DNA of 64,000 bases, taken from assembly GCF_003144095.1 (NCBI RefSeq), contig NZ_NSKH01000002.1:135024-199023 (forward strand), given 5' to 3'. The DNA comes from Streptomyces sp. ICBB 8177. GTDB lineage: Bacteria; Actinomycetota; Actinomycetes; Streptomycetales; Streptomycetaceae. The notes below the pieces were generated by a model. It was not told the DNA's origin, ran no database searches, and was given only the letters and a program-made list of their open reading frames with translations. Positions 1 to 64,000 of this stretch are shown here, piece by piece. The position numbers were made by a program, and so were the translations under genes. Position 1 is the stretch's first letter. Each line of letters begins with the position of its first letter.

Positions 1-41
1 TGGGACGGGCCCCGGGGGGCGTACGGGGGCGCGGGGGGCGG

Positions 42-350
42 CTAGACCGCCATCCCGTACACGATGGTGAACAGGGTGCCGAGCGAGCCGATGATGAACA
101 CGCCGGTCAGCCCGGCGATGATCAGACCCTTACCCTGCTCGGCGCTGAACGTATCGCGCAGCGCCGTGGCGCCGATGCGTTGTTTCGCCGCTCCCCAGAT
201 GGCGATGGCCAGGCACAGCAGGATCGCGACGGCCATGACGACCTCGACCATCACCCGTGCTTCGTTCCCAAGGTTGCCGAAGGGACCCCAGTTTGGCGCG
301 ATACCGCCGATGATGGTGTTGATGTCGCCCTTCGAGGCTGCCAGGAACAT
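42..350 (-). CDS. Small two-helix membrane protein, possible VirB2/TrbC-like subunit
   Basis: A 102-residue protein has two long hydrophobic segments (about residues 35-55 and 78-100) joined by a short charged loop. It has no enzymatic motif. The ATG at 350 is preferred over the ATG at 371 because a GGTGAG element lies just upstream of it. Size and two-helix topology resemble VirB2/TrbC pilin-type subunits. The divergent neighbour is a lytic transglycosylase/NlpC protein, the kind of wall-opening enzyme that accompanies type IV secretion genes. In streptomycetes this place is taken by a conserved chromosomal cluster of membrane and ATPase proteins, as I recall it. The pilin-like role is inference; the membrane topology is seen directly. 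Confidence 0.7.
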   Translation of the reverse strand: MFLAASKGDINTIIGGIAPNWGPFGNLGNEARVMVEVVMAVAILLCLAIAIWGAAKQRIGATALRDTFSAEQGKGLIIAGLTGVFIIGSLGTLFTIVYGMAV

Positions 351-640
351 GGATAACTCACCGCCCCGCATGATCAGTTGGGTCCCGCGCAGGGTGCAGG
401 GGACCAGACTCTATATTGGCCGACAATGTCGCCGCCGGATGTCGACCGGACGACTTTCTCGGCGGATTCCCGGTGTGATCCGCGACCTGCCGTCCACACT
501 GGTGCGCGGAACCATGATGCGGACGCGTGTCCGACAGGTGTCCGAAGGGGGCCGGGGACCTTACTGTGTGTATCACGGGTGCTAGCACAGAGCAACGACG
601 CTGGTGATCAGGGGTCAGGAGAGCGAGGGAGGGGCGGCCG

Positions 641-1669
641 ATGGGCGGGCTCGGCGGTACCGCGCGCAGGACCTGGCTCGTCGTCACCGTCGGCGTGGGA
701 GCGTGCCTTTCGTTCCTCGTGTTGCTGGTCGTGGGCACCTACTCGGCCGCCGCCTCGCTGGCCGGCAGTGCCGAGGGGGCGGTCGGCCTCGCCCCGGGCG
801 CGGTGCCCGAGGTCTACGTGTCGCTGGTGGAGAAGTGGGGCGGGCTGTGCCCGGCGCTGTCCCCGCCGCTGCTTGCGGCGCAGTTGTACCAGGAGAGCGG
901 CTGGAACCCGAACGCGGTCAGCGGCGCGGACGCGGAGGGCATCGCGCAGTTCATCCCCGGCACCTGGGCGACGCACGGCTTCGACGCGGACGGCGACGGG
1001 AAGGCCGACGTGTGGGACCCGGGCGACGCGATCCCCTCCGCCGCCTCCTACGACTGCCAGCTCGCGCAGGACGTGAAGAACGTTCCCGGCAACACCACCG
1101 ACAACATGCTGGCCGCCTACAACGCGGGCGCCTACGCGGTCATCCAGTTCGACGGCGTGCCGCCGTACGGCGAGACGCAGAACTACGTGCGGCGCATCAC
1201 CACGCTGGCGCAGAGCTTCACCGCGCCCACCTCCACGCTCGCGCCGTCGCAGCAGGCCGCGGGCGCCATCTACTTCGCGCAGTCCAAGCTGGGCACGCCG
1301 TACCTGTGGGGCGGCACCGGCACCGCGGCGGACGGCGGGCGGTTCGACTGCTCGGGGCTGACGCAGGCCGCGTACAAGTCGGTCGGGATCACCCTGCCGC
1401 GGGTCGCCAACGACCAGTGGAACGCCGGACCGCACCCGACGCGCAGTCAACTCCTCCCCGGTGATCTGGTGTTCTTCGCCACCGATCTGTCGGATCCGCG
1501 CACCATCCACCACGTCGGGATCTACGTGGGCGGCGGCTACATGATCGACGCGCCGCACACCGGCGCTACGATTCGGTTCGACCCGATCGACGAGGCGGAC
1601 TACATCGGGGCGACCCGGGTGACGCAGGCCGGTGCTCAGGCACTCCCGACCGACACCCCGTCGTCGTGA
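641..1669 (+). CDS. Bifunctional lytic transglycosylase / NlpC-P60 peptidase
   Basis: This 342-residue membrane-anchored wall hydrolase has one N-terminal transmembrane segment (about 12-36). A soluble lytic transglycosylase domain follows (about 60-190). Its probable catalytic Glu85 lies in YQESGW, and the GIAQFIPGTW and AAYNAG motifs of the fold are present. The segment DADGDGKADVWDP (about 115-127) looks calcium-binding. A C-terminal NlpC/P60 domain (about 205-330) carries Cys237 in FDCSGL and His291 in HHVGIYVGG. The protein should cleave both glycan and stem peptide of peptidoglycan. Similar two-domain enzymes are found with conjugation systems, which suits the neighbouring small membrane protein. 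A GGGAGGGG Shine-Dalgarno precedes the ATG. Confidence 0.9.
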   Translation: MGGLGGTARRTWLVVTVGVGACLSFLVLLVVGTYSAAASLAGSAEGAVGLAPGAVPEVYVSLVEKWGGLCPALSPPLLAAQLYQESGWNPNAVSGADAEGIAQFIPGTWATHGFDADGDGKADVWDPGDAIPSAASYDCQLAQDVKNVPGNTTDNMLAAYNAGAYAVIQFDGVPPYGETQNYVRRITTLAQSFTAPTSTLAPSQQAAGAIYFAQSKLGTPYLWGGTGTAADGGRFDCSGLTQAAYKSVGITLPRVANDQWNAGPHPTRSQLLPGDLVFFATDLSDPRTIHHVGIYVGGGYMIDAPHTGATIRFDPIDEADYIGATRVTQAGAQALPTDTPSS

Positions 1670-1884
1670 GACCGTCACTCCACCGTCATGACAGAGAGTC
1701 AGGCTCTGGCCCTGGCAGGTGGCGTGCGGTATCCCTTCGATAACTTCCTGGCGATCTTCCGGTAAGGGCGGAACCCTCGGCGCCGGAAACCCCGTTCAAT
1801 GGATGCCGTGCGACAACGATGCCGCACGAGTACCGCGGGGGTTGGCAGCGGGGGCGATGACGACCGGTGTGAGGGGTGTCCAGG

Positions 1885-2598
1885 ATGGAAGAGCTGGCGT
1901 TCGACGGCTCCAGCCCCGATGTCGGAGTGCTCGTCAAGCTCAACGGCCTGGCACGGCTCGCCCCCGGCTGGCTCGATCACCTCGCTCGGCTGCTGGGTGA
2001 GTACGGGATGCCCGCGGCATCGGTGGCGCTGGTGCTGTGGTGTTGGTGGCGGGTGGCCAGGCGTCAGGGCGACGACGCGCCCGCGGCGGTCGCCGGGGTG
2101 GTGTGGTCCGCGCTCGCCGCGCTGATCGCACTGGGCCTGAGCGTGCCGATCCGTCAGGTGGTGCAGCGGCCGCGGCCCCTCGACGGCCAGCAGAACCTGT
2201 ATGTGCTGGTCCGCGGCACGTCGAAGTTCTCCTTCGTCAACGACCACTCCACGCTGGCCATGGCGATCGGCGTGGGGCTGTTCATGGTGCACCGCAGGGC
2301 CGGGCTGCTCGGCATAGGGCTCGCGGCCGTCGAGGGCTTCCTGCGGGTCTTCCTCGGCGTCAACTACCCCACCGACGTGATCGGCGGCTGGGCGCTGGGC
2401 ACCGCCGCCGCGTTGCTGCTGGCCCCGCTGGCGACGCTGGGTCTGGTCCCGCTGACCCGGGCGCTCGGCCGGGGCCCGGCGGGCACGCTGGTGCGCTCCG
2501 CCCGGCACCCGGTCCGCAAACGGGCGCTGGGCGTGTGGGGCGACACGGTGGACCCGGTGCGCGACGCGGCGGCCTGCGACAAGGACCTGGCCGCGTAA
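1885..2598 (+). CDS. PAP2-superfamily membrane protein with degenerate active site
   Basis: This 237-residue multi-pass protein has the PAP2 (type 2 phosphatidic acid phosphatase) layout. Motif 1 is represented by RQVVQRPRP (90-98), motif 2 by FSFVNDHST (115-123) and motif 3 by RVFLGVNYPTD (154-164). In active members motif 2 reads PSGH or PSDH and motif 3 reads GVHYP, where the His is the nucleophile. Here the nucleophile position is Asn160 and the PS of motif 2 is VN. Undecaprenyl-pyrophosphate-type phosphatase activity is therefore doubtful. The ATG at 1885 sits 8 nt after GAGGGG; the in-frame GTG at 1876 overlaps that element and is less likely. Confidence 0.85.
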   Translation: MEELAFDGSSPDVGVLVKLNGLARLAPGWLDHLARLLGEYGMPAASVALVLWCWWRVARRQGDDAPAAVAGVVWSALAALIALGLSVPIRQVVQRPRPLDGQQNLYVLVRGTSKFSFVNDHSTLAMAIGVGLFMVHRRAGLLGIGLAAVEGFLRVFLGVNYPTDVIGGWALGTAAALLLAPLATLGLVPLTRALGRGPAGTLVRSARHPVRKRALGVWGDTVDPVRDAAACDKDLAA

Positions 2599-2623
2599 CG
2601 GCCACCGCACCGGGGCCGGCGGT

Positions 2624-4171
2624 TCACAGCGCCTGCGGGAAGTCGAAGACGCGGTTCGGGTCGTACTGCCGCTTGAGCGCGGTCAGCCGGGCGGCGGCCG
2701 GGCCGTAGTACGCCTGGCGCCAGTTGGTCAGCGACGGGTCGGTGTAGTTCTGGTAGGCGGCGCCCGAGGCGTACGGGCGCATCGCCGTCCACAGCCCGTT
2801 CAGCCAACTGGTGCCGCTCAGGGCGTCGGAGGCGATGTACTGCGCCAGGAACCGCGAGGTGCGGTGGACGAACGCGGTCGAGCCGACCGGCACCCGGTTG
2901 ACCGCGCCGCCCAGCGCGGTGAGCGCCACCGAGCCCGCGCCCCCGCCGCGCCGCGAGCGCAGCGCCGCCACCTGGGCGACCAGCGCGGCGGCACCGGCGG
3001 CGCTCAGCGAGCGGTCGTAGAAGTCGGAGCGGGCGGTGTACGTCTCGCGGCCCAGTTGCCCGTTGGCGGTCCTGCCGGGGGTCGGGCCGGGCAGGTGGCA
3101 CTGGGACGGGGTGCGGTCGGTACAGCCCGCGTAGGCGTTCATCGCGTCGAGGTAGGCGTGGCGGCGCAGCGAGACGCTGGAGGCAGGGCCGATCCGGTCG
3201 GCCAGCCGGTCGACCGCGTTGAGCAGGTCGCCGTAGGAGCCCAGGGAGAACGCGGCGAGCGACAGGGTGGGGGAGCCGCCGGGCGCGCAGTCCAGGTGCA
3301 GCGACGACCAGATCTCGTCGGGCAGGCCCGGGCCCCACTCCTGCCAGGCCGCGATCGCCTGCGCCGCCTTGGCCCAGGGCCAGGTCAGGTAGCCGGTGAC
3401 GCAGGCCGGCGCGGGGTGGGTGCGGTAGGAGAGCTGGGTGACCACGCCGAACTGGCCGTTGCCGGCGCCGCGCAGGGCCCAGAACAGGTCGGTGTTGGTG
3501 TGCGCGTCCGCGCGCAGGGTCCTGCCGTCGGCTGTGACCAGGGTGGCGGAGGTGAGGTTGTCGCAGGTCAGACCGTAGGCGCGGGCGGCGACGCCGTGGC
3601 CGCCGCCGAGGGTGAGCCCGGAGACGCCGACGGTCGGGCAGGACCCGGCGGGTATCGTCACGCCGCGCGCGCCCAGGGTGTTGTAGACATCGATGAGCTT
3701 GGCGCCCGCGCCGACCGTGGCGGCGCCGGAGGAGACGCTGATCCCGGCCATCTTGGAGACGTCGACGACCAGGCGGCCGCTGCCGGAGGACCAGCCCGCG
3801 TAGGAGTGGCCGCCGTTGCGTATGGAGACCGGGACCTTGGCACGGCGGGCGAAGGCCAGGCACTCGGCGATGTCGGGGGCACCGGTGACGTAGGCGATCC
3901 CGGCGGGGCGCTGGCCGTCGTAGCGGGTGTTGTACAGCTTGCGGCCGGTGTCGTAGTCCGCGTCGCCGGGGCGGACCAGGGTGCCGTGCAGCCCGCGGGC
4001 GAGCGCGGTCCAGTCGGCCGGCGCGGCGTTGCCGGAGGTCGCGGTGGCGCGTTGCGCGGGCAGGGTGGCGGCGGCGGTGGCGGTCGAGGCGCCCCGGCCT
4101 CCGCAGGCGCTCAGCAGCCCTCCGGCCGTCAGGGCGGCGCCGCTGCGCAGTACGGTCCGGCGGTCGGCCAT
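2624..4171 (-). CDS. Tat-exported FAD-binding (BBE-type) oxidoreductase lipoprotein
   Basis: A 515-residue flavoprotein of the berberine-bridge-enzyme type. The N-terminus (MADRRTVLRSG) is a twin-arginine signal followed by a lipobox LSAC with Cys23, so it is probably exported folded and lipid-anchored. The FAD-binding PCMH domain contains RNGGHSYAG, whose His is the usual 8-alpha-histidyl flavin attachment site. GSCPTVG carries the Cys typical of bicovalent flavinylation. The C-terminus NRVFDFPQAL is the canonical end of the BBE domain. The family oxidises sugars or specialised metabolites; the substrate is unknown. The ATG at 4171 is chosen because the signal peptide begins there; the long upstream extension has no such features. 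Confidence 0.88.
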   Translation of the reverse strand: MADRRTVLRSGAALTAGGLLSACGGRGASTATAAATLPAQRATATSGNAAPADWTALARGLHGTLVRPGDADYDTGRKLYNTRYDGQRPAGIAYVTGAPDIAECLAFARRAKVPVSIRNGGHSYAGWSSGSGRLVVDVSKMAGISVSSGAATVGAGAKLIDVYNTLGARGVTIPAGSCPTVGVSGLTLGGGHGVAARAYGLTCDNLTSATLVTADGRTLRADAHTNTDLFWALRGAGNGQFGVVTQLSYRTHPAPACVTGYLTWPWAKAAQAIAAWQEWGPGLPDEIWSSLHLDCAPGGSPTLSLAAFSLGSYGDLLNAVDRLADRIGPASSVSLRRHAYLDAMNAYAGCTDRTPSQCHLPGPTPGRTANGQLGRETYTARSDFYDRSLSAAGAAALVAQVAALRSRRGGGAGSVALTALGGAVNRVPVGSTAFVHRTSRFLAQYIASDALSGTSWLNGLWTAMRPYASGAAYQNYTDPSLTNWRQAYYGPAAARLTALKRQYDPNRVFDFPQAL

Positions 4172-4362
4172 GGGGCGTCTCCAACGGGTGATGGTTCGAA
4201 TGTGTGCACGGTGGGAGATGCGCGGGGGCGGCCCGGCGGTTCCTTCGCGCGTGCCCAGGCGCGCGGGCGTACGCCCCGAAGCGCGGTGCGAGTCGGGGGT
4301 GTTCGGTGGTCTTCGGGCCTGTCTGTCCCGGAGTGGGGGGAGTTGGCCGGTTTGACTCCGGC

Positions 4363-5286
4363 TCAGGCCAGTTCGCTCGCGAACGGGGGGTCGGCGCCGG
4401 GACGGGAGCAGGTGAGGGCGGCGGCCCGGGCGGCGAACGCCAGCGCCTCGCGCCACGCCTCCTCCTCCAGCGCGGCCACCGCCTCCGGGCCGAGCGCGTC
4501 GCGCGCGGCGAGCCAGTGCAGCAGGGCGGCGTTGACCGTGTCCCCGGCGCCGATCGTGTCGGCGACCGGCCCGGCGACGGCGTCGGCGCGCACGCGGCCG
4601 TGCCGGGTGAACGCGGTCAGCCCGCGCGCGCCCTCGGTGAGCACGACCGCCGCCGGGCCGCGCGTCAGCCACTCCTCACAGGCCTCGGCCGGATCGCCGC
4701 CGGCCAGCCAGGCCGCGTCGTCCGCCGACAGCTTCAGCAGGCCGACGTGCGGCAGCCAGGTCGCGAAGCGGCGCCGGTGGGCCGCGGCGTCCGGGATCAG
4801 GGCGGCCCGGATGTTGGGGTCGAGCACGGTCAGCGCGCCACACGCCGCCGCCCGGCGCAGCACCTGCTCGTACGCGCTCGCGCCCGGCTCCAGCGCCAAC
4901 GAGCAGGTGCCGAACGTGATCGCCCGCAGGCCCCGGGGCAGTTCGGCGGGCGCCTCGAAGAGGCGGTCGGCGGTGCCGCGCGCGTAGAAGGTGTACGAGG
5001 CGGAGCCCGCCGCGTCGAGCGTGGCGGCGGCCAGCGTCGTCGGCTCCGGGCCGCGCGCGACCGGCGAGGTGTCCACGCCCGCCGCGCGCAGCCCGTCCAA
5101 CAGCGCCTCGCCGTACGGATCGAGGGAGATTCGGGACAGGAACGCGACGGGCGTGCCGAGACGGCCCAGGGCCAGCGCCGTGTTGTACGGGCCGCCGCCG
5201 CGCCTCGGGTCGAGCGGCGCGAGCGCGCCCGGGCCGCGCGGGACCAGGTCGATCAGCGCTTCACCGGCCACCACGATCTTCGCCAT
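4363..5286 (-). CDS. PfkB-family carbohydrate kinase (fructokinase-like)
   Basis: This 307-residue ribokinase/PfkB-type kinase starts MAKIVVAGEALIDLVPRG, the standard first strand with the substrate-contacting Asp. It includes GGGPYNTALALGRLG (PfkB signature 1 region) and DTIGAGDTVNAALL (signature 2) with the catalytic Asp in GAGD. Length is normal. It should phosphorylate a sugar, most likely fructose, with ATP in the cytoplasm, but the specificity cannot be read. It lies alone, about 190 bp upstream of the oxidoreductase gene on the same strand. Confidence 0.87.
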   Translation of the reverse strand: MAKIVVAGEALIDLVPRGPGALAPLDPRRGGGPYNTALALGRLGTPVAFLSRISLDPYGEALLDGLRAAGVDTSPVARGPEPTTLAAATLDAAGSASYTFYARGTADRLFEAPAELPRGLRAITFGTCSLALEPGASAYEQVLRRAAACGALTVLDPNIRAALIPDAAAHRRRFATWLPHVGLLKLSADDAAWLAGGDPAEACEEWLTRGPAAVVLTEGARGLTAFTRHGRVRADAVAGPVADTIGAGDTVNAALLHWLAARDALGPEAVAALEEEAWREALAFAARAAALTCSRPGADPPFASELA

Positions 5287-5667
5287 GCCCCGCAGTCTCG
5301 CCTACCGGAAGGCGGTGCGGGCGGCCCGCCGGGGTGTCAGCGGGCGGCGGGCTGGGGCGAGGAGTGCTCGTCGGCGTCCTGCCGGGCCCGGTCGCGGGCT
5401 CTGCGGGCCGGTCCCGACCAGCCGCAGGTGCACCGCGCGTACGCGAAGGCGCCGCGCTCGGCGGTGTGGGTGCGATGGGTGGGTGCCTCGGAACGTGCCT
5501 GCGGAGGGAGCACACCTCCACGCTACCCCGTCGATGCCGCGCGGATGCCCGGGGGGCCGGGCGAAATGGCCCGTACGTGCCATGCGCCCGGGGCGGCGCG
5601 CTCCCTAGGCTGGAGACCCGGTTTCCGTCGAGTTCCCGGACCGTTCCTGGACGAGGAGGTGGTGCAC
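5287..5667. other. Non-coding interval between divergent genes
   Basis: This 381-nt stretch separates the kinase gene from the small gene at 5668. No convincing gene is seen; the open frames are antisense-like and lack start sites with Shine-Dalgarno elements. A TAGGCT at 5606-5611 is a plausible -10 element for the small gene at 5668, giving a leader of about 50 nt. Confidence 0.4.
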
Positions 5668-5856
5668 GTGGCGTCGTCGCCCGGATCGCAGGTGGCGGAT
5701 CATCAGGACCGCGTGGCCCTCGCCGAGATCGAGCTGTGCGGCGAGCTGATGATCGCGGCGTCGGCGGTCGGTGAAGGACGGCTGAGCTTCGCCCGCATCG
5801 ACGAGGTGCTGGAGGTCGGCCGGGCGGAACCGCCCGAGCCGTGCCGGCTGCGATAG
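5668..5856 (+). CDS. Small conserved hypothetical protein (62 aa)
   Basis: A GTG-started frame encodes 62 residues beginning MASSPGSQVADHQD. The core is ALAEIELCGELMIAASA, probably a helix, followed by RLSFARIDEVLEV. A strong Shine-Dalgarno GAGGAGG ends 8 nt before the GTG; GTG codons at 5659 and 5662 are alternatives. I recall the ELCGELMIAAS core from short, unassigned streptomycete proteins, but have no functional information. It is transcribed divergently from the sugar kinase and convergently with csoR. The single Cys is not part of a recognisable metal motif. Confidence 0.72.
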   Translation: MASSPGSQVADHQDRVALAEIELCGELMIAASAVGEGRLSFARIDEVLEVGRAEPPEPCRLR

Positions 5857-5887
5857 CCGCGCGCCGTCCCGGTCGCGGGCGAGGGGG

Positions 5888-6259
5888 TCAGGCGCGCAGC
5901 AGGCGGGCGATGGCGGCGGTCGCCTCGGCGACCTTGGCGTCCGCCTCGGGACCGCCCTTGGCCGCGGCGTCCGCGACGCAGTGCCCCAGGTGCTCCTCCA
6001 GCAGTTGCAGCGCGAAGGCCTGGAGCGCCTTGGTGCCCGCGGAGACCTGGGTGAGGATGTCGATGCAGTAGACGTCCTCCTCGACCATCCGCTGGAGCCC
6101 GCGGACCTGGCCCTCGATCCGGCGCAGCCGCTTGAGGTGCTGGTCCTTGCGGCCGCTGTAGCCGTGCGGTCCGGCCGGGGACCCGGCGGCGGCATGCCGG
6201 ACCTCCGCGGCCGCCGTGGCGTCCGGTCCGCCCGGCGCCGTCGTCTCCCCGTGCGTCAT
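5888..6259 (-). CDS. csoR: CsoR-family copper-sensing repressor
   Basis: A 123-residue all-helical DUF156/CsoR repressor. The copper ligands of the family are present: Cys65 in EDVYCIDILTQ, then His90 and Cys94 in EEHLGHCV. The basic segment KRLRRIEGQVRGLQRM precedes them. In CsoR, Cu(I) binding releases DNA. The ATG at 6259 is chosen over upstream starts because the operator at 6307-6325 lies beyond it and the family N-terminus is short and disordered. No copper exporter or chaperone is adjacent, so regulation in trans plus autoregulation is expected, as known for the S. lividans orthologue. Confidence 0.93.
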   Translation of the reverse strand: MTHGETTAPGGPDATAAAEVRHAAAGSPAGPHGYSGRKDQHLKRLRRIEGQVRGLQRMVEEDVYCIDILTQVSAGTKALQAFALQLLEEHLGHCVADAAAKGGPEADAKVAEATAAIARLLRA

Positions 6260-6306
6260 GACGCCCTCCGTCCCCCGTCGCATGCCCCGTCGCATCCCAT
6301 GCCCGT

Positions 6307-6325
6307 TATACCCCCTACGGGTATA
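6307..6325. promoter_or_regulatory. CsoR operator
   Basis: A perfect inverted repeat TATACCC-CCTAC-GGGTATA lies 48 nt upstream of the csoR start. It matches the GC-tract-flanked TATACCC palindrome bound by CsoR proteins. The location suggests autoregulation; it could also affect the rightward gene at 6470. Confidence 0.85.
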
Positions 6326-6469
6326 TGGTACCGAATCGGTCCCGGGTTCGACCCCCCACCTGTATGGAGCACTCTGCCCTATGGGCGACACTGGTGAACG
6401 CCGGTTCGCCCTGGCACGGCGATGCGCCTAGCATCGTCGGGACCGCCCCCAGCACCCAGAGGACTCCCA

Positions 6470-7090
6470 GTGCGCCTTCGTCTGACCCCCCGGGAGACGA
6501 GCTTCTACGACATGTTCGCCGCGTCAGCGGACAACATCGTCACCGGCTCGAAACTCCTGATGGAACTGCTCGGGGCCGACACCTCCGCGCGGGCCGAGAT
6601 CGCCGACCGCATGCGTGCCGCCGAGCACGCGGGTGACGACGCGACGCACGCGATCTTCCACCAGCTCAACTCGTCGTTCATCACGCCGTTCGACCGCGAG
6701 GACATCTACACGCTCGCCGGGTCGCTCGACGACATCATGGACTACATGGAGGAGGCCGTCGACCTGGTCGTCCTCTACCAGATCGAGGAGCTGCCCAAGG
6801 GTGTCGAGCAGCAGATCGAGGTCCTGGCGCGGGCCGCGGAGCTGACCGCGGAGGCGATGCCCAACCTGCGCACGATGCGCAACCTGACCGAGTACTGGAT
6901 CGAGGTCAACCGCCTGGAGAACCAGGCCGACCAGATCCACCGCAAGCTGCTGGCGCACCTGTTCAACGGCAAGTACGAGGCCATGGACGTGCTCAAGCTC
7001 AAGCAGATCGTGGACGTCCTCGAAGAGGCGGCGGACGCCTTCGAGCACGTGGCCAACACGGTGGAGACCATCGCGGTCAAGGAGTCCTGA
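6470..7090 (+). CDS. DUF47 (PhoU-like) phosphate transport regulator
   Basis: A 206-residue, almost entirely helical protein of the DUF47/PhoU-like family, starting MRLRLTPRETSFYDMF. Conserved acidic motifs such as ADRMRAAEHAGDDATH and FDREDIYTLAGSLDDIMDYMEEA fit the metal-binding helical bundle. The family works with Pit-type phosphate transporters, modulating transport or signalling. Its stop lies 5 nt before the start of the pit gene, so the two are certainly co-transcribed. The GTG at 6470 is chosen because homology begins there and an AGAGGA element precedes it. Confidence 0.9.
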   Translation: MRLRLTPRETSFYDMFAASADNIVTGSKLLMELLGADTSARAEIADRMRAAEHAGDDATHAIFHQLNSSFITPFDREDIYTLAGSLDDIMDYMEEAVDLVVLYQIEELPKGVEQQIEVLARAAELTAEAMPNLRTMRNLTEYWIEVNRLENQADQIHRKLLAHLFNGKYEAMDVLKLKQIVDVLEEAADAFEHVANTVETIAVKES

Positions 7091-7095
7091 CCCAG

Positions 7096-8094
7096 GTGGA
7101 CACCTTCGCACTCGTCGTCGTTGTCGGCGTCGCGCTCGGCTTCACGTACACCAACGGCTTCCACGACTCCGCGAACGCCATCGCGACCTCGGTCTCCACC
7201 CGGGCGCTCACCCCCAAGGTGGCGCTCACCATGGCCGCGGTCATGAACGTCATCGGCGCGTTCATCGGCAGCGGCGTCGCCAAGACCGTCAGCAGCGGCA
7301 TCATCGACGCGCCCTCGGGGAACCGGGGGCTCGGCGTGCTGTTCGCCGCGCTGGTCGGGGCGGTCGTGTGGAACCTGGTCACCTGGTACTTCGGCCTGCC
7401 GTCCTCCTCCAGCCACGCGCTGCTGGGCGGCCTGGTCGGCGCGGCGCTCGCCGGGTCGGCCACCGTGCACTGGAACGGCGTGCTCGACAAGGTCATCCTT
7501 CCGATGATCATCTCGCCGGTCGTCGGCCTGATCGTGGGCTACCTGGTGATGGTGGCCATCCTGTGGATCTTCCGCAGGACCACCAATCCGCACCGCACCC
7601 GGCGCGGGTTCCGCGCGGCGCAGACCGTCTCGGCGGCGTCGATGGCGCTGGGGCACGGGTTGCAGGACGCGCAGAAGGCGATGGGCGTGGTCGTGCTGGC
7701 GCTGATCATCGCGGGCAAGGACACCGGCGGGGGCATCCCGATCTGGGTGAAGATCGTCTGCGCGCTGATGATGTCGCTGGGGACGTACGCGGGCGGCTGG
7801 CGCATCATGCGCACGCTCGGGCGGAAGATCATCCAGCTGGATCCGCCGCAGGCGTTCGCGGCGGAGGTCACCTCGTCGTCGATCCTCTACATCACGTCGT
7901 ACATCTTCAAGGCGCCGATCTCGACGACGCACGTGATCACGTCGGCGATCATGGGCGTGGGCGCGACGAAGCGGCTGAAGGCGGTGCGGTGGGGGGTCGC
8001 CAAGAACATCGTGCTCGGGTGGTTCATCACGATGCCGGCGGCGGCGGTGGTCGCCGCGCTGGCGTACTGGTGTGTTCGGGGCGTGTTCGGCTGA
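7096..8094 (+). CDS. pit: Low-affinity inorganic phosphate transporter (Pit family)
   Basis: A 332-residue polytopic membrane protein of the PiT family. It has the paired signature repeats: FTYTNGFHDSANAIATSVSTRAL near the N-terminus and the inverted counterpart MALGHGLQDAQKAMGV near residue 190. About nine to ten hydrophobic segments are visible. It imports metal-phosphate with protons at low affinity. The GTG start follows the DUF47 stop by 5 nt. Transcription converges on pstB and is stopped by a repeat array and a strong hairpin. Confidence 0.94.
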   Translation: MDTFALVVVVGVALGFTYTNGFHDSANAIATSVSTRALTPKVALTMAAVMNVIGAFIGSGVAKTVSSGIIDAPSGNRGLGVLFAALVGAVVWNLVTWYFGLPSSSSHALLGGLVGAALAGSATVHWNGVLDKVILPMIISPVVGLIVGYLVMVAILWIFRRTTNPHRTRRGFRAAQTVSAASMALGHGLQDAQKAMGVVVLALIIAGKDTGGGIPIWVKIVCALMMSLGTYAGGWRIMRTLGRKIIQLDPPQAFAAEVTSSSILYITSYIFKAPISTTHVITSAIMGVGATKRLKAVRWGVAKNIVLGWFITMPAAAVVAALAYWCVRGVFG

Positions 8095-8140
8095 GGTCCG
8101 TTCGCCCACCCACCCGCCCCGCGGGCCGGTGGGTGGCCCG

Positions 8141-8530
8141 GCCGCGGGGCTCCGCCCCGCACCCCACCGGAGGCTCCGCTCCCTGGACCCCCACGTCCTG
8201 CGCACTCCGCCGAGGCTCCGCCCCTGGGCCCTGACCTCGTGCGCACCCCGCCGGGGGCTCCGCCCCTGCGCCCCGACTCCGCTGCGTTCCACTAAGGCTC
8301 CGCCCCCTGGGCCCCCTCTTCCCCGGCACCCTGCCGGGGGTCCGCCCTCTGGGCCCCACGCCGCTGCGTTCCACTGAGTTCCGCCCCCTGGGCCCCGACC
8401 TCCTGGTCACTCCACCGGGAACTCGCCCCCGGGCCCCCACGTTGCCGCGTTCCACTGGGGGCTCCGCCCCCTGGGCCCCACTTTCTTACGTACTCCACCG
8501 GAGCTCCCGGCTCCCCAGCCCCTGCCGGGC
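8141..8530. repeat. Degenerate ~41-bp GC-rich tandem repeat array
   Basis: The 557-nt gap between pit and pstB contains about nine imperfect units of 40-43 bp. Each has a GGGGCTCCGCCCC-type core that can fold on itself, then CTGGGCCCC, a variable stretch, and an end resembling CACTCCACC or CGTTCCACT. The units diverge yet keep register. Open frames here are low-complexity artefacts of the repeat. Single GGCTCCGCCCC hairpins are common between streptomycete genes; a head-to-tail run this long is less usual. Likely role: serial transcription-termination or mRNA-stabilising hairpins. Confidence 0.8.
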
Positions 8531-8575
8531 CCCCTCCCTGGACAGCCCGAACTGACGGTGTCCGGCAACGCGATC

Positions 8576-8603
8576 GGGCCCGCCCCCTGTTGGGGGCGGG
8601 CCC
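8576..8603. terminator. Bidirectional hairpin terminator between pit and pstB
   Basis: A perfect 12-bp stem (GGGCCCGCCCCC with GGGGGCGGGCCC) closes on a 4-nt TGTT loop. It lies between the convergent pit and pstB genes. No U-tract follows, as is usual in high-GC actinobacteria. Confidence 0.85.
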
Positions 8604-8651
8604 TGGCCGTGGCGGTGGCACCGCCATGCAGCATCGCCACGGCGGTCTCGG

Positions 8652-9431
8652 TCAGCCGAAGCGGCCGGAGATGTAGTCCTCCGTGGCCTGGGCCGACGGG
8701 TTGGAGAAGATGCGCTGGGTCTCGTCGATCTCGATCAGGCGGCCGGGCCGGCCGACGCCGGCCAGGTTGAAGAAGGCCGTGCGGTCCGACACCCGGGCCG
8801 CCTGCTGCATGTTGTGCGTGACGATGACGATCGTGAACCGTTCCTTCAGCTCACCGATCAGGTCCTCGATGGCGAGGGTCGAGATCGGGTCGAGCGCGCT
8901 GCACGGCTCGTCCATGAGCAGGACGTCCGGCTCCACGGCGATCGCCCGCGCGATGCACAGCCGCTGCTGCTGACCGCCGGACAGGCCCGCGCCGGGCTTG
9001 TTCAGGCGGTCCTTGACCTCGTTCCAGAGGTTCGCGCCGCGCAGCGAGCGCTCCACGACCGTGTCGAGGTCCTTCTTGCGCTTGGCCGTGCCGTTCAGCC
9101 GCAGGCCCGCCGCCACGTTGTCGTAGATCGACATCGTGGGGAACGGGTTGGGGCGCTGGAAGACCATGCCGACGGTGCGCCGCACCGCGACCGGGTCGAC
9201 GCCCGCGCCGTAGAGGTTCTCCTCGTCCAGCATCACCTTGCCCTCGACCCGGCCGCCGGGGGTGACCTCGTGCATGCGGTTGAGGGTGCGCAGGAAGGTG
9301 GACTTGCCGCAGCCGGAGGGGCCGATGAAGGCCGTCACCGAGCGGGGCTCGACGGTCATCGAGATGTCCTCGATGGCCAGGTGGGTGCCGTAGTAGGCGG
9401 ACAGGCCGCTGACGTCGATGCGCTTGGCCAT
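8652..9431 (-). CDS. pstB: Phosphate ABC transporter ATP-binding protein
   Basis: A 259-residue ABC ATPase with Walker [11 protein letters not shown]-loop region, signature LSGGQQQR, Walker B VLLMDEP and the switch His in [13 protein letters not shown]. The text is that of PstB. It energises high-affinity phosphate uptake through PstA/PstC. It is the last gene of pstSCAB, 73 nt downstream of pstA, and its transcript runs into the shared terminator. Confidence 0.97.
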
Positions 9432-9504
9432 GGGGTTACCAACTCTTCTTTCGTATGCCGCGTACAGCGCGTTTGCCGCGTATGCGCGTGTGGCGAAGGC
9501 CGGG

Positions 9505-10575
9505 TCAGCGGCCCGTGGTCTTCGGGGCCTTCCAGCGGGCGAGGCCGCGGGCCAGCAGGTTGAGGATCATCACGAACGCGATCAGCACGAGCGCCGCCGC
9601 CCAGGCACGGTCGTAGGAGGCGTCGTTGCCGTTGGCGTACTGCTCGTAGACGTAGTACGGCAGTGAGGACTGGGCGCCGCTGAACGGGTTGTTGTTGATC
9701 AGCTGGTTGCCGAAGACCAGCAGCAGCACCGGGGCCGTCTCACCGGCGATGCGGGCGACCGCCAGCATCACGCCGGTCAGGATGCCGCCGATCGACGTGG
9801 GCAGCACGACCTTGAGGATGGTGCGCCACTTCGGCACGCCCAGCGCGAGCGACGCCTCGCGCAGCTCGTTGGGGACGAGCTTGAGCATCTCCTCGGTGGA
9901 GCGGACGACCACCGGCATCATCAGGATCGCCAGGGCCAGCGAGCCCGCGAAGCCGGAGTAGCCGAAGCCCAGGATGATGATCCAGAAGGCCAGGATGAAC
10001 AGGCCCGCGACGATCGACGGGATGCCGGTCATCACGTCCACGAAGAACGTGACCGCCTTCGCGAGCTTCCCGCGGCCGTACTCGACCAGGTAGATCGCGG
10101 TGAACAGGCCGATCGGCACCGCCATCAGGGAGGCCAGGGCGACCTGTTCCAGAGTGCCGATGATCGCGTGGTAGACGCCGCCGCCCGGGCCGGTGATGAT
10201 CACACCGCCCATGGAGTGGGTCAGGAAGTTGCCGTCGAGCACCTTCACGCCCTTGGCGATCGTGGTCTCGATCAGCGAGTACAGCGGGACCACGGCGAGC
10301 ACGAAGCAGGCCCACACCAGGCTGGTGGCGACCCGGTCCTTCGCCTGCCGGCGGCCCTCGACCAGCGAGGTGAGGGTGAAGGTGCCGGCCACGTAGAGGA
10401 TCAGGGCGATCAGACCCCACTGGAGGTGGCTGGTGAGTCCGGCGCCGGCGCCGATGCCGCAGGCGACCGCGACGGCGGCGACCGCGACGGCGGCCGGGGC
10501 CCAGCGCGGCAGCCTGCGGTGGGCCAGCGGCGGGCGCAGGTCGGACCTGGGCTGGTCCTGGACGACGGCGCTCAT
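9505..10575 (-). CDS. pstA: Phosphate ABC transporter permease PstA
   Basis: A 356-residue inner-membrane permease with about seven transmembrane helices. The EAA-type cytoplasmic loop is near [22 protein letters not shown], where it contacts PstB. The first 75 residues include an extra pair of hydrophobic segments. Its ATG overlaps the pstC stop by 4 nt (ATGA), indicating translational coupling. A tryptophan/lysine-rich cytoplasmic tail ends the protein. Confidence 0.96.
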
Positions 10576-11561
10576 GCTGCGGCTCCCGAGTACTCCTTGC
10601 GGCGGGCGATGATCATCCGGGCGGCGCCGTTGACCAGCAGGGTGATCACGAAGAGCACCAGGCCGGAGGCGATCAGCGCGTCCCGGCCGAAGTCGGTGGC
10701 CTCACCGAAGTGCGAGGCGATGTTCTGCGCGAACGTTCCGCCCGCCGGATCCAGGATGTGCGCGGTGAGCACCGGCGAGGAGGACAGCACGGTGGCGACC
10801 GCCATCGTCTCGCCCAGCGCCCGGCCCAGGCCCAGCATCGAGGCGGAGACGATGCCGGAGCGGGCGAACGGCAGCACCGACATCCTGACCACCTCCCAGC
10901 GGGTGGCGCCCAGCGCCAGCGCGGCCTCCTCGTGGGCCCGCGGCACCTGGCGGAAGACCTCACGGCTGACGTTGGTGATGATCGGGATGATCATGATGGC
11001 GAGCAGGATGCCCACGGTGAACAGCGAGCGGGCCGCGGTGCCGGGGGCGGACTGCTTGAAGACCACCGTCCAGCCCAGGTACTGGTCGAGCCACGCGGTC
11101 AGGCCCTGCATGTGCGGGACGAGGTAGAGGGCGCCCCACAGGCCGTAGACGATGCTGGGCACGGCGGCGAGCAGGTCGACGACGTAGGCGAGCGGGGTGG
11201 CGAGCCTGCGCGGCGCGTAGTGCGAGATGAACAGCGCGATGCCGATCGACACCGGCAGCGCGATCGCCATCGCGATGACCGAGCTGACCACGGTGCCGTA
11301 GGCCAGCACGGCGATGCCGAAGACCGGCGGGGTGCTGTCCGCGTTCCACTGGTACGTGGTCAGGAAGTTGCCGTGGTCCTGGCTGACCGCCGAGATCGTG
11401 CGCACCGTCAGGAAGACGGCGATCGCGGCCATGATCACCAGCAGCAGGATGCCGGAACCACGCGACAGGCCCAGGAAGACGCGGTCACCGGGACGGGTGA
11501 CGGTCTTCCTGGCGGGAGCGGGGGCGGGAGGGGCGAGGGAGTCCGTTGGAGTCGTGTCCAT
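10572..11561 (-). CDS. pstC: Phosphate ABC transporter permease PstC
   Basis: A 329-residue permease partner of PstA with about six membrane helices and the BPD loop EEAALALGATRWEVVRMSVLP. A Pro/Ala-rich N-terminal cytoplasmic stretch of about 35 residues precedes the first helix. The gene follows pstS after a 104-nt gap with a strong hairpin and overlaps pstA by 4 nt. Confidence 0.96.
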   Translation of the reverse strand: MDTTPTDSLAPPAPAPARKTVTRPGDRVFLGLSRGSGILLLVIMAAIAVFLTVRTISAVSQDHGNFLTTYQWNADSTPPVFGIAVLAYGTVVSSVIAMAIALPVSIGIALFISHYAPRRLATPLAYVVDLLAAVPSIVYGLWGALYLVPHMQGLTAWLDQYLGWTVVFKQSAPGTAARSLFTVGILLAIMIIPIITNVSREVFRQVPRAHEEAALALGATRWEVVRMSVLPFARSGIVSASMLGLGRALGETMAVATVLSSSPVLTAHILDPAGGTFAQNIASHFGEATDFGRDALIASGLVLFVITLLVNGAARMIIARRKEYSGAAA

Positions 11562-11623
11562 GGGTCTGCTCCGGTCTGGCGGGGGCGGTGGCCCCCTGGT
11601 GGCGGTGCACCGGATGGGTGGTC

Positions 11624-11658
11624 GGCCGGCCCCACGCGGGGAGGCGGCGGGGCCGGCC
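11624..11658 (-). terminator. Attenuating hairpin between pstS and pstC
   Basis: A 10-bp perfect stem (GGCCGGCCCC with GGGGCCGGCC) with a 15-nt loop lies right after the pstS stop. Such a structure would let the abundant binding-protein message accumulate above the permease part. The role is inferred. Confidence 0.65.
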
Positions 11659-11665
11659 GGACGGG

Positions 11666-12799
11666 TCAGGAGAGCGAGTCGATGGTGGAGCGCACCTTGG
11701 CGTTGATCTCCGCCGGGATCGGGGCGTAGCCCTGGCCGCTCAGGCCCTGCTGGCCGCTGCCCGCCATGTAGCTCAGGAAGCCCTTGGTGGCGCCGAGCGT
11801 GGCGGACTTGTTGCCCTTGTCGCAGACGATCTCGTAGGTGACCAGGGTGATCGGGTAGGCGCCGTCGGCCTTGGTGGCGTAGTTGAGCTTCAGCGACAGG
11901 TCGTCACCGGTGCCCACGACCTTGGCGTCGGCGATCATCTTGGACGCGTTGTCGGAGCTGGCCTGCACCGGCTGGGAGGCGCCGGTGTCGATCGCCACGG
12001 TCGGGATCGAGCTGGCGGTCGCGTAGGACAGCTCGAAGTAGCCGATGGAGCCCGCGGTCTGCTTGACCTGCGCGGCGACACCGGAGGAGCCCTGCGCGGA
12101 CTGGCCGCCCTTGGCCTGCCAGGCCTTGCCGCCGCTGTAGGGCCAGTCGGAGCCGGCGGCGCCGATGAGGTACTTGGTGAAGTTGTCGGTGGTGCCCGAC
12201 TCGTCCGAGCGGTGGAACGCCTGGATGGCGGTGGAGGGCAGCTTCGCCGACGGGTTGAGCTTGGCGATCGCCGGGTCGTTCCACTTGACGATCTTGCCGT
12301 TGAAGATCTTCGCCAGGGTGGGCGCGTCCAGTACCAGGTTGCTGACGCCCGGCAGGTTGTAGCCGACCGCGATCGGGCCGCCGACCATCGGCAGGTCGAT
12401 CGCCTGGCCGGTGCCGCCGCAGACCTTCTTGGACTGGGCGATCTGGTCGGGCTTGAGCGCCGAGTCGGAGCCCGCGAAGGCGGTGGAGCCCTGGAGGAAC
12501 TCGGTGACGCCCGCGCCGGAGCCGGTGCCCTTGTAGTTGATCTGCGTGCCCGGGCAGGCCTGCATGTAGTTCTTCACCCAGACGTTGACCGCGTTCTGCT
12601 GGGCGGTGGAGCCGGAGGCGAGCAGGTTGCCCTTGCTGCCGCACTTGATGCTGCCGGCCGCGGAGTTGGAGGCACCCGAGGACGGGCTGCTGGAGCCGCT
12701 GTTGTTGTCCGAGCCGCAGGCCGTCAGGACCAGGGCGCCGGAGACGACCGCCGCGCCGACGGCCAGGGCACGCAGCCCGCTCTTCCGCTGAAGCTTCAC
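11666..12799 (-). CDS. pstS: Phosphate-binding lipoprotein PstS
   Basis: A 377-residue extracytoplasmic phosphate-binding protein. The N-terminal signal ends at lipobox LTAC (Cys28), followed by a Ser/Asn linker. Phosphate-site motifs are evident: GSTAQQNA, GSGAGVTEF, FAGSDSAL and RSDESGTTDNF. The GTG at 12799 is chosen because it begins the basic n-region (KLQRKSGLRAL) and has a GGAAGGAA element upstream. It is the first gene of the pst operon and is preceded by a PHO box, so induction by PhoP under phosphate limitation is expected. Confidence 0.97.
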   Translation of the reverse strand: MKLQRKSGLRALAVGAAVVSGALVLTACGSDNNSGSSSPSSGASNSAAGSIKCGSKGNLLASGSTAQQNAVNVWVKNYMQACPGTQINYKGTGSGAGVTEFLQGSTAFAGSDSALKPDQIAQSKKVCGGTGQAIDLPMVGGPIAVGYNLPGVSNLVLDAPTLAKIFNGKIVKWNDPAIAKLNPSAKLPSTAIQAFHRSDESGTTDNFTKYLIGAAGSDWPYSGGKAWQAKGGQSAQGSSGVAAQVKQTAGSIGYFELSYATASSIPTVAIDTGASQPVQASSDNASKMIADAKVVGTGDDLSLKLNYATKADGAYPITLVTYEIVCDKGNKSATLGATKGFLSYMAGSGQQGLSGQGYAPIPAEINAKVRSTIDSLS

Positions 12800-12915
12800 C
12801 TTCGAGTGTTCCTTCCTGGAGCCCGCCGACGCCCGGCGAAGCAAGGGTTTGGGTGGTGCTGGTGTGACTCGTCACCGGCGTTCGTCAGTTCACCGGTAAG
12901 GCTGAAATTAGGCAG

Positions 12916-12959
12916 AACAGGTGAAGCCGCCGACGAAGGAGAGTGAACGCGGGGTGAAC
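12916..12959 (-). promoter_or_regulatory. PHO box upstream of pstS
   Basis: Read on the minus strand, four contiguous 11-nt units occur: GTTCACCCCGC, GTTCACTCTCC, TTCGTCGGCGG and CTTCACCTGTT. The first two match the streptomycete PhoP direct-repeat unit (GTTCACC core), the third is poor and the fourth intermediate. The block starts 117 nt upstream of the pstS start codon, the expected place for a PhoP activation site. Confidence 0.85.
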
Positions 12960-13005
12960 CTCGCCCATCGGTGTGGCATACGCCCTCGGCATCACGTACC
13001 GAAGG

Positions 13006-13485
13006 TCAGGCACCGTCGCGCAGCGTGTCCAGCAGGGCGTCGACGAGCGGCCGGTCCCGGTCGTGGGTGAGCCGGGCCCGGGCGGCGGCGGGCGGCAGCC
13101 ACACCAGCCGGTCCACCTCCCGGTTCTCGGCGAACGAGCCGTCCAGGGCCTCGGCGGCCCAGTAGCGCACGTGCTTGGGGCGGCCGTTCACCAGGTAGTA
13201 CGAGGAGGGCAGCGGGGCGCCCAGCGCGCAGTCCATGCCGGTCTCCTCCTTGACCTCACGAAGCGCCGCCGCCGCTTCGGGTTCACCGGCCTTCAGCTTG
13301 CCCTTGGGGTGCGACCAGTCGTCGTAGCGGGGCCGGTGCACCAGGGCGATCTCGATCCCGCGGTCGTACGGGGAGCGCCGCCACAGCACCGCGCCGGCGG
13401 CGCGGACGGGGGCGGCGGTGGACAGCTTGGCCATGGTGTCCCTCGCGGTGTCGGGGTCCCGACGCTTGGTACGGCTCCCGCTCAT
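13006..13485 (-). CDS. NUDIX hydrolase
   Basis: A 159-residue protein with a complete Nudix box, GKLKAGEPEAAAALREVKEETGM (GX5EX7REUXEEXGU), at about 80-102. It hydrolyses a nucleoside diphosphate linked to another moiety; the substrate cannot be assigned. Its ATG overlaps the stop of the CHAD gene by 4 nt, and CHAD in turn overlaps ppk, so the three form one operon. The context suggests a role in polyphosphate or nucleotide-pool control, which is inference. Confidence 0.9.
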   Translation of the reverse strand: MSGSRTKRRDPDTARDTMAKLSTAAPVRAAGAVLWRRSPYDRGIEIALVHRPRYDDWSHPKGKLKAGEPEAAAALREVKEETGMDCALGAPLPSSYYLVNGRPKHVRYWAAEALDGSFAENREVDRLVWLPPAAARARLTHDRDRPLVDALLDTLRDGA

Positions 13486-14594
13486 GGTGCCGGTGCGGGA
13501 GCGGTAGCGGTCGGTGGGGTGGGTGCGGCGGCACGCTGCCAGAGCCTGCCGAAGGCCTGCCGGGCGGCCTCCACCTCGGCGCGCTGGTCGGCGTGCAGGA
13601 CGCCGAGCGCGTAGGCCGTGGCGGGCGTGATGCGGGGGGTGCGGGCGGCGGCGGCGACCGCGCGGGCCGCCTCGGCCGCCTCCCGGTGCCGGTCCAGCGC
13701 GTGGCTCGCGGTGCGCAGCCGGGCCGGGTCGTCACCGCCGGGCGCCGTCTCGCCCAGAACCTCCTGGGCGTACCGCACGACCCGCAGCAGTTCGCGGGCC
13801 CGGTGCCAGGGCGCGTCCTGGGCGTGGGTGCCGTCCGGCGCGTCGGCGAGGGTGGCGTTGAGCGCGTGGTGGTCGTGCGGGTATCCGGCCTGGGGCAGCG
13901 GCAGCAGCGCGACCTGTTCGGCGAGCAGCAGCCGGGCCCGTTCCGCCAGCGGCGCCAGCGTTCCGGCGGCAGAGGCGCCGGCGGCGGGGGTCAGCGGCAG
14001 GTCGGAGGCGAGTAAGGCGACGCTGTCGGCGACGGCGTGGAAGCGCGCGGAGCCGAACGCGCTCAGGGTGGCCGAGTGCGCCCGGGTCCTGGCCAGCGTC
14101 AGCTGCCGCTCCAGCAACGCACCGGCCCGGGCGGCCCCGATGGCCATCGGAGCGCGCGCGGCCCCGGCGGCGGCGTCGGGCCCGGCGGCGGCGTTCGCGT
14201 CGGCTCGCGTGGCCGGGTCCGTCGTGCCGTCGCCGGGCACGTCCGCCGCGCTGTCGGTGGCCTGCGGGGCGTTCGCCGCCAGCCGGTGCAACGCGCCGTG
14301 GACCCGGGCGAGTTGCAGGGTCAGGCGGCGCTCCAATGACAACGTGCCGCCCAGCCAGGCGAGTTCGGTGCGCAGGGAGCGGGCCCACGCGGCGTCCACC
14401 AGGGGCTCGTAGGTGTGCAGGGCGGCGCTGATGCGGCGGGCCGACGCGCTCAGCGCGGTGGACGCCGCCGCCTCGTTCTGCTCGCGCGAGCGCAGCGCCC
14501 GCAGGAACTGGGCCGACAGGCTCGCCAGATGGGCGCCCAGCAGCTCGCCCGCGCTCGTCTCGCGCGTGAGGGTGTCAGGGTGTCGCTGGACCAC
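13482..14594 (-). CDS. CHAD-domain protein
   Basis: A 370-residue helical protein of the CHAD type, a fold known to bind inorganic polyphosphate. The basic helix [19 protein letters not shown] and later Arg/His-rich helices fit the polyphosphate-binding surface. The usual HDLRVATRRLR motif is eroded and a long Ala-rich insert lies in the middle. The GTG start at 14594 overlaps the last 20 nt of ppk, and the gene is translationally coupled to the NUDIX gene. Position directly behind ppk supports polyphosphate binding. Confidence 0.82.
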
Positions 14595-16782
14595 GCCGGC
14601 GCCTCCGGGCGTCGATGAGCATTTCCTGGATGTTGCGCAGCGGACGGCCGTCCGCGTCGGTGCTGTGCCGGGTCCAGTCGCCGTCCGGGCCGAGGTGCCA
14701 GGAGGAGATGTCGTCGGCGACCCCCGTCTCCAGAAGGGAGTTGAGGACGGTGCGGTGCGCGGGGTCGGTGACCCGTACCAGCGCCTCGATCCGGCGGTCG
14801 AGGTTGCGGTGCATCATGTCGGCGCTGCCGAGCCACACTTCGCTCTCGCCGCCGTTGCCGAAGACGAACACCCGGGAGTGCTCCAGGAAGCGGCCCAGGA
14901 TGCTGCGCACCCGCACGTTCTCCGACAGGCCCGCGACGCCCGGGCGGACGGCGCAGATGCCGCGCACCCAGATGTCCACCGGCACGCCCGCCTGCGAGGC
15001 GCGGTAGAGGGCGTCGATGACGGCCTCGTCGACGATGGAGTTGACCTTCAGCCTCACGAACGCGGGCCGCCCGGCCCGGTGGTGGTCGATCTCCCGGCCG
15101 ATGCGCGAGATCAGCCCGTCGCGCAGCGACAGCGGCGCCACCAGCAGCCTGCGGTAGGACTCGCGGCGCGAGTAGCCCGACAGCCGGTTGAACAGGTCCG
15201 ACAGGTCGGCGCCCACCTGCGGGTCCGCGGTCAGTAGCCCCAGGTCCTCGTACAGCCGCGCGGTCTTGGGGTGGTAGTTGCCCGTCCCCACGTGCGAGTA
15301 GCGGCGCAGCGTCTCGCCCTCCTGGCGGACGACCAGCGACAGTTTGCAGTGCGTCTTGAGCCCCACCAGCCCGTACACGACATGGCAGCCCGCCTCCTCC
15401 AGCTTGCGCGCCCACTTGATGTTGGCCTGCTCGTCGAAGCGCGCCTTGATCTCGACCAGCACCAGGACCTGCTTGCCGGACTCGGCGGCGTCGATCAGCG
15501 CGTCCACGATCGGCGAGTCGCCGGAGGTGCGGTACAGCGTCTGCTTGATCGCCAGCACGTCCGGGTCGGCGGCGGCCTGCTCCAGGAACGACTGCACCGA
15601 GGTGGAGAACGAGTCGTACGGGTGGTGCAGCAGCACGTCGCGTTCACGCAGCGCGGCGAAGATGTCCGGCGGCGTGGACGACTCGACCTCGGCGAGGTCG
15701 CGGTGGGTGCCCGCGATGAACTTCGGGTACTTCAGCTCCGGCCGGTCCAGCGCAGCGACCCCGTACAGCCCGGTCAGGTCCAGCGGCCCGGGCAGCGGGT
15801 AGACCTCCGCGTCGGAGACCTTCAACTCCCGCACCAGGAGGTCGAGTACGTACGGGTCGATGGACTCCTCGACCTCCAGGCGCACCGGGGGGCCGAAGCG
15901 CCGCCGCATCAGCTCCTTCTCCAGGGCCTGGAGCAGGTTCTCCGCGTCGTCCTCCTCGACCTCCAGGTCCTCGTTGCGGGTGACCCGGAAGGTGTGGTGC
16001 GCCAGCACCTCCATGCCCGGGAACAGCTCCTCCAGGTGGGCCGCTATCACGTCCTCCAGCGGCACGTAGCGCTGCGGACCGGCCTCCAGGAAGCGCGGCA
16101 GCAGCGGCGGCACCTTCACGCGGGCGAAGTGCTGGTGGCCGCTGGCGGGGTTGCGCACGACGACGGCGAGGTTGAGCGACAGGCCGGAGATGTACGGGAA
16201 GGGGTGCGCCGGGTCGACGGCCAGCGGGGTCAGGACGGGGAAGATCCGCTGCCGGAAGAGGGTGAAGAGCCTGCCCTGCTCCTGCTCGGTCAGCTCGTGC
16301 CAGCGGATCAGGTCGATGCCGCATGCCGCCAGCGCGGGGGCCACGTCGTTCTGGAAGCAGGCGGCGTGCCGGGCCATCAGCTCGCGCGAGCGGTTCCAGA
16401 TCAGGTCCAGCACCTCGCGTGGCTGGAGCCCCGAGGCGGAGCGGGTGGCCACGCCGGTGGCGATGCGCCGCTTGAGGCCCGCGACCCTGACCATGAAGAA
16501 CTCGTCGAGGTTGCCCGCGAAGATGGCCAGGAAGTTGGCCCGTTCCAGCAGGGGCGTGGTGGGGTCCTCGGCCAGCTCCAGCACGCGTTCGTTGAACGCC
16601 AGCCAGCTGCGCTCGCGGTCCAGGAACCGGCCCTGCGGCAGCTCCGGGAGCCCGCTCCCGCTCTCCGGCGCGCCCTCGTCGGTGCCGGTCAGGGCGTCGG
16701 TGTCGGCGTCCAGCCCGGCGTCGATGTCGGAGGGGCCCAGCACGTCGAGCGCGGGTGAGTCCGCGGTGCGTGGCGCGTTCAT
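14575..16782 (-). CDS. ppk: Polyphosphate kinase (RNA-degradosome type Ppk1)
   Basis: A roughly 735-residue Ppk1 that reversibly makes polyphosphate from ATP. Motifs: [17 protein letters not shown] at the start of the N domain, and [14 protein letters not shown]. The catalytic histidine region is [13 protein letters not shown] (autophosphorylated His), with [19 protein letters not shown] in the second PLD-like domain. The N-terminus is uncertain: an acidic low-complexity stretch precedes the domain, and in-frame starts exist at 16782 (ATG after GAAGGG), 16836 (GTG) and 16935 (ATG). It heads the ppk-CHAD-NUDIX operon next to pst. Confidence 0.93.
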
Positions 16783-17076
16783 GCCGGTGCCGCCCTTCGC
16801 CGGTTCGGGTCCGTCCCCTCCATTCTCCTGCGTCACGTCGGAAACCGGCAGGTCGGAGGGGCGGGGAAGGGGATGTCGCGCCGGGCGGGGACGGCGCGGG
16901 CGATCACCGCGTGGGGTCGGCACAGCGGGCTGCATTGGGCGATGTTCGCAAGCGAGTTTGAATCACCGGTAACGGGCAGGTGGCAGGCAGGAAAGCGGGG
17001 CGCGTCCCGCGGGGGACGTGCGTCCGAACGGATGACGGGGGCGGGGCCGGGCCCCGCCCCCGGCGGACGGCGCCGG

Positions 17077-18003
17077 TCAGCCCTCGGTGCGGTACATCAG
17101 GTCGACCTCGTGCACGGTGAAGCCCAGCCGCTCGTAGACGGTGACCGCGGGGACGTTGTCGGCGTCGACGTAGAGCATCGCGGTGGGCAGCTTCCGGTCG
17201 TGCGCCAGGTGCCGCAGGCCGATCGTGGTCAGCGCCCTGCCCAGTCCCGAGCCCTGTTCGTCGGGGCTGACGCCGACCACGTAGACCTCCCCGAGGCCCT
17301 CGGCGGGGTGGGTCTTGGTCCAGTGGAAGCCGACGACGCGCTCGTCGCGCACGGCGAGGAAGAAGCCCTCCGGGTCGAACCAGTCCTCCGCCTCGCGGTC
17401 GTCGAGATCACGCCGCGTGAGGGAGCCCTGTTCGGGGTGGTGGGCGAAGGCGGCGGCGTTCACCGCGAGCCACCGCGCCTCGTCCTCGCCCGGGCGGAAG
17501 GTCCGCACCGTCACGCCCGGCGGCAGCACGGGCTCCGGCAGCGGGTCGCCGGGCAGCGGGCGGCGCATCTGGCGCAGCTCGCGGAAGAGCGCGAGGCCCA
17601 GCTGGGTGGCGAGGTGGCGGGCGGCGGGGTGGCCGCCGTGCGCCCACACCCGCAGCCGCTGGCCGGACAGTTCGAGCAGCGCGCGGCCCAGGGCCCGGCC
17701 GTGACCGCGGTGCCGCTGCCCGGGGTCGACCACGAACTCCGCGGCCGGCGCCTCGACCGGGTCGGCGCCCTCCAACTGCCCGTATCCGGCGAGTTGCTCG
17801 TCCGCGTACAGCAGGACGTGGCGGACGCCGTCCCGGGCGCCGCCGCGCAGGTTGAGGCGCCCCTGCTCGGAGACCGCGGCCTGGCCGTCGGCCTGCCGCG
17901 CCCGTTCGAGCAGCGCCATCACCTCGTCCACGGCTCCCGGCGGAACGGCGTCCAGCGTCTCGACCCGACGAACGACTGCGGAGGAACGTGCGGCTTCGCT
18001 CAT
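17077..18003 (-). CDS. mshD: Mycothiol synthase (acetyltransferase MshD)
   Basis: A 308-residue tandem-GNAT protein. The second domain has VGFHWTKTHP and the acetyl-CoA loop VVGVSPDEQGSGLGRALT, then VYERLGFTVHEVDLMYR, typical of MshD. It acetylates Cys-GlcN-Ins, the last step of mycothiol synthesis. The partner gene mshA lies at 55310 in this window. The ATG at 18003 follows TACACT by 7 nt, suggesting a leaderless or near-leaderless message and supporting this start over the upstream one at 18093. Confidence 0.95.
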   Translation of the reverse strand: MSEAARSSAVVRRVETLDAVPPGAVDEVMALLERARQADGQAAVSEQGRLNLRGGARDGVRHVLLYADEQLAGYGQLEGADPVEAPAAEFVVDPGQRHRGHGRALGRALLELSGQRLRVWAHGGHPAARHLATQLGLALFRELRQMRRPLPGDPLPEPVLPPGVTVRTFRPGEDEARWLAVNAAAFAHHPEQGSLTRRDLDDREAEDWFDPEGFFLAVRDERVVGFHWTKTHPAEGLGEVYVVGVSPDEQGSGLGRALTTIGLRHLAHDRKLPTAMLYVDADNVPAVTVYERLGFTVHEVDLMYRTEG

Positions 18004-18120
18004 GCGGCCGAGTGTATGACCGGCGGCCCCTCTCGCCCGGACACCGCCGACCCCTCCGGCCAAGTGCCCCGGAACGGCGGCGAGTTGTGGCAAGGGGGCC
18101 GAGGCGCTGCCGGACAGGTC

Positions 18121-19578
18121 TCAGGCGAGCTCGCGGGGTTCCGGGGTGCCCGGGAGGCGGACCACCGCCACCGTGCCGCCGCCGTGGGCCGCGTGGAGGG
18201 ACACCGCGCCGCCCGCCTGCTGGATCGTGCGGGCGACGATGGACAGGCCCAGGCCGGAGCCGGGCAGGCTGCGGGCCGAGGGGGAGCGCCAGAAGCGGTC
18301 GAAGACGTGCGGGAGGTCCTCGGGTGGGATGCCGGGGCCGTGGTCGCGGACGCTGAACTCGCCTCGCGCGAGCCGCACGTCGATCTGGCCGCCCGCGGGG
18401 CTGAACTTGACCGCGTTGTCCAGCAGGTTGACCAGCGCGCGCTCCATCGACGCCGGCTCCGCCTGGAGGTACCAGGGGGAGAGTTCCGCGTTGATGCGCA
18501 GGTCCGGGCCGCGCAACCGGGCGCGCTGCACGGCGTGTTCGGCCACCTCGTGCACCGCGACCTCCTGGAGCGGGCCGCTGCCGGGGGCAGCGTCGGGGCG
18601 GGAGAGCTCCTGAAGGTCACCGATGAGCAGGGCCAGTTCGGACATCTGCGCCTTGACCGAGGCCAGCAGCGCGCGCCGGTCCTCCGGCGGCAGCGGCCGC
18701 CCGGTCTCCTCGCTGCGGGCCAGCAGCTCGATGTTGGTGCGCAGGCTGGTCAGCGGGGTGCGCAGCTCGTGGCCCGCGTCGGCGATCAGCTGCTGCTGGC
18801 GGTCCCGGGAGGCGGCGAGCCGCGCGGTCATCGAGTTGAACGACGCCGACAGCCGGGCGATCTCGTCCTCGCCCTCGACCGGGATGCGGATCGCCAGGTC
18901 CTCGGTCTTGGCGATGTGCTCGACCGCGTCGGTCAGCCGGTCCACCGGCCGCAGGCCCGCGCGGGCGATCACCAGGCCCGCGGTGGCCGCGCCCAGCACT
19001 CCTATCCCGGCGACGATGCTGAGGATGAGGGCGAGTTCGTCCAGGGGGTCGGTGACCTGGTTGAGCGGCTGGGCGACCGAGATGGTCAGGCCCTGGCTCT
19101 CGTTGGTGGTGAACTTCGGGTCGAACTCGGTGTAGACGCGGACCCGGGTCCCGTTGGAGTCGGTCGAGTCGTGGAACGCGTTGGGCCGCCGGCCGGAGGC
19201 GACCGCCCGGTCCACCGGCTGGGTCTTCACCAGGTACCCCCACAGCTGGCAGCTCGTGCCGTCCGGGGCCACCACCTGCGCGGTCGAGCCCAGGTAGAGC
19301 TGCTGGCCCTGGTCGCCCTTGGGCTGCGCGCCGGGCACGCAGCCGCCGCGCCGCACCGCGAAGGCCTCCGCCTGGTGGTACGACGCCTTCAGCGAGCTGT
19401 CGAGCCGGTCGGTCAGCGCGCTGCGGGTGATGAACCACGCGGAGACCGCCACCGCGCCGACCGCCACCGCCACCGCCGCCGCCGTCAGGATGGCCAGCCG
19501 CGACCGCAACGGGAGCGTGCGGAAGCGCCACAGGCGCCGCGGGCCGGCCGGCGAGCGGTGCGAGGGGGCCTCGGTCAC
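18121..19578 (-). CDS. Sensor histidine kinase (MprB-like)
   Basis: A 485-residue two-component kinase. Transmembrane helices lie at about 27-50 and 183-205 and enclose a roughly 130-residue extracellular sensor. HAMP runs about 206-260. The phospho-acceptor is His270 in [14 protein letters not shown]. HATPase motifs [11 protein letters not shown] and [11 protein letters not shown] are present. The GTG start overlaps the response-regulator stop (GTGA), so the two are translationally coupled. Gene order protease-regulator-kinase resembles the envelope-stress MprAB/PepD module of mycobacteria; equivalence is inferred. Confidence 0.94.
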
Positions 19579-20318
19579 GGCTTGCCCTCGGCGGACCGCA
19601 GCACGTAGCCCACCCCGCGCACGGTGTGCACCAGCCGGGGCAGCCCGCCCGCCTCGGTCTTGCGGCGCAGGTACATCACGTAGACGTCGAGGGAGTTGGA
19701 GCTGGGCTCGAAGTCGAAGCCCCACACCGACTTGAGGATCTGTTCACGGGTGAGCACCTGCCGGGGGTGGGTCAGGAACAGCTCCAGCAGCGTGTACTCG
19801 GTGCGGGTCAGTTCCACCGGCCTGCCCGCGCGGGTCACCTCGCGGGTGGCCGGGTCCATCCGCAGGTCGGCGAAGGTCAGCGCGGTGTCCTCCGGTTCGC
19901 CCGCCCGGGCGGCCGCGGCGGCGGCGTAGGAGCTGCGCCTCAGCAGGGCCCGCAGCCGGGCCAGCAGTTCGTCGAGTTCGAAGGGCTTGACCAGGTAGTC
20001 GTCGGCGCCCGCGTCGAGCCCGGTCACCCGGTCGCCCACCGTGTCGCGGGCGGTGAGCATCAGGATGGGCGTGGTGATCCCCGCCGCGCGCAGCCGCCGG
20101 GCCGTCGTGAGGCCGTCCATGCGCGGCATGAGCACGTCCAGCACGATGGCGTCCGGCTGATAGGCGGCGACCTGGTCGAGGGCGGCGAGGCCGTCCGCCG
20201 CCAGCTCGGTGTCGTAACCCTCGAACGCGAGGCTGCGGCGGATCGCCTCGCGCACCGCCGGCTCGTCGTCCACGACCAGGATCCGGGACGGCTGCTCGCC
20301 GCTGCCCTCGGGGCTCAT
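19575..20318 (-). CDS. OmpR-family response regulator (MprA-like)
   Basis: A 247-residue regulator with an N-terminal receiver: acidic pocket VVDDEP, phospho-acceptor Asp61 in [13 protein letters not shown], and Lys in [16 protein letters not shown]-terminal winged-helix domain follows ([31 protein letters not shown]). The ATG at 20318 has AGAGG 9 nt upstream; a GTG immediately before is possible. It pairs with the overlapping kinase gene. Three contiguous 11-bp repeats upstream of the protease gene are a candidate target. Confidence 0.94.
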
Positions 20319-20367
20319 CACGTACTACCTCTGACTTGAAGTCGATGCGGACGGAAGGTGTCGACTG

Positions 20368-20625
20368 TCAGCCTCGCACGGCCCGCCCCGCCACGCGGCG
20401 CGCAGCGGCTTTCCGGTGGCGCGGTGCGCCGTCGCGGGGGCCGGTGCGGCCCGCACGGCGCGAACGGGCCGCGGGGGACGGGGACGGCGGAGAGAGCGGG
20501 GGAAGGCCGGTCTGTCCCGCCGGTGCGCCGCCGCGCGCTGGGCCGCTGCCGCCCGAGCACCAGGTGACGAACGCGGCCAGGGTGTGACGCGCGCGGTTGA
20601 CGCTGACGGTGGTGTGACGGGCCAT
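20368..20625 (-). CDS. Small hypothetical protein (85 aa)
   Basis: This 85-residue frame starts MARHTTVSVNRARHTLAAF and continues into a Pro/Gly/Arg-rich tail. No domain is recognised. Support: a strong GGGAGGAGG Shine-Dalgarno 6 nt before the ATG, third codon positions almost all G or C, and location between the protease and response-regulator genes on the same strand. The tail looks disordered and the real product could be shorter or absent; confidence is modest. Confidence 0.42.
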   Translation of the reverse strand: MARHTTVSVNRARHTLAAFVTWCSGGSGPARGGAPAGQTGLPPLSPPSPSPAARSRRAGRTGPRDGAPRHRKAAARRVAGRAVRG

Positions 20626-20682
20626 GGCGGCCTCCTCCCGCTGTCCGGTTCCGCTCTCTCGCTCCCTGCTCCTGCTGCGGGC

Positions 20683-21936
20683 TCAGCTGCTGTAGCTGAT
20701 GTGGTTGCTGCTCAGGAACGACTTCACCGTGTCGATCGGGATGGCGAAGCCGAGGCCCACGCTGCCCGCGTCGCTGGACGAGCTGCTGCTGCCGCTGCTC
20801 GAACTCGGCGCGTACATCGCGGAGTTGATGCCGATGATCTGACCGGACATGTTGATCAGGGCGCCGCCGGAGTTGCCCGGGTTGAGCGAGGCGTCGGTCT
20901 GGATCGCCTTGTACGTGGTGGTGTCGCCGCCGACCTGGCCGTTGTACTGGCCGCCGCCGAACTCGAACGGCCACTGGTCGCTGCCGCCGCTCCCGCCGCC
21001 GAAGCCGCCGTACCCGCCGCCGCTTCCGCCGTACCCGCCGCCCTGGCCGCCCTGGCCGCCCGAGGTGCCGCCCTGGTCGTTCGACCCGCCTTCGACGGGG
21101 ACCGTCACGTCGCGGTCGAGCGCCGAGACGACGCCGCTGGTGACCGTGCCGGCCAGACCCTCGGGAGAGCCGATCGCGACCACCTGGTCGCCGACGGCCA
21201 CGTCGTTGGACTCGCCGAGCGCGGCGACCTTCAGGCCGCTGACGCCGCTGACCCGGATGACGGCCAGGTCCTTGTCCGGGGAGGTGGTGACGACCTTCGC
21301 GGTGGCCGTCTTCCCGTTGGTGAACGCCACCTTGATCGTGTCGGAGTCGGCTATGACGTGGTTGTTGGTGAGGATGTCACCGCTGGAGTTCAGGACCACG
21401 CCGGAGCCGATGGACTCGCCGTCGCCGGACGTCGCCGTGATCTCCACGACGCTCGGGGAGACCGCCGAGGCCACCGCGCTGACGCTGCCGAGCGGCTTGG
21501 ACGCGGTCGCCGTGCCGACCACCGGCGCCGAGGCGGCCGTGGTCTGCGTGGCGTGCCCTATCAGGGCCGCGGCGCCGCCGCCGATCAGGCCGGAGGCCAG
21601 CGCGACCGCGGCGACCAGCGCGACGACCTTGCCGCGCCTGCGCGGGGCGCCGTGCTGCGGGCCCTGGGGAGCGTCGCCGTACGGGGCGCCGTCACCGTGG
21701 GGGCCGCCGCCGTACGGACCCTGCGGGCCGTCGAACGGGCCGCGCGGACCCTGCGGGCCCCCGGGCCAGACGGTCATGCCGTTCGGCGTGGTGACCGGCT
21801 CGCCCTGCTCGCCCGGGCGGTGGGAGGGCGGCGGAGGGAAAGACGCTCCGGCCGCACCGTAGGGGGTCTCGGACCGCTGCCAGCCTTCGCCGTGAGGCTG
21901 CTGCGAGCCGCTGCTGGGGTGGGTGCTCTCCGTCAT
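20683..21936 (-). CDS. HtrA/DegP-like membrane-anchored serine protease lacking a PDZ domain
   Basis: A 417-residue trypsin-like protease. A Pro/Gly-rich cytoplasmic region (1-100) precedes one transmembrane helix (about 103-126). The protease domain carries His193 (NNHVIA), Asp223 (DKDLAV) and Ser356 (NPGNSGGAL). Between Asp and Ser sits a Gly-rich insert of about 50 residues (288-338). The chain ends 17 residues after the last protease strand (GLGFAIPI), with no PDZ domain. It probably degrades misfolded extracytoplasmic proteins. It is upstream of a two-component pair on the same strand. Confidence 0.92.
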   Translation of the reverse strand: MTESTHPSSGSQQPHGEGWQRSETPYGAAGASFPPPPSHRPGEQGEPVTTPNGMTVWPGGPQGPRGPFDGPQGPYGGGPHGDGAPYGDAPQGPQHGAPRRRGKVVALVAAVALASGLIGGGAAALIGHATQTTAASAPVVGTATASKPLGSVSAVASAVSPSVVEITATSGDGESIGSGVVLNSSGDILTNNHVIADSDTIKVAFTNGKTATAKVVTTSPDKDLAVIRVSGVSGLKVAALGESNDVAVGDQVVAIGSPEGLAGTVTSGVVSALDRDVTVPVEGGSNDQGGTSGGQGGQGGGYGGSGGGYGGFGGGSGGSDQWPFEFGGGQYNGQVGGDTTTYKAIQTDASLNPGNSGGALINMSGQIIGINSAMYAPSSSSGSSSSSSDAGSVGLGFAIPIDTVKSFLSSNHISYSS

Positions 21937-21955
21937 GCCTACGACTGTGCGCGCC

Positions 21956-21988
21956 GATGATGAGAGCCGTCTGAGCACCGACTGAGAA
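21956..21988 (-). promoter_or_regulatory. Three 11-bp direct repeats, candidate response-regulator site
   Basis: On the minus strand TTCTCAGTCGG, TGCTCAGACGG and CTCTCATCATC follow each other without gaps, 20-52 nt upstream of the protease start codon. One helical-turn spacing of a CTCAG core is what an OmpR-type dimer binds. Assignment to the adjacent regulator is inferred. Confidence 0.6.
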
Positions 21989-22114
21989 GCCCGACAGAAG
22001 TGGGTATGCCCGAAATAAAGGCCGACGGGGTGCCGGGCGTCCGCCGTTTACGCGGCTCCAACTCCCTTAACGGCAAAGGGGACTTACAGGACATCGGCCG
22101 CCGGTGATCCCGCG

Positions 22115-23137
22115 TCACGCGCAGCCGCAGGAGCGGCGGACCACCAGCCGGGACGGGAACTGCTTGAGCCGCTCGCGCCGCGTCCCGTGCACCCGCAGCC
22201 CGTCGTCCAGCACCAGGTCCACCGCCGCGCGGGCCATCGCGGGCCGGTCCGAGGCGACCGTGGTCAGCGGCGGATCGGTCAGGGCCGCCTCCTTCACGTC
22301 GTCGAAGCCCGCGACCGCCAGCTCGCCGGGCACGTCGATGCGCAGCTCGCGGGCCGCCCGCAGCACGCCGATCGCCTGGTCGTCGGTGGAGCAGAAGATC
22401 GCGGTGGGGCGGTCGGGACCGGCCAGGATGCGCAGGCCCACCTCGTACGCGTCGTAGCGGTTGTACGCGGCCTGGAACAGGCGGCCCTCGGTGGAGCGCC
22501 GGGACTCCTGCATCGCGCGCCGCCAGCCCTCGACGTGGTCGGTGACCGGGTCGCCGACGGTCGGGGTCTCCTCGGTGCCGCCGAGGCAGGCCACGTACGC
22601 GTGGCCGTGCTCCAGCAGGTGGCGGGTGGCGAGCTGGGCGCCGCCGACGTCGTCGGTCATCACCGCGACGTCGTCGATCGCCTCGGGACGCTCGTGCAGC
22701 AGCACCACGCGGGCGTCCCAGGCGTCGATCTCGGCCGCCGCGGACGCGCTCAGGCCCTGGCTGATCAGGATCAGCCCGGCGACCCGCATGCCCAGGAAGG
22801 CCCGCAGGTAGTGCATCTCGCGGTCGGTCAGGTAGTCGGAGTTGCCGACCAGGACCATCTTGCCGCGCTCGGCGGCGGCCCGTTCCACGGCGTGCGCCAT
22901 CTCGCCGAAGAACGGCTGCCGCGCGTCGGGGACGATCAGGCCTATCAGGTCGGTGCGGCGGCTCGCCATCGCCTGGGCCACGCGGTCCGGGCGGTAGCCG
23001 AGCTGCTTGATGGCCGCGAGCACCCGCTCGCGGGTGGCCGGTGCGACCGGCCGGGGTCCGTTGTTGATGACGTAGCTGACGACCGCGGTCGAGGTCCCCG
23101 CCAGCCTGGCCACGTCGTCACGCGTCACCTTGGGCAC
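22115..23137 (-). CDS. LacI-family transcriptional regulator
   Basis: A 340-residue repressor. The N-terminal helix-turn-helix [25 protein letters not shown] and hinge are standard. The periplasmic-binding-protein-like effector domain begins at about residue 60 ([13 protein letters not shown]) and ends in [23 protein letters not shown]. The ligand is unknown, probably a sugar. The GTG at 23137 sits 6 nt after TAGACT, so the transcript is probably leaderless. The gene stands alone between glnR and the protease. Confidence 0.92.
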
Positions 23138-23180
23138 GCGGGCAGTCTACGCGGGTGAACCGCCGCCGTTACCTGCCGTA

Positions 23181-23999
23181 TCACGCCTCGTCGCCGCGGC
23201 CGCGGACCCCGGCGGCGGCCTGGGCGCGGGGGGTGCCGTCGGCGCCCTCGGCCTTCGCGGGCCCGTCCGCCCCGCCGTCCGCCGCGCCCGCCGCCTCCCG
23301 CCCGCTGTCCGCCGTGTCCGATCCGGTGCGCTCGGGGCTGACGAAGCGGTAGCCGACGTTGCGCACGGTGCCGATCAGGGACTCGTGCTCGGGCCCGAGC
23401 TTGGCGCGCAGCCGCCGTACGTGGACGTCCACGGTGCGGGTGCCGCCGAAGTAGTCGTACCCCCAGACCTCCTGGAGCAGCTGGGCGCGGGTGAAGACCC
23501 GGCCCGGGTGCTGGGCGAGGTACTTCAGCAGCTCGAACTCCTTGAAGGTCAGGTCGAGCACCCGGCCCTTGAGCTTGGCGCTGTAGGTCGCCTCGTCCAC
23601 CGACAGGTCGCCGTTGCGGATCTCCAGCGGGCTGTCGTCGCCGCCGATCTGCCGGCGGCCGGTGGCCAGCCGCAGCCGCGCCTCGACCTCGGCCGGGCCG
23701 GCGGTGTCCAGCAGCACGTCGTCGATGCCCCACTCGGCGGTGACCGCGGCCAGCCCGCCCTCGGTGACCACCAGCACCAGCGGGCAGCCGGGCCCGGTGG
23801 AGCGCAGCAGCTGGCACAGGCTGCGCACCTGCGGCAGGTCGCGCCGCCCGTCGACCAGGATGACGTCGGCGCCCGGGGTGTCGACCAGCGCGGCGGCCTC
23901 GGCGGGCGCCACGCGCACGTTGTGCAGCAGCAGGCCGAGCGCGGGCAGCACCTCGGCGGACGGCTGGAGCGCGTTGGTGAGCAGCAGCAGGGAACTCAC
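23181..23999 (-). CDS. glnR: Global nitrogen response regulator GlnR
   Basis: A 272-residue OmpR-type regulator that starts [19 protein letters not shown], as in streptomycete GlnR. The receiver domain lacks the normal acidic pocket, as expected for an atypical, unphosphorylated regulator; the conserved Asp lies in [13 protein letters not shown]. The winged-helix domain ([24 protein letters not shown] and [21 protein letters not shown]) is family-typical. The C-terminal tail is Ala/Gly-rich and variable. GlnR switches nitrogen assimilation genes and is known to interact with PhoP control. The GTG at 23999 is fixed by homology. Confidence 0.97.
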
Positions 24000-24229
24000 C
24001 GGCCGCTCCCCTCGACGAGGGCGGACGGCCGCCGGCCGGAGACGGGCGAACCGTGCGCGGAGTGCGACCGCGGCGCGGGGGCGCCCGGTCCGTACGACCT
24101 GTTCGGTTTGCTCACGTGCGAAACCCTCCTCGGTCCCTGCGAGGACGTCGTGCCGTCCGGGGCCGGAAAGCACGAAAGGACCCGGGGGCGGCGCTGCCCG
24201 GATCCTCTTCCCTCAGGAGAATAGCCGAC

Positions 24230-25216
24230 ATGGACTCCGTGAGTGAGGGCGACATCGCGCGACCGGCTGTTTCGCCGATCACGCCGGAGGTCGGCCCGGG
24301 AACCACTGGTACGAGCGTACGCGCAGGTCAGAAAGCCACTCGAAGGAGATCGTCGCGGGCGTCGTTGTTGACGGACGACGGCGTGCGGATCGAAGCCGAG
24401 CACCAGCCGTACGCCGGAAGCGCCTCCGCCGGGCGGCCCGACGCCGCCGCCGGCGGCCTCTCCGGCGACGCTGCCCATGGCGCCGCCGACCCCGCCGGCG
24501 ATCCCGGGGACCTGGCGATCGTCGTGGCGCACGGGTTCACGGGGGCGCTGGAGCGGCCCGCCGTGCGCCGGGCGGCGCGCGAGTTCACCCGGTACGCGGG
24601 CGTGGTCACCTTCTCCTTCCGGGGCCACGGGCGCTCCGGCGGGCGGTCCACCGTCGGCGACCGCGAGGTGTACGACCTGGACGCGGCGGTCCGCTGGGCG
24701 CGCTCGCTGGGCTACCGCAGGGTGGCGACCGTGGGCTTCTCGATGGGCGGGTCGGTCGTGCTGCGGCAGGCGGGACGGGCGGCCGGGCTGCCCGGTGCGG
24801 ACGCCGGAACGCGGCCGGACGCGGTGGTCGCGGTCAGCAGCCCCGCGCGCTGGTACTACCGGGGCACGGCGCCGATGCGGCGGCTGCACTGGATGGTCAC
24901 CCGGCCGGTCGGGCGCGCCGTCTCCCGGTACGGGCTGAAGACCCGCATCCACTCCGAGGACTGGAACCCGGTGCCGCCGTCGCCCGTGGAGGCGGCCCCG
25001 TTGATCGCCCCGACCCCGCTGCTGATCGTCCACGGCGACCGGGACGCGTACTTCCCGCTCGACCACCCGCTGTCGATCGCCAGGGCGGCGGGTGACGGGG
25101 CCGAACTGTGGATCGAGCGCGGATTCGGCCACGCGGAGAACGCGGCGGACCCCGCGCTGCTGCGGCGCGTCGGCACCTGGGTGACGGAACACGCCGAAGC
25201 GGCGAAACGGGCGTAA
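24230..25216 (+). CDS. Alpha/beta hydrolase
   Basis: A 328-residue hydrolase. After a divergent N-terminus, VVAHGFTGALERP provides the oxyanion-hole HG motif and TVGFSMGGSVVLRQAG the nucleophile elbow GFSMGG (Ser). IVHGDRDAYFP carries the Asp and GFGHAENA the His, so the triad is complete. The substrate is unknown; related serine hydrolases act on esters or lysophospholipids. The ATG at 24230 has an AGGAG element 10 nt upstream. It is divergent from glnR, sharing a roughly 230-nt control region. Confidence 0.86.
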   Translation: MDSVSEGDIARPAVSPITPEVGPGTTGTSVRAGQKATRRRSSRASLLTDDGVRIEAEHQPYAGSASAGRPDAAAGGLSGDAAHGAADPAGDPGDLAIVVAHGFTGALERPAVRRAAREFTRYAGVVTFSFRGHGRSGGRSTVGDREVYDLDAAVRWARSLGYRRVATVGFSMGGSVVLRQAGRAAGLPGADAGTRPDAVVAVSSPARWYYRGTAPMRRLHWMVTRPVGRAVSRYGLKTRIHSEDWNPVPPSPVEAAPLIAPTPLLIVHGDRDAYFPLDHPLSIARAAGDGAELWIERGFGHAENAADPALLRRVGTWVTEHAEAAKRA

Positions 25217-25358
25217 CGCCCCTCGCGTGACCGGCGGATTGGGGTGCCCGGCCGCCGACCCGTCATCATGGACGGCGCAGAAGGCCACGGCGCCGGGTCC
25301 GACGGGGACCGAGCGGCCGTGGCCGAGCGTCGAGCGAGAACCCAGCGAAGGAGCCGCC

Positions 25359-25664
25359 ATGGCCGCCACCGACACGGCGGAGCAGCCCGCCCCCGGCGAC
25401 CCGGTCCCGCACGGAACCATCCGCTACTGGGCGGCGGCGAAGGCGGCGGCGGGCACGGCCGAGGAGCCGTACCGGGCCGCGACGCTGGCCGGCGCGCTGG
25501 CCGAGGCCAGGCGGCGGCATGCCGGGGAGCCGGAGTTCGGCCGGGTGCTGGAGCGCTCCTCGTTCCTGGTCGACGGGCTCTCGGTCGGCACCCGCGACCA
25601 CGAGGGCGTCCAACTGGCGGACGGCGGCACCGTCGAGGTGCTCCCGCCGTTCGCGGGAGGGTGA
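25359..25664 (+). CDS. MoaD/ThiS-type sulfur-carrier protein
   Basis: A 101-residue ubiquitin-fold protein with core HGTIRYWAAAKAAAGTAEEPY and DGGTVEVLPPFAGG at the end. The terminal Gly-Gly is the feature adenylated and thiocarboxylated in MoaD/ThiS carriers. It probably donates sulfur to molybdopterin or another pathway. No cognate MoeB or MoaE is adjacent. The ATG at 25359 follows a GAAGGAG element. Confidence 0.88.
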   Translation: MAATDTAEQPAPGDPVPHGTIRYWAAAKAAAGTAEEPYRAATLAGALAEARRRHAGEPEFGRVLERSSFLVDGLSVGTRDHEGVQLADGGTVEVLPPFAGG

Positions 25665-25674
25665 GCGCGGGACG

Positions 25675-26925
25675 ATGACGACACCTGAGACGACGCCCGA
25701 GTGGCCCGACCCGGGCCCCGACCGGCACCAGCCGCAGTACGACGCGCGCTACGACGGGCAGTACGACCCGCGACAGCAGCAGCCGCCGTACGCGGACGAC
25801 TCGTGGCAGCAGCAGCCGGAGCCCGGCGCCCAGTGGCAGCAGCAGCCGCAGCAGCAGGCAGGCGCCCAGTGGCAGCAGCAGGCAGGCGGCCAGTGGCAGC
25901 AGCCGCCGCAGCAGGCAGACCTCCAGTGGCAGCCGCAGGCCGGGTACGACGCGGTCGGATACGACGCCCACCAGGCGTACGGCGCGGCCCCGGCGTCCGG
26001 CTACGGACAGGCGCCCGCCCATCACGACCGCGCGGGCGGCCACGGCGTCCACGACCCCTCGTACGGCACCGCTCCCCGGCCGGCCGGCGCGCAACCGCTC
26101 CCCGGGCCCGTTCCGGAGGCGGAGCCCGTGTCCGTGCCCGCGCCCGAGCCGCAGGCGGTGGCCCCGCAGGCGCCCTCGCGGCGCACCGGGTCGCCGATCA
26201 TCCCGCCCGGCATCCAGCCCGCGCTGCTGACGGCCGCCCTCGCGGCGCTGACGGCCGGGGCGGCGGGGCTGGCGCGGCCCGCCCTGGCGGTCGCGGCGGT
26301 GCTGCTCCAGGCGGTCACCGCCGCCGGGTGGTTCCGGCTCAACGGCATGTGGCCCGCCCGGCAGGGCATCATGCTGGCCTTCCTGGCCGGGGTCACCGCC
26401 GACGTGGCGCTGCTGCTGGCCCCGGCGGACCGGGCCCCGGCGGCGATCCTGGGCACGCTCGGGGTGTGGGTGCTGCTCATCCTCGTGCAGCAGATGCGGC
26501 ACCGCGGCAGCGCCGACGAACGCCTCGCCGGCCTCACGGCGACGGCGGCCTCGACCCTGCTGACGGTGCTCGCCGCGGGCTGGGTCGCGCTGGACGGCAC
26601 GAAGGGCGGCGCCCACGCGGTGATCGTGGGCGCGGTCGCGGTGGGCGCAGCGACGCCGGTGCGCGCGGTGCGGTTGCCCGGTCCGGTGAGCGTGGTGGCC
26701 GCGCTGCTCGTGGGCGGCGGCGCGGGAGCGTTCGCCGGTCACCTGCTGCACATGCCCGCCTCCGCCGCCCTCACCGCATTGGCCGCCGCCGTGTGCGCGC
26801 TGGTCGGACTGCGCGTCGCCAGCTACGACTGGCCGTCGCGGTTCGTGCACTTCACGGCGGGCGTCGCGCTGCCGCTGGCGCTCGCCGCGCCGGTGGTCTA
26901 CGCGGTCGGGCACGTCCTGGCCTAG
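25675..26925 (+). CDS. Multi-pass membrane protein with Gln-rich N-terminal region
   Basis: A 416-residue protein. The first 165 residues are low-complexity, rich in Gln, Pro, Tyr and Trp, with repeated QWQQQ units. From about 180 onward there are eight or so hydrophobic helices. No transport motif is recognised. The ATG lies 10 nt after the MoaD stop, so co-transcription is likely. Disordered Gln/Pro-rich cytoplasmic tails on unassigned membrane proteins are frequent in actinobacteria and give no functional hint here. Confidence 0.8.
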   Translation: MTTPETTPEWPDPGPDRHQPQYDARYDGQYDPRQQQPPYADDSWQQQPEPGAQWQQQPQQQAGAQWQQQAGGQWQQPPQQADLQWQPQAGYDAVGYDAHQAYGAAPASGYGQAPAHHDRAGGHGVHDPSYGTAPRPAGAQPLPGPVPEAEPVSVPAPEPQAVAPQAPSRRTGSPIIPPGIQPALLTAALAALTAGAAGLARPALAVAAVLLQAVTAAGWFRLNGMWPARQGIMLAFLAGVTADVALLLAPADRAPAAILGTLGVWVLLILVQQMRHRGSADERLAGLTATAASTLLTVLAAGWVALDGTKGGAHAVIVGAVAVGAATPVRAVRLPGPVSVVAALLVGGGAGAFAGHLLHMPASAALTALAAAVCALVGLRVASYDWPSRFVHFTAGVALPLALAAPVVYAVGHVLA

Positions 26926-27117
26926 CGGTCGCGCGCCCGGCGCCGGGTCCGCGGCGGGAACCACCCGGCGCCGCCACGCGTGATCCAGGGGACAGTCCGG
27001 CCCGCCCGGCCGTTCGGACCCGAGTCGAACTCGAACGGATAGGCTCGGGCCGGGTGGACAGGCGTACGGACTCGGACCGGAGTGCGTGGCCGGATGGCTG
27101 ACGGGGTGGGGAGAACG

Positions 27118-27840
27118 ATGCGCGGGCGTGGGATCCGGATACTCGTGGTGGTCGTCGTGGTGCTCGGCGGCCTGTTCGTGGCGGCGGACCGGATCGCCGT
27201 GTCGTACGCGCAGTCCAAGATCGCCGACCGCATCCAGAGCGCCCGCGGCCTCAGCAGCAAGCCGGACGTGTCGATCAAGGGCTTCCCCTTCCTGACCCAG
27301 GTGGCCGGGCGCGACTTGAACGAGGTCACCGCGACCGCCAACGACTTCCAGGCCGAGCAGGGCACCTCCGCGAGCGGCGACGGACGGCTGCGCGTCGACA
27401 AGCTCACCGTCGACCTGCACGACGTGCGGATCGACAGCTCCTTCTCCAGCGCGGTCGCCGACACCGCGACAGGCACCGCCCTGATCTCGTACGCGGACCT
27501 CCAGCAGGGCGCCCCGGACGGCGTGACCGTCTCCTACGGCGGCGACGGCCAGGTCAAGGTGAGCGGCAGCGTCACCCTCCCCGGCCTCGGCCAGACCGTC
27601 AGGCGCAGCGTCGTCAGCTCGATCCAGGTGACCGGCGGCAACACCGTCCAGCTGCACGCCAGGTCGATCCCCGGCGCGGGCACGATCCCCGGCCTCGACC
27701 AGCTGGTCCGCGACCGCATCGACTTCGCCCGCACCTTGTCAGGACTGCCCGCGGGCATCACGCTCAGCGGGGTGCGGGCCACCCAGGACGGCGTGGTCGT
27801 CTCCCTGACCGGGCAGCACGTCAGCCTCACGACCGGCTGA
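27118..27840 (+). CDS. DUF2993 (LmeA-like) exported protein
   Basis: A 240-residue protein with one N-terminal hydrophobic segment (about 7-26), serving as signal anchor, and a DUF2993 domain. Family features visible: ADRIAVSYAQSKIADRIQ, the KPDVSIKGFPFLTQVAGR block, and a DxxxTxxxLxVDKLTVDLHDVRID-like segment. Mycobacterial LmeA of this family binds phosphoinositides and affects lipomannan elongation; function in streptomycetes is not established. The ATG at 27118 follows GGGGAG; upstream in-frame ATGs at 27082 and 27094 are less likely. Confidence 0.84.
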   Translation: MRGRGIRILVVVVVVLGGLFVAADRIAVSYAQSKIADRIQSARGLSSKPDVSIKGFPFLTQVAGRDLNEVTATANDFQAEQGTSASGDGRLRVDKLTVDLHDVRIDSSFSSAVADTATGTALISYADLQQGAPDGVTVSYGGDGQVKVSGSVTLPGLGQTVRRSVVSSIQVTGGNTVQLHARSIPGAGTIPGLDQLVRDRIDFARTLSGLPAGITLSGVRATQDGVVVSLTGQHVSLTTG

Positions 27841-28065
27841 GACGGCCACAGGCGGCCCGGGGCCGTCGGCGTGGCCGCTGGACGGTTCCGCGTCCATCAG
27901 GTGAGATGCCCCTGACCGGGTGACGGTCGGTCACGCCGCGGACGCCCGCCCGGAGGCCTTCGGGGGCGGGCCCGGAGGCGGCTTCGTTCCGCCATCCGGT
28001 CATACGTGTCTCGTATTCTGAAACGCCGGTGACACTCGGGCCCGTGCTTCCCTACGATCGAGGCC

Positions 28066-28146
28066 ATGAAGCGACAGGCGGATCTCACGAAGCGGCGGGC
28101 AGTCGACCTGTGCCGTGTCGCCGCCATGCTCTGTCGTACGGCGTGA
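28066..28146 (+). CDS. Cysteine-containing leader peptide upstream of cysA
   Basis: A 26-codon frame starts MKRQADLTKRRAVDLC and ends RVAAMLCRTA. The RRAVDLC-RVAAMLC part matches the short actinobacterial leader peptides found before sulfur-metabolism genes. It has two Cys codons near the end and a small GGGGC-GAC-GCCCC hairpin starting at about 28148. The combination suggests attenuation responding to charged tRNA-Cys. The cysA start is 206 nt further on. A TATTCT at 28014-28019 may be the -10 element. The coding frame is seen; the mechanism is inferred. Confidence 0.8.
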   Translation: MKRQADLTKRRAVDLCRVAAMLCRTA

Positions 28147-28352
28147 AGGGGCGACGCCCCGGACGCAGTGCCCTTAGCCCGCTCTCCCCGCGGTGAGGGC
28201 CGGATCGCGTCCGGACCGCTCCCGGGCCCTGCCGCCCGGACCCCTCGCGTCGGCTCCTTCCACCCCGCGCCCCGCGTCACGCCTGCGCGCGACGCGTCCG
28301 GCGCACCCCCGATCCACCCGCACCCGCCGCAACTGCCCCGGAGGAGAACAGC

Positions 28353-29189
28353 ATGAGCCGCAGTGACGTCCTCGTGGACGCCGACTGGGTCCAGTCGCAC
28401 CTGGACGACCCCAAGGTGGTCGTCGTCGAGGTCGACGAGGACACCTCGGCCTACGAGAAGAACCACATCCGCAACGCGATCCGCATCGACTGGAAGAAGG
28501 ACCTCCAGGACCCGGTGCGCCGCGACTTCGTGGACAAGAGCGGCTTCGAGAAGCTGCTGTCGGAGCGGGGCATCGCCAACGACGACACGGTCGTGCTCTA
28601 CGGCGGCAACAACAACTGGTTCGCGGCGTACGCCTACTGGTACTTCAAGCTCTACGGCCACCGCGACGTGCGCCTGCTCGACGGCGGCCGCAAGAAGTGG
28701 GAGCTGGACTCCCGCGACCTGGTCGCCGAGGTGCCCACCCGGCCGCGCACCGAGTACCGCGCGCAGGAGCAGGACACCTCGATCCGTGCCTTCCGCGACG
28801 ACGCCGTCAACGCGATCGGCACCCTCAACCTGGTCGACGTGCGCTCGCCCGACGAGTTCAGCGGCAAGCTGCTCGCCCCGGCGCACCTGCCGCAGGAGCA
28901 GTCGCAGCGCCCCGGCCACATCCCGACCGCGCGCAACATCCCGTGGTCGAAGTCGGCCAACGACGACGGCACCTTCAAGTCCGACAGCGAGCTGAAGGAC
29001 CTCTACGAGAGCGCGGGCGTGGACCTGTCCAAGGACACCGTCGCGTACTGCCGTATCGGTGAGCGCTCGGCGCACACCTGGTTCGTGCTGCACGAGCTGC
29101 TCGGCCAGCCCAACGTCAAGAACTACGACGGCTCGTGGACCGAGTACGGCTCGCTGGTGGGCGTGCCGATCGAACTCGGCGCCAACTGA
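28353..29189 (+). CDS. cysA: Thiosulfate sulfurtransferase (rhodanese) CysA/SseA
   Basis: A 278-residue tandem rhodanese. The N-terminal domain (about 1-125) has a degenerate active site. The C-terminal domain carries Cys233 in AYCRIGERSAHTW, the CRxGxR active loop that holds the persulfide. Interdomain text such as EFSGKLLAP and GHIPTARNIPW is standard. It transfers sulfane sulfur from thiosulfate. It is followed 35 nt later by sseC, and the pair sits behind a leader peptide, so expression probably responds to cysteine supply. Confidence 0.95.
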   Translation: MSRSDVLVDADWVQSHLDDPKVVVVEVDEDTSAYEKNHIRNAIRIDWKKDLQDPVRRDFVDKSGFEKLLSERGIANDDTVVLYGGNNNWFAAYAYWYFKLYGHRDVRLLDGGRKKWELDSRDLVAEVPTRPRTEYRAQEQDTSIRAFRDDAVNAIGTLNLVDVRSPDEFSGKLLAPAHLPQEQSQRPGHIPTARNIPWSKSANDDGTFKSDSELKDLYESAGVDLSKDTVAYCRIGERSAHTWFVLHELLGQPNVKNYDGSWTEYGSLVGVPIELGAN

Positions 29190-29224
29190 CCTCGCAACCC
29201 CTCGAAGCCTTAAGGAATCAGCGT

Positions 29225-29515
29225 ATGTGTGGAGCCAAGGCCGGCGGCCCGGACCTCGCCGGTGTGGACGTGGCGGGCGAGACGATCATCCAGGGTTCGC
29301 TGACCCGCGACGGCGAGCCGGTCTCCGGCTACGTCCGGCTGCTGGACGGCGGCGGTGAGTTCACCGCCGAGGTGCCGACCTCGGCCACGGGTCAGTTCCG
29401 GTTCTTCGCCGCCCCCGGCACCTGGACGCTGCGCGCGCTGGTGCCCGGCGGATCGGTGGACCGCACGGTCGTCGCCCAGCGCGGCGCCGCGGCGGACGTC
29501 GCGATCGCGGTCTGA
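29225..29515 (+). CDS. sseC: DUF1416 / SseC-like partner of the sulfurtransferase
   Basis: A 96-residue beta-rich protein beginning MCGAKAGGPDLAGVDV. The pattern VSGYVRLLDGGGEFTAEVPTSATGQFRFFAAPGTWTLRALVP matches the DUF1416 family, found directly behind cysA/sseA in actinobacteria. Cys2 is conserved in the family. Role unknown; a function with the adjacent sulfurtransferase is likely from the shared operon. Confidence 0.9.
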   Translation: MCGAKAGGPDLAGVDVAGETIIQGSLTRDGEPVSGYVRLLDGGGEFTAEVPTSATGQFRFFAAPGTWTLRALVPGGSVDRTVVAQRGAAADVAIAV

Positions 29516-29579
29516 GTGCCGCGCGGCCGGAAGACGTGATGGTCTGACGGCCTGACGGACCTCAAGGCCTGAAGGGCCT

Positions 29580-29626
29580 GAAGGGCCGCATCCCAGGGTT
29601 GGACGCCTCGCGGGATGCGGCCCTTC
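29580..29626 (+). terminator. Terminator of the cysA-sseC operon
   Basis: A perfect 15-bp stem (GAAGGGCCGCATCCC with GGGATGCGGCCCTTC) encloses a 17-nt loop, 64 nt after the sseC stop. Short GGCCTGA-type repeats lie between the stop codon and the stem. Confidence 0.85.
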
Positions 29627-29666
29627 GTGCTGCGCCTCACGCCGCCCGCGGGCGTACCGTGGAGGT

Positions 29667-30020
29667 ATGTACGCGCGGCGTAGGCACTGGTACTTCGCCA
29701 TGATGGGCATCTGCATCGCGCTGTTCGTCCTGGCGTGGGGCGTGGTGCGGCTGTGGTCGGTCCCGGTCGCCGTGGGGATGTGCGTGGTGGCGATGGTCAT
29801 CCCGCCGGTCGCCGCGATCGTGGCCAACCGGCGCGGGCCGGACGACGTGTGGTGGGACGAGCCGGACGACAACTGGCTCAAGGACGAGCCCAAGGACGAC
29901 ACCTGGCTGCGCGACGAGCGCGCCGCGATGGAACGGGCCAGGACGGGCCGCCGCCACCCCGACGACAAGGGCCCGGACTCCGGCTCCGGCCCGGGCGGCG
30001 GAGGCGGCGCGGGGAAGTAG
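29667..30020 (+). CDS. DUF3099 membrane protein
   Basis: A 117-residue protein with two hydrophobic helices (about 9-28 and 32-50), then a highly charged cytoplasmic segment DDVWWDEPDDNWLKDEPKDDTWLRDER and a Gly-rich tail. This matches the DUF3099 layout. Function unknown. TACCGT lies 6 nt before the ATG, although GGAGG fills that interval. Confidence 0.85.
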   Translation: MYARRRHWYFAMMGICIALFVLAWGVVRLWSVPVAVGMCVVAMVIPPVAAIVANRRGPDDVWWDEPDDNWLKDEPKDDTWLRDERAAMERARTGRRHPDDKGPDSGSGPGGGGGAGK

Positions 30021-30044
30021 CGGGCCGGCGGGGCGCGGGGCGCG

Positions 30045-30407
30045 TCAGTACACGAGCGCCTGCACGTCCTGCCCCATGACCTCCTGCACGAAGACCTGGG
30101 CCCCGGCGATCCGCACGCCGTCCAGCACGTCGTCCTGGGTGATCTCGCGCCGGGCCGCGCACTGCGTGCACAAGGTGACGCTGCCCCCGGTCAGCAGGGA
30201 GTCGAGGAGGTCGGGCAGCGGAGCCGCGTGCGGCAGCTCGAACTCCGCCGCCCTCCCCGGCAGCGCGAACCACGAGGACTCGCCCGTCAGCCAGAGCGAG
30301 ACCCGCACCCCGCTGGCCACGGCCACCGCCGCCACCGTGAACGCCTGGGAGCACCTCTCGGGAGCATCCGCCCCCGCCGTCACCTTGATCACCAGCTGCT
30401 TGCTCAC
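30045..30407 (-). CDS. DsrE-family protein
   Basis: A 120-residue DsrE/F-like protein beginning MSKQLVIKVTAGADAPERC. LCTQCAARR (about 84-92) contains the Cys pair where DsrE-family sulfur-relay proteins carry their reactive thiol. The position beside the sulfur operon fits, but no direct link is shown. The GTG start at 30407 comes from the family N-terminus; a much longer frame extends upstream without support. Confidence 0.86.
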   Translation of the reverse strand: MSKQLVIKVTAGADAPERCSQAFTVAAVAVASGVRVSLWLTGESSWFALPGRAAEFELPHAAPLPDLLDSLLTGGSVTLCTQCAARREITQDDVLDGVRIAGAQVFVQEVMGQDVQALVY

Positions 30408-30543
30408 GCGCCGCACTCTACGCCGTCGCCCGAAGGGGAACGCGGTGTGAAGGCCTTGTGATCGTCCGTGCATAATGCCTTCAACTTCTCGCGCCCGCCC
30501 GGGATCGACGGGTGGGGCGCGCATGCCTGTGGGGGGCTTTCTC

Positions 30544-31485
30544 GTGGAAACGGACTCCGCTCCGGCGGACCCATCTGATGTCATGGCCATGTCCGAATCG
30601 TCGCCTTCGTCGACCGCGGACACGGCACCGCCGCCTGAGCCGGCGCCACCGTCTGGGCTGACGCCTGAGCCGGCGCCGACCGAGCCGACGCCGATGCCGA
30701 CGGCCGGGCCGTCGCCTGAGCCGACGCCGGCGCTCGGGTCGGCGAGTCCGCCGCGCCGGGGCGTCTTCCGGCGCGGCGGCCGCACCGCGCTGCTGATCGC
30801 CTGCGCCGCCGCCTTCGGCGTGATCGCGGGATCGGTCACGGGCTACGTGATCCAGTCCGGCCGGCCGGAGACACCGCTGCCCAAGCTGGGGCAGGCGGGC
30901 CTCTTCCGCCCCGACCACACCGCGAAGGGCCCGTACGCGACGGCGTCCGACGACGACCTCACCAGGACCGACGGCGACCTGCGCCAACTGCTGCTGCCGG
31001 TGCCCGCGGGGGCGAAGGACGTCACGGTCGAGGACGACGGCGCGGTGGACAACTGGAGCACGGTCTCCGACTGGGCCTCGACCTACCAGGACCCCTCCGA
31101 CGAGTTCGCCCAACTGCTCGGCGAGGACTTCCGCAGGCTGGCCGACCGGGCCTGGCGGGACGACGCGGACGACTGGGTCAGCATCCGGCTCATCCAGTTC
31201 AACGCCGACGGCTCGTCCGACCCCGCCCAGGCCTTCTACGACGCCGAGCAGTCCGCGGTGGCCGGGAGCGACGGCACGCTGGGCGAGGAGATCCCCGGCA
31301 CGCTCGACGGGCACGTCTTCGTCCAGCCCAAGCCCACCGAGCGGGCCGGTTACCTGCCCGAGTACGAGGTGCGGGCGCTCGCCCGGCACGGGGACATCGT
31401 GATGTACGTGATCTACGACGCCGACCACCCGATCAGCGAGTCCACGGTGATGGACCTCGCCAAGCGCCAGTTGGAGCGGCTGTGA
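30544..31485 (+). CDS. Single-pass membrane protein, first of three tandem paralogues
   Basis: About 313 residues: a Pro/Thr/Ala-rich cytoplasmic region (about 1-75), one transmembrane helix (ALLIACAAAFGVIAGSVTGYVI, about 80-103) and an extracellular domain. That domain includes GDLRQLLLPVPAGAKDV and ends in GDIVMYVIYDADHPISESTVMDLAKRQLERL. No known domain is recognised. The start is uncertain (GTG 30544 after GGGGGG; ATG 30523 also possible). The stop overlaps the next gene (GTGA). The three genes share topology and the LLLP motif, suggesting duplication. Confidence 0.75.
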   Translation: METDSAPADPSDVMAMSESSPSSTADTAPPPEPAPPSGLTPEPAPTEPTPMPTAGPSPEPTPALGSASPPRRGVFRRGGRTALLIACAAAFGVIAGSVTGYVIQSGRPETPLPKLGQAGLFRPDHTAKGPYATASDDDLTRTDGDLRQLLLPVPAGAKDVTVEDDGAVDNWSTVSDWASTYQDPSDEFAQLLGEDFRRLADRAWRDDADDWVSIRLIQFNADGSSDPAQAFYDAEQSAVAGSDGTLGEEIPGTLDGHVFVQPKPTERAGYLPEYEVRALARHGDIVMYVIYDADHPISESTVMDLAKRQLERL

Positions 31486-32255
31486 GCGACCAGACTCTTG
31501 CCGAAGCCTCTGCCGAGGCTTCTGCGGAAGCCGTCTTTGAGCCGGCGCCGTCCGGGATCGGGCGGGGGACGCGGACCGCGTTGTGCGTGACGCTGGGGTT
31601 CGTGCTGGTCGCGGGGGCCGGGGTGGCCTGGACCGGGCTGGTGGACCGGCCGGGCGCCGCGCCGCACTGGGCTGCGCCCGCGGCGAAGGCTCCCGCGTCC
31701 GGGACCGCGCAGACCCGGCTGTACAAGCTGCTGGTCCCATGGGGCTCCGGCTACCGGCCCGGGCCCGACTACGCGCAGTTCGGCGACGACGATCAGCTGA
31801 CCGGGGCGCAGACCGGAGCGGCGCTGCGGGACGAGTTCAGCAACCTGCCGGCCGCCCAGCGCTCCCGCGCCGACCAGTTCATCGACCAGGCGCACCTGAA
31901 GGGCGTCGCCCTGCGGACGTACCAGGACGCCGCGAACGACACGACGGTACGGACCGAGCTGGACGAGACGGCCGGGAACGTGCCCAAGACCATCGTGGCG
32001 GCGTTCGCCCAGGAGGTGGCGGCGGCCGGGAGTTCCGCGAAGAGCCAGCGGGTGCCGGGGCACCCCGAGGCGCAATGCGCCGCGTTCTTCCTCGACCAGC
32101 ACAAGACGATCGAGCGCACACTCTGCATGGCCGCCGAGGGCGACGTGCTGGTGAACTACTACGCCGACGCGATCGAGCCCGTCGACCAGCAGGCCGTGCT
32201 CGGCTTCGCCAAGCGCCAGCTCGACCGCGTTCCAGGCTCAGGGGAGTCCGTGTGA
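31482..32255 (+). CDS. Single-pass membrane protein, second of three tandem paralogues
   Basis: A 257-residue protein with a short Glu/Ala-rich N-terminus (SDQTLAEASAEASAEAV), a transmembrane helix (about 32-52) and an extracellular domain. RLYKLLVPWGSGYRPGPDY corresponds to the LRQLLLP region of its neighbours, and QQAVLGFAKRQLDRV to their C-terminal helix. Two Cys residues in the ectodomain (QCAAFFLD and TLCMAAEGD) may form a disulfide. The GTG start overlaps the previous stop, and its own stop overlaps the next start. Function unknown. Confidence 0.8.
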   Translation: MSDQTLAEASAEASAEAVFEPAPSGIGRGTRTALCVTLGFVLVAGAGVAWTGLVDRPGAAPHWAAPAAKAPASGTAQTRLYKLLVPWGSGYRPGPDYAQFGDDDQLTGAQTGAALRDEFSNLPAAQRSRADQFIDQAHLKGVALRTYQDAANDTTVRTELDETAGNVPKTIVAAFAQEVAAAGSSAKSQRVPGHPEAQCAAFFLDQHKTIERTLCMAAEGDVLVNYYADAIEPVDQQAVLGFAKRQLDRVPGSGESV

Positions 32256-33256
32256 CCGACAACCACGCCACCACCGCCGACACCGCCACGACCGCTGAGC
32301 CGGCCGCCGAGCCCACCGAGCCGACCGCCGAACCGGCGATCACGCCGGCCGCGCTCCCGGCCGCCGCGGCAGCGCCTGCGGAAGCCACGGCCCCGCCCGC
32401 CGAGCCCGCGTCCCCAAAGTCCACGGCCCCCGCCGCCGAGTCCGCGCCCCCGGAGTCCGCGCCTCCGGCCGCCGAGGCTGCGGCTGCGGAGGCCGCTCAC
32501 CCCGAGGCGCCGCGGCCGGCCGCCCCCAGGCCTCCGCGTCGCCGCCTTCGGGCCGTCCTGCGGTGGACCGCCGCCGTGCTGGTCTTCGCCGTCGCCGGGG
32601 GCGGGTCCGCGTACGCCCTGACCCGGGCGCAGCGCACCGATCTGCCCGGGCTCGCCACGCCGGGCGACGGCAGGCTGGCCTTCCCCGCCCTGACCGCGGT
32701 CGGTCAGGGCCGGGTCAACCCGGGCGGGCACCACCTCACCGACGTCCGTCAGCTCCTGCTGCCCGCGCCCGAGGGTGCCAAGCCCGACCCGTCCTTCCCG
32801 GGCCGCGACGCGTATCTGAGCGCGTCCGCCTACGGCAAGCTCTACGGCTCCGCGGCGACGACCGAGACCAACAGGCTGTCCGAGAACGGCTGCCGGCGTG
32901 TCGCCGCGACCGCCTGGACGCTTCCGGACGGCACCCGCACCCAGATCTACCTGCTCCAGTTCGGCAGCTCGGGCCTGGCCTCCGAGTACGAGAACGAGGT
33001 CATCACCGACGCCACCCTCGCCGACGCCCCGCAGTCCACCGTGGACGGCACCGTCCCGGGCGCCGCCGACGGCGTCCCGCCCGGGACGTTGATCAACCCG
33101 TACAACGAGGACGACCCCAGCGGTCCCACCCACCTGCGCTACGCCTACATCGTCTCCGGCGACACCGTGGCGCTGGTGATCTCCGCGCACAAGGGGAGCA
33201 CCGCGTACGTGCCGTTCCGGCAGACGGTGACGTTGCAGGCCCAGCTGCTCGGGTGA
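32252..33256 (+). CDS. Single-pass membrane protein, third of three tandem paralogues
   Basis: A 334-residue protein. The first 105 residues are an Ala/Pro/Glu-rich cytoplasmic stretch with PAESAPPESAPPA-type repeats. A basic stop-transfer patch (RPPRRRLRAVLR) precedes a transmembrane helix (about 110-128). The ectodomain carries TDVRQLLLPAPEGAKPD and a final SGDTVALVISAHKG strand. One Cys is present (ENGCRR). It is the last of three genes joined by GTGA overlaps. No domain recognised. Confidence 0.8.
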   Translation: MTDNHATTADTATTAEPAAEPTEPTAEPAITPAALPAAAAAPAEATAPPAEPASPKSTAPAAESAPPESAPPAAEAAAAEAAHPEAPRPAAPRPPRRRLRAVLRWTAAVLVFAVAGGGSAYALTRAQRTDLPGLATPGDGRLAFPALTAVGQGRVNPGGHHLTDVRQLLLPAPEGAKPDPSFPGRDAYLSASAYGKLYGSAATTETNRLSENGCRRVAATAWTLPDGTRTQIYLLQFGSSGLASEYENEVITDATLADAPQSTVDGTVPGAADGVPPGTLINPYNEDDPSGPTHLRYAYIVSGDTVALVISAHKGSTAYVPFRQTVTLQAQLLG

Positions 33257-33327
33257 CCGGGTGCGCCCACTAGACTCGGGAGCGGTCCGTACAACACAAC
33301 TGTCACCGCCTGCGTAGGAGCACCGAC

Positions 33328-33429
33328 GTGCTAGAAGCTTTCTTCGAAACCCTTCTCGTCCTGGTCGCCGTGGCCGTGATCGCGTTCGCGGGCCTGACCG
33401 TCAAGAAGCTCTACCAGGGCCAGCGCTGA
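33328..33429 (+). CDS. 33-residue single-helix membrane peptide
   Basis: A short gene, GTG to TGA, encodes MLEAFFETLLVLVAVA followed by VIAFAGLTVKKLYQGQR. One hydrophobic helix spans about residues 5-25 and a basic C-terminus follows. An AGGAG element ends 7 nt before the GTG and TAGACT at 33271-33276 is a fair -10. The next gene starts 4 nt after its stop, so it heads a two-gene transcript with the nitrobindin-like gene. A peptide like this before that gene seems familiar from streptomycetes. Role unknown. Confidence 0.78.
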   Translation: MLEAFFETLLVLVAVAVIAFAGLTVKKLYQGQR

Positions 33430-33433
33430 CCTC

Positions 33434-33997
33434 ATGATCGAGATCCCCTCCGACCTCCACCCCGACCTCGTACCGCTCGTCTTCCTGCTGGGCGACTGGC
33501 AGGGCGCCGGTGTCTTCGACTTCCCCGGCGACGAGAAGTGCAACTTCGGGCAGGAGGTCTCCTTCCGCCACGACGGCCGCCCGTTCCTGGAGTACGTCTC
33601 CCGGACCTGGGTGCTGGACGAGAAGGGCGAGAAGGTCCGGCCGCTGGAGACGGAGTCCGGTTACTGGCGGATCGACGCCGACCGCGGGATCGAGGTCGTG
33701 ATGGCCCGCGACGCCGGTGTCATCGAGACCTGGTACGGAGAGCTGGCCGAGGGCAAGCCGCAGATCGACCTCGCGACGGACGCGGTCGGCCGGCTGGCCT
33801 GCGCCCCGGCCTACACCGGCGGCAAGCGGCTGTACGGGTACGTCAAGGGTGACCTGATGTGGGTCGGTGAGAAGGCGACGCCCGAGGTGGAGCTGCGGCC
33901 GTACATGTCGGCACAGCTGAAGAAGGTCGTGGACCCGAGCGAGTGGGCCAAGGACCTCAAGGACCTGCCGGACGACGGCATCGCCTTCTTCAAGTGA
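33434..33997 (+). CDS. Nitrobindin-like (FABP-family) beta-barrel protein lacking the heme His
   Basis: A 187-residue THAP4/nitrobindin-type beta-barrel. Family motifs: LLGDWQGAGVFDFP near the start, FLEYVSRTWVLDEKG and LETESGYWRI. In heme-binding nitrobindins the proximal His sits in a PHLSA-type motif near the C-terminus; here it reads ELRPYMSAQLKKV, with Tyr157. It is therefore probably a non-heme member (the 'ferric nitrobindin-like' group). Ligand unknown. Co-transcribed with the 33-residue membrane peptide. Confidence 0.88.
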   Translation: MIEIPSDLHPDLVPLVFLLGDWQGAGVFDFPGDEKCNFGQEVSFRHDGRPFLEYVSRTWVLDEKGEKVRPLETESGYWRIDADRGIEVVMARDAGVIETWYGELAEGKPQIDLATDAVGRLACAPAYTGGKRLYGYVKGDLMWVGEKATPEVELRPYMSAQLKKVVDPSEWAKDLKDLPDDGIAFFK

Positions 33998-34117
33998 CGG
34001 CTGGGTGCCTCATCTGACGGACGGGTGACCGCCGGGACCGCCTGGGGCCCTGCTTCCCGGGCGTCCCCGCGGCGCCCGGGACCGTTCGCGTGCCTCCCGG
34101 GTGCCCGGCCGGGTCCT

Positions 34118-34123
34118 TACACT
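34118..34123 (+). promoter_or_regulatory. -10 element of nur (leaderless)
   Basis: TACACT ends 6 nt before the nur GTG, so transcription should begin at the start codon itself. No clear -35 hexamer is seen. Confidence 0.55.
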
Positions 34124-34129
34124 GGTCGC

Positions 34130-34567
34130 GTGGTGACCACCGACTGGAAGAAGGACCTGCGCGAGCGCGGGTACCGGCTGACTCCGCAGCGCCAGCTGGT
34201 GCTGGAGGCTGTCGACCATCTGGAACACGCCACCCCGGACGACATCCTCGGCGAGGTCCGGCGTACCGCGAGCGGCGTCAACATCTCCACCGTCTACCGC
34301 ACGCTGGAGCTGCTGGAGGAACTGGGCCTGGTCAGCCACGCCCACCTCGGCCACGGTGCCCCCACCTACCACCTGGCCGACCGCCACCACCACATGCACC
34401 TGGTCTGCCGGGACTGCGGCTCGGTCATCGAGGCCGACGTCTCGGTCGCCACCGAGTTCACCGGCCAGTTGCGCAGGCAGTTCGGCTTCGAGACCGACAT
34501 GAAGCACTTCGCGATCTTCGGACGGTGCGCGAACTGCCCGGCGGAAGGCGAGGACGAGGGGTCGTAG
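34130..34567 (+). CDS. nur: Nickel-responsive Fur-family regulator Nur
   Basis: A 145-residue Fur-family repressor starting MVTTDWKKDLRERGYRLTPQRQ. The winged helix includes NISTVYRTLELLEELGLV. Structural-zinc cysteines are at 93/96 and 133/136. Candidate nickel ligands include His70 and His72 in SHAHLGHG, the His-rich HHHMH (86-90) and His126. It closely matches S. coelicolor Nur as I recall it; Nur represses nickel uptake and the Fe superoxide dismutase when nickel is replete. Fur, Zur and CatR paralogues lack this exact His arrangement. Confidence 0.92.
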   Translation: MVTTDWKKDLRERGYRLTPQRQLVLEAVDHLEHATPDDILGEVRRTASGVNISTVYRTLELLEELGLVSHAHLGHGAPTYHLADRHHHMHLVCRDCGSVIEADVSVATEFTGQLRRQFGFETDMKHFAIFGRCANCPAEGEDEGS

Positions 34568-34576
34568 GCTTGGCGC

Positions 34577-35545
34577 ATGACGATCAGTCCGCTGCTCTCG
34601 CTGCCCGGTGCCGTCCCCGCCGAAGCGCCTGACGAAGGCGTCGCCGCGCACTACGGCGACCTCTTCCGCGAGCAGCGCGCCCTCGCCGAAGGGACCGGCC
34701 TGGTCGACCTGTCGCACCGCGGCGTGGTCACCGTCACCGGTCCCGACCGGCTGAGCTGGCTGCACCTGCTGCTCACCCAGCACGTCAGCGAACTGCCGCC
34801 GGGGCAGGCCACCGAGGCGCTGATCCTGACCGCCCACGGCCACATCGAGCACGCCCTCTACCTGGTGGACGACGGCACCACCACCTGGGCGCACGTCGAG
34901 CCCGGCACCCAGGGCGAGCTGCTGGCGTACCTGGAGAGCATGAAGTTCTTCTACCGCGTGGAGACCGCCGACGCGACGGACTCCTACGCCGTCGTGCACC
35001 TGCCCGCGGGGTCGATAACCGAGGTCCCCGAGGGCTGGGCGGTGCGCGAGACGCCGTACGGCAGGGACGTGTTCGTACCGCGCGGCGAGCTGGAGGCCTT
35101 CGCCCGGGACCACGGCCCGGCGATCGGCGTGCTGGCCCTGGAGGCGCTGCGCGTGGAGGCGCACCGTCCGCGGCTCGGCCAGGAGACCGACCACCGCACC
35201 ATCCCGCACGAGGTCGGCTGGCTGGACAGCGCGGTCCACCTCGCCAAGGGCTGCTACCGGGGCCAGGAGACCGTGGCCCGGGTGCACAACCTCGGGCGTC
35301 CGCCGCGCCGCCTGGTCTTCCTGCACCTGGACGGCAGCGAGGTGAAGCTGCCGGGGCACGGCGCTCCCGTGCGGCTGTCGTCGGACGGGCCGGACGGGCG
35401 GCAGGTCGGCTTCGTGACCTCCTCCGCCCGCCACCACGAGCTGGGCCCGATCGCGCTGGCCCTGGTCAAGCGGAACGTGCCCACGGACGCGGTGCTGCTG
35501 GCCGACACCGTGCCCGGCACCCAGGAGACCGTGGTCGAGCCGTAG
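34577..35545 (+). CDS. ygfZ: Folate-binding protein YgfZ (GcvT-like)
   Basis: A 322-residue tetrahydrofolate-binding protein of the YgfZ/COG0354 group. The signature KGCYRGQETVARVHNLGRPPRRLV (Cys in K-G-C-Y-x-G-Q-E) is intact. It assists maturation or repair of some Fe-S enzymes. TAGGCT at 34565-34570 overlaps the nur stop and lies 6 nt before the ATG, so a separate leaderless promoter is likely. Convergent with dtd. Confidence 0.93.
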   Translation: MTISPLLSLPGAVPAEAPDEGVAAHYGDLFREQRALAEGTGLVDLSHRGVVTVTGPDRLSWLHLLLTQHVSELPPGQATEALILTAHGHIEHALYLVDDGTTTWAHVEPGTQGELLAYLESMKFFYRVETADATDSYAVVHLPAGSITEVPEGWAVRETPYGRDVFVPRGELEAFARDHGPAIGVLALEALRVEAHRPRLGQETDHRTIPHEVGWLDSAVHLAKGCYRGQETVARVHNLGRPPRRLVFLHLDGSEVKLPGHGAPVRLSSDGPDGRQVGFVTSSARHHELGPIALALVKRNVPTDAVLLADTVPGTQETVVEP

Positions 35546-35563
35546 GCGTCCCGCGCGGGCCGG

Positions 35564-35608
35564 TCAGACCTCGACGACTCAGACGTCGGCGACTCAGACC
35601 TCGACGAC
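35564..35608. repeat. 15-bp tandem triplication across the dtd stop codon
   Basis: Three head-to-tail copies of TCAGACCTCGACGAC (the middle copy TCAGACGTCGGCGAC) occur. Each, read on the minus strand, encodes a Val/Glu-rich tetrapeptide plus TGA. The innermost copy holds the real dtd stop. Confidence 0.9.
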
Positions 35609-36019
35609 CAGCGTGAACGGGCCGTCGTTGGTCAGCGACACCTTCATCGAGGCGCCGAACCTGCCGGTCTCCACGTGCGCGCCCAGCGCCCGCAGCTGGG
35701 CGACCACCTCGTCCACCAGCGGTTCCGCGACCGGGCCGGGCGCGGCCGCGTTCCAGGTGGGGCGGCGGCCCTTGCGGGCGTCCCCGTACAGCGTGAACTG
35801 GCTGATGACCAGCAGCGGCGCCCCGATGTCGGAGCACGACCGCTCCTCGGGCAGGATCCGCAGCGACCACAGCTTCCGGGCGAGCTGGGCGGCCTTGGCG
35901 GCGGTGTCGTCATGGGTGACGCCGACCAGGACGCACAGCCCCGGTCCGGTGATCTTTCCTACGGTCTCGCCGTCCACGGTCACGGCGGCCTCGGTCACTC
36001 GCTGGGCTACGGCACGCAT
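35594..36019 (-). CDS. dtd: D-aminoacyl-tRNA deacylase
   Basis: A 141-residue [21 protein letters not shown] starts the fold, [17 protein letters not shown] is the catalytic SQFT region, and [11 protein letters not shown] holds the cross-subunit Gly-cisPro loop (GPFT here, GPVT in many). It removes D-amino acids mischarged on tRNA. The ATG at 36019 is family-typical; an ATG three codons upstream (36028) is possible. Confidence 0.94.
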
Positions 36020-36197
36020 ACGACCCATTGTCCAGGGGAGGTACGCGGCGACACACACCACTCCCAGGGGTGAATCCGGTGGACTCGCGCCCCGGCGCGT
36101 ACGCCCGGGCGACAGACGGGGAAGGCAAGAGCGCCGGGGCCGTTCGGGTGCAGAGGCGCTGCGCCCCGGCGGCGGGCGGTGGCACGATCTGATGCGA

Positions 36198-36230
36198 GGC
36201 GACGCCAAGGGGGGCCCGTGCGGCGTCGCC
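36198..36230 (+). promoter_or_regulatory. Leader hairpin before rsiG
   Basis: A perfect 9-bp inverted repeat (GGCGACGCC with GGCGTCGCC, 15-nt loop) ends about 6 nt before a GGAGGGG Shine-Dalgarno and 22 nt before the rsiG ATG. It could modulate translation. It also supports the ATG at 36253 as the true start. Confidence 0.5.
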
Positions 36231-36252
36231 CCTACGGAGGGGACGCGCACAG

Positions 36253-37110
36253 ATGACCACGACCGGCACCGGACGAGCCTCCGGCGCCACCCCGGCGACA
36301 CCGGCCGCCCCGGCGGTCCCGGATCCCGCCGCCACGACGCCGACGGCGTCCGCGGCACCGGAACCGTCCGCGGCACCGGCGCCGCCGCCCATATCCGTCG
36401 CCCCCGCGGCGCGGGACGCGGGCCAGGCGCCCGACCCCGCTCCCGGGGCGGCACCCGTACCGCCACCCCGTACCGCCGACCCATCCCGTGACCCATCCAG
36501 GACCGAGGAAGGCCGCATGTTGCAGGCCGACGCCAACCCCCGCACCCCGCGGCCCCGTGCGCCGCACACCACGGCCGTCGCCGACGGCGGCAGCCCGCAG
36601 GCCCCGCCGCCCTTCGACCGGCTCACCCTGTCCCAGCTGCGCGCCCTGCGCCGCGACGGGCAGCGGGAGGAGGCCGACCTGTCCTACCTGCGGCGGCTGC
36701 TCCAGGGCCGGATCGACATCCTGCGGGCCGAGCTGGGCCACCGCGGCGAGCCGGACGGCCCGGTGCGGGCGGAACCGGACAGCCCGCTGCTGGACCGGCT
36801 GCCGGAGATCCTCACCGACGGGCCCTCCCGGGTGCGGTCCTCCGCCCGCCACGTGACGCTGGGCACCCCGCACAGCGAGGAGTACCGGCGGCTGGCCGAG
36901 GAGATGCTCGGCGACGTCGAGCTGTCGGACCTGGCCGCGCGCACCGACCAGGAACTGCACGCGGCGATGGCGCGACTGGTCGGCCACGAGCAGGAGGTCT
37001 CCCGGCTGCGCAGGCGGCTGCAGACCACGGTGGACGGGTGCAGCGCGGAAATCACCCGCAGGTACCGTGAAGGGGAAGCTCACATCGACGACCTGCTCTC
37101 CGGCGGCTGA
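36253..37110 (+). CDS. rsiG: c-di-GMP-dependent anti-sigma factor RsiG (anti-WhiG)
   Basis: A 285-residue protein: a Pro/Ala-rich N-terminus (1-120) and two long helices forming the RsiG coiled coil. The c-di-GMP motif E-x3-S-x2-R-x3-Q-x3-D occurs exactly twice: E140-S144-R147-Q151-D155 and E246-S250-R253-Q257-D261. In Streptomyces, RsiG loaded with c-di-GMP sequesters the sporulation sigma factor WhiG. Both motifs are intact, so c-di-GMP binding is expected. An internal ATG at 36517 after GAGGAAGG would give a 197-residue form without the disordered region. Confidence 0.93.
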
Positions 37111-37161
37111 TCCCGCGGGGAGGGGTCGCGCACCCCTCCCTCACCCCCCGGAGAGCCGACG

Positions 37162-38136
37162 ATGACCTCCCTCACGCCGCCCGCGTCCGCGCCCGCCGCG
37201 CTGCCCGTCCTCGCCGAGGTCGTGCGCTCCGGCTTCACCGAGGGGCGGCACCGGGGTTCGCTGGTGCTGCTGGACGCGGACGGCGGCGTCCGGCTGGCGC
37301 TGGGCGAGGTCGTCGCCCCGGTCTTCCCGCGCTCCAGCAACAAGCCGATGCAGGCCGACGCGCTGCTGCGGGCCGGCCTCGGCCTCGACGGCGAACTGCT
37401 GGCGCTCGCTGCCGCCAGCCACTCAGGAGAAACGTTCCACCTCGACGGCGTGCGGAAGATCCTCAGCGGCGCCGGGCTCACCGAGGACGCCCTACTGACC
37501 CCGCCCGACCTGCCGCTCGACCACGAGGAGGCGGAGGCCTGGCTGCGCAGCGGACGCGGGCGGGAGCGGGTGCTGATGAACTGCTCGGGCAAGCACGCGG
37601 CGATGCTCGCGGTCTGCGTGCGCAACGGCTGGCCGCTCGACAGCTACCTCGACCCCGGCCACCCCGTGCAGCAGCTGGTGCTGGAGGTCGTGCGCGAGGT
37701 CTCGGGCGAGCCGGTGGACACCGTCGGCGTGGACGGCTGCGGCGCCCCGCTGATGGCGCTGAGCCTGACCGGACTGGCCCGCGCCTTCCGCGGTTACGTA
37801 CTCGCAGACCCGGGCACCACACGGCGCGCCGTGGCCGACGCGATGCGGGCGCACCCGGAGTACGTCGCCGGCACCCGGCGCCCCGACACCTGGCTGATGC
37901 GGGCGATACCGGGGGCGCTGTCGAAGATGGGCGCCGAGGCGGTGCAGGCGGTGGCGCTGCCGGATGGCCGGGCGCTGGCCTTCAAGATCGACGACGGCGG
38001 CGGCCGCGCGCTGGGCCCGGTCCTGGCGCGGGCGCTGCGGATGATGGGCGTCGAGGGCGAGGTGGTCGACCGCATCGGCGACGCGCCGCTGCTGGGCGGC
38101 GGCGTGCGGGTGGGCGAGGTGCGCGCCGCGTTCTGA
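37162..38136 (+). CDS. Asparaginase family protein
   Basis: A 324-residue protein of the bacterial asparaginase II family (pfam Asparaginase_II type). Markers: SGFTEGRHRGSLVLLDADG, FPRSSNKPMQADALLRAG, MNCSGKHAAMLAVCVRNGW and GVDGCGAPLMALSLTGLA. It should hydrolyse asparagine to aspartate and ammonia in the cytoplasm, though family members are little characterised. It lies 51 nt after rsiG on the same strand. Confidence 0.88.
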   Translation: MTSLTPPASAPAALPVLAEVVRSGFTEGRHRGSLVLLDADGGVRLALGEVVAPVFPRSSNKPMQADALLRAGLGLDGELLALAAASHSGETFHLDGVRKILSGAGLTEDALLTPPDLPLDHEEAEAWLRSGRGRERVLMNCSGKHAAMLAVCVRNGWPLDSYLDPGHPVQQLVLEVVREVSGEPVDTVGVDGCGAPLMALSLTGLARAFRGYVLADPGTTRRAVADAMRAHPEYVAGTRRPDTWLMRAIPGALSKMGAEAVQAVALPDGRALAFKIDDGGGRALGPVLARALRMMGVEGEVVDRIGDAPLLGGGVRVGEVRAAF

Positions 38137-38160
38137 CGCGGGGCGCGGCGTTCTGACGCG
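38121..38160. repeat. 20-bp tandem duplication across the asparaginase stop codon
   Basis: Two adjacent 20-bp units end in the identical block CGTTCTGACGCG; the 5' parts differ slightly. The first holds the asparaginase stop codon TGA, and the second is its untranslated copy. Confidence 0.8.
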
Positions 38161-38293
38161 AGGGCCGCACGACGCCTGCGGAGCGCTCGCGGGGGGCTAC
38201 GCGGGCGCTTCGCGGGGGACGTACGGGGGCGCTTCACGGGGGCGGGCGGAAACTCGGGTGCGCTCCCGGCGCGCCCGCCCCTAGCCTGCGGTC

Positions 38294-39562
38294 ATGAGCC
38301 ATGACCGGGGACGAGACGGCGGCGTGGAGCTGCGCGCGGTGGAGAAGGACGGGTACGCCGCGTGGACGCGCGCGTGCCAAACGGGGTTTCTGCGCTCCGA
38401 CGTCACCGACGAGGACATCGCGCTGGCCCCCTCGATGCGGGAGATGATCCCCGGCCGGGTCCTGGGCGCGTACGACGGCGACCGGTGCGTCGGGACCTTC
38501 CGGACCTTCCCGCGGGAGCTGACCGTCCCCGGCGGCGGCCTGCTCACCGCCTGCGCGGTCAGCTCGGTCACCGTGACCGCCACGCACCGCAGGCGCGGGC
38601 TGCTCGGCGCGATGATGTCCCGTGGACTGCCCGGGGCGCGGGAGCGCGGCGAGGCGGTGGCGATCCTGATCGCGGCGGAGTACCCGATCTACGGACGCTT
38701 CGGCTTCGGCCCCGCGACCTGGACCACCGAGTGGACGGTGGACGTCCCCCGCACCCAGCTCGGCCGCTACGAGCCGCCCGGCGGCGGCCGGGTGGACCTG
38801 GCCGACGCCGCCGAGGTCCGCGCGGCCGGCCCCGCGCTGCACGACCGCTTCCGCCGCGCGGTCCCCGGTGCGATCAGCAGACGCGAGGACTGGTGGCAGG
38901 TGGCGACCGGCGGGATCCGGCCGCCGCACCGCCAGTGGAAGGAACCGTTCTACGCGCTCTACCGGGACGCCTCGGGACGGGTCGACGGCCTGCTCGTCTA
39001 CGCGGTCGAGGACGTGTGGGAGGGCAAGCTGCCGCAGTGTCCGCTGACCGTCCGGCACGCGCTGGCCGCCACCCCCGAGGCGGAGCGCGCGCTGTGGCAC
39101 TTCGCGCTGTCGGTCGACTGGACGGCCAAGCTCGTCACCGGGCTGCGGCCCCCGGACGACGTGCTGCCGCTGTTGCTGGGCGACCCGCGCGCGGCCCGGG
39201 TGACCACGCACGGCGACTACATGTGGTTGCGGGTGCTGGACGTCCCCGCCGCGCTGCGCGCCCGTTCCTACGCCACCACCGGCTCGCTGGTGCTCCAGAT
39301 CCACGACAAGGCGGGCCTGGCGAACGGGCGTTACGAACTGACCGCGTCCACCGAGCCCGGCGCGAGCGAGGTGCGCACCACCACGCGGGACGCCGATCTG
39401 GCCATGGACGTACGGGAGTTGGGCGCGCTGTACCTCGGCGACGAGTCGGCGGTACGGCTGGCGGCGCTGGGCCGGATCGAGGAGCTGACGCCCGGCGCGG
39501 CCGCCCGCGCCGACCTGCTGGCGCGCACCTCGCGCAGGCCGTGGTGCCCGGACATGTTCTGA
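38294..39562 (+). CDS. Eis-like GNAT acetyltransferase
   Basis: A 422-residue protein with the Eis architecture: an N-terminal GNAT domain (acetyl-CoA loop VTVTATHRRRGLLGAMM at about 96-112; YGRFGFGPAT), a second degenerate GNAT domain and a C-terminal sterol-carrier-like domain. The chain ends WCPDMF; in Eis the C-terminal Phe carboxylate acts as catalytic base, and this protein keeps that end. Eis enzymes acetylate amines of aminoglycosides or proteins; the physiological substrate here is unknown. TAGCCT lies 6 nt before the ATG. Confidence 0.88.
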   Translation: MSHDRGRDGGVELRAVEKDGYAAWTRACQTGFLRSDVTDEDIALAPSMREMIPGRVLGAYDGDRCVGTFRTFPRELTVPGGGLLTACAVSSVTVTATHRRRGLLGAMMSRGLPGARERGEAVAILIAAEYPIYGRFGFGPATWTTEWTVDVPRTQLGRYEPPGGGRVDLADAAEVRAAGPALHDRFRRAVPGAISRREDWWQVATGGIRPPHRQWKEPFYALYRDASGRVDGLLVYAVEDVWEGKLPQCPLTVRHALAATPEAERALWHFALSVDWTAKLVTGLRPPDDVLPLLLGDPRAARVTTHGDYMWLRVLDVPAALRARSYATTGSLVLQIHDKAGLANGRYELTASTEPGASEVRTTTRDADLAMDVRELGALYLGDESAVRLAALGRIEELTPGAAARADLLARTSRRPWCPDMF

Positions 39563-39701
39563 GCGGTGTCCGGGCGGCGGGCTGCCGTCGACAGGCTTGC
39601 GGCGGAGGCGTGTTGTCGCGGTCAGGGTCTGGCCCGGGCCCCGCGTCCGTGGTGGGGTGGCAGGACGACCACCCGCAAGGACAACCCCGGAGGGCAGCAT
39701 C

Positions 39702-40556
39702 GTGATCGTCGTGACCGGCGCGACCGGCAACGTCGGACGCAGTCTGGTGGACCAACTCCTCGCGCGTGACGCCCCGGTGCGCGCGCTCACCCGGTCGCCC
39801 GAGCACGCCGGGCTTCCCGAGGCGGCCGAGGTGGTACGGGCCGAGTTCGGCGCGGGCGAACCGTCGCCCTCGCTCTTCGAAGGCGCCGACGCGGTCTTCC
39901 TCAACCTCGCGGCAACCGGCCCCGAGGCCGCTGTCCGGCTGGTGGACGCGGCGGCCAAGGCGGGCGTGCGGCGCGTCGTGCTGCTGTCGTCGGCCGGCGT
40001 GACCGACACCCCCGCCGACGAGGACAACGCGATCTCCCGCATGCACGCCGTCGTGGAACGCGCCATCCGCGCCTCCGGGCTGGAGTGGACGTTCGTGCGC
40101 GGCGGCATGTTCGCCACCAACACCCTGGAGTGGGCCGAGGCGATCCGCACCACCGGCGTCGTGCGCGGTCCGGGCGCCGCCGCCCGCTCCGCGCCGGTGC
40201 ACGAGGCCGACCTCGCGGCGGTCGCGACGGAAGCCCTGCTGGACCGCGTCGGCACCCACGACGGCCAGGTCTACCTGGTCACGGGACCGGAGGCGCTGAC
40301 CGCCCAGCAGATGCTGGACGTCATCGGCGCGGCGACCGGCCGCACCCCGCGCTACGAGGAACTGACCCGCGAGGAGGCGCTGGCGGCGATGACCGCGCGG
40401 GGCCTGCCGCTGCCGATCGCCGAGGCACTGGTGGACTGGTCGGCGAAGTCCCCGGACCGGGCCTCCGCGGTCTCCCGGGACGCCGAACGCGTCACAGGAC
40501 GCCCCGCGCGCACCTACGCGGAATGGGTCGCGGATCACGCGGCGGCCTTCGCGTAG
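39702..40556 (+). CDS. NmrA-type NAD(P)-binding oxidoreductase
   Basis: A 284-residue atypical short-chain dehydrogenase. It starts MIVVTGATGNVGRSLVDQLL (GxxGxxG dinucleotide motif). It has VVLLSSAGVTD and WTFVRGGMFATNTLEWAE, and lacks the classical YxxxK pair, as in NmrA/quinone-oxidoreductase-2 relatives. The GTG at 39702 is fixed by a GGAGGG element and the Rossmann start; the upstream frame extension is not supported. Substrate unknown. Confidence 0.87.
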   Translation: MIVVTGATGNVGRSLVDQLLARDAPVRALTRSPEHAGLPEAAEVVRAEFGAGEPSPSLFEGADAVFLNLAATGPEAAVRLVDAAAKAGVRRVVLLSSAGVTDTPADEDNAISRMHAVVERAIRASGLEWTFVRGGMFATNTLEWAEAIRTTGVVRGPGAAARSAPVHEADLAAVATEALLDRVGTHDGQVYLVTGPEALTAQQMLDVIGAATGRTPRYEELTREEALAAMTARGLPLPIAEALVDWSAKSPDRASAVSRDAERVTGRPARTYAEWVADHAAAFA

Positions 40557-40635
40557 TACGTCTTAGCGTTGCTTAGTCGTGTCCCGCAGATCAATTAACT
40601 GGACCTGAAGCGTCTGCCTGCGCGAGGCTCGCGGC

Positions 40636-42650
<2,015 letters not shown>

Positions 42651-42692
42651 CGCTGCGTCATCCGACGTTGCCTAGAAGGGGGTTGAGGCCGC

Positions 42693-43394
42693 TCAGCGGT
42701 AGTGGTGGGGCGTTCCGCCCGGGAGGAAGCCGCTCAGGGTGGCGGTGAAGTCCTGCGGGCGGCACGCGTGCACCCGGTGGCCGCACGGGATCGTGACCAG
42801 GCGGCTGTCGGCGACCCTGCGGGCCATCTCGGCGATCTGGTCCTGGGGCAGTGGGCTGTGCGAGCCGCCCGCCACGAAGAGCGTCGGCGCGGTGATCGCC
42901 TCCAGCCCGGTCAGCCAGTCCGCCGGCGGCCGGGCCAGCTGGGCGTACGTGGCGGTCACCGCGTCCCAGTCGAAGTCCGGCTCGCCGCCCGGGTGCTGAG
43001 GGGCCGCGGCGTCGAGCGGGAACGGCGGCGGGGTGTCCTCCAGCACGAGGCGGTCCACCCGGTCGGGGTGCTTGGCCGCGTAGAGGTACGCGACGACGCC
43101 GCCCATCGAGTGCCCCACCAGCGTCGGCCGTTCCAGACGCAGGGCGTCGAGCAGCGCGCCCAGGTCGTCCCGCATCAGCTCGAACGCGTACTGCCCCGGG
43201 CGGTCGCTGCGCCCGTGGCCGCGCAGGTCGGGCGTGAACACCCGGTGGCGGCGGCCCAGTTCCTCCGCCACCGCCGTCCAGTCGGAACCGTCCTCGCCGA
43301 GCGCGTGCAGCAGCACCACCGGCGGTCCGCCCGGGTCACCCGACACCCGGCAGGCCAACCGGATTCCTCCGGCATCGATCATGCGCAGGTCCAT
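42693..43394 (-). CDS. Alpha/beta hydrolase
   Basis: A 233-residue hydrolase. VVLLHALGEDGSDW is the oxyanion region, LVGHSMGGVVAYLYA the nucleophile elbow, VLEDTPPPFP follows, and IPCGHRVHACRPQDF holds the catalytic His. Length is standard for a single-domain esterase/lipase. The ATG at 43394 (MDLRMIDAGG) marks where similarity begins; one at 43382 is possible. Substrate unknown; convergent with asd. Confidence 0.88.
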   Translation of the reverse strand: MDLRMIDAGGIRLACRVSGDPGGPPVVLLHALGEDGSDWTAVAEELGRRHRVFTPDLRGHGRSDRPGQYAFELMRDDLGALLDALRLERPTLVGHSMGGVVAYLYAAKHPDRVDRLVLEDTPPPFPLDAAAPQHPGGEPDFDWDAVTATYAQLARPPADWLTGLEAITAPTLFVAGGSHSPLPQDQIAEMARRVADSRLVTIPCGHRVHACRPQDFTATLSGFLPGGTPHHYR

Positions 43395-43594
43395 GGCCGC
43401 GAAGCTACAGCGGTTGCGCGGCCGCGACCACACCGCGACGGGCAAAGCGCAGGCATTGGTCAGGGCAAGGCGGGCGTGGGACGCGTGTGGCGCGAGTCGA
43501 ACGCGGGGCCGCTGAGGGCGCGGGGCATCTGTGGGACGCACGCGGGCGGGCGTGGCGTGGGGCGGGGAAGCAGCTCGGTTAGCCTGGCGGGACG

Positions 43595-44764
43595 ATGAAT
43601 CGCTTCACGACCGGCTGGGGCGCGTACGACCTGACGCGCTTCCCCGAGGACCCCCGCGACACCCTGCGGGCCTGGGACGCCGCCGACGAGTACCTGCTGC
43701 GGCACCTGCGGGACGAGGGTGTCCGGCTCGACGGCCCCGGCGGGGCCGTCGTCGCGCTGGGCGACCGCTGGGGTGCGCTGGTCACCGCGCTCGCCGCCGC
43801 CCGGCCGGTCCAGATCACCGACTCGTACCTCACCCAGTGCGCCACCCGCGCCAACCTGCGCCGCGCGGGCGTCCCCGACGGCGCCGTGACGCTGCTGTCC
43901 AGCCGGGACGAGCCGCCCGCGCGCGTCGGCGTGCTGCTGGTGCGGGTGCCCATGAGCCTGGCGCTGCTGGAGGACCAGCTGACCCGCCTGGCGCCTTCCG
44001 TGCACGAGGACACCGTGATCGTCGGCGCGGGCATGGTGAGCGAGATCCACACCTCGACGCTGAAGCTCTTCGAGCGCGTGCTGGGCCCGACAAGGACCTC
44101 GCTGGCGGTGCGGAAGGCACGGCTGATCCTCTGCGAGCCGCGCCCCGCGACCGGGGCCGCCACGCCCGCCACTCCCTGGCCGCGCTCCTACGTGCTGCCC
44201 GGCGACGCGGGCGCCGCCTCGGGCCTGACCGTCGTCAACCACGCCGGGATCTTCTGCGCCGACCGCCTCGACATCGGCACCCGCTTCTTCCTGAACCACC
44301 TGCCCAAGCGCTCGGGCGCGACCAGGATCGTGGACCTCGGCTGCGGCAACGGCGTCGTGGGCACGGCCGCCGCGCTCGCAGACCCCGGTGCCACGGTCAC
44401 GTTCACCGACGAGTCCTACCAGGCGGTGGCTTCCGCCCGGGCCACGTTCGCCGCCAACGCGGGAGAGGCGGAGGCGGGGGAGCGGGCGCGCTTCCTGGTC
44501 GCCGACAGCCTGTCCGGTCTTGAGCCGGACAGCGTGGACCTGGTGCTGAACAACCCGCCGTTCCACTCGCACCGGGCCACCACGGACACCACCGCGCGCC
44601 GCATGTTCGCCGACGCGCGCCGCGCCCTGCGTCCCGGCGGTGAGCTGTGGGTCGTCGGCAACCGCCACCTCGGCTACCACATCCGCCTGCGCAGGCTCTT
44701 CGGGAACTGCGAACTCGTCGCGGGCGACCCGAAGTTCGTGATCCTTCGAGCGGTCAAGCGCTGA
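43595..44764 (+). CDS. RsmC/RlmG-like rRNA guanine-N2 methyltransferase
   Basis: A 389-residue two-domain methyltransferase. The C-terminal SAM domain has IVDLGCGNGVVGTAAAL and the guanine-N2 catalytic motif LVLNNPPFHSH, ending GGELWVVGNRHLGYHIRLRRLFG. The N-terminal half is the degenerate domain typical of RlmG/RsmC. It probably makes m2G in rRNA. TAGCCT 9 nt before the ATG implies a very short leader. Confidence 0.87.
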   Translation: MNRFTTGWGAYDLTRFPEDPRDTLRAWDAADEYLLRHLRDEGVRLDGPGGAVVALGDRWGALVTALAAARPVQITDSYLTQCATRANLRRAGVPDGAVTLLSSRDEPPARVGVLLVRVPMSLALLEDQLTRLAPSVHEDTVIVGAGMVSEIHTSTLKLFERVLGPTRTSLAVRKARLILCEPRPATGAATPATPWPRSYVLPGDAGAASGLTVVNHAGIFCADRLDIGTRFFLNHLPKRSGATRIVDLGCGNGVVGTAAALADPGATVTFTDESYQAVASARATFAANAGEAEAGERARFLVADSLSGLEPDSVDLVLNNPPFHSHRATTDTTARRMFADARRALRPGGELWVVGNRHLGYHIRLRRLFGNCELVAGDPKFVILRAVKR

Positions 44765-44895
44765 GAGGCGGCCGGGAGCCGGGTTTCCGGGGCAGGGCGG
44801 AGGTAGGGTCACTCGCGTCGATCAGGAACCCCGCGGGCGCGACGGCCGGGAACCCCGCGGGCGCCATGCTCACCGTCCCTCTCGAAAGGACCCAC

Positions 44896-45498
44896 ATGAC
44901 CACTTCCGTCGCCGCGGTCGAGCCGGTCAGGACCGCGTTGCTGGTGATGGACTTCCAGCGCTTCATCGTCGAACGGCTGCCGGAGCAGGAGTCCGGTGCG
45001 CTGGTCAGGCGGGTGGCCGACGCCATCGCCACGGTCCGCGCGGCGGGCGGCACGGTCGGCTACGTCCGGGTCGGCTTCACGCCCGAGGAGATGGCGGCGG
45101 TGCCTGCGCGGAACAAGGTGTTCACCGGGTACGCGGCCGGCGGCGGGCTGCCCGCGGACGGTCCCGACAGCGCGGTGGTCGGCGAACTCGCCCCGCGGGA
45201 GGGCGACATCGTGGTCCGCAAGACCCGTGTCGGCGCCTTCTCCACCACCGACCTGCACGAGCGGCTGTCCCGCCGGGACGTCGACACCCTCGTGCTGGCC
45301 GGCGTCTCCACCAGTGGCGTGGTGCTGTCCACGGTCCGCGACGCCAGCGACCGCGACTACCGGCTGCTGGTGCTCTCCGACGGCTGCGCCGACCCGTCGG
45401 CGCGCGCCCACGAGGTGCTGATGGAGGACGTCTTCCCGCGCCAGGCGGACGTCGTCGGCGTGGCGGAACTGCCGTACCTCCTGGGCGCGGCGAAGTGA
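44896..45498 (+). CDS. Isochorismatase-fold protein lacking the nucleophile Cys
   Basis: A 200-residue isochorismatase-like protein. ALLVMDFQRFIV provides the first Asp and VRKTRVGAFSTTDL the Lys. The third triad position, usually Cys in a TDVCV-type loop, reads VSTSGVVLSTVRDAS, so Cys is absent. Such Cys-less members exist and may be hydrolases of another kind or inactive. The ATG at 44896 follows GAAAGGA. The stop overlaps the following reductase start (GTGA), so the two proteins are co-translated. Confidence 0.85.
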   Translation: MTTSVAAVEPVRTALLVMDFQRFIVERLPEQESGALVRRVADAIATVRAAGGTVGYVRVGFTPEEMAAVPARNKVFTGYAAGGGLPADGPDSAVVGELAPREGDIVVRKTRVGAFSTTDLHERLSRRDVDTLVLAGVSTSGVVLSTVRDASDRDYRLLVLSDGCADPSARAHEVLMEDVFPRQADVVGVAELPYLLGAAK

Positions 45499-46427
45499 CC
45501 CGCGCCACTCCCGGCCGACCGGCCCCCGCCCCAGCCCCCGCCACCGCCGACGCCGCGGGCACCTGGCGGCTCGGCGACCTGACCGTGAACCGCATCGGCT
45601 ACGGCGCCATGCGCACCACCGGCAGCGGACCGTTCGACCGGGGCGCGCCCAGCGACCGGGGGCGGGCGATCGCCGTGCTGCGGCGCGCGGTCGAGCTGGG
45701 CGTCAACCACGTCGACACCGCCGCCTTCTACTTCTCCGCCCTGCGCTCGGCCAACGAACTGATCAACAGCGCGCTCGCCCCGTACCCCGACGACCTGGTC
45801 ATCACCACCAAGGTCGGCCCGGGCCGCGACCCGTCCGGCGTCTGGCACTGGGCGAGCCCCGGCCAACTGCGCGGCCAGGTCGAGGAGAACCTGCGCCAGC
45901 TGGGCCGCGACCACCTCGACGTGGTCAACCTGCGCATCCGCAGGAGCGAGGACGTCGAGACGTTCGCCGAGGCCTTCGGGGCGCTGGCCGCGCTGCGCGA
46001 CGCGGGACTCGTCCGCCACCTGGGGATATCCAACGTCACCGTCGACCACCTCACCGCCGCCCGCGCCATCGCCCCGGTCGTCTGCGTCCAGAACCCCTAC
46101 GGCCTCGACACCCGCGACGCCGACCCCCTGCTGCGCGCCTGCGGCGAACTGGGCATCGCCTTCGTGCCGTTCTACGCGATCGCGGGCGAGGGCGCGGAGG
46201 CGGGCGTGACGCGGCGGGAGGACGGGACCGTGCTCGCGGTCGCCCGGGCCCACGAGGCCACGCCCGCCCAGGTCCGGCTCGCCTGGACCCTGCACCGGGG
46301 ACCGCACGTCCTGGCCATCCCCGGCACCGGCAACGTCGACCACCTCACCGAGAACGTCGCGGCGGGCGCGCTGCGGCTTACGCGGGACGAACTCGCCGCG
46401 CTGGACGGGGTGGTGGCGCGGGGGTAG
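45495..46427 (+). CDS. Aldo/keto reductase family oxidoreductase
   Basis: A 310-residue TIM-barrel oxidoreductase. NHVDTAAFYFSALRSANELI holds Asp and Tyr of the AKR tetrad and VITTKVGPG the Lys. The position of the usual catalytic His reads HLDVVNLRIRR, so His is replaced by Arg. IPGTGNVDHLTENV is the C-terminal cofactor-binding phosphate loop. Substrate unknown. It is translationally coupled to the isochorismatase-like gene. Confidence 0.88.
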   Translation: MTRATPGRPAPAPAPATADAAGTWRLGDLTVNRIGYGAMRTTGSGPFDRGAPSDRGRAIAVLRRAVELGVNHVDTAAFYFSALRSANELINSALAPYPDDLVITTKVGPGRDPSGVWHWASPGQLRGQVEENLRQLGRDHLDVVNLRIRRSEDVETFAEAFGALAALRDAGLVRHLGISNVTVDHLTAARAIAPVVCVQNPYGLDTRDADPLLRACGELGIAFVPFYAIAGEGAEAGVTRREDGTVLAVARAHEATPAQVRLAWTLHRGPHVLAIPGTGNVDHLTENVAAGALRLTRDELAALDGVVARG

Positions 46428-46458
46428 GCGGATCGCGCCGCGGGTCCTCGGGAGGCGG

Positions 46459-47142
46459 TCAGGGCTTGCGGGCGAGCACGTACGCCTGCGGCACGCGTTC
46501 GGTCCCGACCGCTTCCCGTACGACGACGGCCTCGACGGCGAAGCCCGCCTCCCCCAGCTGCGTCCGCACGCGCTCCGGATCCATGCGGTGGAAGTCCAGC
46601 GCCACCGGCCGGCCGAACGGCTCGGTCACCCGCAGTGCCTCCTGGCCCACCTGGAAGGCGAGTTGGAGGCGACCGCCCGGAGCGAGAGCGCGGTGGAATC
46701 CGGCGAAGACCTCCGGGTGGCGGGCCGGGGGCACGTGGATGACGGAGTACCAGGCGACGAGCCCGCCCAGCGAGCCGTCGGCCACGTCGAGCGCGGTCAT
46801 CGACCCCTCGGTGAACCGCACGCCGGGGTGGGCCTCACGGGCCAGGGCGAGCATGGCGGGGGACAGGTCCACGCCGAAGACGTCGAGCCCGAGCGAGCGC
46901 AGCGTCCCCGTCAGCCGCCCGGGCCCGCAGCCGACGTCCGCGACGAGCCCGCCCCCGTTCGCGCGCACGCCTTCGGCGAACACCCCGAGCGCCGCCCGGT
47001 CCCAGGGCCGTTGCGGCAACTCGTCCCGGAAGCGGGCGACGTAGTCCTCGGCGACGGCGTCGTAGAACTCCCGCGCCCGGGCGAGGAACCGGGGAGGTTC
47101 CGGCAGCGTGGCGGGGTCGGCCCCCGCGGTGGTCTCGGTCAT
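46459..47142 (-). CDS. Class I SAM-dependent methyltransferase
   Basis: A 227-residue methyltransferase. VADVGCGPGRLTGTL is motif I, VFGVDLSPAMLALAR the ribose-binding acidic loop, and VAWYSVIHVPPARH and GRLQLAFQVG follow. The first 60 residues (FYDAVAEDYVARFRDELPQRPWDR) resemble small-molecule methyltransferases. Substrate unknown. ATG 47142 is preferred over 47172 because TAGGGT lies 7 nt upstream. Confidence 0.88.
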   Translation of the reverse strand: MTETTAGADPATLPEPPRFLARAREFYDAVAEDYVARFRDELPQRPWDRAALGVFAEGVRANGGGLVADVGCGPGRLTGTLRSLGLDVFGVDLSPAMLALAREAHPGVRFTEGSMTALDVADGSLGGLVAWYSVIHVPPARHPEVFAGFHRALAPGGRLQLAFQVGQEALRVTEPFGRPVALDFHRMDPERVRTQLGEAGFAVEAVVVREAVGTERVPQAYVLARKP

Positions 47143-47182
47143 GCGCCGGACCCTAGCGCCCCCCTCCGACACTCCCGCCGGA

Positions 47183-48277
47183 CTACGCCGAGCCCGCCTC
47201 CGCCTCCGCCTCGGTCACGTCGGCGACGACACAACTCACGTTGTCCGGCCCGCCGGCGTGGTTCGCGAGCGCGACGAGTTCGAGCACCGCCTGCCGCGGC
47301 TCACCGCACGCGCGCAGCACCCGTCCGATCTCCCGCGACGCGACCACCCGCGACAGCCCGTCCGAACACAGCAGATAGCGGTCGCCGGGCAGCGCGTCGT
47401 GCAGGCGCAGTTGCGGGGTCGCGTCGCCGCCCTCGTACAGCGCCCGCAGCAGCAGGGACGCCTGCGGGTGCGAGGCGGCCTCCTCCTCGGTCAGCCGCCC
47501 TTCGTCGAGCATGGACTGCACGAGCGTGTGGTCGGTCGTGACGCGGAACAGCTCGCCGTCGCGCAGCAGGTACGCGCGGCTGTCGCCGATGTGGACCAGC
47601 GCCAGCCGCGAACCGTCCAGCAGCATCGCGGTGAGCGTGGTGCCCGCCTCGGCGTCGCCCCCGGTGGCGTCACGCACGGCCCGCCCGGCCTCCTCGACCG
47701 CGTCGTGCAACGCGTCGAGCAGGCCGCCCGCGGGGAGCCCGTCGCCGGACTCCAGGCGGCGCAGCGCCCGGACCGCGGCGGCGCTCGCCGGACCGCCGTG
47801 GCGGCCGAAGCCGTCGGCGACCGCCAGCAGGCGCGAACCGGCGTAGGCGGTGTCCTGGTTGCTCTCGCGGACCCGCCCGGCGTCGGACAGGGCGGCGTAA
47901 CGGATGGCGTACGGGGACGCGGTGGACGGTGCGGACATGGATGCCTCCTCGTGGGACAGGTGGGAGACGAGGAAGGCGGCGAGATCGCGCCGCGCGGCGG
48001 TGGCCGCCTCGACCTCGGCCCAGTACGCGCGCACCTCGGCCGCGGCGTCGGCCGCGCCGAGCCCGCACACGTACCGGATCCGGGCCAGCGGCATCCCGAG
48101 CCGCCGCAGCCAGGCCACCAGCCGGGCCCGGGCCAGTTGCGCCGGGTCGTAGAGCCGGTACCCGCTGACCGGGTCCACGCGCGCGGGGACCAGCAGCCCC
48201 AGCTCGTCGTAGAGCCGCAGCGCCTTGGCCGACAGCCGCGAGGCCCGCGCGAACGCCCCGATGGTCAGCAGTTCCAT
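47183..48277 (-). CDS. MerR-type DNA-binding domain fused to a PP2C phosphatase
   Basis: A 364-residue fusion. Residues 1-75 are a MerR winged helix (LTIGAFARASRLSAKALRLYDELGLLVPARVDPVSGYRLYD), then a short helical linker to about 110. From about 125 a complete PP2C domain runs: GRVRESNQDTAY, LAVADGFGRHGGP (metal Asp), LVHIGDSRAYLLRDGE, LLCSDGLSRVV and GGPDNVSCVVADV. The domain order suggests dephosphorylation coupled to promoter binding. The target is unknown. The ATG at 48277 starts the MerR fold; a 12-residue upstream extension is possible. Confidence 0.9.
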   Translation of the reverse strand: MELLTIGAFARASRLSAKALRLYDELGLLVPARVDPVSGYRLYDPAQLARARLVAWLRRLGMPLARIRYVCGLGAADAAAEVRAYWAEVEAATAARRDLAAFLVSHLSHEEASMSAPSTASPYAIRYAALSDAGRVRESNQDTAYAGSRLLAVADGFGRHGGPASAAAVRALRRLESGDGLPAGGLLDALHDAVEEAGRAVRDATGGDAEAGTTLTAMLLDGSRLALVHIGDSRAYLLRDGELFRVTTDHTLVQSMLDEGRLTEEEAASHPQASLLLRALYEGGDATPQLRLHDALPGDRYLLCSDGLSRVVASREIGRVLRACGEPRQAVLELVALANHAGGPDNVSCVVADVTEAEAEAGSA

Positions 48278-48562
48278 CTCCTGTGCCTCCTCGTCGCCGG
48301 ACGGCCCCTTCACGACCCTCCGGCGCCCTCGATGCTGGGGCCTGCCCCAAGGGCAAGGTCAACACGACCACCGAACGGCGGCCCGCACCGGCCGGCGCCC
48401 CTGGGCGGGGGCAGCAGTGCGCGGTCCGGAACGCGAGATACCGGCTGAAGGCTTCGTGGCTGCCAGGGGTGAAGTGCCACTCCAGGAGCGCCGACCGCAC
48501 CTGCGATTCGGTGAGCCGTCCCCGGCGCGCGGTCTTGCCGCCAACCGTGAGTCGTCACTCCC

Positions 48563-48600
48563 TCGGCCCGTTCACCGCGCGTCGGCCCGTTCACCGCGCG
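48563..48600. repeat. Perfect 19-bp tandem duplication at the XRE gene stop codon
   Basis: TCGGCCCGTTCACCGCGCG occurs twice without a gap. The copy at 48582-48600 contains the stop codon of the regulator gene; the other lies just downstream of it. Confidence 0.93.
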
Positions 48601-49427
48601 CACAGGCGGTCCAGGGAGGCTCGGCTCTCCTCGTCCGCGGCGCGGTAGACCAGCAGGCGCAGTTGCGGGTCCTGGAGCGGCAGCAGGACTTCGAAGTCGA
48701 CGGTGATCGCACCGGCGACCGGATGCCGCAGCAGCTTGCGGCCGCGTCCGTTGACGCCGACCTCCCGCTGCGCCCACAAGCGGGCGAAGTCCTCGTCCTG
48801 CGCGGCGAATTCGGCGATGAGGGCGGCCAGTTCCCGGTCCTGCGGGTGCGCGGCCCAGGCCGCGCGCAGGTGGGCGATCCCGTCCCGCAGCACCTGCTCC
48901 CGGTCGGCGTAGAAGCCGCGCATCGCCGGGTGCAGCAGGCACAGCCACATCGCGTTGCGCCGTGACGGCGGCACGGTCTCGAAACCCGGTAGCAGCCGGG
49001 CCATTTCGGGGTTCCAGGCGAGGATGTCGTAGCGGTGGTCCAGCAGCATGGCCGGCAGCGGCGAGAGGTCACCGACCAGGCGGGCCAGCGGCGGCGTCGC
49101 ACCGGCGTCCGGCCCGCCGGTGGTGCCGGGGCGGCGGCGTCCGGCCAGGTCGAACAGGTAGTCGCGTTCGCTCGGGTCCAGGCACAGGGCCCGGGCCAGC
49201 GCCGCCAGCACCTGCGCCGAGGGCCGCAGCCCGCGGCCCTGCTCCAACCGGACCACGTAGTCGGTGCTGACCCCGGCCAGCTCGGCGACCTCCTCCCGGC
49301 GCAGCCCCGGCGTCCGCCGGGACCGCCGGTGCGACGGCAGGCCCAGCCGGTCGGGGGCGAGGCCCTCGCGCCTGCTGCGCAGGAAGGCGGCCAACTCCTG
49401 GGTGGTGTCCATGGTCCGGGTCGTCAT
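48591..49427 (-). CDS. XRE-family regulator with MmyB-like ligand-binding domain
   Basis: A 278-residue regulator. The helix-turn-helix (LAAFLRSRREGL and REEVAELAGVSTDYVVRLEQGRGLRPSAQVLAALARAL) fills residues 10-75. From about 100 an MmyB-like domain follows (LLDHRYDILAWNPEMARLL and HPVAGAITVDFEVL), a PAS-like fold that in related proteins binds fatty acids. It is divergent from the aldo/keto reductase at 49545 across 117 nt, so it probably controls that gene. Confidence 0.92.
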   Translation of the reverse strand: MTTRTMDTTQELAAFLRSRREGLAPDRLGLPSHRRSRRTPGLRREEVAELAGVSTDYVVRLEQGRGLRPSAQVLAALARALCLDPSERDYLFDLAGRRRPGTTGGPDAGATPPLARLVGDLSPLPAMLLDHRYDILAWNPEMARLLPGFETVPPSRRNAMWLCLLHPAMRGFYADREQVLRDGIAHLRAAWAAHPQDRELAALIAEFAAQDEDFARLWAQREVGVNGRGRKLLRHPVAGAITVDFEVLLPLQDPQLRLLVYRAADEESRASLDRLCAR

Positions 49428-49544
49428 GACCGGTCCAACCGCCAGGGTGGGAGGGGTCTTCCCAGGAAGTGCCGTCCCTTACCCCCGGGCCGCCGCCGCC
49501 ACAGACTCGGTCCAGGAAACGGACCGCGAGCACAGGAGGACCTG

Positions 49545-50609
49545 ATGGCAGTGACCCTCGACGCCTACCGGCTGCTGGGCCGCTCGGGACTGCGGGTCTC
49601 CCCGCTGGCCCTGGGTACGGCGACCTTCGGCACCGAGTGGGGCTGGGGCGCCGAACGGGCCGAGGCCCGCAAGCTGTTCGACCACTACGTCGGACTCGGC
49701 GGCAACCTCCTGGACACCGCCGACACCTACACCGACGGCAGTTCCGAGCGCCTGTTGGGCGAGTTCGCCCGTGAGGAGCGCGAACGCCTGGTGCTGGCGA
49801 CCAAGTACTCGACACTGCGCCGCCCCGGCGACCCCAACTCCGGGGGCGGTCACCGCAAGGCCCTGTTCGGCTCGGTGGAGGGGAGCCTGCGGCGGCTGGC
49901 CACCGACTACATCGACCTGCTGTACCTGCACGTCTGGGACGTGCGCACGCCGGTCGAGGAGGTCCTGCGCGGCCTGGACGACCTGGTCCGGCAGGGCAAG
50001 GTGCTGTACGTGGCGATCTCCAACACCCCGGCCTGGCAGGTGTCCCGGATGCAGGCGATCGCCGACCTGCGCGGCTGGTCGCCGCTGGTCGCGCTGCAGC
50101 TCGAGTACAGCCTGATCGAACGCACCGCGGAGCGCGACCTGATCCCGATGGCCCGGGAACTGGGCCTGGGCGTGGTCCCGTACTCGCCGCTGGGCGGCGG
50201 GGTGCTCAGCGGCAAGTACGGCCGGGAGGACGTGACCGCGAAGGGCGACGGCGCCGGCGACGGCACCCGCAAGGGCCTCAACCTCGCCCTGGGCACGCTG
50301 ACCGAACGCAACCTGGCCGTGGCCGGGGTCGTCCGGGACGTCGCCGCCGACCTGGGCCGCACCCCGGCCCAGGTCGCGCTGGCCTGGACCCTGCGCAATC
50401 CGGGCGTGGCGACCACGCTGATCGGGGCCCGCACCCCCGCCCAGCTGGAGGAGAACCTCGGCGCCCTCGAAGTCGAGTTCACGGCCGCCCAGCTGGCCCG
50501 CCTTGACGCGGCGAGCGCGATCGAGCTGGGCCAGCCGCACGACCTGCTGGCGAGCGACCACATCCGCCGGGTGACCACGGGCGACCTGCGGATCGAGACC
50601 CGCCGCTGA
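49545..50609 (+). CDS. Aldo/keto reductase
   Basis: A 354-residue AKR of the YajO/Tas type. LLDTADTYTDGSSERLLGEF gives Asp and Tyr, VLATKYST the Lys, and DLLYLHVWD the His, so the tetrad is complete. VALQLEYSLIERTAERDLIPMARELGLGVVPYSPLGGGVLSGKY is family-typical. It reduces carbonyl compounds with NADPH; substrate unknown. GGAGGA lies 8 nt before the ATG. Likely regulated by the divergent XRE protein. Confidence 0.93.
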   Translation: MAVTLDAYRLLGRSGLRVSPLALGTATFGTEWGWGAERAEARKLFDHYVGLGGNLLDTADTYTDGSSERLLGEFAREERERLVLATKYSTLRRPGDPNSGGGHRKALFGSVEGSLRRLATDYIDLLYLHVWDVRTPVEEVLRGLDDLVRQGKVLYVAISNTPAWQVSRMQAIADLRGWSPLVALQLEYSLIERTAERDLIPMARELGLGVVPYSPLGGGVLSGKYGREDVTAKGDGAGDGTRKGLNLALGTLTERNLAVAGVVRDVAADLGRTPAQVALAWTLRNPGVATTLIGARTPAQLEENLGALEVEFTAAQLARLDAASAIELGQPHDLLASDHIRRVTTGDLRIETRR

Positions 50610-50794
50610 CGGCCGGCCGTCAGCGGCGGGAGCCGGTGGCCGCAGCCGCGGTCGAATCGCTGTCCGGGCCACCGTTCTCACGCTCCCCGGCCGCAAGCGA
50701 GCCGGTCGGCGCCGGCCGAACCGCAGCCGACTCCCGGGGCCGGGTTCCAGCCGGCGTGTCACGGCTCGCCGCGCCGGCACGCCGACCTAAGAAC

Positions 50795-50823
50795 ACTCTT
50801 GCAAGCGCCGCGCTTGCAAAAGT
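50795..50823. promoter_or_regulatory. 29-bp near-perfect palindrome, candidate autoregulatory operator
   Basis: ACTCTTGCAAGCG, a 3-nt CCG centre, and CGCTTGCAAAAGT form 13-bp arms with one mismatch. The inner TTGCAAGCG/CGCTTGCAA arms are perfect. The centre lies 40 nt upstream of the start codon of a small XRE regulator, a typical operator position. Confidence 0.7.
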
Positions 50824-50848
50824 TAGCGAACGGTGGCACGGTCGAGGT

Positions 50849-51274
50849 ATGGCCTCTCTGAACGTCGGGAGTCTCGGCGAGTACCTGCGCGAGCAGCGGC
50901 GCAACGCGCAGCTGTCGCTGCGGCAGCTCGCCGACGCCGCCGGAGTCTCGAACCCGTACCTCAGCCAGATCGAGCGCGGGCTGCGCAAGCCGAGCGCCGA
51001 GATCCTCCAGCAGTTGGCGAAGGCGCTGCGCATCTCCGCCGAGACGCTCTACGTGCAGGCCGGAATCCTCGACGAGCGGGACCGTGAGGGGGTCGAGGTG
51101 CGGACCGCGATCCTCACCGACCCGTCGATCAACGAGAAGCAGAAGCAGGTGCTGCTCCAGATCTACGAGTCCTTCCGCCGCGAGAACGGCGTGGCCGACG
51201 CCCCGCCGGACAGTCCGCCGCCGGCCCCTCGCCAGAGATCCGGTGGCGGCGGTGTGACCGGAATCACTGAATGA
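50849..51274 (+). CDS. XRE-family transcriptional regulator
   Basis: A 141-residue regulator. An N-terminal helix-turn-helix (LGEYLREQRRNAQLSLRQLADAAGVSNPYLSQIERGLRKPSAEILQQLAKAL) occupies residues 6-58. A helical extension follows (AILTDPSINEKQKQVLLQIYESFRREN) and a Pro/Gly-rich tail. No ligand domain. The ATG at 50849 fits the family; the region before it carries a 29-bp palindrome. The next gene encodes an HBHA-like surface protein, so the regulator may control it. Confidence 0.9.
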   Translation: MASLNVGSLGEYLREQRRNAQLSLRQLADAAGVSNPYLSQIERGLRKPSAEILQQLAKALRISAETLYVQAGILDERDREGVEVRTAILTDPSINEKQKQVLLQIYESFRRENGVADAPPDSPPPAPRQRSGGGGVTGITE

Positions 51275-51374
51275 TCCGGTAGACCTGGTTTCAGCCGGTT
51301 CTCCGCCGGAAGACGTTCGGCGCGATTCCGTACCAAGACGACAGCCATCCAGACCGCAGACGAAGAGGACCCTC

Positions 51375-51920
51375 ATGGCGATCACCGAAAACGTCCGCAA
51401 GGCCCTGGCCGACGCCACCCCGCTGTACGCGGCGGCCGGCACCGTCGACCTGGCGGCCGCGAAGCTGCGCGAAGTGCCCCCGCTGCTGGAGAAGCTGCGC
51501 GAGGAGGCGCCGGAGCGTCTCGGCAAGGTGCGCGCCGCCGACCCCAAGGTCGTGCAGGAGCGCGTCGCCCAGCAGGCCAAGGACGTGCAGGCCCGGCTGA
51601 CCGAGGTCATCGGCGGCGTCGAGCTGGACCTGCGCAAGCTGCGCGACAACGCCCAGGACTTCGCCCTCCAGCAGGTCGGCCGCGCCGCCGAGTACGCGGT
51701 CAAGGCGGGCGAGACCTACAACGGCCTGGTCGACCGGGGCCGCGGCGCGGTGAAGACCTGGCGCGGCGAGGCCGCGGACCACGTCGAGGACCTGGCCGTG
51801 GTCATCGAGGCCCCGGCCCCCTCGAAGTCCTCCGCCGAGCCCGCGCAGCCGGTGCGCAAGCCGGCCACCGCCAAGCGCACCACCCCGAAGAAGACCACTC
51901 CGGCCAAGCCCGCGGAGTGA
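51375..51920 (+). CDS. Heparin-binding haemagglutinin-like coiled-coil protein
   Basis: A 181-residue protein. Helical heptad text (EKLREEAPERLGKVRAADPKVVQERVAQQAKDVQARLTEVIGG) spans about 30-110. The end is a Lys/Pro/Ala/Thr-rich tail (KPATAKRTTPKKTTPAKPAE). That is the layout of mycobacterial HBHA. The streptomycete role is not adhesion to heparin; lipid or cytoskeletal association is possible. An AGAGGA element precedes the ATG. No signal peptide is visible. Confidence 0.83.
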   Translation: MAITENVRKALADATPLYAAAGTVDLAAAKLREVPPLLEKLREEAPERLGKVRAADPKVVQERVAQQAKDVQARLTEVIGGVELDLRKLRDNAQDFALQQVGRAAEYAVKAGETYNGLVDRGRGAVKTWRGEAADHVEDLAVVIEAPAPSKSSAEPAQPVRKPATAKRTTPKKTTPAKPAE

Positions 51921-51990
51921 CGTCGCCCGCACGGGCGACGACCACCGAGCCGCATTGACGGGCCGGGCACGCACGAGGTGCCCGGCCCGT
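51921..51990 (+). terminator. Tandem hairpin terminators after the HBHA-like gene
   Basis: Two hairpins follow the stop directly: CGTCGCCCG/CGGGCGACG (9 bp, 2-nt spacer, 51921-51940) and ACGGGCCGGGCAC/GTGCCCGGCCCGT (13 bp, 7-nt loop, 51958-51990). The second is a strong terminator. Confidence 0.85.
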
Positions 51991-52049
51991 TGTACGGGTA
52001 CGGTGGCGGCGGACAGTGGGCCACGGTGGACGACAAGGTGGTGGACGGG

Positions 52050-52412
52050 ATGTTGATCGAAGGCTTCGCGAGCGTGTTCGCTCTGCTCTCCTGGGCGCTG
52101 TTCGCCCTCGCGCTCTTCGCGTTCGTCAACGCGGCGATCCAGCGCGAGGACGCCTACCGCGCCGCCGACAAGAAGACCAAGGGCTTCTGGCTGATCATCC
52201 TGGGCATCGCGGCTGTGGTGATGAAGCTGTTCTCGGTCCTTTCCATACTTCCCGTCGTGGGCCTGGTGGCGGTCATCGTCTACATCGTGGACGTACGGCC
52301 GGCGCTCAAGCAGGTCTCCGCGGGCAGCCGCCGCGGCAACCGCTTCCTGGGCGGGGGCAGGCGCGGCGGCAGCAGCAGCGACGGCCCGTACGGCCCCTTC
52401 AACCGCCGCTGA
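52050..52412 (+). CDS. DUF2516 membrane protein
   Basis: A 120-residue protein with an N-terminal helix (about 5-28), the basic segment IQREDAYRAADKKTKGFW, then two hydrophobic helices (about 47-88) and VDVRPALKQV. This is the DUF2516 pattern. The C-terminus is Gly/Arg/Ser-rich. Function unknown. The ATG at 52050 is chosen because the first helix starts there; an earlier in-frame start at 51978 lies in the terminator region. Confidence 0.87.
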   Translation: MLIEGFASVFALLSWALFALALFAFVNAAIQREDAYRAADKKTKGFWLIILGIAAVVMKLFSVLSILPVVGLVAVIVYIVDVRPALKQVSAGSRRGNRFLGGGRRGGSSSDGPYGPFNRR

Positions 52413-52422
52413 CGCCTGGGCT

Positions 52423-52519
52423 CCACCGCTTCAGGCCATCGCTTCAAGGCCGTTGCCTGTACGCCATCGCCTCAAGAGCGCGCCGCTTCAAGGGCGCGCC
52501 GCCTCAAGGCCATCGCCTC
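52423..52519. repeat. Degenerate 14-16-bp tandem repeats before a phosphatase stop codon
   Basis: About seven units related to GCCATCGCCTCAAG (variants GCGCGCCGCTTCAAG and GCCGTTGCCTGTAC) lie head to tail between the convergent DUF2516 and phosphatase genes. The unit nearest the phosphatase gene contains its stop codon. Confidence 0.8.
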
Positions 52520-53858
52520 AAGCCCGTTCGACGGCTCCGCCGCGTTCGAGCAGGACCGTCGCGACGTCGTCCGTCAGCTCGCCGCCGTTCAGCTCGCCCG
52601 CCTCGGTGACCGCCGCGTCCAGCAGTGCCTCGCCGCGCAGGCCCGCCGCGACGTGCCGCTCCACCAGCTCGACCATGCCGTCCGTGCCGAGCCGGGCGGT
52701 GCCCTCGCCGATCCGGCCCTCGATCAGGCCGTCGGTGTACAGCAGCAGGCTCCACGGCTCGCCGGGGGCGCCCAACTCGACGTCCAGGCAACCCCACTCG
52801 GCCTCCGGCAGCAGTCCCAGCGCCGGGCCGCCGTGCTCCTCGTACGGCAGCAGCTGCGCCGGGCGGCCCGGGCGGATCAGCAGCGGCGAGGGATGCCCGG
52901 CGAGGGCGAGCGAGGCGCGCCGCCCGTCCGGGGCGATGTCCAGCGTGCACAGCGTCGCGAAGATCTCGTCGTCGGGCCGCTCGCACTCCAGGACCCGTTG
53001 CAACGTGCTCAGCAGCCGGTCGCCGCTCAGGCCCGCGAACGTCAACGCGCGCCAGGCGATGCGCAGTTCGACGCCGAGCGCGGCCTCGTCGGGGCCGTGG
53101 CCGCACACGTCACCGATCATGGCGTGCACGGTGCCGTCCGGGGTGCGCACGACGTCGTAGAAGTCGCCGCCGAGCAGCGCCCGGCTGCGGCCGGGCCGGT
53201 AGCGGGCGGCGAACCGCAGGTCGTCGGTGCCCGCCAGCAGCGGCGTGGGCAGCAGACCGCGCTCCAGGCGGGCGTTCTCGTGCGCGAGCAGGCGGGTCTC
53301 GGTGAGCTGGAGGTGGGCCAGGTCGGCGCGCTTGCGCTCGACCGCGTACCGCATGGCCCGGTTGAGCAGCGAGGCGGTCAGCTCGTCGCGGAAGAGGTAG
53401 TCCTGCGCGCCGACGCGGACCGCCTCGGCCGCGAGTTCGGCGTCCTGTTCGCCACCGGCCAGCGCCAGCACGGCCGTCGTCGGGGCCAGGCGCAGCAGCG
53501 CGCGCAGCGGGGCGAGGCCGCACGCGGGGCGGGCCCCGTCCCCGGCGGCCTCCGCGTTGCCCAGGTCGAGGTCGAGCAGGACGCAGGAGACGTCGTCGGT
53601 GAGCAGGCGCTCCGCCTCGGTGAGGTTGCGGGCGCGGCGGATGCGGACGCGGTGGCCCGCGGCGTCGACGAGTTCGGGTGCGGCGAAGGAGCCCGTCGGG
53701 TCGTCGCCGACGACGAGCAGGGTGAACGGCGCCGGTGCGGCCGCCTCCGGACGGGAACCGGCGGCGCGCTGGCGCGGAAGCGCCACCGGGCGCTGGTCGG
53801 GCGCGGCGGTGGCGTGCTGGTCTGACTGCCGGTCGGTGGACCGCCCGGTAGCGGACAT
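52518..53858 (-). CDS. Receiver-domain SpoIIE-type serine phosphatase
   Basis: A 446-residue protein. Residues about 50-180 form a response-regulator receiver (LLVVGDDPTGSF, acceptor Asp in CVLLDLDLGN, AQDYLFRDEL; the usual Lys is not obvious). A coiled coil follows (YAVERKRADLAHLQLTETRLLAHENARLERGLLP). The C-terminal PP2C/SpoIIE domain has GGDFYDVVRT, IGDVCGHGPDEAAL, LLYTDGLIEGR and LTDDVATVLLER. It probably dephosphorylates an anti-anti-sigma factor in a partner-switching pathway. No such gene is adjacent. The ATG at 53858 is preferred for its GGAAGG element. Confidence 0.9.
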   Translation of the reverse strand: MSATGRSTDRQSDQHATAAPDQRPVALPRQRAAGSRPEAAAPAPFTLLVVGDDPTGSFAAPELVDAAGHRVRIRRARNLTEAERLLTDDVSCVLLDLDLGNAEAAGDGARPACGLAPLRALLRLAPTTAVLALAGGEQDAELAAEAVRVGAQDYLFRDELTASLLNRAMRYAVERKRADLAHLQLTETRLLAHENARLERGLLPTPLLAGTDDLRFAARYRPGRSRALLGGDFYDVVRTPDGTVHAMIGDVCGHGPDEAALGVELRIAWRALTFAGLSGDRLLSTLQRVLECERPDDEIFATLCTLDIAPDGRRASLALAGHPSPLLIRPGRPAQLLPYEEHGGPALGLLPEAEWGCLDVELGAPGEPWSLLLYTDGLIEGRIGEGTARLGTDGMVELVERHVAAGLRGEALLDAAVTEAGELNGGELTDDVATVLLERGGAVERA

Positions 53859-54202
53859 CACGTGTCGATCCTTCCCTCCCCCGAGGGTGTGGCGGCCGTG
53901 GAACGTCCTGCGGCCGCCGGGCATGCCTGGCGACGATAGCGGCCCGCACGGGCCGCCCGGGAGACCACGGAGCGCAACGGCGGGGGGCATATCCGCCGGT
54001 CGGAGCGGGGTTTCCGGGCGAGCTGGGGCGAGCCGGGCATGACATACATCACGGGTCGGGGCGGGGCGCGGCCGGAACCGCGCGCCCGGAAACGTGCGTC
54101 TGCGGCCACCTCGCCACGTGCCGGCGACCTCGCCGCCTCGCCGCCTCGCCACGCTCCCGGCGACCCCGCCGCCTCAGCACGGCCCTCGCCACGCCTCCGG
54201 TT
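53859..54202. other. Non-coding interval
   Basis: This 344-nt gap lies between the phosphatase start and the 3' end of a methyltransferase gene. The phosphatase promoter should be here. Around 54110-54190 the sequence is rich in short CTCGCCGCCTCGCC-like repeats. No gene is supported. Confidence 0.4.
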
Positions 54203-55036
54203 TCAGCCGCGCCCCGGCCACCCCTCCGGGGCCGGCGCCTCCCATCCCTCGGGGGCCAGCGCCTCCCACCGCACCGTGACCTCGCCCTGCCGCCAGCGGG
54301 ACGGGCCGTCCGCCAGGGGCCAGCCGCCGTCCCGCAGCGCCCGGACCGCCCGGATCCAGCGCTGCCGCGCGCCCAGCGCCGCGAACGGTGCCGCGGCCGC
54401 CCAGGCGCGGTCGAAGTCGGTGAGGAAGGCGTGCACCCGTTCCCCGGGCACGTTGCGGTGGATGAGCGCCTTGGGCAGCCGTTCCGCCAGGTCGGAGGGG
54501 CGCTCCAGGGAGCCGAGCCGGGTGGCGAACGTCACCGTGCGCGGGCCCGCCGGCCCCAGCGCCACCCACACGTGCCGCCGCCCGATCTCGTCGCAGGTGC
54601 CCTCGACCAGCAGCCCGTCCGGCGCCAGCCGCCCGCACAGCCGGGCCCAGACCGCGGCGACCTCGCCCTCGTCGTACTGCCGCAGTACGTTCGCCGCGCG
54701 GATCAGCGTCGGCCGCACGCCGTCCGGCAGCGGCACCTCGAAGCCGCCGTGCGCGAAGGCCAACCCGGGCCGCTCGTAGGGCGCCGCCGCCGCGACCCGG
54801 GCCGGATCGATCTCGATGCCGACCACCCGCGCGTCCGCCCGCACCGCCCGCAGCCGGTCCAGCAGTTCGACGGCGGTCCACGGCGCGGCCCCGTAGCCGA
54901 GGTCGACGGCGACCGGCGCGGGGTCGGCGCGGCGCAGGCGGGCGGCCCCGGTCGCGGCGATCCAGCGGTCCATCCGGCGCAGGCGGTTGGGGTTCGTGGT
55001 CCCGCGGGTAGGCGCCCCTACGGGTTTGGCAGGCAT
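54203..55036 (-). CDS. Class I SAM-dependent methyltransferase
   Basis: A 277-residue protein. AVDLGYGAAPWTAVELLDRL is a variant motif I (DLGYG for DxGxG) and VVGIEIDPARVAAA the acidic loop, with conserved-looking LAFAHGGFEVPL and GTCDEIGRRHVWVAL. The substrate cannot be told. TAAGCT lies 6 nt before the ATG, so a leaderless mRNA is likely. It is divergent from mshA across 273 nt. Confidence 0.84.
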   Translation of the reverse strand: MPAKPVGAPTRGTTNPNRLRRMDRWIAATGAARLRRADPAPVAVDLGYGAAPWTAVELLDRLRAVRADARVVGIEIDPARVAAAAPYERPGLAFAHGGFEVPLPDGVRPTLIRAANVLRQYDEGEVAAVWARLCGRLAPDGLLVEGTCDEIGRRHVWVALGPAGPRTVTFATRLGSLERPSDLAERLPKALIHRNVPGERVHAFLTDFDRAWAAAAPFAALGARQRWIRAVRALRDGGWPLADGPSRWRQGEVTVRWEALAPEGWEAPAPEGWPGRG

Positions 55037-55161
55037 GCGGCGAGCTTAAGGGGCGGTCCAGGCGGGTCCGGCCGCTCCCCGGGCGACCGCACGGCGGCCC
55101 GGTCCGGTCCAGCCGCGTCCGCGGGGCCCCTGGACGTTCCCGGACCTCCCCGCCCGCCGCC

Positions 55162-55188
55162 GGGAACAACCTCCGTGACAGCGTGGTT
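55162..55188 (+). promoter_or_regulatory. SigR-type promoter for mshA
   Basis: GGGAAC is followed after exactly 18 nt by GTT, matching the SigR consensus GGGAAT-N18-GTT closely. It sits about 120 nt upstream of mshA, a known SigR target in Streptomyces, so induction by thiol oxidation is expected. Confidence 0.8.
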
Positions 55189-55309
55189 ACGGGTTATGGC
55201 TCAGGCTGACGCAGGATGACCGTACCGGGCGCGGAGACGACCGTACGGACGGTCGCGCGGTGTCCGCCCCGGGCCGTGGGAGACCTCAAGCCGTAGGAGG
55301 AGACCGCCG

Positions 55310-56662
55310 GTGAGCCAGTACGTGCCCCGCCTGGGCGCGCGCCGCGCCCGCACGCACACTCACGGTGTCGTCCCGCGCCGCATGCGCCGCGCCGGCGCCG
55401 CGGGGGTCAGACGCGTCGCCATGCTGAGCGTCCACACCTCCCCGCTGCACCAGCCCGGCACCGGCGACGCGGGCGGGATGAACGTCTACATCGTCGAGCT
55501 CGCCCGCCGCCTCGCCGACCTGGGCATCGAGGTCGAGGTCTTCACCCGTGCGACGACCGGCGGCCTGCCGGACGTGGTGGAGCTGGCCCCCGGCGTGCTG
55601 GTGCGGCACGTCGACGCCGGGCCCTACGAGGGTCTCGCCAAGGAGGACCTGCCCGCGCAGCTGTGCGCGTTCACGCACGGGGTGATGCAGGCGGAGGCCT
55701 CGCAGCGGCCCGGTTACTACGACCTGGTGCACTCGCACTACTGGCTGTCCGGCCACGTCGGCTGGCTGGCCGCGCAGCGCTGGGGCGTGCCGCTGGTGCA
55801 CGCGATGCACACGATGGCCAAGGTGAAGAACGCCGCGCTGGCCGAGGGCGACACACCCGAGCCCGCCGCCCGGGTGATCGGCGAGACGCAGATCGTCGAG
55901 GCGGCCGACCGGCTGATCGCCAACACCGAGGAGGAGGCGGAGGAGCTGGTACGGCACTACGCCGCCGCCCGCGAGAAGGTCGCCGTCGTCCATCCCGGCG
56001 TCAACCTGGAGCGCTTCCGCCCGGCGGACGGCCGCGCCGCCGCCCGCGAGCGCCTCGGCCTGCCGCAGCACGCGCTGGTCCCGCTGTTCGCCGGCCGGAT
56101 ACAGCCGCTGAAGGCGCCTGACGTGCTGCTGCGCGCGGTCGCGCTGCTGCTCGAAGAGGTGCCGTCGCTGCGGCAGCGGCTTGTGGTGCCGGTGGTCGGC
56201 GGCCCCAGCGGCAGCGGCCTGGCCAAGCCGGAACGGTTGCAGAAGCTGGCGGCGCGGCTGGGCCTGTGCGACGTCGTGCGGTTCCAACCGCCGGTGGAGC
56301 AGGACCGGCTCGCGGACTGGTACCGGGCGGCGAGCGTCTTGGTGATGCCCTCGCACAGCGAGTCGTTCGGCCTGGTCGCCATCGAGGCGCAGGCGTGCGG
56401 CACGCCGGTCGTCGCCTCGGCGGTGGGCGGACTGCCGGTCGCGGTGCGCGACGGGGTCAGCGGCTTCCTGATCGACGGGCACGACCCGGCGGACTACGCG
56501 AAGGTCCTGCGGCGCTTCGTGGACCGCCCGCAGCTCGGCGAGGAACTGGGCACCGCCGCCGCCCACCACGCCCGCGCGTTCGGCTGGGACGCCTCCGCCG
56601 CGGCGACGGCCGACGTCTACACGGGTGCCGTACAGCACCACCGGCTGGCGGCGCGGGCGTAA
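55310..56662 (+). CDS. mshA: D-inositol-3-phosphate glycosyltransferase MshA
   Basis: A 450-residue GT4 retaining glycosyltransferase. It contains [64 protein letters not shown] and the GT-B donor motif [28 protein letters not shown]. It joins GlcNAc to inositol-3-phosphate, the first step of mycothiol synthesis. An arginine-rich N-terminal extension of about 35 residues precedes the domain. The GTG at 55310 has GGAGG about 9 nt upstream. A SigR-type promoter lies at 55162. Confidence 0.96.
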
Positions 56663-56781
56663 CCGGGCCCGGCCGGAGGGCCCGGCCGTAGGCCTGGCCG
56701 GAGGCGGGCCCATCCAGCGGCGGCCCGCGCCCGGCCGGGCCCGGGGGGTGCCGGGCGCCCCCAGGCCCTACGATCGGCCCC

Positions 56782-57327
56782 ATGGCGAGCGCGAGCGAGG
56801 CGGAACGGACGCAGGAGGCGGCGTGCCGCGTCCTCGAACAGGTCTTCAAGGACGCGGAACTCGACTGGGAGCACCCGGAGGGCTCACCGCGCACCTACGT
56901 GGTGACGCTGCCCGGCACCCGCAAGCTCGCGACGACCTGCGCGCTGACCGTCGGCCGCCACACGCTCGCGGTCAACGCGTTCGTGGTGCGCCGCCCCGAC
57001 GAGAACCACGACGCGTTCCACCGCTGGCTGCTGGAGCGCAACATCCGTATCTACGGCGTGAGTTACGCGATCGACCGGCTCGGCGACGTCTACCTCACCG
57101 GCCGCCTCCCGCTGGCCGCGGTGACCCCCGAGGAGGTCGACCGGCTGCTGGGCTCGGTCGTGGAGAACGCTGACGGAAGCTTCAACACCCTGCTGGAGCT
57201 GGGCTTCGCGGAGGCGATCCGCAAGGAGTACGCGTGGCGGACGTCACGGGGGGAGTCGACGAGGAACCTGGAGGCGTTCCGTCATCTGACGGGGGAGGGG
57301 ACGTCGGGGCCGGAGGGGGAGGCGTAG
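56782..57327 (+). CDS. YbjN-domain protein
   Basis: A 181-residue YbjN-family protein. EWEHPEGSPRTYVVTLPGTRKLATTCALTVGRHTLAVNAFVVRRPDENHDAFHRWLLERN and VYLTGRLPLAAVTPEEVDRLLG cover the type III chaperone-like fold. Function in actinobacteria is unknown; it may act as a chaperone. TACGAT 7 nt before the ATG suggests a near-leaderless message. Its last 46 nt overlap the end of the convergent MFS gene. Confidence 0.88.
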   Translation: MASASEAERTQEAACRVLEQVFKDAELDWEHPEGSPRTYVVTLPGTRKLATTCALTVGRHTLAVNAFVVRRPDENHDAFHRWLLERNIRIYGVSYAIDRLGDVYLTGRLPLAAVTPEEVDRLLGSVVENADGSFNTLLELGFAEAIRKEYAWRTSRGESTRNLEAFRHLTGEGTSGPEGEA

Positions 57328-58700
57328 GCGGCTGGACGGGAGGGGGCCGCGGGGCGGGCGGGATCGCGGTGGCCGGAGCGGCCGGGATCGCGGAGGTCGG
57401 GGCAGGCGGGATCGCGGTGGCCGGGATCGCGGGGGCGGTCGCCGCGGGCGCGCAGCAGCAGCCAGTAGCCCAGCGCCGCCACCGTTCCCACGCCACCGCA
57501 GGCGAGCCACATCGCGCCACCCCAGGCCTGTAGCGCGACGCCGCCCGCGAGCGGCCCGACGAACGACGCCGCCGACCACGCCAGCGTGTACATGCCCTGG
57601 TAACGCCCTCGGGCCCGCGTCGGCGACATCTCCGTGACGACCGCGGTCGAGGTCGGCGCCTGGAGCATCTCGCCCACCGTCCACACGACCACCGTCAGCG
57701 TGTAGACGCCGGCCGATGCGGCGAAGGCGGTCAGCCCGAAGCCCCACCCCAGCAGCAGCGCCGCCGCCACCAGCAGCCCGGTCCGCCCGCGTCCCCGCGT
57801 CAGCCGGGTCAGCGGGATCTGGAAGATGACGATGAGCAGGCCGTTCAGCCCGACGACCAGCCCGTACTGACTGGGCGTCAGCCCGGCGCGTCCCATCGAC
57901 ACCGCGAGCGTGGTGGTCCCCTGCTGCATCACGGTTCCCAGGAGGAACGTGATCCCGACGAGCGCCATGAACCGCCGGTCGCGCAGCACGTCGACCAGAC
58001 TTCCCGGCGCCTCAACCGCCTTGCCGCTCACCGCGGTCGACGGCATCGACTCCGGAACGCGTACGAAGACGACGACCGCGCACAGCGCAGTGGTCAGCGC
58101 GTCGAGGAGGAAGAGCAGCAGGTAGCCGTGGGCCGCGATGACGCCCGCGCCGGCCGCGGAGACGCCGAAACCGATGTTGATCGCCCAGTAGTTGAGCGAG
58201 AACGCCCGCACCCGGTCCCGTGCGGGCACCACGTCCGCCATCATCGCCTGCGCGGCGGGCCGCGAGGTGTTGCTCGCCACGCCGACCGCACAGGCCACCG
58301 CCGCGATCGCCACCGGACCGCGGACGATCCCGAGCGCGGCCGTCGCGACCGCGGTGCCGAGCTGCGCCGCGAGCATCGTCGAGCGCCGCCCCCAGCGGTC
58401 CGCCAGCACCCCGCCGAGCAGCGCGCCGCCGGTCCCGCCGAGCCCGTAGAGCGCGCCGACCAGACCGGCGTACGCGGCCGAGTAGCCGCGGTCGACGGTG
58501 AGGTAGAGCGCGAGGAAGACGGTGACGAAGCCGCCGAGCCGGTTGATCAGCGTGCTGGTCCACAGCCACCAGAAAGCCCGCGGCAGCCCGGCCACGGTCT
58601 CGCGAGCGGCTCCGGCGATCCGGGTGGACAGTGACCCGGGTCCGGGTCCGGAAGCGGCGGCGGCCAAGGTTGTTTCCCCCGATGGACGTGATGCGGACAT
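57282..58700 (-). CDS. MFS transporter
   Basis: A 472-residue major facilitator with about 12 helices. The loop 2-3 signature reads GGALLGGVLADRWGRRSTML. Text such as FVTVFLALYLTVDRGYSAAYAGLVGALYGLGG matches DHA1-type drug exporters. The C-terminal 60 residues are a Pro/Arg/Asp-rich cytoplasmic tail with DPGHRDPACPDLRDPG-type repeats, and lie partly in the overlap with the convergent ybjN gene. Substrate unknown. Confidence 0.9.
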   Translation of the reverse strand: MSASRPSGETTLAAAASGPGPGSLSTRIAGAARETVAGLPRAFWWLWTSTLINRLGGFVTVFLALYLTVDRGYSAAYAGLVGALYGLGGTGGALLGGVLADRWGRRSTMLAAQLGTAVATAALGIVRGPVAIAAVACAVGVASNTSRPAAQAMMADVVPARDRVRAFSLNYWAINIGFGVSAAGAGVIAAHGYLLLFLLDALTTALCAVVVFVRVPESMPSTAVSGKAVEAPGSLVDVLRDRRFMALVGITFLLGTVMQQGTTTLAVSMGRAGLTPSQYGLVVGLNGLLIVIFQIPLTRLTRGRGRTGLLVAAALLLGWGFGLTAFAASAGVYTLTVVVWTVGEMLQAPTSTAVVTEMSPTRARGRYQGMYTLAWSAASFVGPLAGGVALQAWGGAMWLACGGVGTVAALGYWLLLRARGDRPRDPGHRDPACPDLRDPGRSGHRDPARPAAPSRPAAYASPSGPDVPSPVR

Positions 58701-58821
58701 GGTGCGGCGGCGCCCCGCAAGGACGGAGCGAGCCGTGGCGAAGTAATAGGTGAATGTGCGATCCGTAGCTTACGAGGGTCGCCCCGGAGCCCGCCAGCGC
58801 TTTTCGACTAGGCTCACGACC

Positions 58822-59583
58822 ATGGCTGCTGCTCAGTACAAGCTGATCCTCCTCCGCCACGGCGAGAGCGAGTGGAACGCGAAGAACCTGTTCACCGGCT
58901 GGGTTGACGTCAACCTGACCGACAAGGGCGAGAAGGAAGCGGTCCGCGGCGGCGAGCTGCTCGTCCAGGCGGACCTGCTGCCGGACGTCGTCCACACCTC
59001 CCTCCAGAAGCGCGCCATCCGCACCGCGCAGCTGGCGCTGGAGGCCGCCGACCGCCACTGGATCCCGGTGCACCGCACCTGGCGGCTGAACGAACGCCAC
59101 TACGGCGCGCTCCAGGGCAAGGACAAGGCGCAGACGCTGGCGGAGTTCGGCGAGGAGCAGTTCATGCTCTGGCGCCGCTCGTACGACACCCCGCCGCCCG
59201 TGCTGGAGGACGGCACCGAGTTCTCCCAGAGCGACGACCCGCGCTACGCGACGATCCCGCCGGAGGCCCGCCCGCGCACCGAGTGCCTCAAGGACGTCGT
59301 CGCGCGGATGCTCCCGTACTGGTACGACGGCATCGTCCCCGACCTCCTGACCGGCCGCACGGTCCTGATCGCCGCCCACGGCAACTCGCTGCGCGCCCTG
59401 GTCAAGCACCTGGACGGCATCTCCGACGCGGACATCGCGGGCCTGAACATCCCCACGGGCATCCCGCTCGTCTACGACCTGGACGAGAACTTCCGCCCGA
59501 CCAACCCCGGCGGCACCTACCTCGACCCGGAAGCGGCAGCCGCGGCCATCGAGGCGGTCAAGAACCAGGGCAGGAAGAAGTAG
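58822..59583 (+). CDS. gpmA: 2,3-bisphosphoglycerate-dependent phosphoglycerate mutase
   Basis: A 253-residue d[23 protein letters not shown] holds the phospho-acceptor His13 and the RHG motif. Other markers are [29 protein letters not shown] and [20 protein letters not shown] with the second His. It interconverts 3- and 2-phosphoglycerate in glycolysis. TAGGCT lies 7 nt before the ATG, so the message is nearly leaderless. It is the last clearly core gene of the window. Confidence 0.97.
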
Positions 59584-59669
59584 CTTCCCTCGACCGAGGT
59601 CCGTCCGCCCCACGCGTGTCCGAGTGAGGCGGACGTGCCTCGGTGTGCCGTAGACCGTTCAGGAAGCGC

Positions 59670-60796
59670 TCAATCCCACGCAAGCCGTTGACCGTCGGGT
59701 CCGGCATGCCACCGCAGTCGCCCGGCGCCCGGTTCTCCCGCCGCCCGCCAGGCCGTGATGCGTTCCGTGATCGTGTCCCAGAGGCGTTCGGGCCCCGTCT
59801 GGCGTACGGACCAGTGGCCCGCGTCGTCCTGGGTGAGGCAGGCCCACGCCTGCGCCGTGACGTCGAGCAGGACGTGCCGCGTTCGGCCGTCCTCGTGCGG
59901 CAGTGTCAGCCGTTGGACCGTCGGGGCCGCCGACTGCGCGACGTAGCGGGTGGTCCAGTCGTCCAACGCGTCGGCGCCCAGCGAGCAGGGCTCCTCGTCC
60001 GCACCGGTCAGGTCGGGCAGCACCCCGAAGGGCGGCGGTGATTGCGGCCGCGCAGGCATGAAGGTGACGTGCCAGACGAGGACCGGACCGCTCGCGGTGC
60101 CGTCGCCGTGGACGGTGAGGCGGACGAGTTCGGAGGCGTGCATCCAACCGCCCATCGGCACGAGGATCTCCCCGCCCGGCCGCGTCTGCCCGATCCACGC
60201 CAACGGAACGTCGCGCACCCCGCACGTGGCGGTGACGCGGTCGTACGGAGCCCCCCCGCGTGACCGCCGAGGCCGTCACCGTTCACGAGGCGGGGACGCA
60301 GGCCGAGGCCCGCGAGCGCGATGGCGGCGCGGGCGGAGACCTCGGCGTCCAGATCGATGGTCGTAACGTGGTCGTCGCCGACGAGGTGGCAGAGCAGGGC
60401 GGTGGAGTAACCGGTCCCGGTGCCGATCTCCAGAACACGCGAGCCGGGTCGTACGCGTAGTTCCTCCAGCATGCGCACGACCAGGCTCGGCAGGGTCGAG
60501 GAGGAGGTCGGTGCTGCGGCGACGCGCCCCTCGACCTGATCCGCGAAGACGCCGCCCGCGACTTGGGTGGCGAGCGTGTCGTCCTCGTAGATTCGAGGCA
60601 GCGAGCGTTCGTCTGCCCGCGTGGCCCGGAACCAGCCGCCGTCCTCGTGCTCGAACCACCCGTGCGACAGGAATGCCTCCCGAGGCACGGCACCGAGGGC
60701 GTTCTTCAACGCGTCGGAACGCAACGTGTCGCCCCTGACAAGCGCGTGAACGAGCCGGCGGCGCAGGCGCTCGGAGCCGGGAAGGCCGTCAGTCAC
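59670..60796 (-). pseudogene. Frameshifted PIMT-like methyltransferase of an ATP-grasp peptide (graspetide) system
   Basis: The GTG at 60796 opens a frame with N-terminal text ([33 protein letters not shown]) and SAM motif [19 protein letters not shown], in frame through [11 protein letters not shown]. Homology then jumps frame to [33 protein letters not shown] and continues to the stop at 59670. The break coincides with seven C at 60251-60257 (G7 on the coding strand); one extra G would restore APYDRV. The product resembles protein-isoaspartate methyltransferases found with ATP-grasp peptide ligases. Its start overlaps the stop of the ligase stub (GTGA). It could be a real mutation or a sequencing error. 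Confidence 0.82.
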
Positions 60797-60930
60797 GTTC
60801 GGGGTCTTCCGTTCTGGAGCAGGTCGGCGATGGCGGCCGTGATCGGCAGGTTCGCGGCGGCTTCGAGCCAGGCCCACTGGCCGTTGGGGTTGCATTCGAG
60901 GAATCACTCGTCGGCCACGGCGAAGTCGAA
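60793..60930 (-). pseudogene. C-terminal stub of an ATP-grasp peptide ligase
   Basis: About 46 codons survive: FDFAVADE, an in-frame TGA at 60904-60906, then [21 protein letters not shown], then [11 protein letters not shown]. The xFLExNPNGQW block is the metal-binding end of ATP-grasp ribosomal-peptide maturases. The TGA probably replaces a Trp codon. Upstream of 60930 similarity stops abruptly. The stop overlaps the methyltransferase start, as expected for an intact ligase-methyltransferase pair. Function lost. Confidence 0.75.
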
Positions 60931-60938
60931 AGGACGAG

Positions 60939-61165
60939 ACCGGACGTGGGTGACCGCCTACCTGGCCCGAGCCCAGCTCGGCCAAGGTGAGATGGACTCG
61001 GCTGTGGCCACGGCGATGACCATCACGACCTCGGCCCCCACCCTCAACCCCCGCGCGTACGCGTCCTTTCGCGCCTTAAGCGCAGACCTGCAACGGCACG
61101 CGCCACACAGCACCGCAGCCCGAAGGTGGGATACCCACGTCCGCGAGGTCTTCAACAGCAGTGCC
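60939..61165 (+). pseudogene. C-terminal stub of a helical (TPR-like) regulator
   Basis: On the plus strand, in one open frame, [28 protein letters not shown] and [13 protein letters not shown] followed by HVREVF resemble the final TPR helices of streptomycete XRE regulators. No start or DNA-binding part remains; the text begins directly beside the ATP-grasp stub. The two stubs point away from each other, as expected if one deletion removed the region between. Assignment is by pattern only. Confidence 0.5.
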
Positions 61166-61292
61166 CGTCAACGGGCGGCTGTCACACGCACGCGAACACC
61201 AGTTAGCTCAGCACCTGTTGGTGGAACGCATGAGCCCACGAGCAAATGAAGCAGTGACTCTCACCCTTCGGCGAGACACCTAGCCTTGAGCT

Positions 61293-61568
61293 GTGACCTG
61301 GAGTGAGGCGGAGTACCTCGACTGTCTGAAGTCCGAGCGGCGTGGCTACGCATGGGTGATGCGGCACCATGGCGGGTTCACGCCGGCGGAAGCCAGGGAG
61401 GCCGCTCTGGAGCGATACCCGTACGAGCCGGATGGCGACCCGCACCGCGGGCTCATTTTCCACGACGAGGCGTGGCACTGGGCGATGCTGGCGATACACG
61501 GCGATCGGTACGTGGTCGAACACCCGGAACTGGTCGACCCGTCGCCTGAGTACCGGGCACTTGAGTGA
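61293..61568 (+). CDS. Small hypothetical protein (91 aa)
   Basis: A 91-residue protein beginning MTWSEAEYLDCLKSERRGYAWVM, rich in Trp, His and Glu. LIFHDEAWHWAMLAIHGDRYVVEHPEL gives a helical, charged C-terminal half. No domain recognised; similar short proteins appear in variable regions of streptomycetes. TAGCCT lies 6 nt before the GTG, so the mRNA should be leaderless. It is convergent with the DUF4157 remnant, whose 3' end it nearly touches. Confidence 0.72.
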   Translation: MTWSEAEYLDCLKSERRGYAWVMRHHGGFTPAEAREAALERYPYEPDGDPHRGLIFHDEAWHWAMLAIHGDRYVVEHPELVDPSPEYRALE

Positions 61569-61589
61569 ACCGATGCGCGGGGGGGCGAT

Positions 61590-62011
61590 GTGGCTCAGCT
61601 CGTGGGCCCAGAACCCGCTCGTCGCCGACGGCCGCTGCGGACCAAGAAGATGTGGTTGCCGACAGTCACGGCCTGGGCGTCCAGGGCTGCGGTGGCTCGT
61701 TGGGCGACGGCGTCGCGGTGCAGGGGGTATAGGAGATCCTGCCGTTCTCGAAACGACGGCTCGGCCCTCGCCATGACGAACGCGGGCAGCGGCCCGCTGG
61801 GGGACTGCCTGGCGGCGGCCAGCAGCGCGCTTTGCCCCTCCGGGCTGGTGTCCGCTACGCGGGCCTGCGCCTCCTCTTCTACGGCTCCGGCACGCTGCAC
61901 GGGCGAGGCCTGCGCGGGGTTCGGCGTGCGGGCACTCGGAGGGGCACGATTGCCGGTTTGCCGAAGCGGGTGCGCCGACGACCCGCGTCGTCCCGGACGG
62001 CGCAGACCCAC
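61590..62011 (-). pseudogene. Truncated, frameshifted DUF4157 (eCIS core domain) protein
   Basis: The minus strand reads SPEGQSALLAAARQSPSGPLP, LHRDAVAQRATAALDAQAVTVGNHIFL, then changes frame near 61641-61650 to GPQRPSATSGFWAHELSHI. HRDAVAQRA and the HELSH metal-binding motif (61590-61604) are those of the DUF4157 domain found in many extracellular-toxin and contractile-injection-associated proteins. One missing base explains the shift. After HELSH the usual VVQQ-type continuation is absent, so the gene is also truncated. The N-terminal limit is uncertain. Confidence 0.65.
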
Positions 62012-62053
62012 GACGCGCCGGAGGCGGCGCTCAGAGCGGGCAGCCTGTCGGCG

Positions 62054-62431
62054 TCACTCGATCCAACGGGCAGCCGCCTCGTAAGTAGTGGCTGGGTTGC
62101 TGTTGAACGCGATGGCCGCGCCGGGCGCGTACCGTCGGATCAGGTTGACCACTCGCTCCAGTAGCTCGACCTGGTTGTCCGAGTGCCGCAGGCCACCGCC
62201 AACGGTGACGCATTCCCACGAATGAGCTCGCAGCGCGTTCCCAACGGCCGCTTCCACGTCATCACTTCCGTCAAGCCCGATCAGGCAGGTTTCGACCCCG
62301 ACACCGTGGGCGGCGAACTTGGCCAGGCCCGCCTCGATCGCCTTGGCCGCCGGCTCGGGATCCCACGGCCCGGGCACCCGGTACGGATCAAGTCCGATGA
62401 CGAGGACGCGGGGTGAGGCGGTGGACTCCAT
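62054..62431 (-). CDS. Conserved hypothetical protein (125 aa)
   Basis: A 125-residue alpha/beta protein starting MESTASPRVLVIGLDPYRVPGPWDPEPAAKAIEAGLAKF, with GLDGSDDVEAAVGNAL, CVTVGGGLRHSDNQVELLERVVNLIRRYAPGAAIAFN and a C-terminal AARWIE. The pattern suggests a small Rossmann-like fold. Function unknown. TATCAT 6 nt before the ATG indicates a leaderless mRNA and supports 62431 rather than the upstream start at 62512. Confidence 0.75.
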   Translation of the reverse strand: MESTASPRVLVIGLDPYRVPGPWDPEPAAKAIEAGLAKFAAHGVGVETCLIGLDGSDDVEAAVGNALRAHSWECVTVGGGLRHSDNQVELLERVVNLIRRYAPGAAIAFNSNPATTYEAAARWIE

Positions 62432-62443
62432 GTCGGGATGATA

Positions 62444-62843
62444 CGCATCAAACCACCCACGAATCGGGGACGACGTTCGGGCAAGGCCCCTGACTCGCCG
62501 AGACCCGGGCAAGGGCAGGGCTGGGTTGGGCTTGGCGCCAGGCAGGTCGTCGCGCGGCGCATCGGCAGCAGCGCTCGCGGGAGCGGACTCGCGCGGCGAC
62601 CCTCAACTGCCTCGTGGCGCGAGGCTCGCGCCACCGTCCCGCAGTCGGACGACGGCGCGCGAGGGCCGCATGGCGAACGCGGCTACGCCTGGAAGACCTA
62701 ACGGTGTGGAACGACCTGACGCCCCCACCAGATCGGTGCCGGTCACGCCGTCAGTCACGGAGACGCGGCGGACGCTCAACCGGCGGCCGGGCCCAACCGC
62801 CGGACAGCCGAGAAACGTCCTGCGCGCCCGCGTCGAGCGGGGA
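62444..62843. other. Non-coding or decayed interval
   Basis: This 400-nt gap lies between two minus-strand genes. Open frames in several phases show no recognisable family and no good start site. It may contain remnants. Confidence 0.35.
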
Positions 62844-63359
62844 CTACTGGAACTGCTTGTGCAAGACGTGGCAGGGACGGCCTGCCTGGCGGTCCGCTCG
62901 GCGGTCGATCTCCTGGTATCCGAGCGTCGTCCAGAATCCGAGCGCCTTCGGGTTGTTCTGGAGCACGGCCAGGCGGGCGCCGTCGCGGCCGTCCGTACGG
63001 AGACGGGCCTCGATGTGGGCCACAGCCACACGGCCGTAACCCTGCCCGTGGAAATCGGCGTGGATGAGCAACAGGCCGATCCACGGGTACGTGTCGAGAG
63101 GGTCGGGGTGCTCGTGCAACAGACAGGCGACGCCGACCGACCTGTCCGGCTCATCGCGGATGAGGAGGACTTCCGAGGCGGGATGGGCAAAATCCGGGGC
63201 GAGCGAGGATGCCACCTGCGCCGCGTCGATGTGCTCGGGGTCGGGAAAATCGCCACTGAGGCGATGGAACGCGACGTTCGAGGCGTAGACCGACGTCAGC
63301 TCCGTGAGCTGCGGCTCCGGGAGGGCCCCGTCGACGGGGTTGAGAGGCACCAGATGCAC
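62844..63359 (-). CDS. GNAT-family N-acetyltransferase
   Basis: A 171-residue acetyltransferase. IGLLLIHADFHGQGYGRVAVAHIEARL is the acetyl-CoA binding Q/RxxGxG/A motif and NNPKALGFWTTLGYQEIDRR the end of the fold. A His-rich stretch (LLHEHPDPLDTYPW) precedes it. Substrate unknown. TAGCGT lies 6 nt before the GTG, again a leaderless arrangement. Confidence 0.87.
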   Translation of the reverse strand: MHLVPLNPVDGALPEPQLTELTSVYASNVAFHRLSGDFPDPEHIDAAQVASSLAPDFAHPASEVLLIRDEPDRSVGVACLLHEHPDPLDTYPWIGLLLIHADFHGQGYGRVAVAHIEARLRTDGRDGARLAVLQNNPKALGFWTTLGYQEIDRRADRQAGRPCHVLHKQFQ

Positions 63360-63527
63360 GACTCCACGCTAGGGGAAACCGCCTGCGACCGTCACCTCGT
63401 CCGCACACCGGAAGGGTGGCGGTTCCGGCGGATCGCCGTGCGTCCCGTCTGGACCACCGGTGAGCCGCGTGTCCTGAATCCTCCGGCCGACGACCCTACG
63501 CCGCACGGCGACTGAGCCGCCGCCGTC

Positions 63528-63992
63528 CTACCCCGACGCCCCCAGAGCCCTACGCGCCTCCGCCACGAACTCCTCGCTGACCGCCACCCTCGTGCGCAGC
63601 GCCTCCGCCCGCGCTGACGCCTCCGCCTCCGCCGAGGCTCGCCTTGCCCGCGCCTGGCGGCGGAACTCGTCGCCTATCGCCTCCACCACACCCGCCCCCT
63701 GTTCCGCGACCGCTTCCGGGCCCACCAACCGGACCCGGACATACGCCTCGTCCAGCGCCCTCCGCGCGGCGAAGCCGGCCTCCCGACGTCCCGCTTCCTC
63801 GTCGTCCGGCGCGGACCACCCCTCGTCCAGCATCCTGTAAGCGGCGTCCGCCCTCGTCAGGAACCGCTCGTACGCCTCACGCCGCAACTCGCGAAGAGCG
63901 ACGGCCTGTTGTGCCGCCTGTTCCTCCCGCGCCAACGCGGCCTGGTGCCGCAGCTGCTTGCCCGTCGTCAACGCCGACGCCGTCCCCGCCAT
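63528..63992 (-). CDS. Hypothetical coiled-coil protein
   Basis: A 154-residue Ala/Arg/Glu-rich helical protein (GKQLRHQAALAREEQAAQQAVALRELRREAYERFLTRADAAYRML) with a second coiled stretch (RARRASAEAEASARAEALRTRVAVSEEFVAEARRAL). No domain known; such proteins are frequent in streptomycete accessory regions. The ATG at 63992 lies 8 nt from the window edge, so a longer N-terminus beyond the window cannot be excluded. Confidence 0.65.
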   Translation of the reverse strand: MAGTASALTTGKQLRHQAALAREEQAAQQAVALRELRREAYERFLTRADAAYRMLDEGWSAPDDEEAGRREAGFAARRALDEAYVRVRLVGPEAVAEQGAGVVEAIGDEFRRQARARRASAEAEASARAEALRTRVAVSEEFVAEARRALGASG

Positions 63993-64000
63993 CCCGGCGG

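Follow-up and report, generated by a model that had tools for sequence, protein, structure and literature searches.

The window, a stretch of 64,000 nucleotides from Streptomyces sp. ICBB 8177 (contig NZ_NSKH01000002.1, positions 135,024 to 199,023), contains on its minus strand a methyltransferase (MT) gene that is split between two reading frames and, directly in front of it, the 3' end of an ATP-grasp ligase gene. The genes and features at the locus are the following:

58822 to 59583, plus strand: gene read as a phosphoglycerate mutase, which converges with the MT gene and after which the conserved backbone gives way to the island
59670 to 60260, minus strand: C-terminal half of the MT in the other frame, matching TIGR04188 positions 172-362 with 188.5 bits, with a RiPP-type C-terminal extension and the sequence WRAAGEP
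60254 to 60796, minus strand: N-terminal half of the MT (PAMT/TgmC type), matching TIGR04188 positions 1-170 with 191 bits, with the SAM-binding motif GTGTG
60793 to 60945, minus strand: 3' stub of an ATP-grasp graspetide ligase, matching TIGR04187 positions 266-312 of 312 (E 7.5e-11), with a TGA inside
60947 to 61249, plus strand: open stretch in the opposite orientation, which abuts the ligase stub and marks the break

The split MT gene runs from a GTG start at 60796 to a stop at 59670. Its first frame is readable to about 60254 and its second from about 60260, and the shift falls on seven consecutive C at 60251-60257, where the original prediction had placed a frame slip. The two halves were searched separately, with the frame unmended, against TIGR04188, the model of the "ATP-grasp peptide maturase system methyltransferase", which has 363 positions. 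Each half spans its entire share of this profile, with an E-value of 3.7e-56 for the N-terminal half and of 2.2e-55 for the C-terminal half; both halves stay below the cut-off of 380 bits, which is set for the full-length protein. Models of the repair-type enzyme score far lower with the N- and C-terminal halves, namely 46.4 and 19.8 bits for TIGR00080 (cut-off 159.05) and 61.1 and 20.1 bits for PRK00312 (cut-off 188), and the N-terminal half matches the PCMT family (PF01135) with 52.3 bits. The WRAAGEP of the C-terminal half conforms to WXXXGXP, which is described as a motif of the PIMT homologues of lasso peptides, graspetides and imiditides (PMC13001092). Judged by its sequence, the window MT is a PIMT homologue of the graspetide type with a broken reading frame.

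The ligase stub comprises the last 47 of the 312 TIGR04187 positions, and its frame ends at 60793, overlapping the MT start by the predicted GTGA. An in-frame TGA directly precedes the stretch of ten residues that the original prediction had named as typical of the end of peptide-maturase ligases. Both genes are broken, as had been supposed. A 36-residue piece of the stub scores 43.6 bits with TIGR04187 (cut-off 350), which is the right family at remnant length. The last 36 residues of the stub are 74-91% identical to the tails of the MT-linked ligases in loci L056-L075, 63-73% identical to those in L076-L087, and 55% identical to the other ligase of the source genome. Because of the E-values, a chance origin of the MT and ligase matches is ruled out, and TIGR04188 and TIGR04187, which are the best matches, bear out the proposal that these are the remains of a graspetide locus with a PIMT-like MT. 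The proposed end of the locus at 61165 is too far, since the ligase homology ends at 60945 and the open stretch beyond it is unrelated. This stretch matches the Pfam model TPR_IFT121 with 17.1 bits, below the cut-off of 27, and it has one further match of 31% in L079; by eye, it might perhaps be the tail of a TPR-type regulator.

That no precursor is visible had also been noted, and a search of the whole genome with TIGR04186 at E≤10 listed no match on this contig. The graspetide core pattern does not occur within 4 kb upstream of the window MT either, and the window is therefore regarded as a remnant and not as a working member. Inspection by eye of the 20 frames of at least 25 residues that overlap 60700-62000 showed no Gly/Pro/Asp-rich precursor of the pamtide type, which has about 45 residues.

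In the characterised relatives, the ATP-grasp ligase is described to link Thr to Asp side chains through esters. A loop Asp is next methylated by the PIMT homologue, which leaves the linear peptide unmodified, and the resulting aspartimide is hydrolysed to isoaspartate and Asp (PMC13001092, PMC10787088). The clusters of amycolimiditide, albusimiditide and SsfA(BM), which belong to the group 13 graspetides, consist of a precursor, an ATP-grasp ligase and a PIMT homologue, and fuscimiditide from Thermobifida fusca, the example given in the original prediction, is likewise reported with an ATP-grasp ligase and a PIMT homologue (PMC13001092), a likeness to the present locus in gene content. The first three clusters share with the locus and its relatives the relatives' gene order, the C-terminal extension of the MT with WXXXGXP, and the Thr-rich and Asp-rich ends of the precursors. 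Unlike them, the window has no precursor, its ligase is a stub and its MT is out of frame, and the likeness is one of gene layout and motif.

The relatives of the window MT were collected with its N-terminal half. Matches at E≤1e-45 were present in 33 of 394 genomes of the family, the source genome included, and matches at the stricter E≤1e-57 in 23 of 392 genomes of one genus, four of which had already been found. The neighbourhoods of all new matches were taken, a scan of named genomes added one locus, that of Streptomyces sp. S465, and the resulting comparison set comprises 54 MT loci, including the window. A ligase that can be aligned over its whole length lies directly upstream of the MT in 43 of the 54 loci, and one more, L076, has a ligase with an internal gap. 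The aligned ligase stretch is free of stops in 42 of the 43, and that of L069 has one stop. The gene order in these relatives is precursor, ligase, MT. Of the 44 ligase-bearing loci, 42 have a precursor core, recognised by pattern, in the 900 bases before the ligase, and L070 has one recognised by eye, which makes 43; L111 has none. Many of these precursors end in a core that is first Thr-rich and then Asp-rich, for example HGTSVNTYPPTQVGKDGKVDADSGHDATQD and ...GKHGTSVNTYPPTQVGKDGKVDADSGHDATQD. A change of frame in the MT occurs in two of the 44, L086 and L117. An intact trio at this site in relatives had been named as a finding that would support the reading. Intact trios occur in more distant relatives, whose MTs are 53-71% identical to that of the closest sister; the closest sister itself has none at this site.

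The remaining ten loci, which are the window, L055 (the sister), L056, L058, L108, L120, L121, L124, L125 and L026, have lost the 5' part of the ligase or all of it. In six of them the ligase is truncated at its 5' end and the alignment starts at codon 45, 118, 239, 275, 285 or 289 of 318, and in the other four (L055, L120, L125 and L026) only a short ligase tail is left before the MT start, that of L055 resting on about 22 bases aligned with the window. All of the ten except the window have an open MT frame. A precursor core is found within 4 kb upstream in none of the ten, L056 retaining a truncated precursor, and the sequence in front of the ligase break varies from locus to locus. In seven of the ten the break falls within the last 45 of the 318 codons (binomial 9e-5 against a uniform spread), a clustering that is a pointer only, because the limit was chosen post hoc and the loci were found via the MT. 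Ligase searches, with the neighbourhoods of the matches, were also made in seven other genomes, and C-terminal ligase stubs were seen in G001:C4, S465, G359 and G302 besides the window, a count that is not unbiased, since several of the seven genomes were picked for harbouring ligase-less loci. The stub of G001:C4 adjoins an MT with an early stop.

The ten losses among 54 MT loci suggest that this type of cluster is often lost from the front, and the window, where decay has gone further than in the other nine, is one instance of a "methyltransferase-only" remnant that recurs. This recurrent remnant is modestly interesting, and the locus itself is ordinary in kind. Among the papers listed on graspetides, on pamtides or imiditides and on RiPP pseudogenes or decay, no title or abstract opening dealt with clusters that lost the ligase and kept the MT, and the words "pseudogene" and "lost" are absent from the main text of PMC10787088.

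The conservation of the chromosomal site was compared with the sister genome, that of Streptantibioticus parmotrematis Ptm05. The sister MT is an open frame of 375 amino acids, with neither ligase nor precursor at the same site, and upstream of it lie a gene for a helix-turn-helix regulator (HTH_31, 42.5 bits) and one resembling an antibiotic biosynthesis monooxygenase (ABM, 39.7 bits); three whole-length ligases are found elsewhere in the same genome. The backbone on both flanks is 91-93% identical between window and sister, and between the flanks only pieces can be aligned, at 79-87%. The backbone ends are about 4.8 kb apart in the window and about 28.5 kb apart in the sister, and the region between them looks like an island in decay.

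Part of the extra DNA of the sister is a pSAM2-like integrative element, with RepSA (503 bits), FtsK, GntR and phage integrase recognised by Pfam, which is located at about 399.6-412.7 kb of G001:C34 (L148/L149), with the MT on one side and the 3' end of the phosphoglycerate mutase gene on the other. At the mutase 3' end, copies of a repeat of some 24 bases that differ by one mismatch enclose the element; the window has a single copy of the repeat at 59559-59583 and no element, which corresponds to an empty site. At 61595-62011 on the minus strand, the window also encodes an eCIS core domain (PF13699, E 2.3e-8) in a protein that is cut short; the version of this protein in the sister has 527 amino acids and possesses a downstream part, including HELSH, that is absent from the window.

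The state of the window MT was assessed from its replacements and from codon models. Of the amino-acid replacements, 24 are assigned to the window and 9 to the sister, with 20 unclear (binomial p 0.014 for 24 versus 9), and at positions kept in at least 13 of 14 ligase-bearing relatives there are 15 on the window side versus 5 on that of the sister (p 0.041). Synonymous changes are divided 23 versus 17 (p 0.43); this split between window and sister is insecure, so that the MT may have diverged in large part under constraint, and the break may be recent. A codon fit to three sequences, in which the outgroup branch is saturated at the bound, gave an omega of 0.49 on the window branch and did not reject omega=1. 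A codon model of 22 sequences gave an omega of about 0.15 (0.151) on the same branch and rejected omega=1 (lnL -9459.98 versus -9452.46). The 22 sequences of this tree model come from 53 aligned sequences, L086 and L117, which have frame changes, and L145 being left out of the alignment. Its omegas are 0.106 for the background, 0.130 for the ligase-less branches (among which L108 and L121 have merely cut ligases) and 0.151 for the window, with no clear difference between the three.

For the other MTs with a lost or cut ligase, the three-sequence fits gave omegas of 0.057 (L055), 0.101 (L056), 0.098 (L058), 0.260 (L026), 0.163 (L120), 0.204 (L124), 0.074 (L125), 0.059 (L108) and 0.083 (L121), and eight ligase-bearing controls in the same role gave 0.04-0.16. 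In these fits, where some branches are saturated, omega=1 is not rejected for the window and for L120. The low omegas of ligase-less MTs cannot prove a retained function, because their branches include time before the loss, and the selection tests on lone MTs are compatible with a retained function or with a recent loss. The window MT is taken to have been under constraint for a long time and to have broken fairly recently. The single frame change at the seven-C run could be a sequencing error; the loss of the ligase and precursor could not be one, and within this assembly that loss is certain.

With high confidence, we consider the locus a degraded cluster of the group 13 graspetide type ("graspimiditide"), which by now most likely makes nothing. 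The observations behind this reading are the gene identities, the truncation, the frame change, the lack of a precursor match and the intact gene order of the relatives, and the chemistry would be that of the characterised relatives in print. The ligase of the ancestor would have cross-linked a short precursor through Thr-Asp side-chain esters, and the MT would then have methylated one Asp of the loop, leading to aspartimide and isoaspartate; by analogy with the relatives, the ancestral product was presumably a Thr-rich/Asp-rich graspetide. In the probable course of events, the precursor and all of the ligase bar its last 47 model positions would have been lost, the unrelated stretch of opposite orientation coming to abut the remainder, and the MT would have lost its frame and gained replacements at otherwise conserved positions, with function lost as the likely outcome.

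It is unlikely, though not negligibly so, that the frame of the window MT is in truth intact, the C run having been misread, and that it is a living, ligase-less MT acting alone or in trans, as that of the sister may do. The homopolymer at the frame change, the open frames of the sister MT and of eight other ligase-less MTs, and the low omega of the tree model on the window branch would agree with this; they are countered by the excess of replacements on the window side, overall and at conserved positions, by the precursor that was not found at the locus, and by the report that linear precursors are left unmodified by the characterised graspetide MTs (PMC13001092). It is very improbable that the locus was a two-gene pamtide or imiditide system, with a precursor and a PAMT, that never made a graspetide and lies beside an unrelated ligase piece. 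Such two-gene systems, called type I, do exist (PMC10787088), another MT of the source genome (L018) adjoins a small Pro/Asp/Gly-rich frame, and the lone PAMT without ligase in the sister and at other ligase-less loci resembles them. Unlike type I systems, however, the ligase-less loci keep a long or very short ligase tail before the MT and share no new precursor that could be seen, and in the window the stub overlaps the MT start and is closest to the MT-linked ligase tails of L056-L075, a linkage that holds in 43 of the 54 loci. That a housekeeping protein-L-isoaspartate repair enzyme came to lie beside an ATP-grasp fragment by chance is hardly credible: the MT does belong to the PCMT family, as its PF01135 match indicates, but TIGR04188 far outscores TIGR00080 with both halves, the long C-terminal extension carries WXXXGXP, and the MT stands directly behind a whole-length ligase in most loci.

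Beside the preferred reading of a degraded graspetide cluster, a wider proposal is put forward tentatively, as rather doubtful: graspetide MTs may outlive their pathway, the precursor and ligase being repeatedly deleted and the MT, whose start region lies in the ligase tail, being kept by selection for a second substrate. This substrate might be a protein of the cell, some other peptide, or a graspetide whose genes lie elsewhere in the genome. If true, this would be a route from a tailoring enzyme to a free-standing modifier that turns Asp into isoAsp. A set of 3653 PAMTs is reported without assigned context (PMC10787088); "methyltransferase-only" remnants could form part of it, and, if the proposal holds, kept lone MTs could account for part of it. 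Counts from genome mining hooked on the MT may take in clusters that are dead or repurposed; a simple mark by which such remnants can be told from true two-gene pamtides is a ligase tail before the MT.

A new precursor for lone MTs was looked for by eye in the ligase-less loci, and the idea found a single case, at L058:6039-6242 (G302), with nothing alike in the others. This is a Gly/Pro/Asp-rich frame of 67 amino acids, without a Pfam match, that ends exactly at the stub junction before the open MT, and it could be a replacement precursor or a product of chance.

The source genome (6.3 Mb in 27 contigs) has one other ligase match, which is of whole length (C11:632678-633601, 341.9 bits, cut-off 350) and is preceded by a precursor scoring 44.1 bits with TIGR04186 (cut-off 25); the whole-genome search gave no TIGR04188 match near it. 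The two genes form an intact precursor-ligase pair at L015:6471-7629 (G000:C11:632470-633629), whose ligase shares 93% identity with one of the sister's ligases. Ligase types were counted among 17 whole-length ligases, 16 from the seven genomes and that of L015, excluding L143 (divergent, with no MT seen), two weak G081 matches without loci and four partial stub matches. All 11 of the 11 ligases of the MT-linked type have an adjoining MT. The six of the MT-less type (L135, L136, L137, L141, L142 and L015), which are mutually similar and 48-93% identical to L015, have no MT within 1.5 kb on each side, or within 14 kb for L015. Action of the window MT in trans on the C11 graspetide pair was considered and is unlikely, the C11 ligase belonging to the MT-less type.

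Four further near-full TIGR04188 matches occur in the source genome, all below the cut-off of 380. At L018:6170-7641 (G000:C11, about 269.2-270.6 kb), a TIGR04188-like MT has just upstream a small Pro/Asp/Gly-rich frame (...DDDKLPGQPWPLPPTPPSPDGPTPDGDGKHRK), and this pair is a candidate type I pamtide or imiditide. Two more TIGR04188-like MTs lie at L019:3616-8246 and L016:7466-10344, one of them preceded, at a distance of a few genes, by a radical SAM gene (PF04055) and the other close to a gene for an FHA-domain protein (PF00498), settings that resemble the rSAM and FHA contexts of PAMTs given in PMC10787088.
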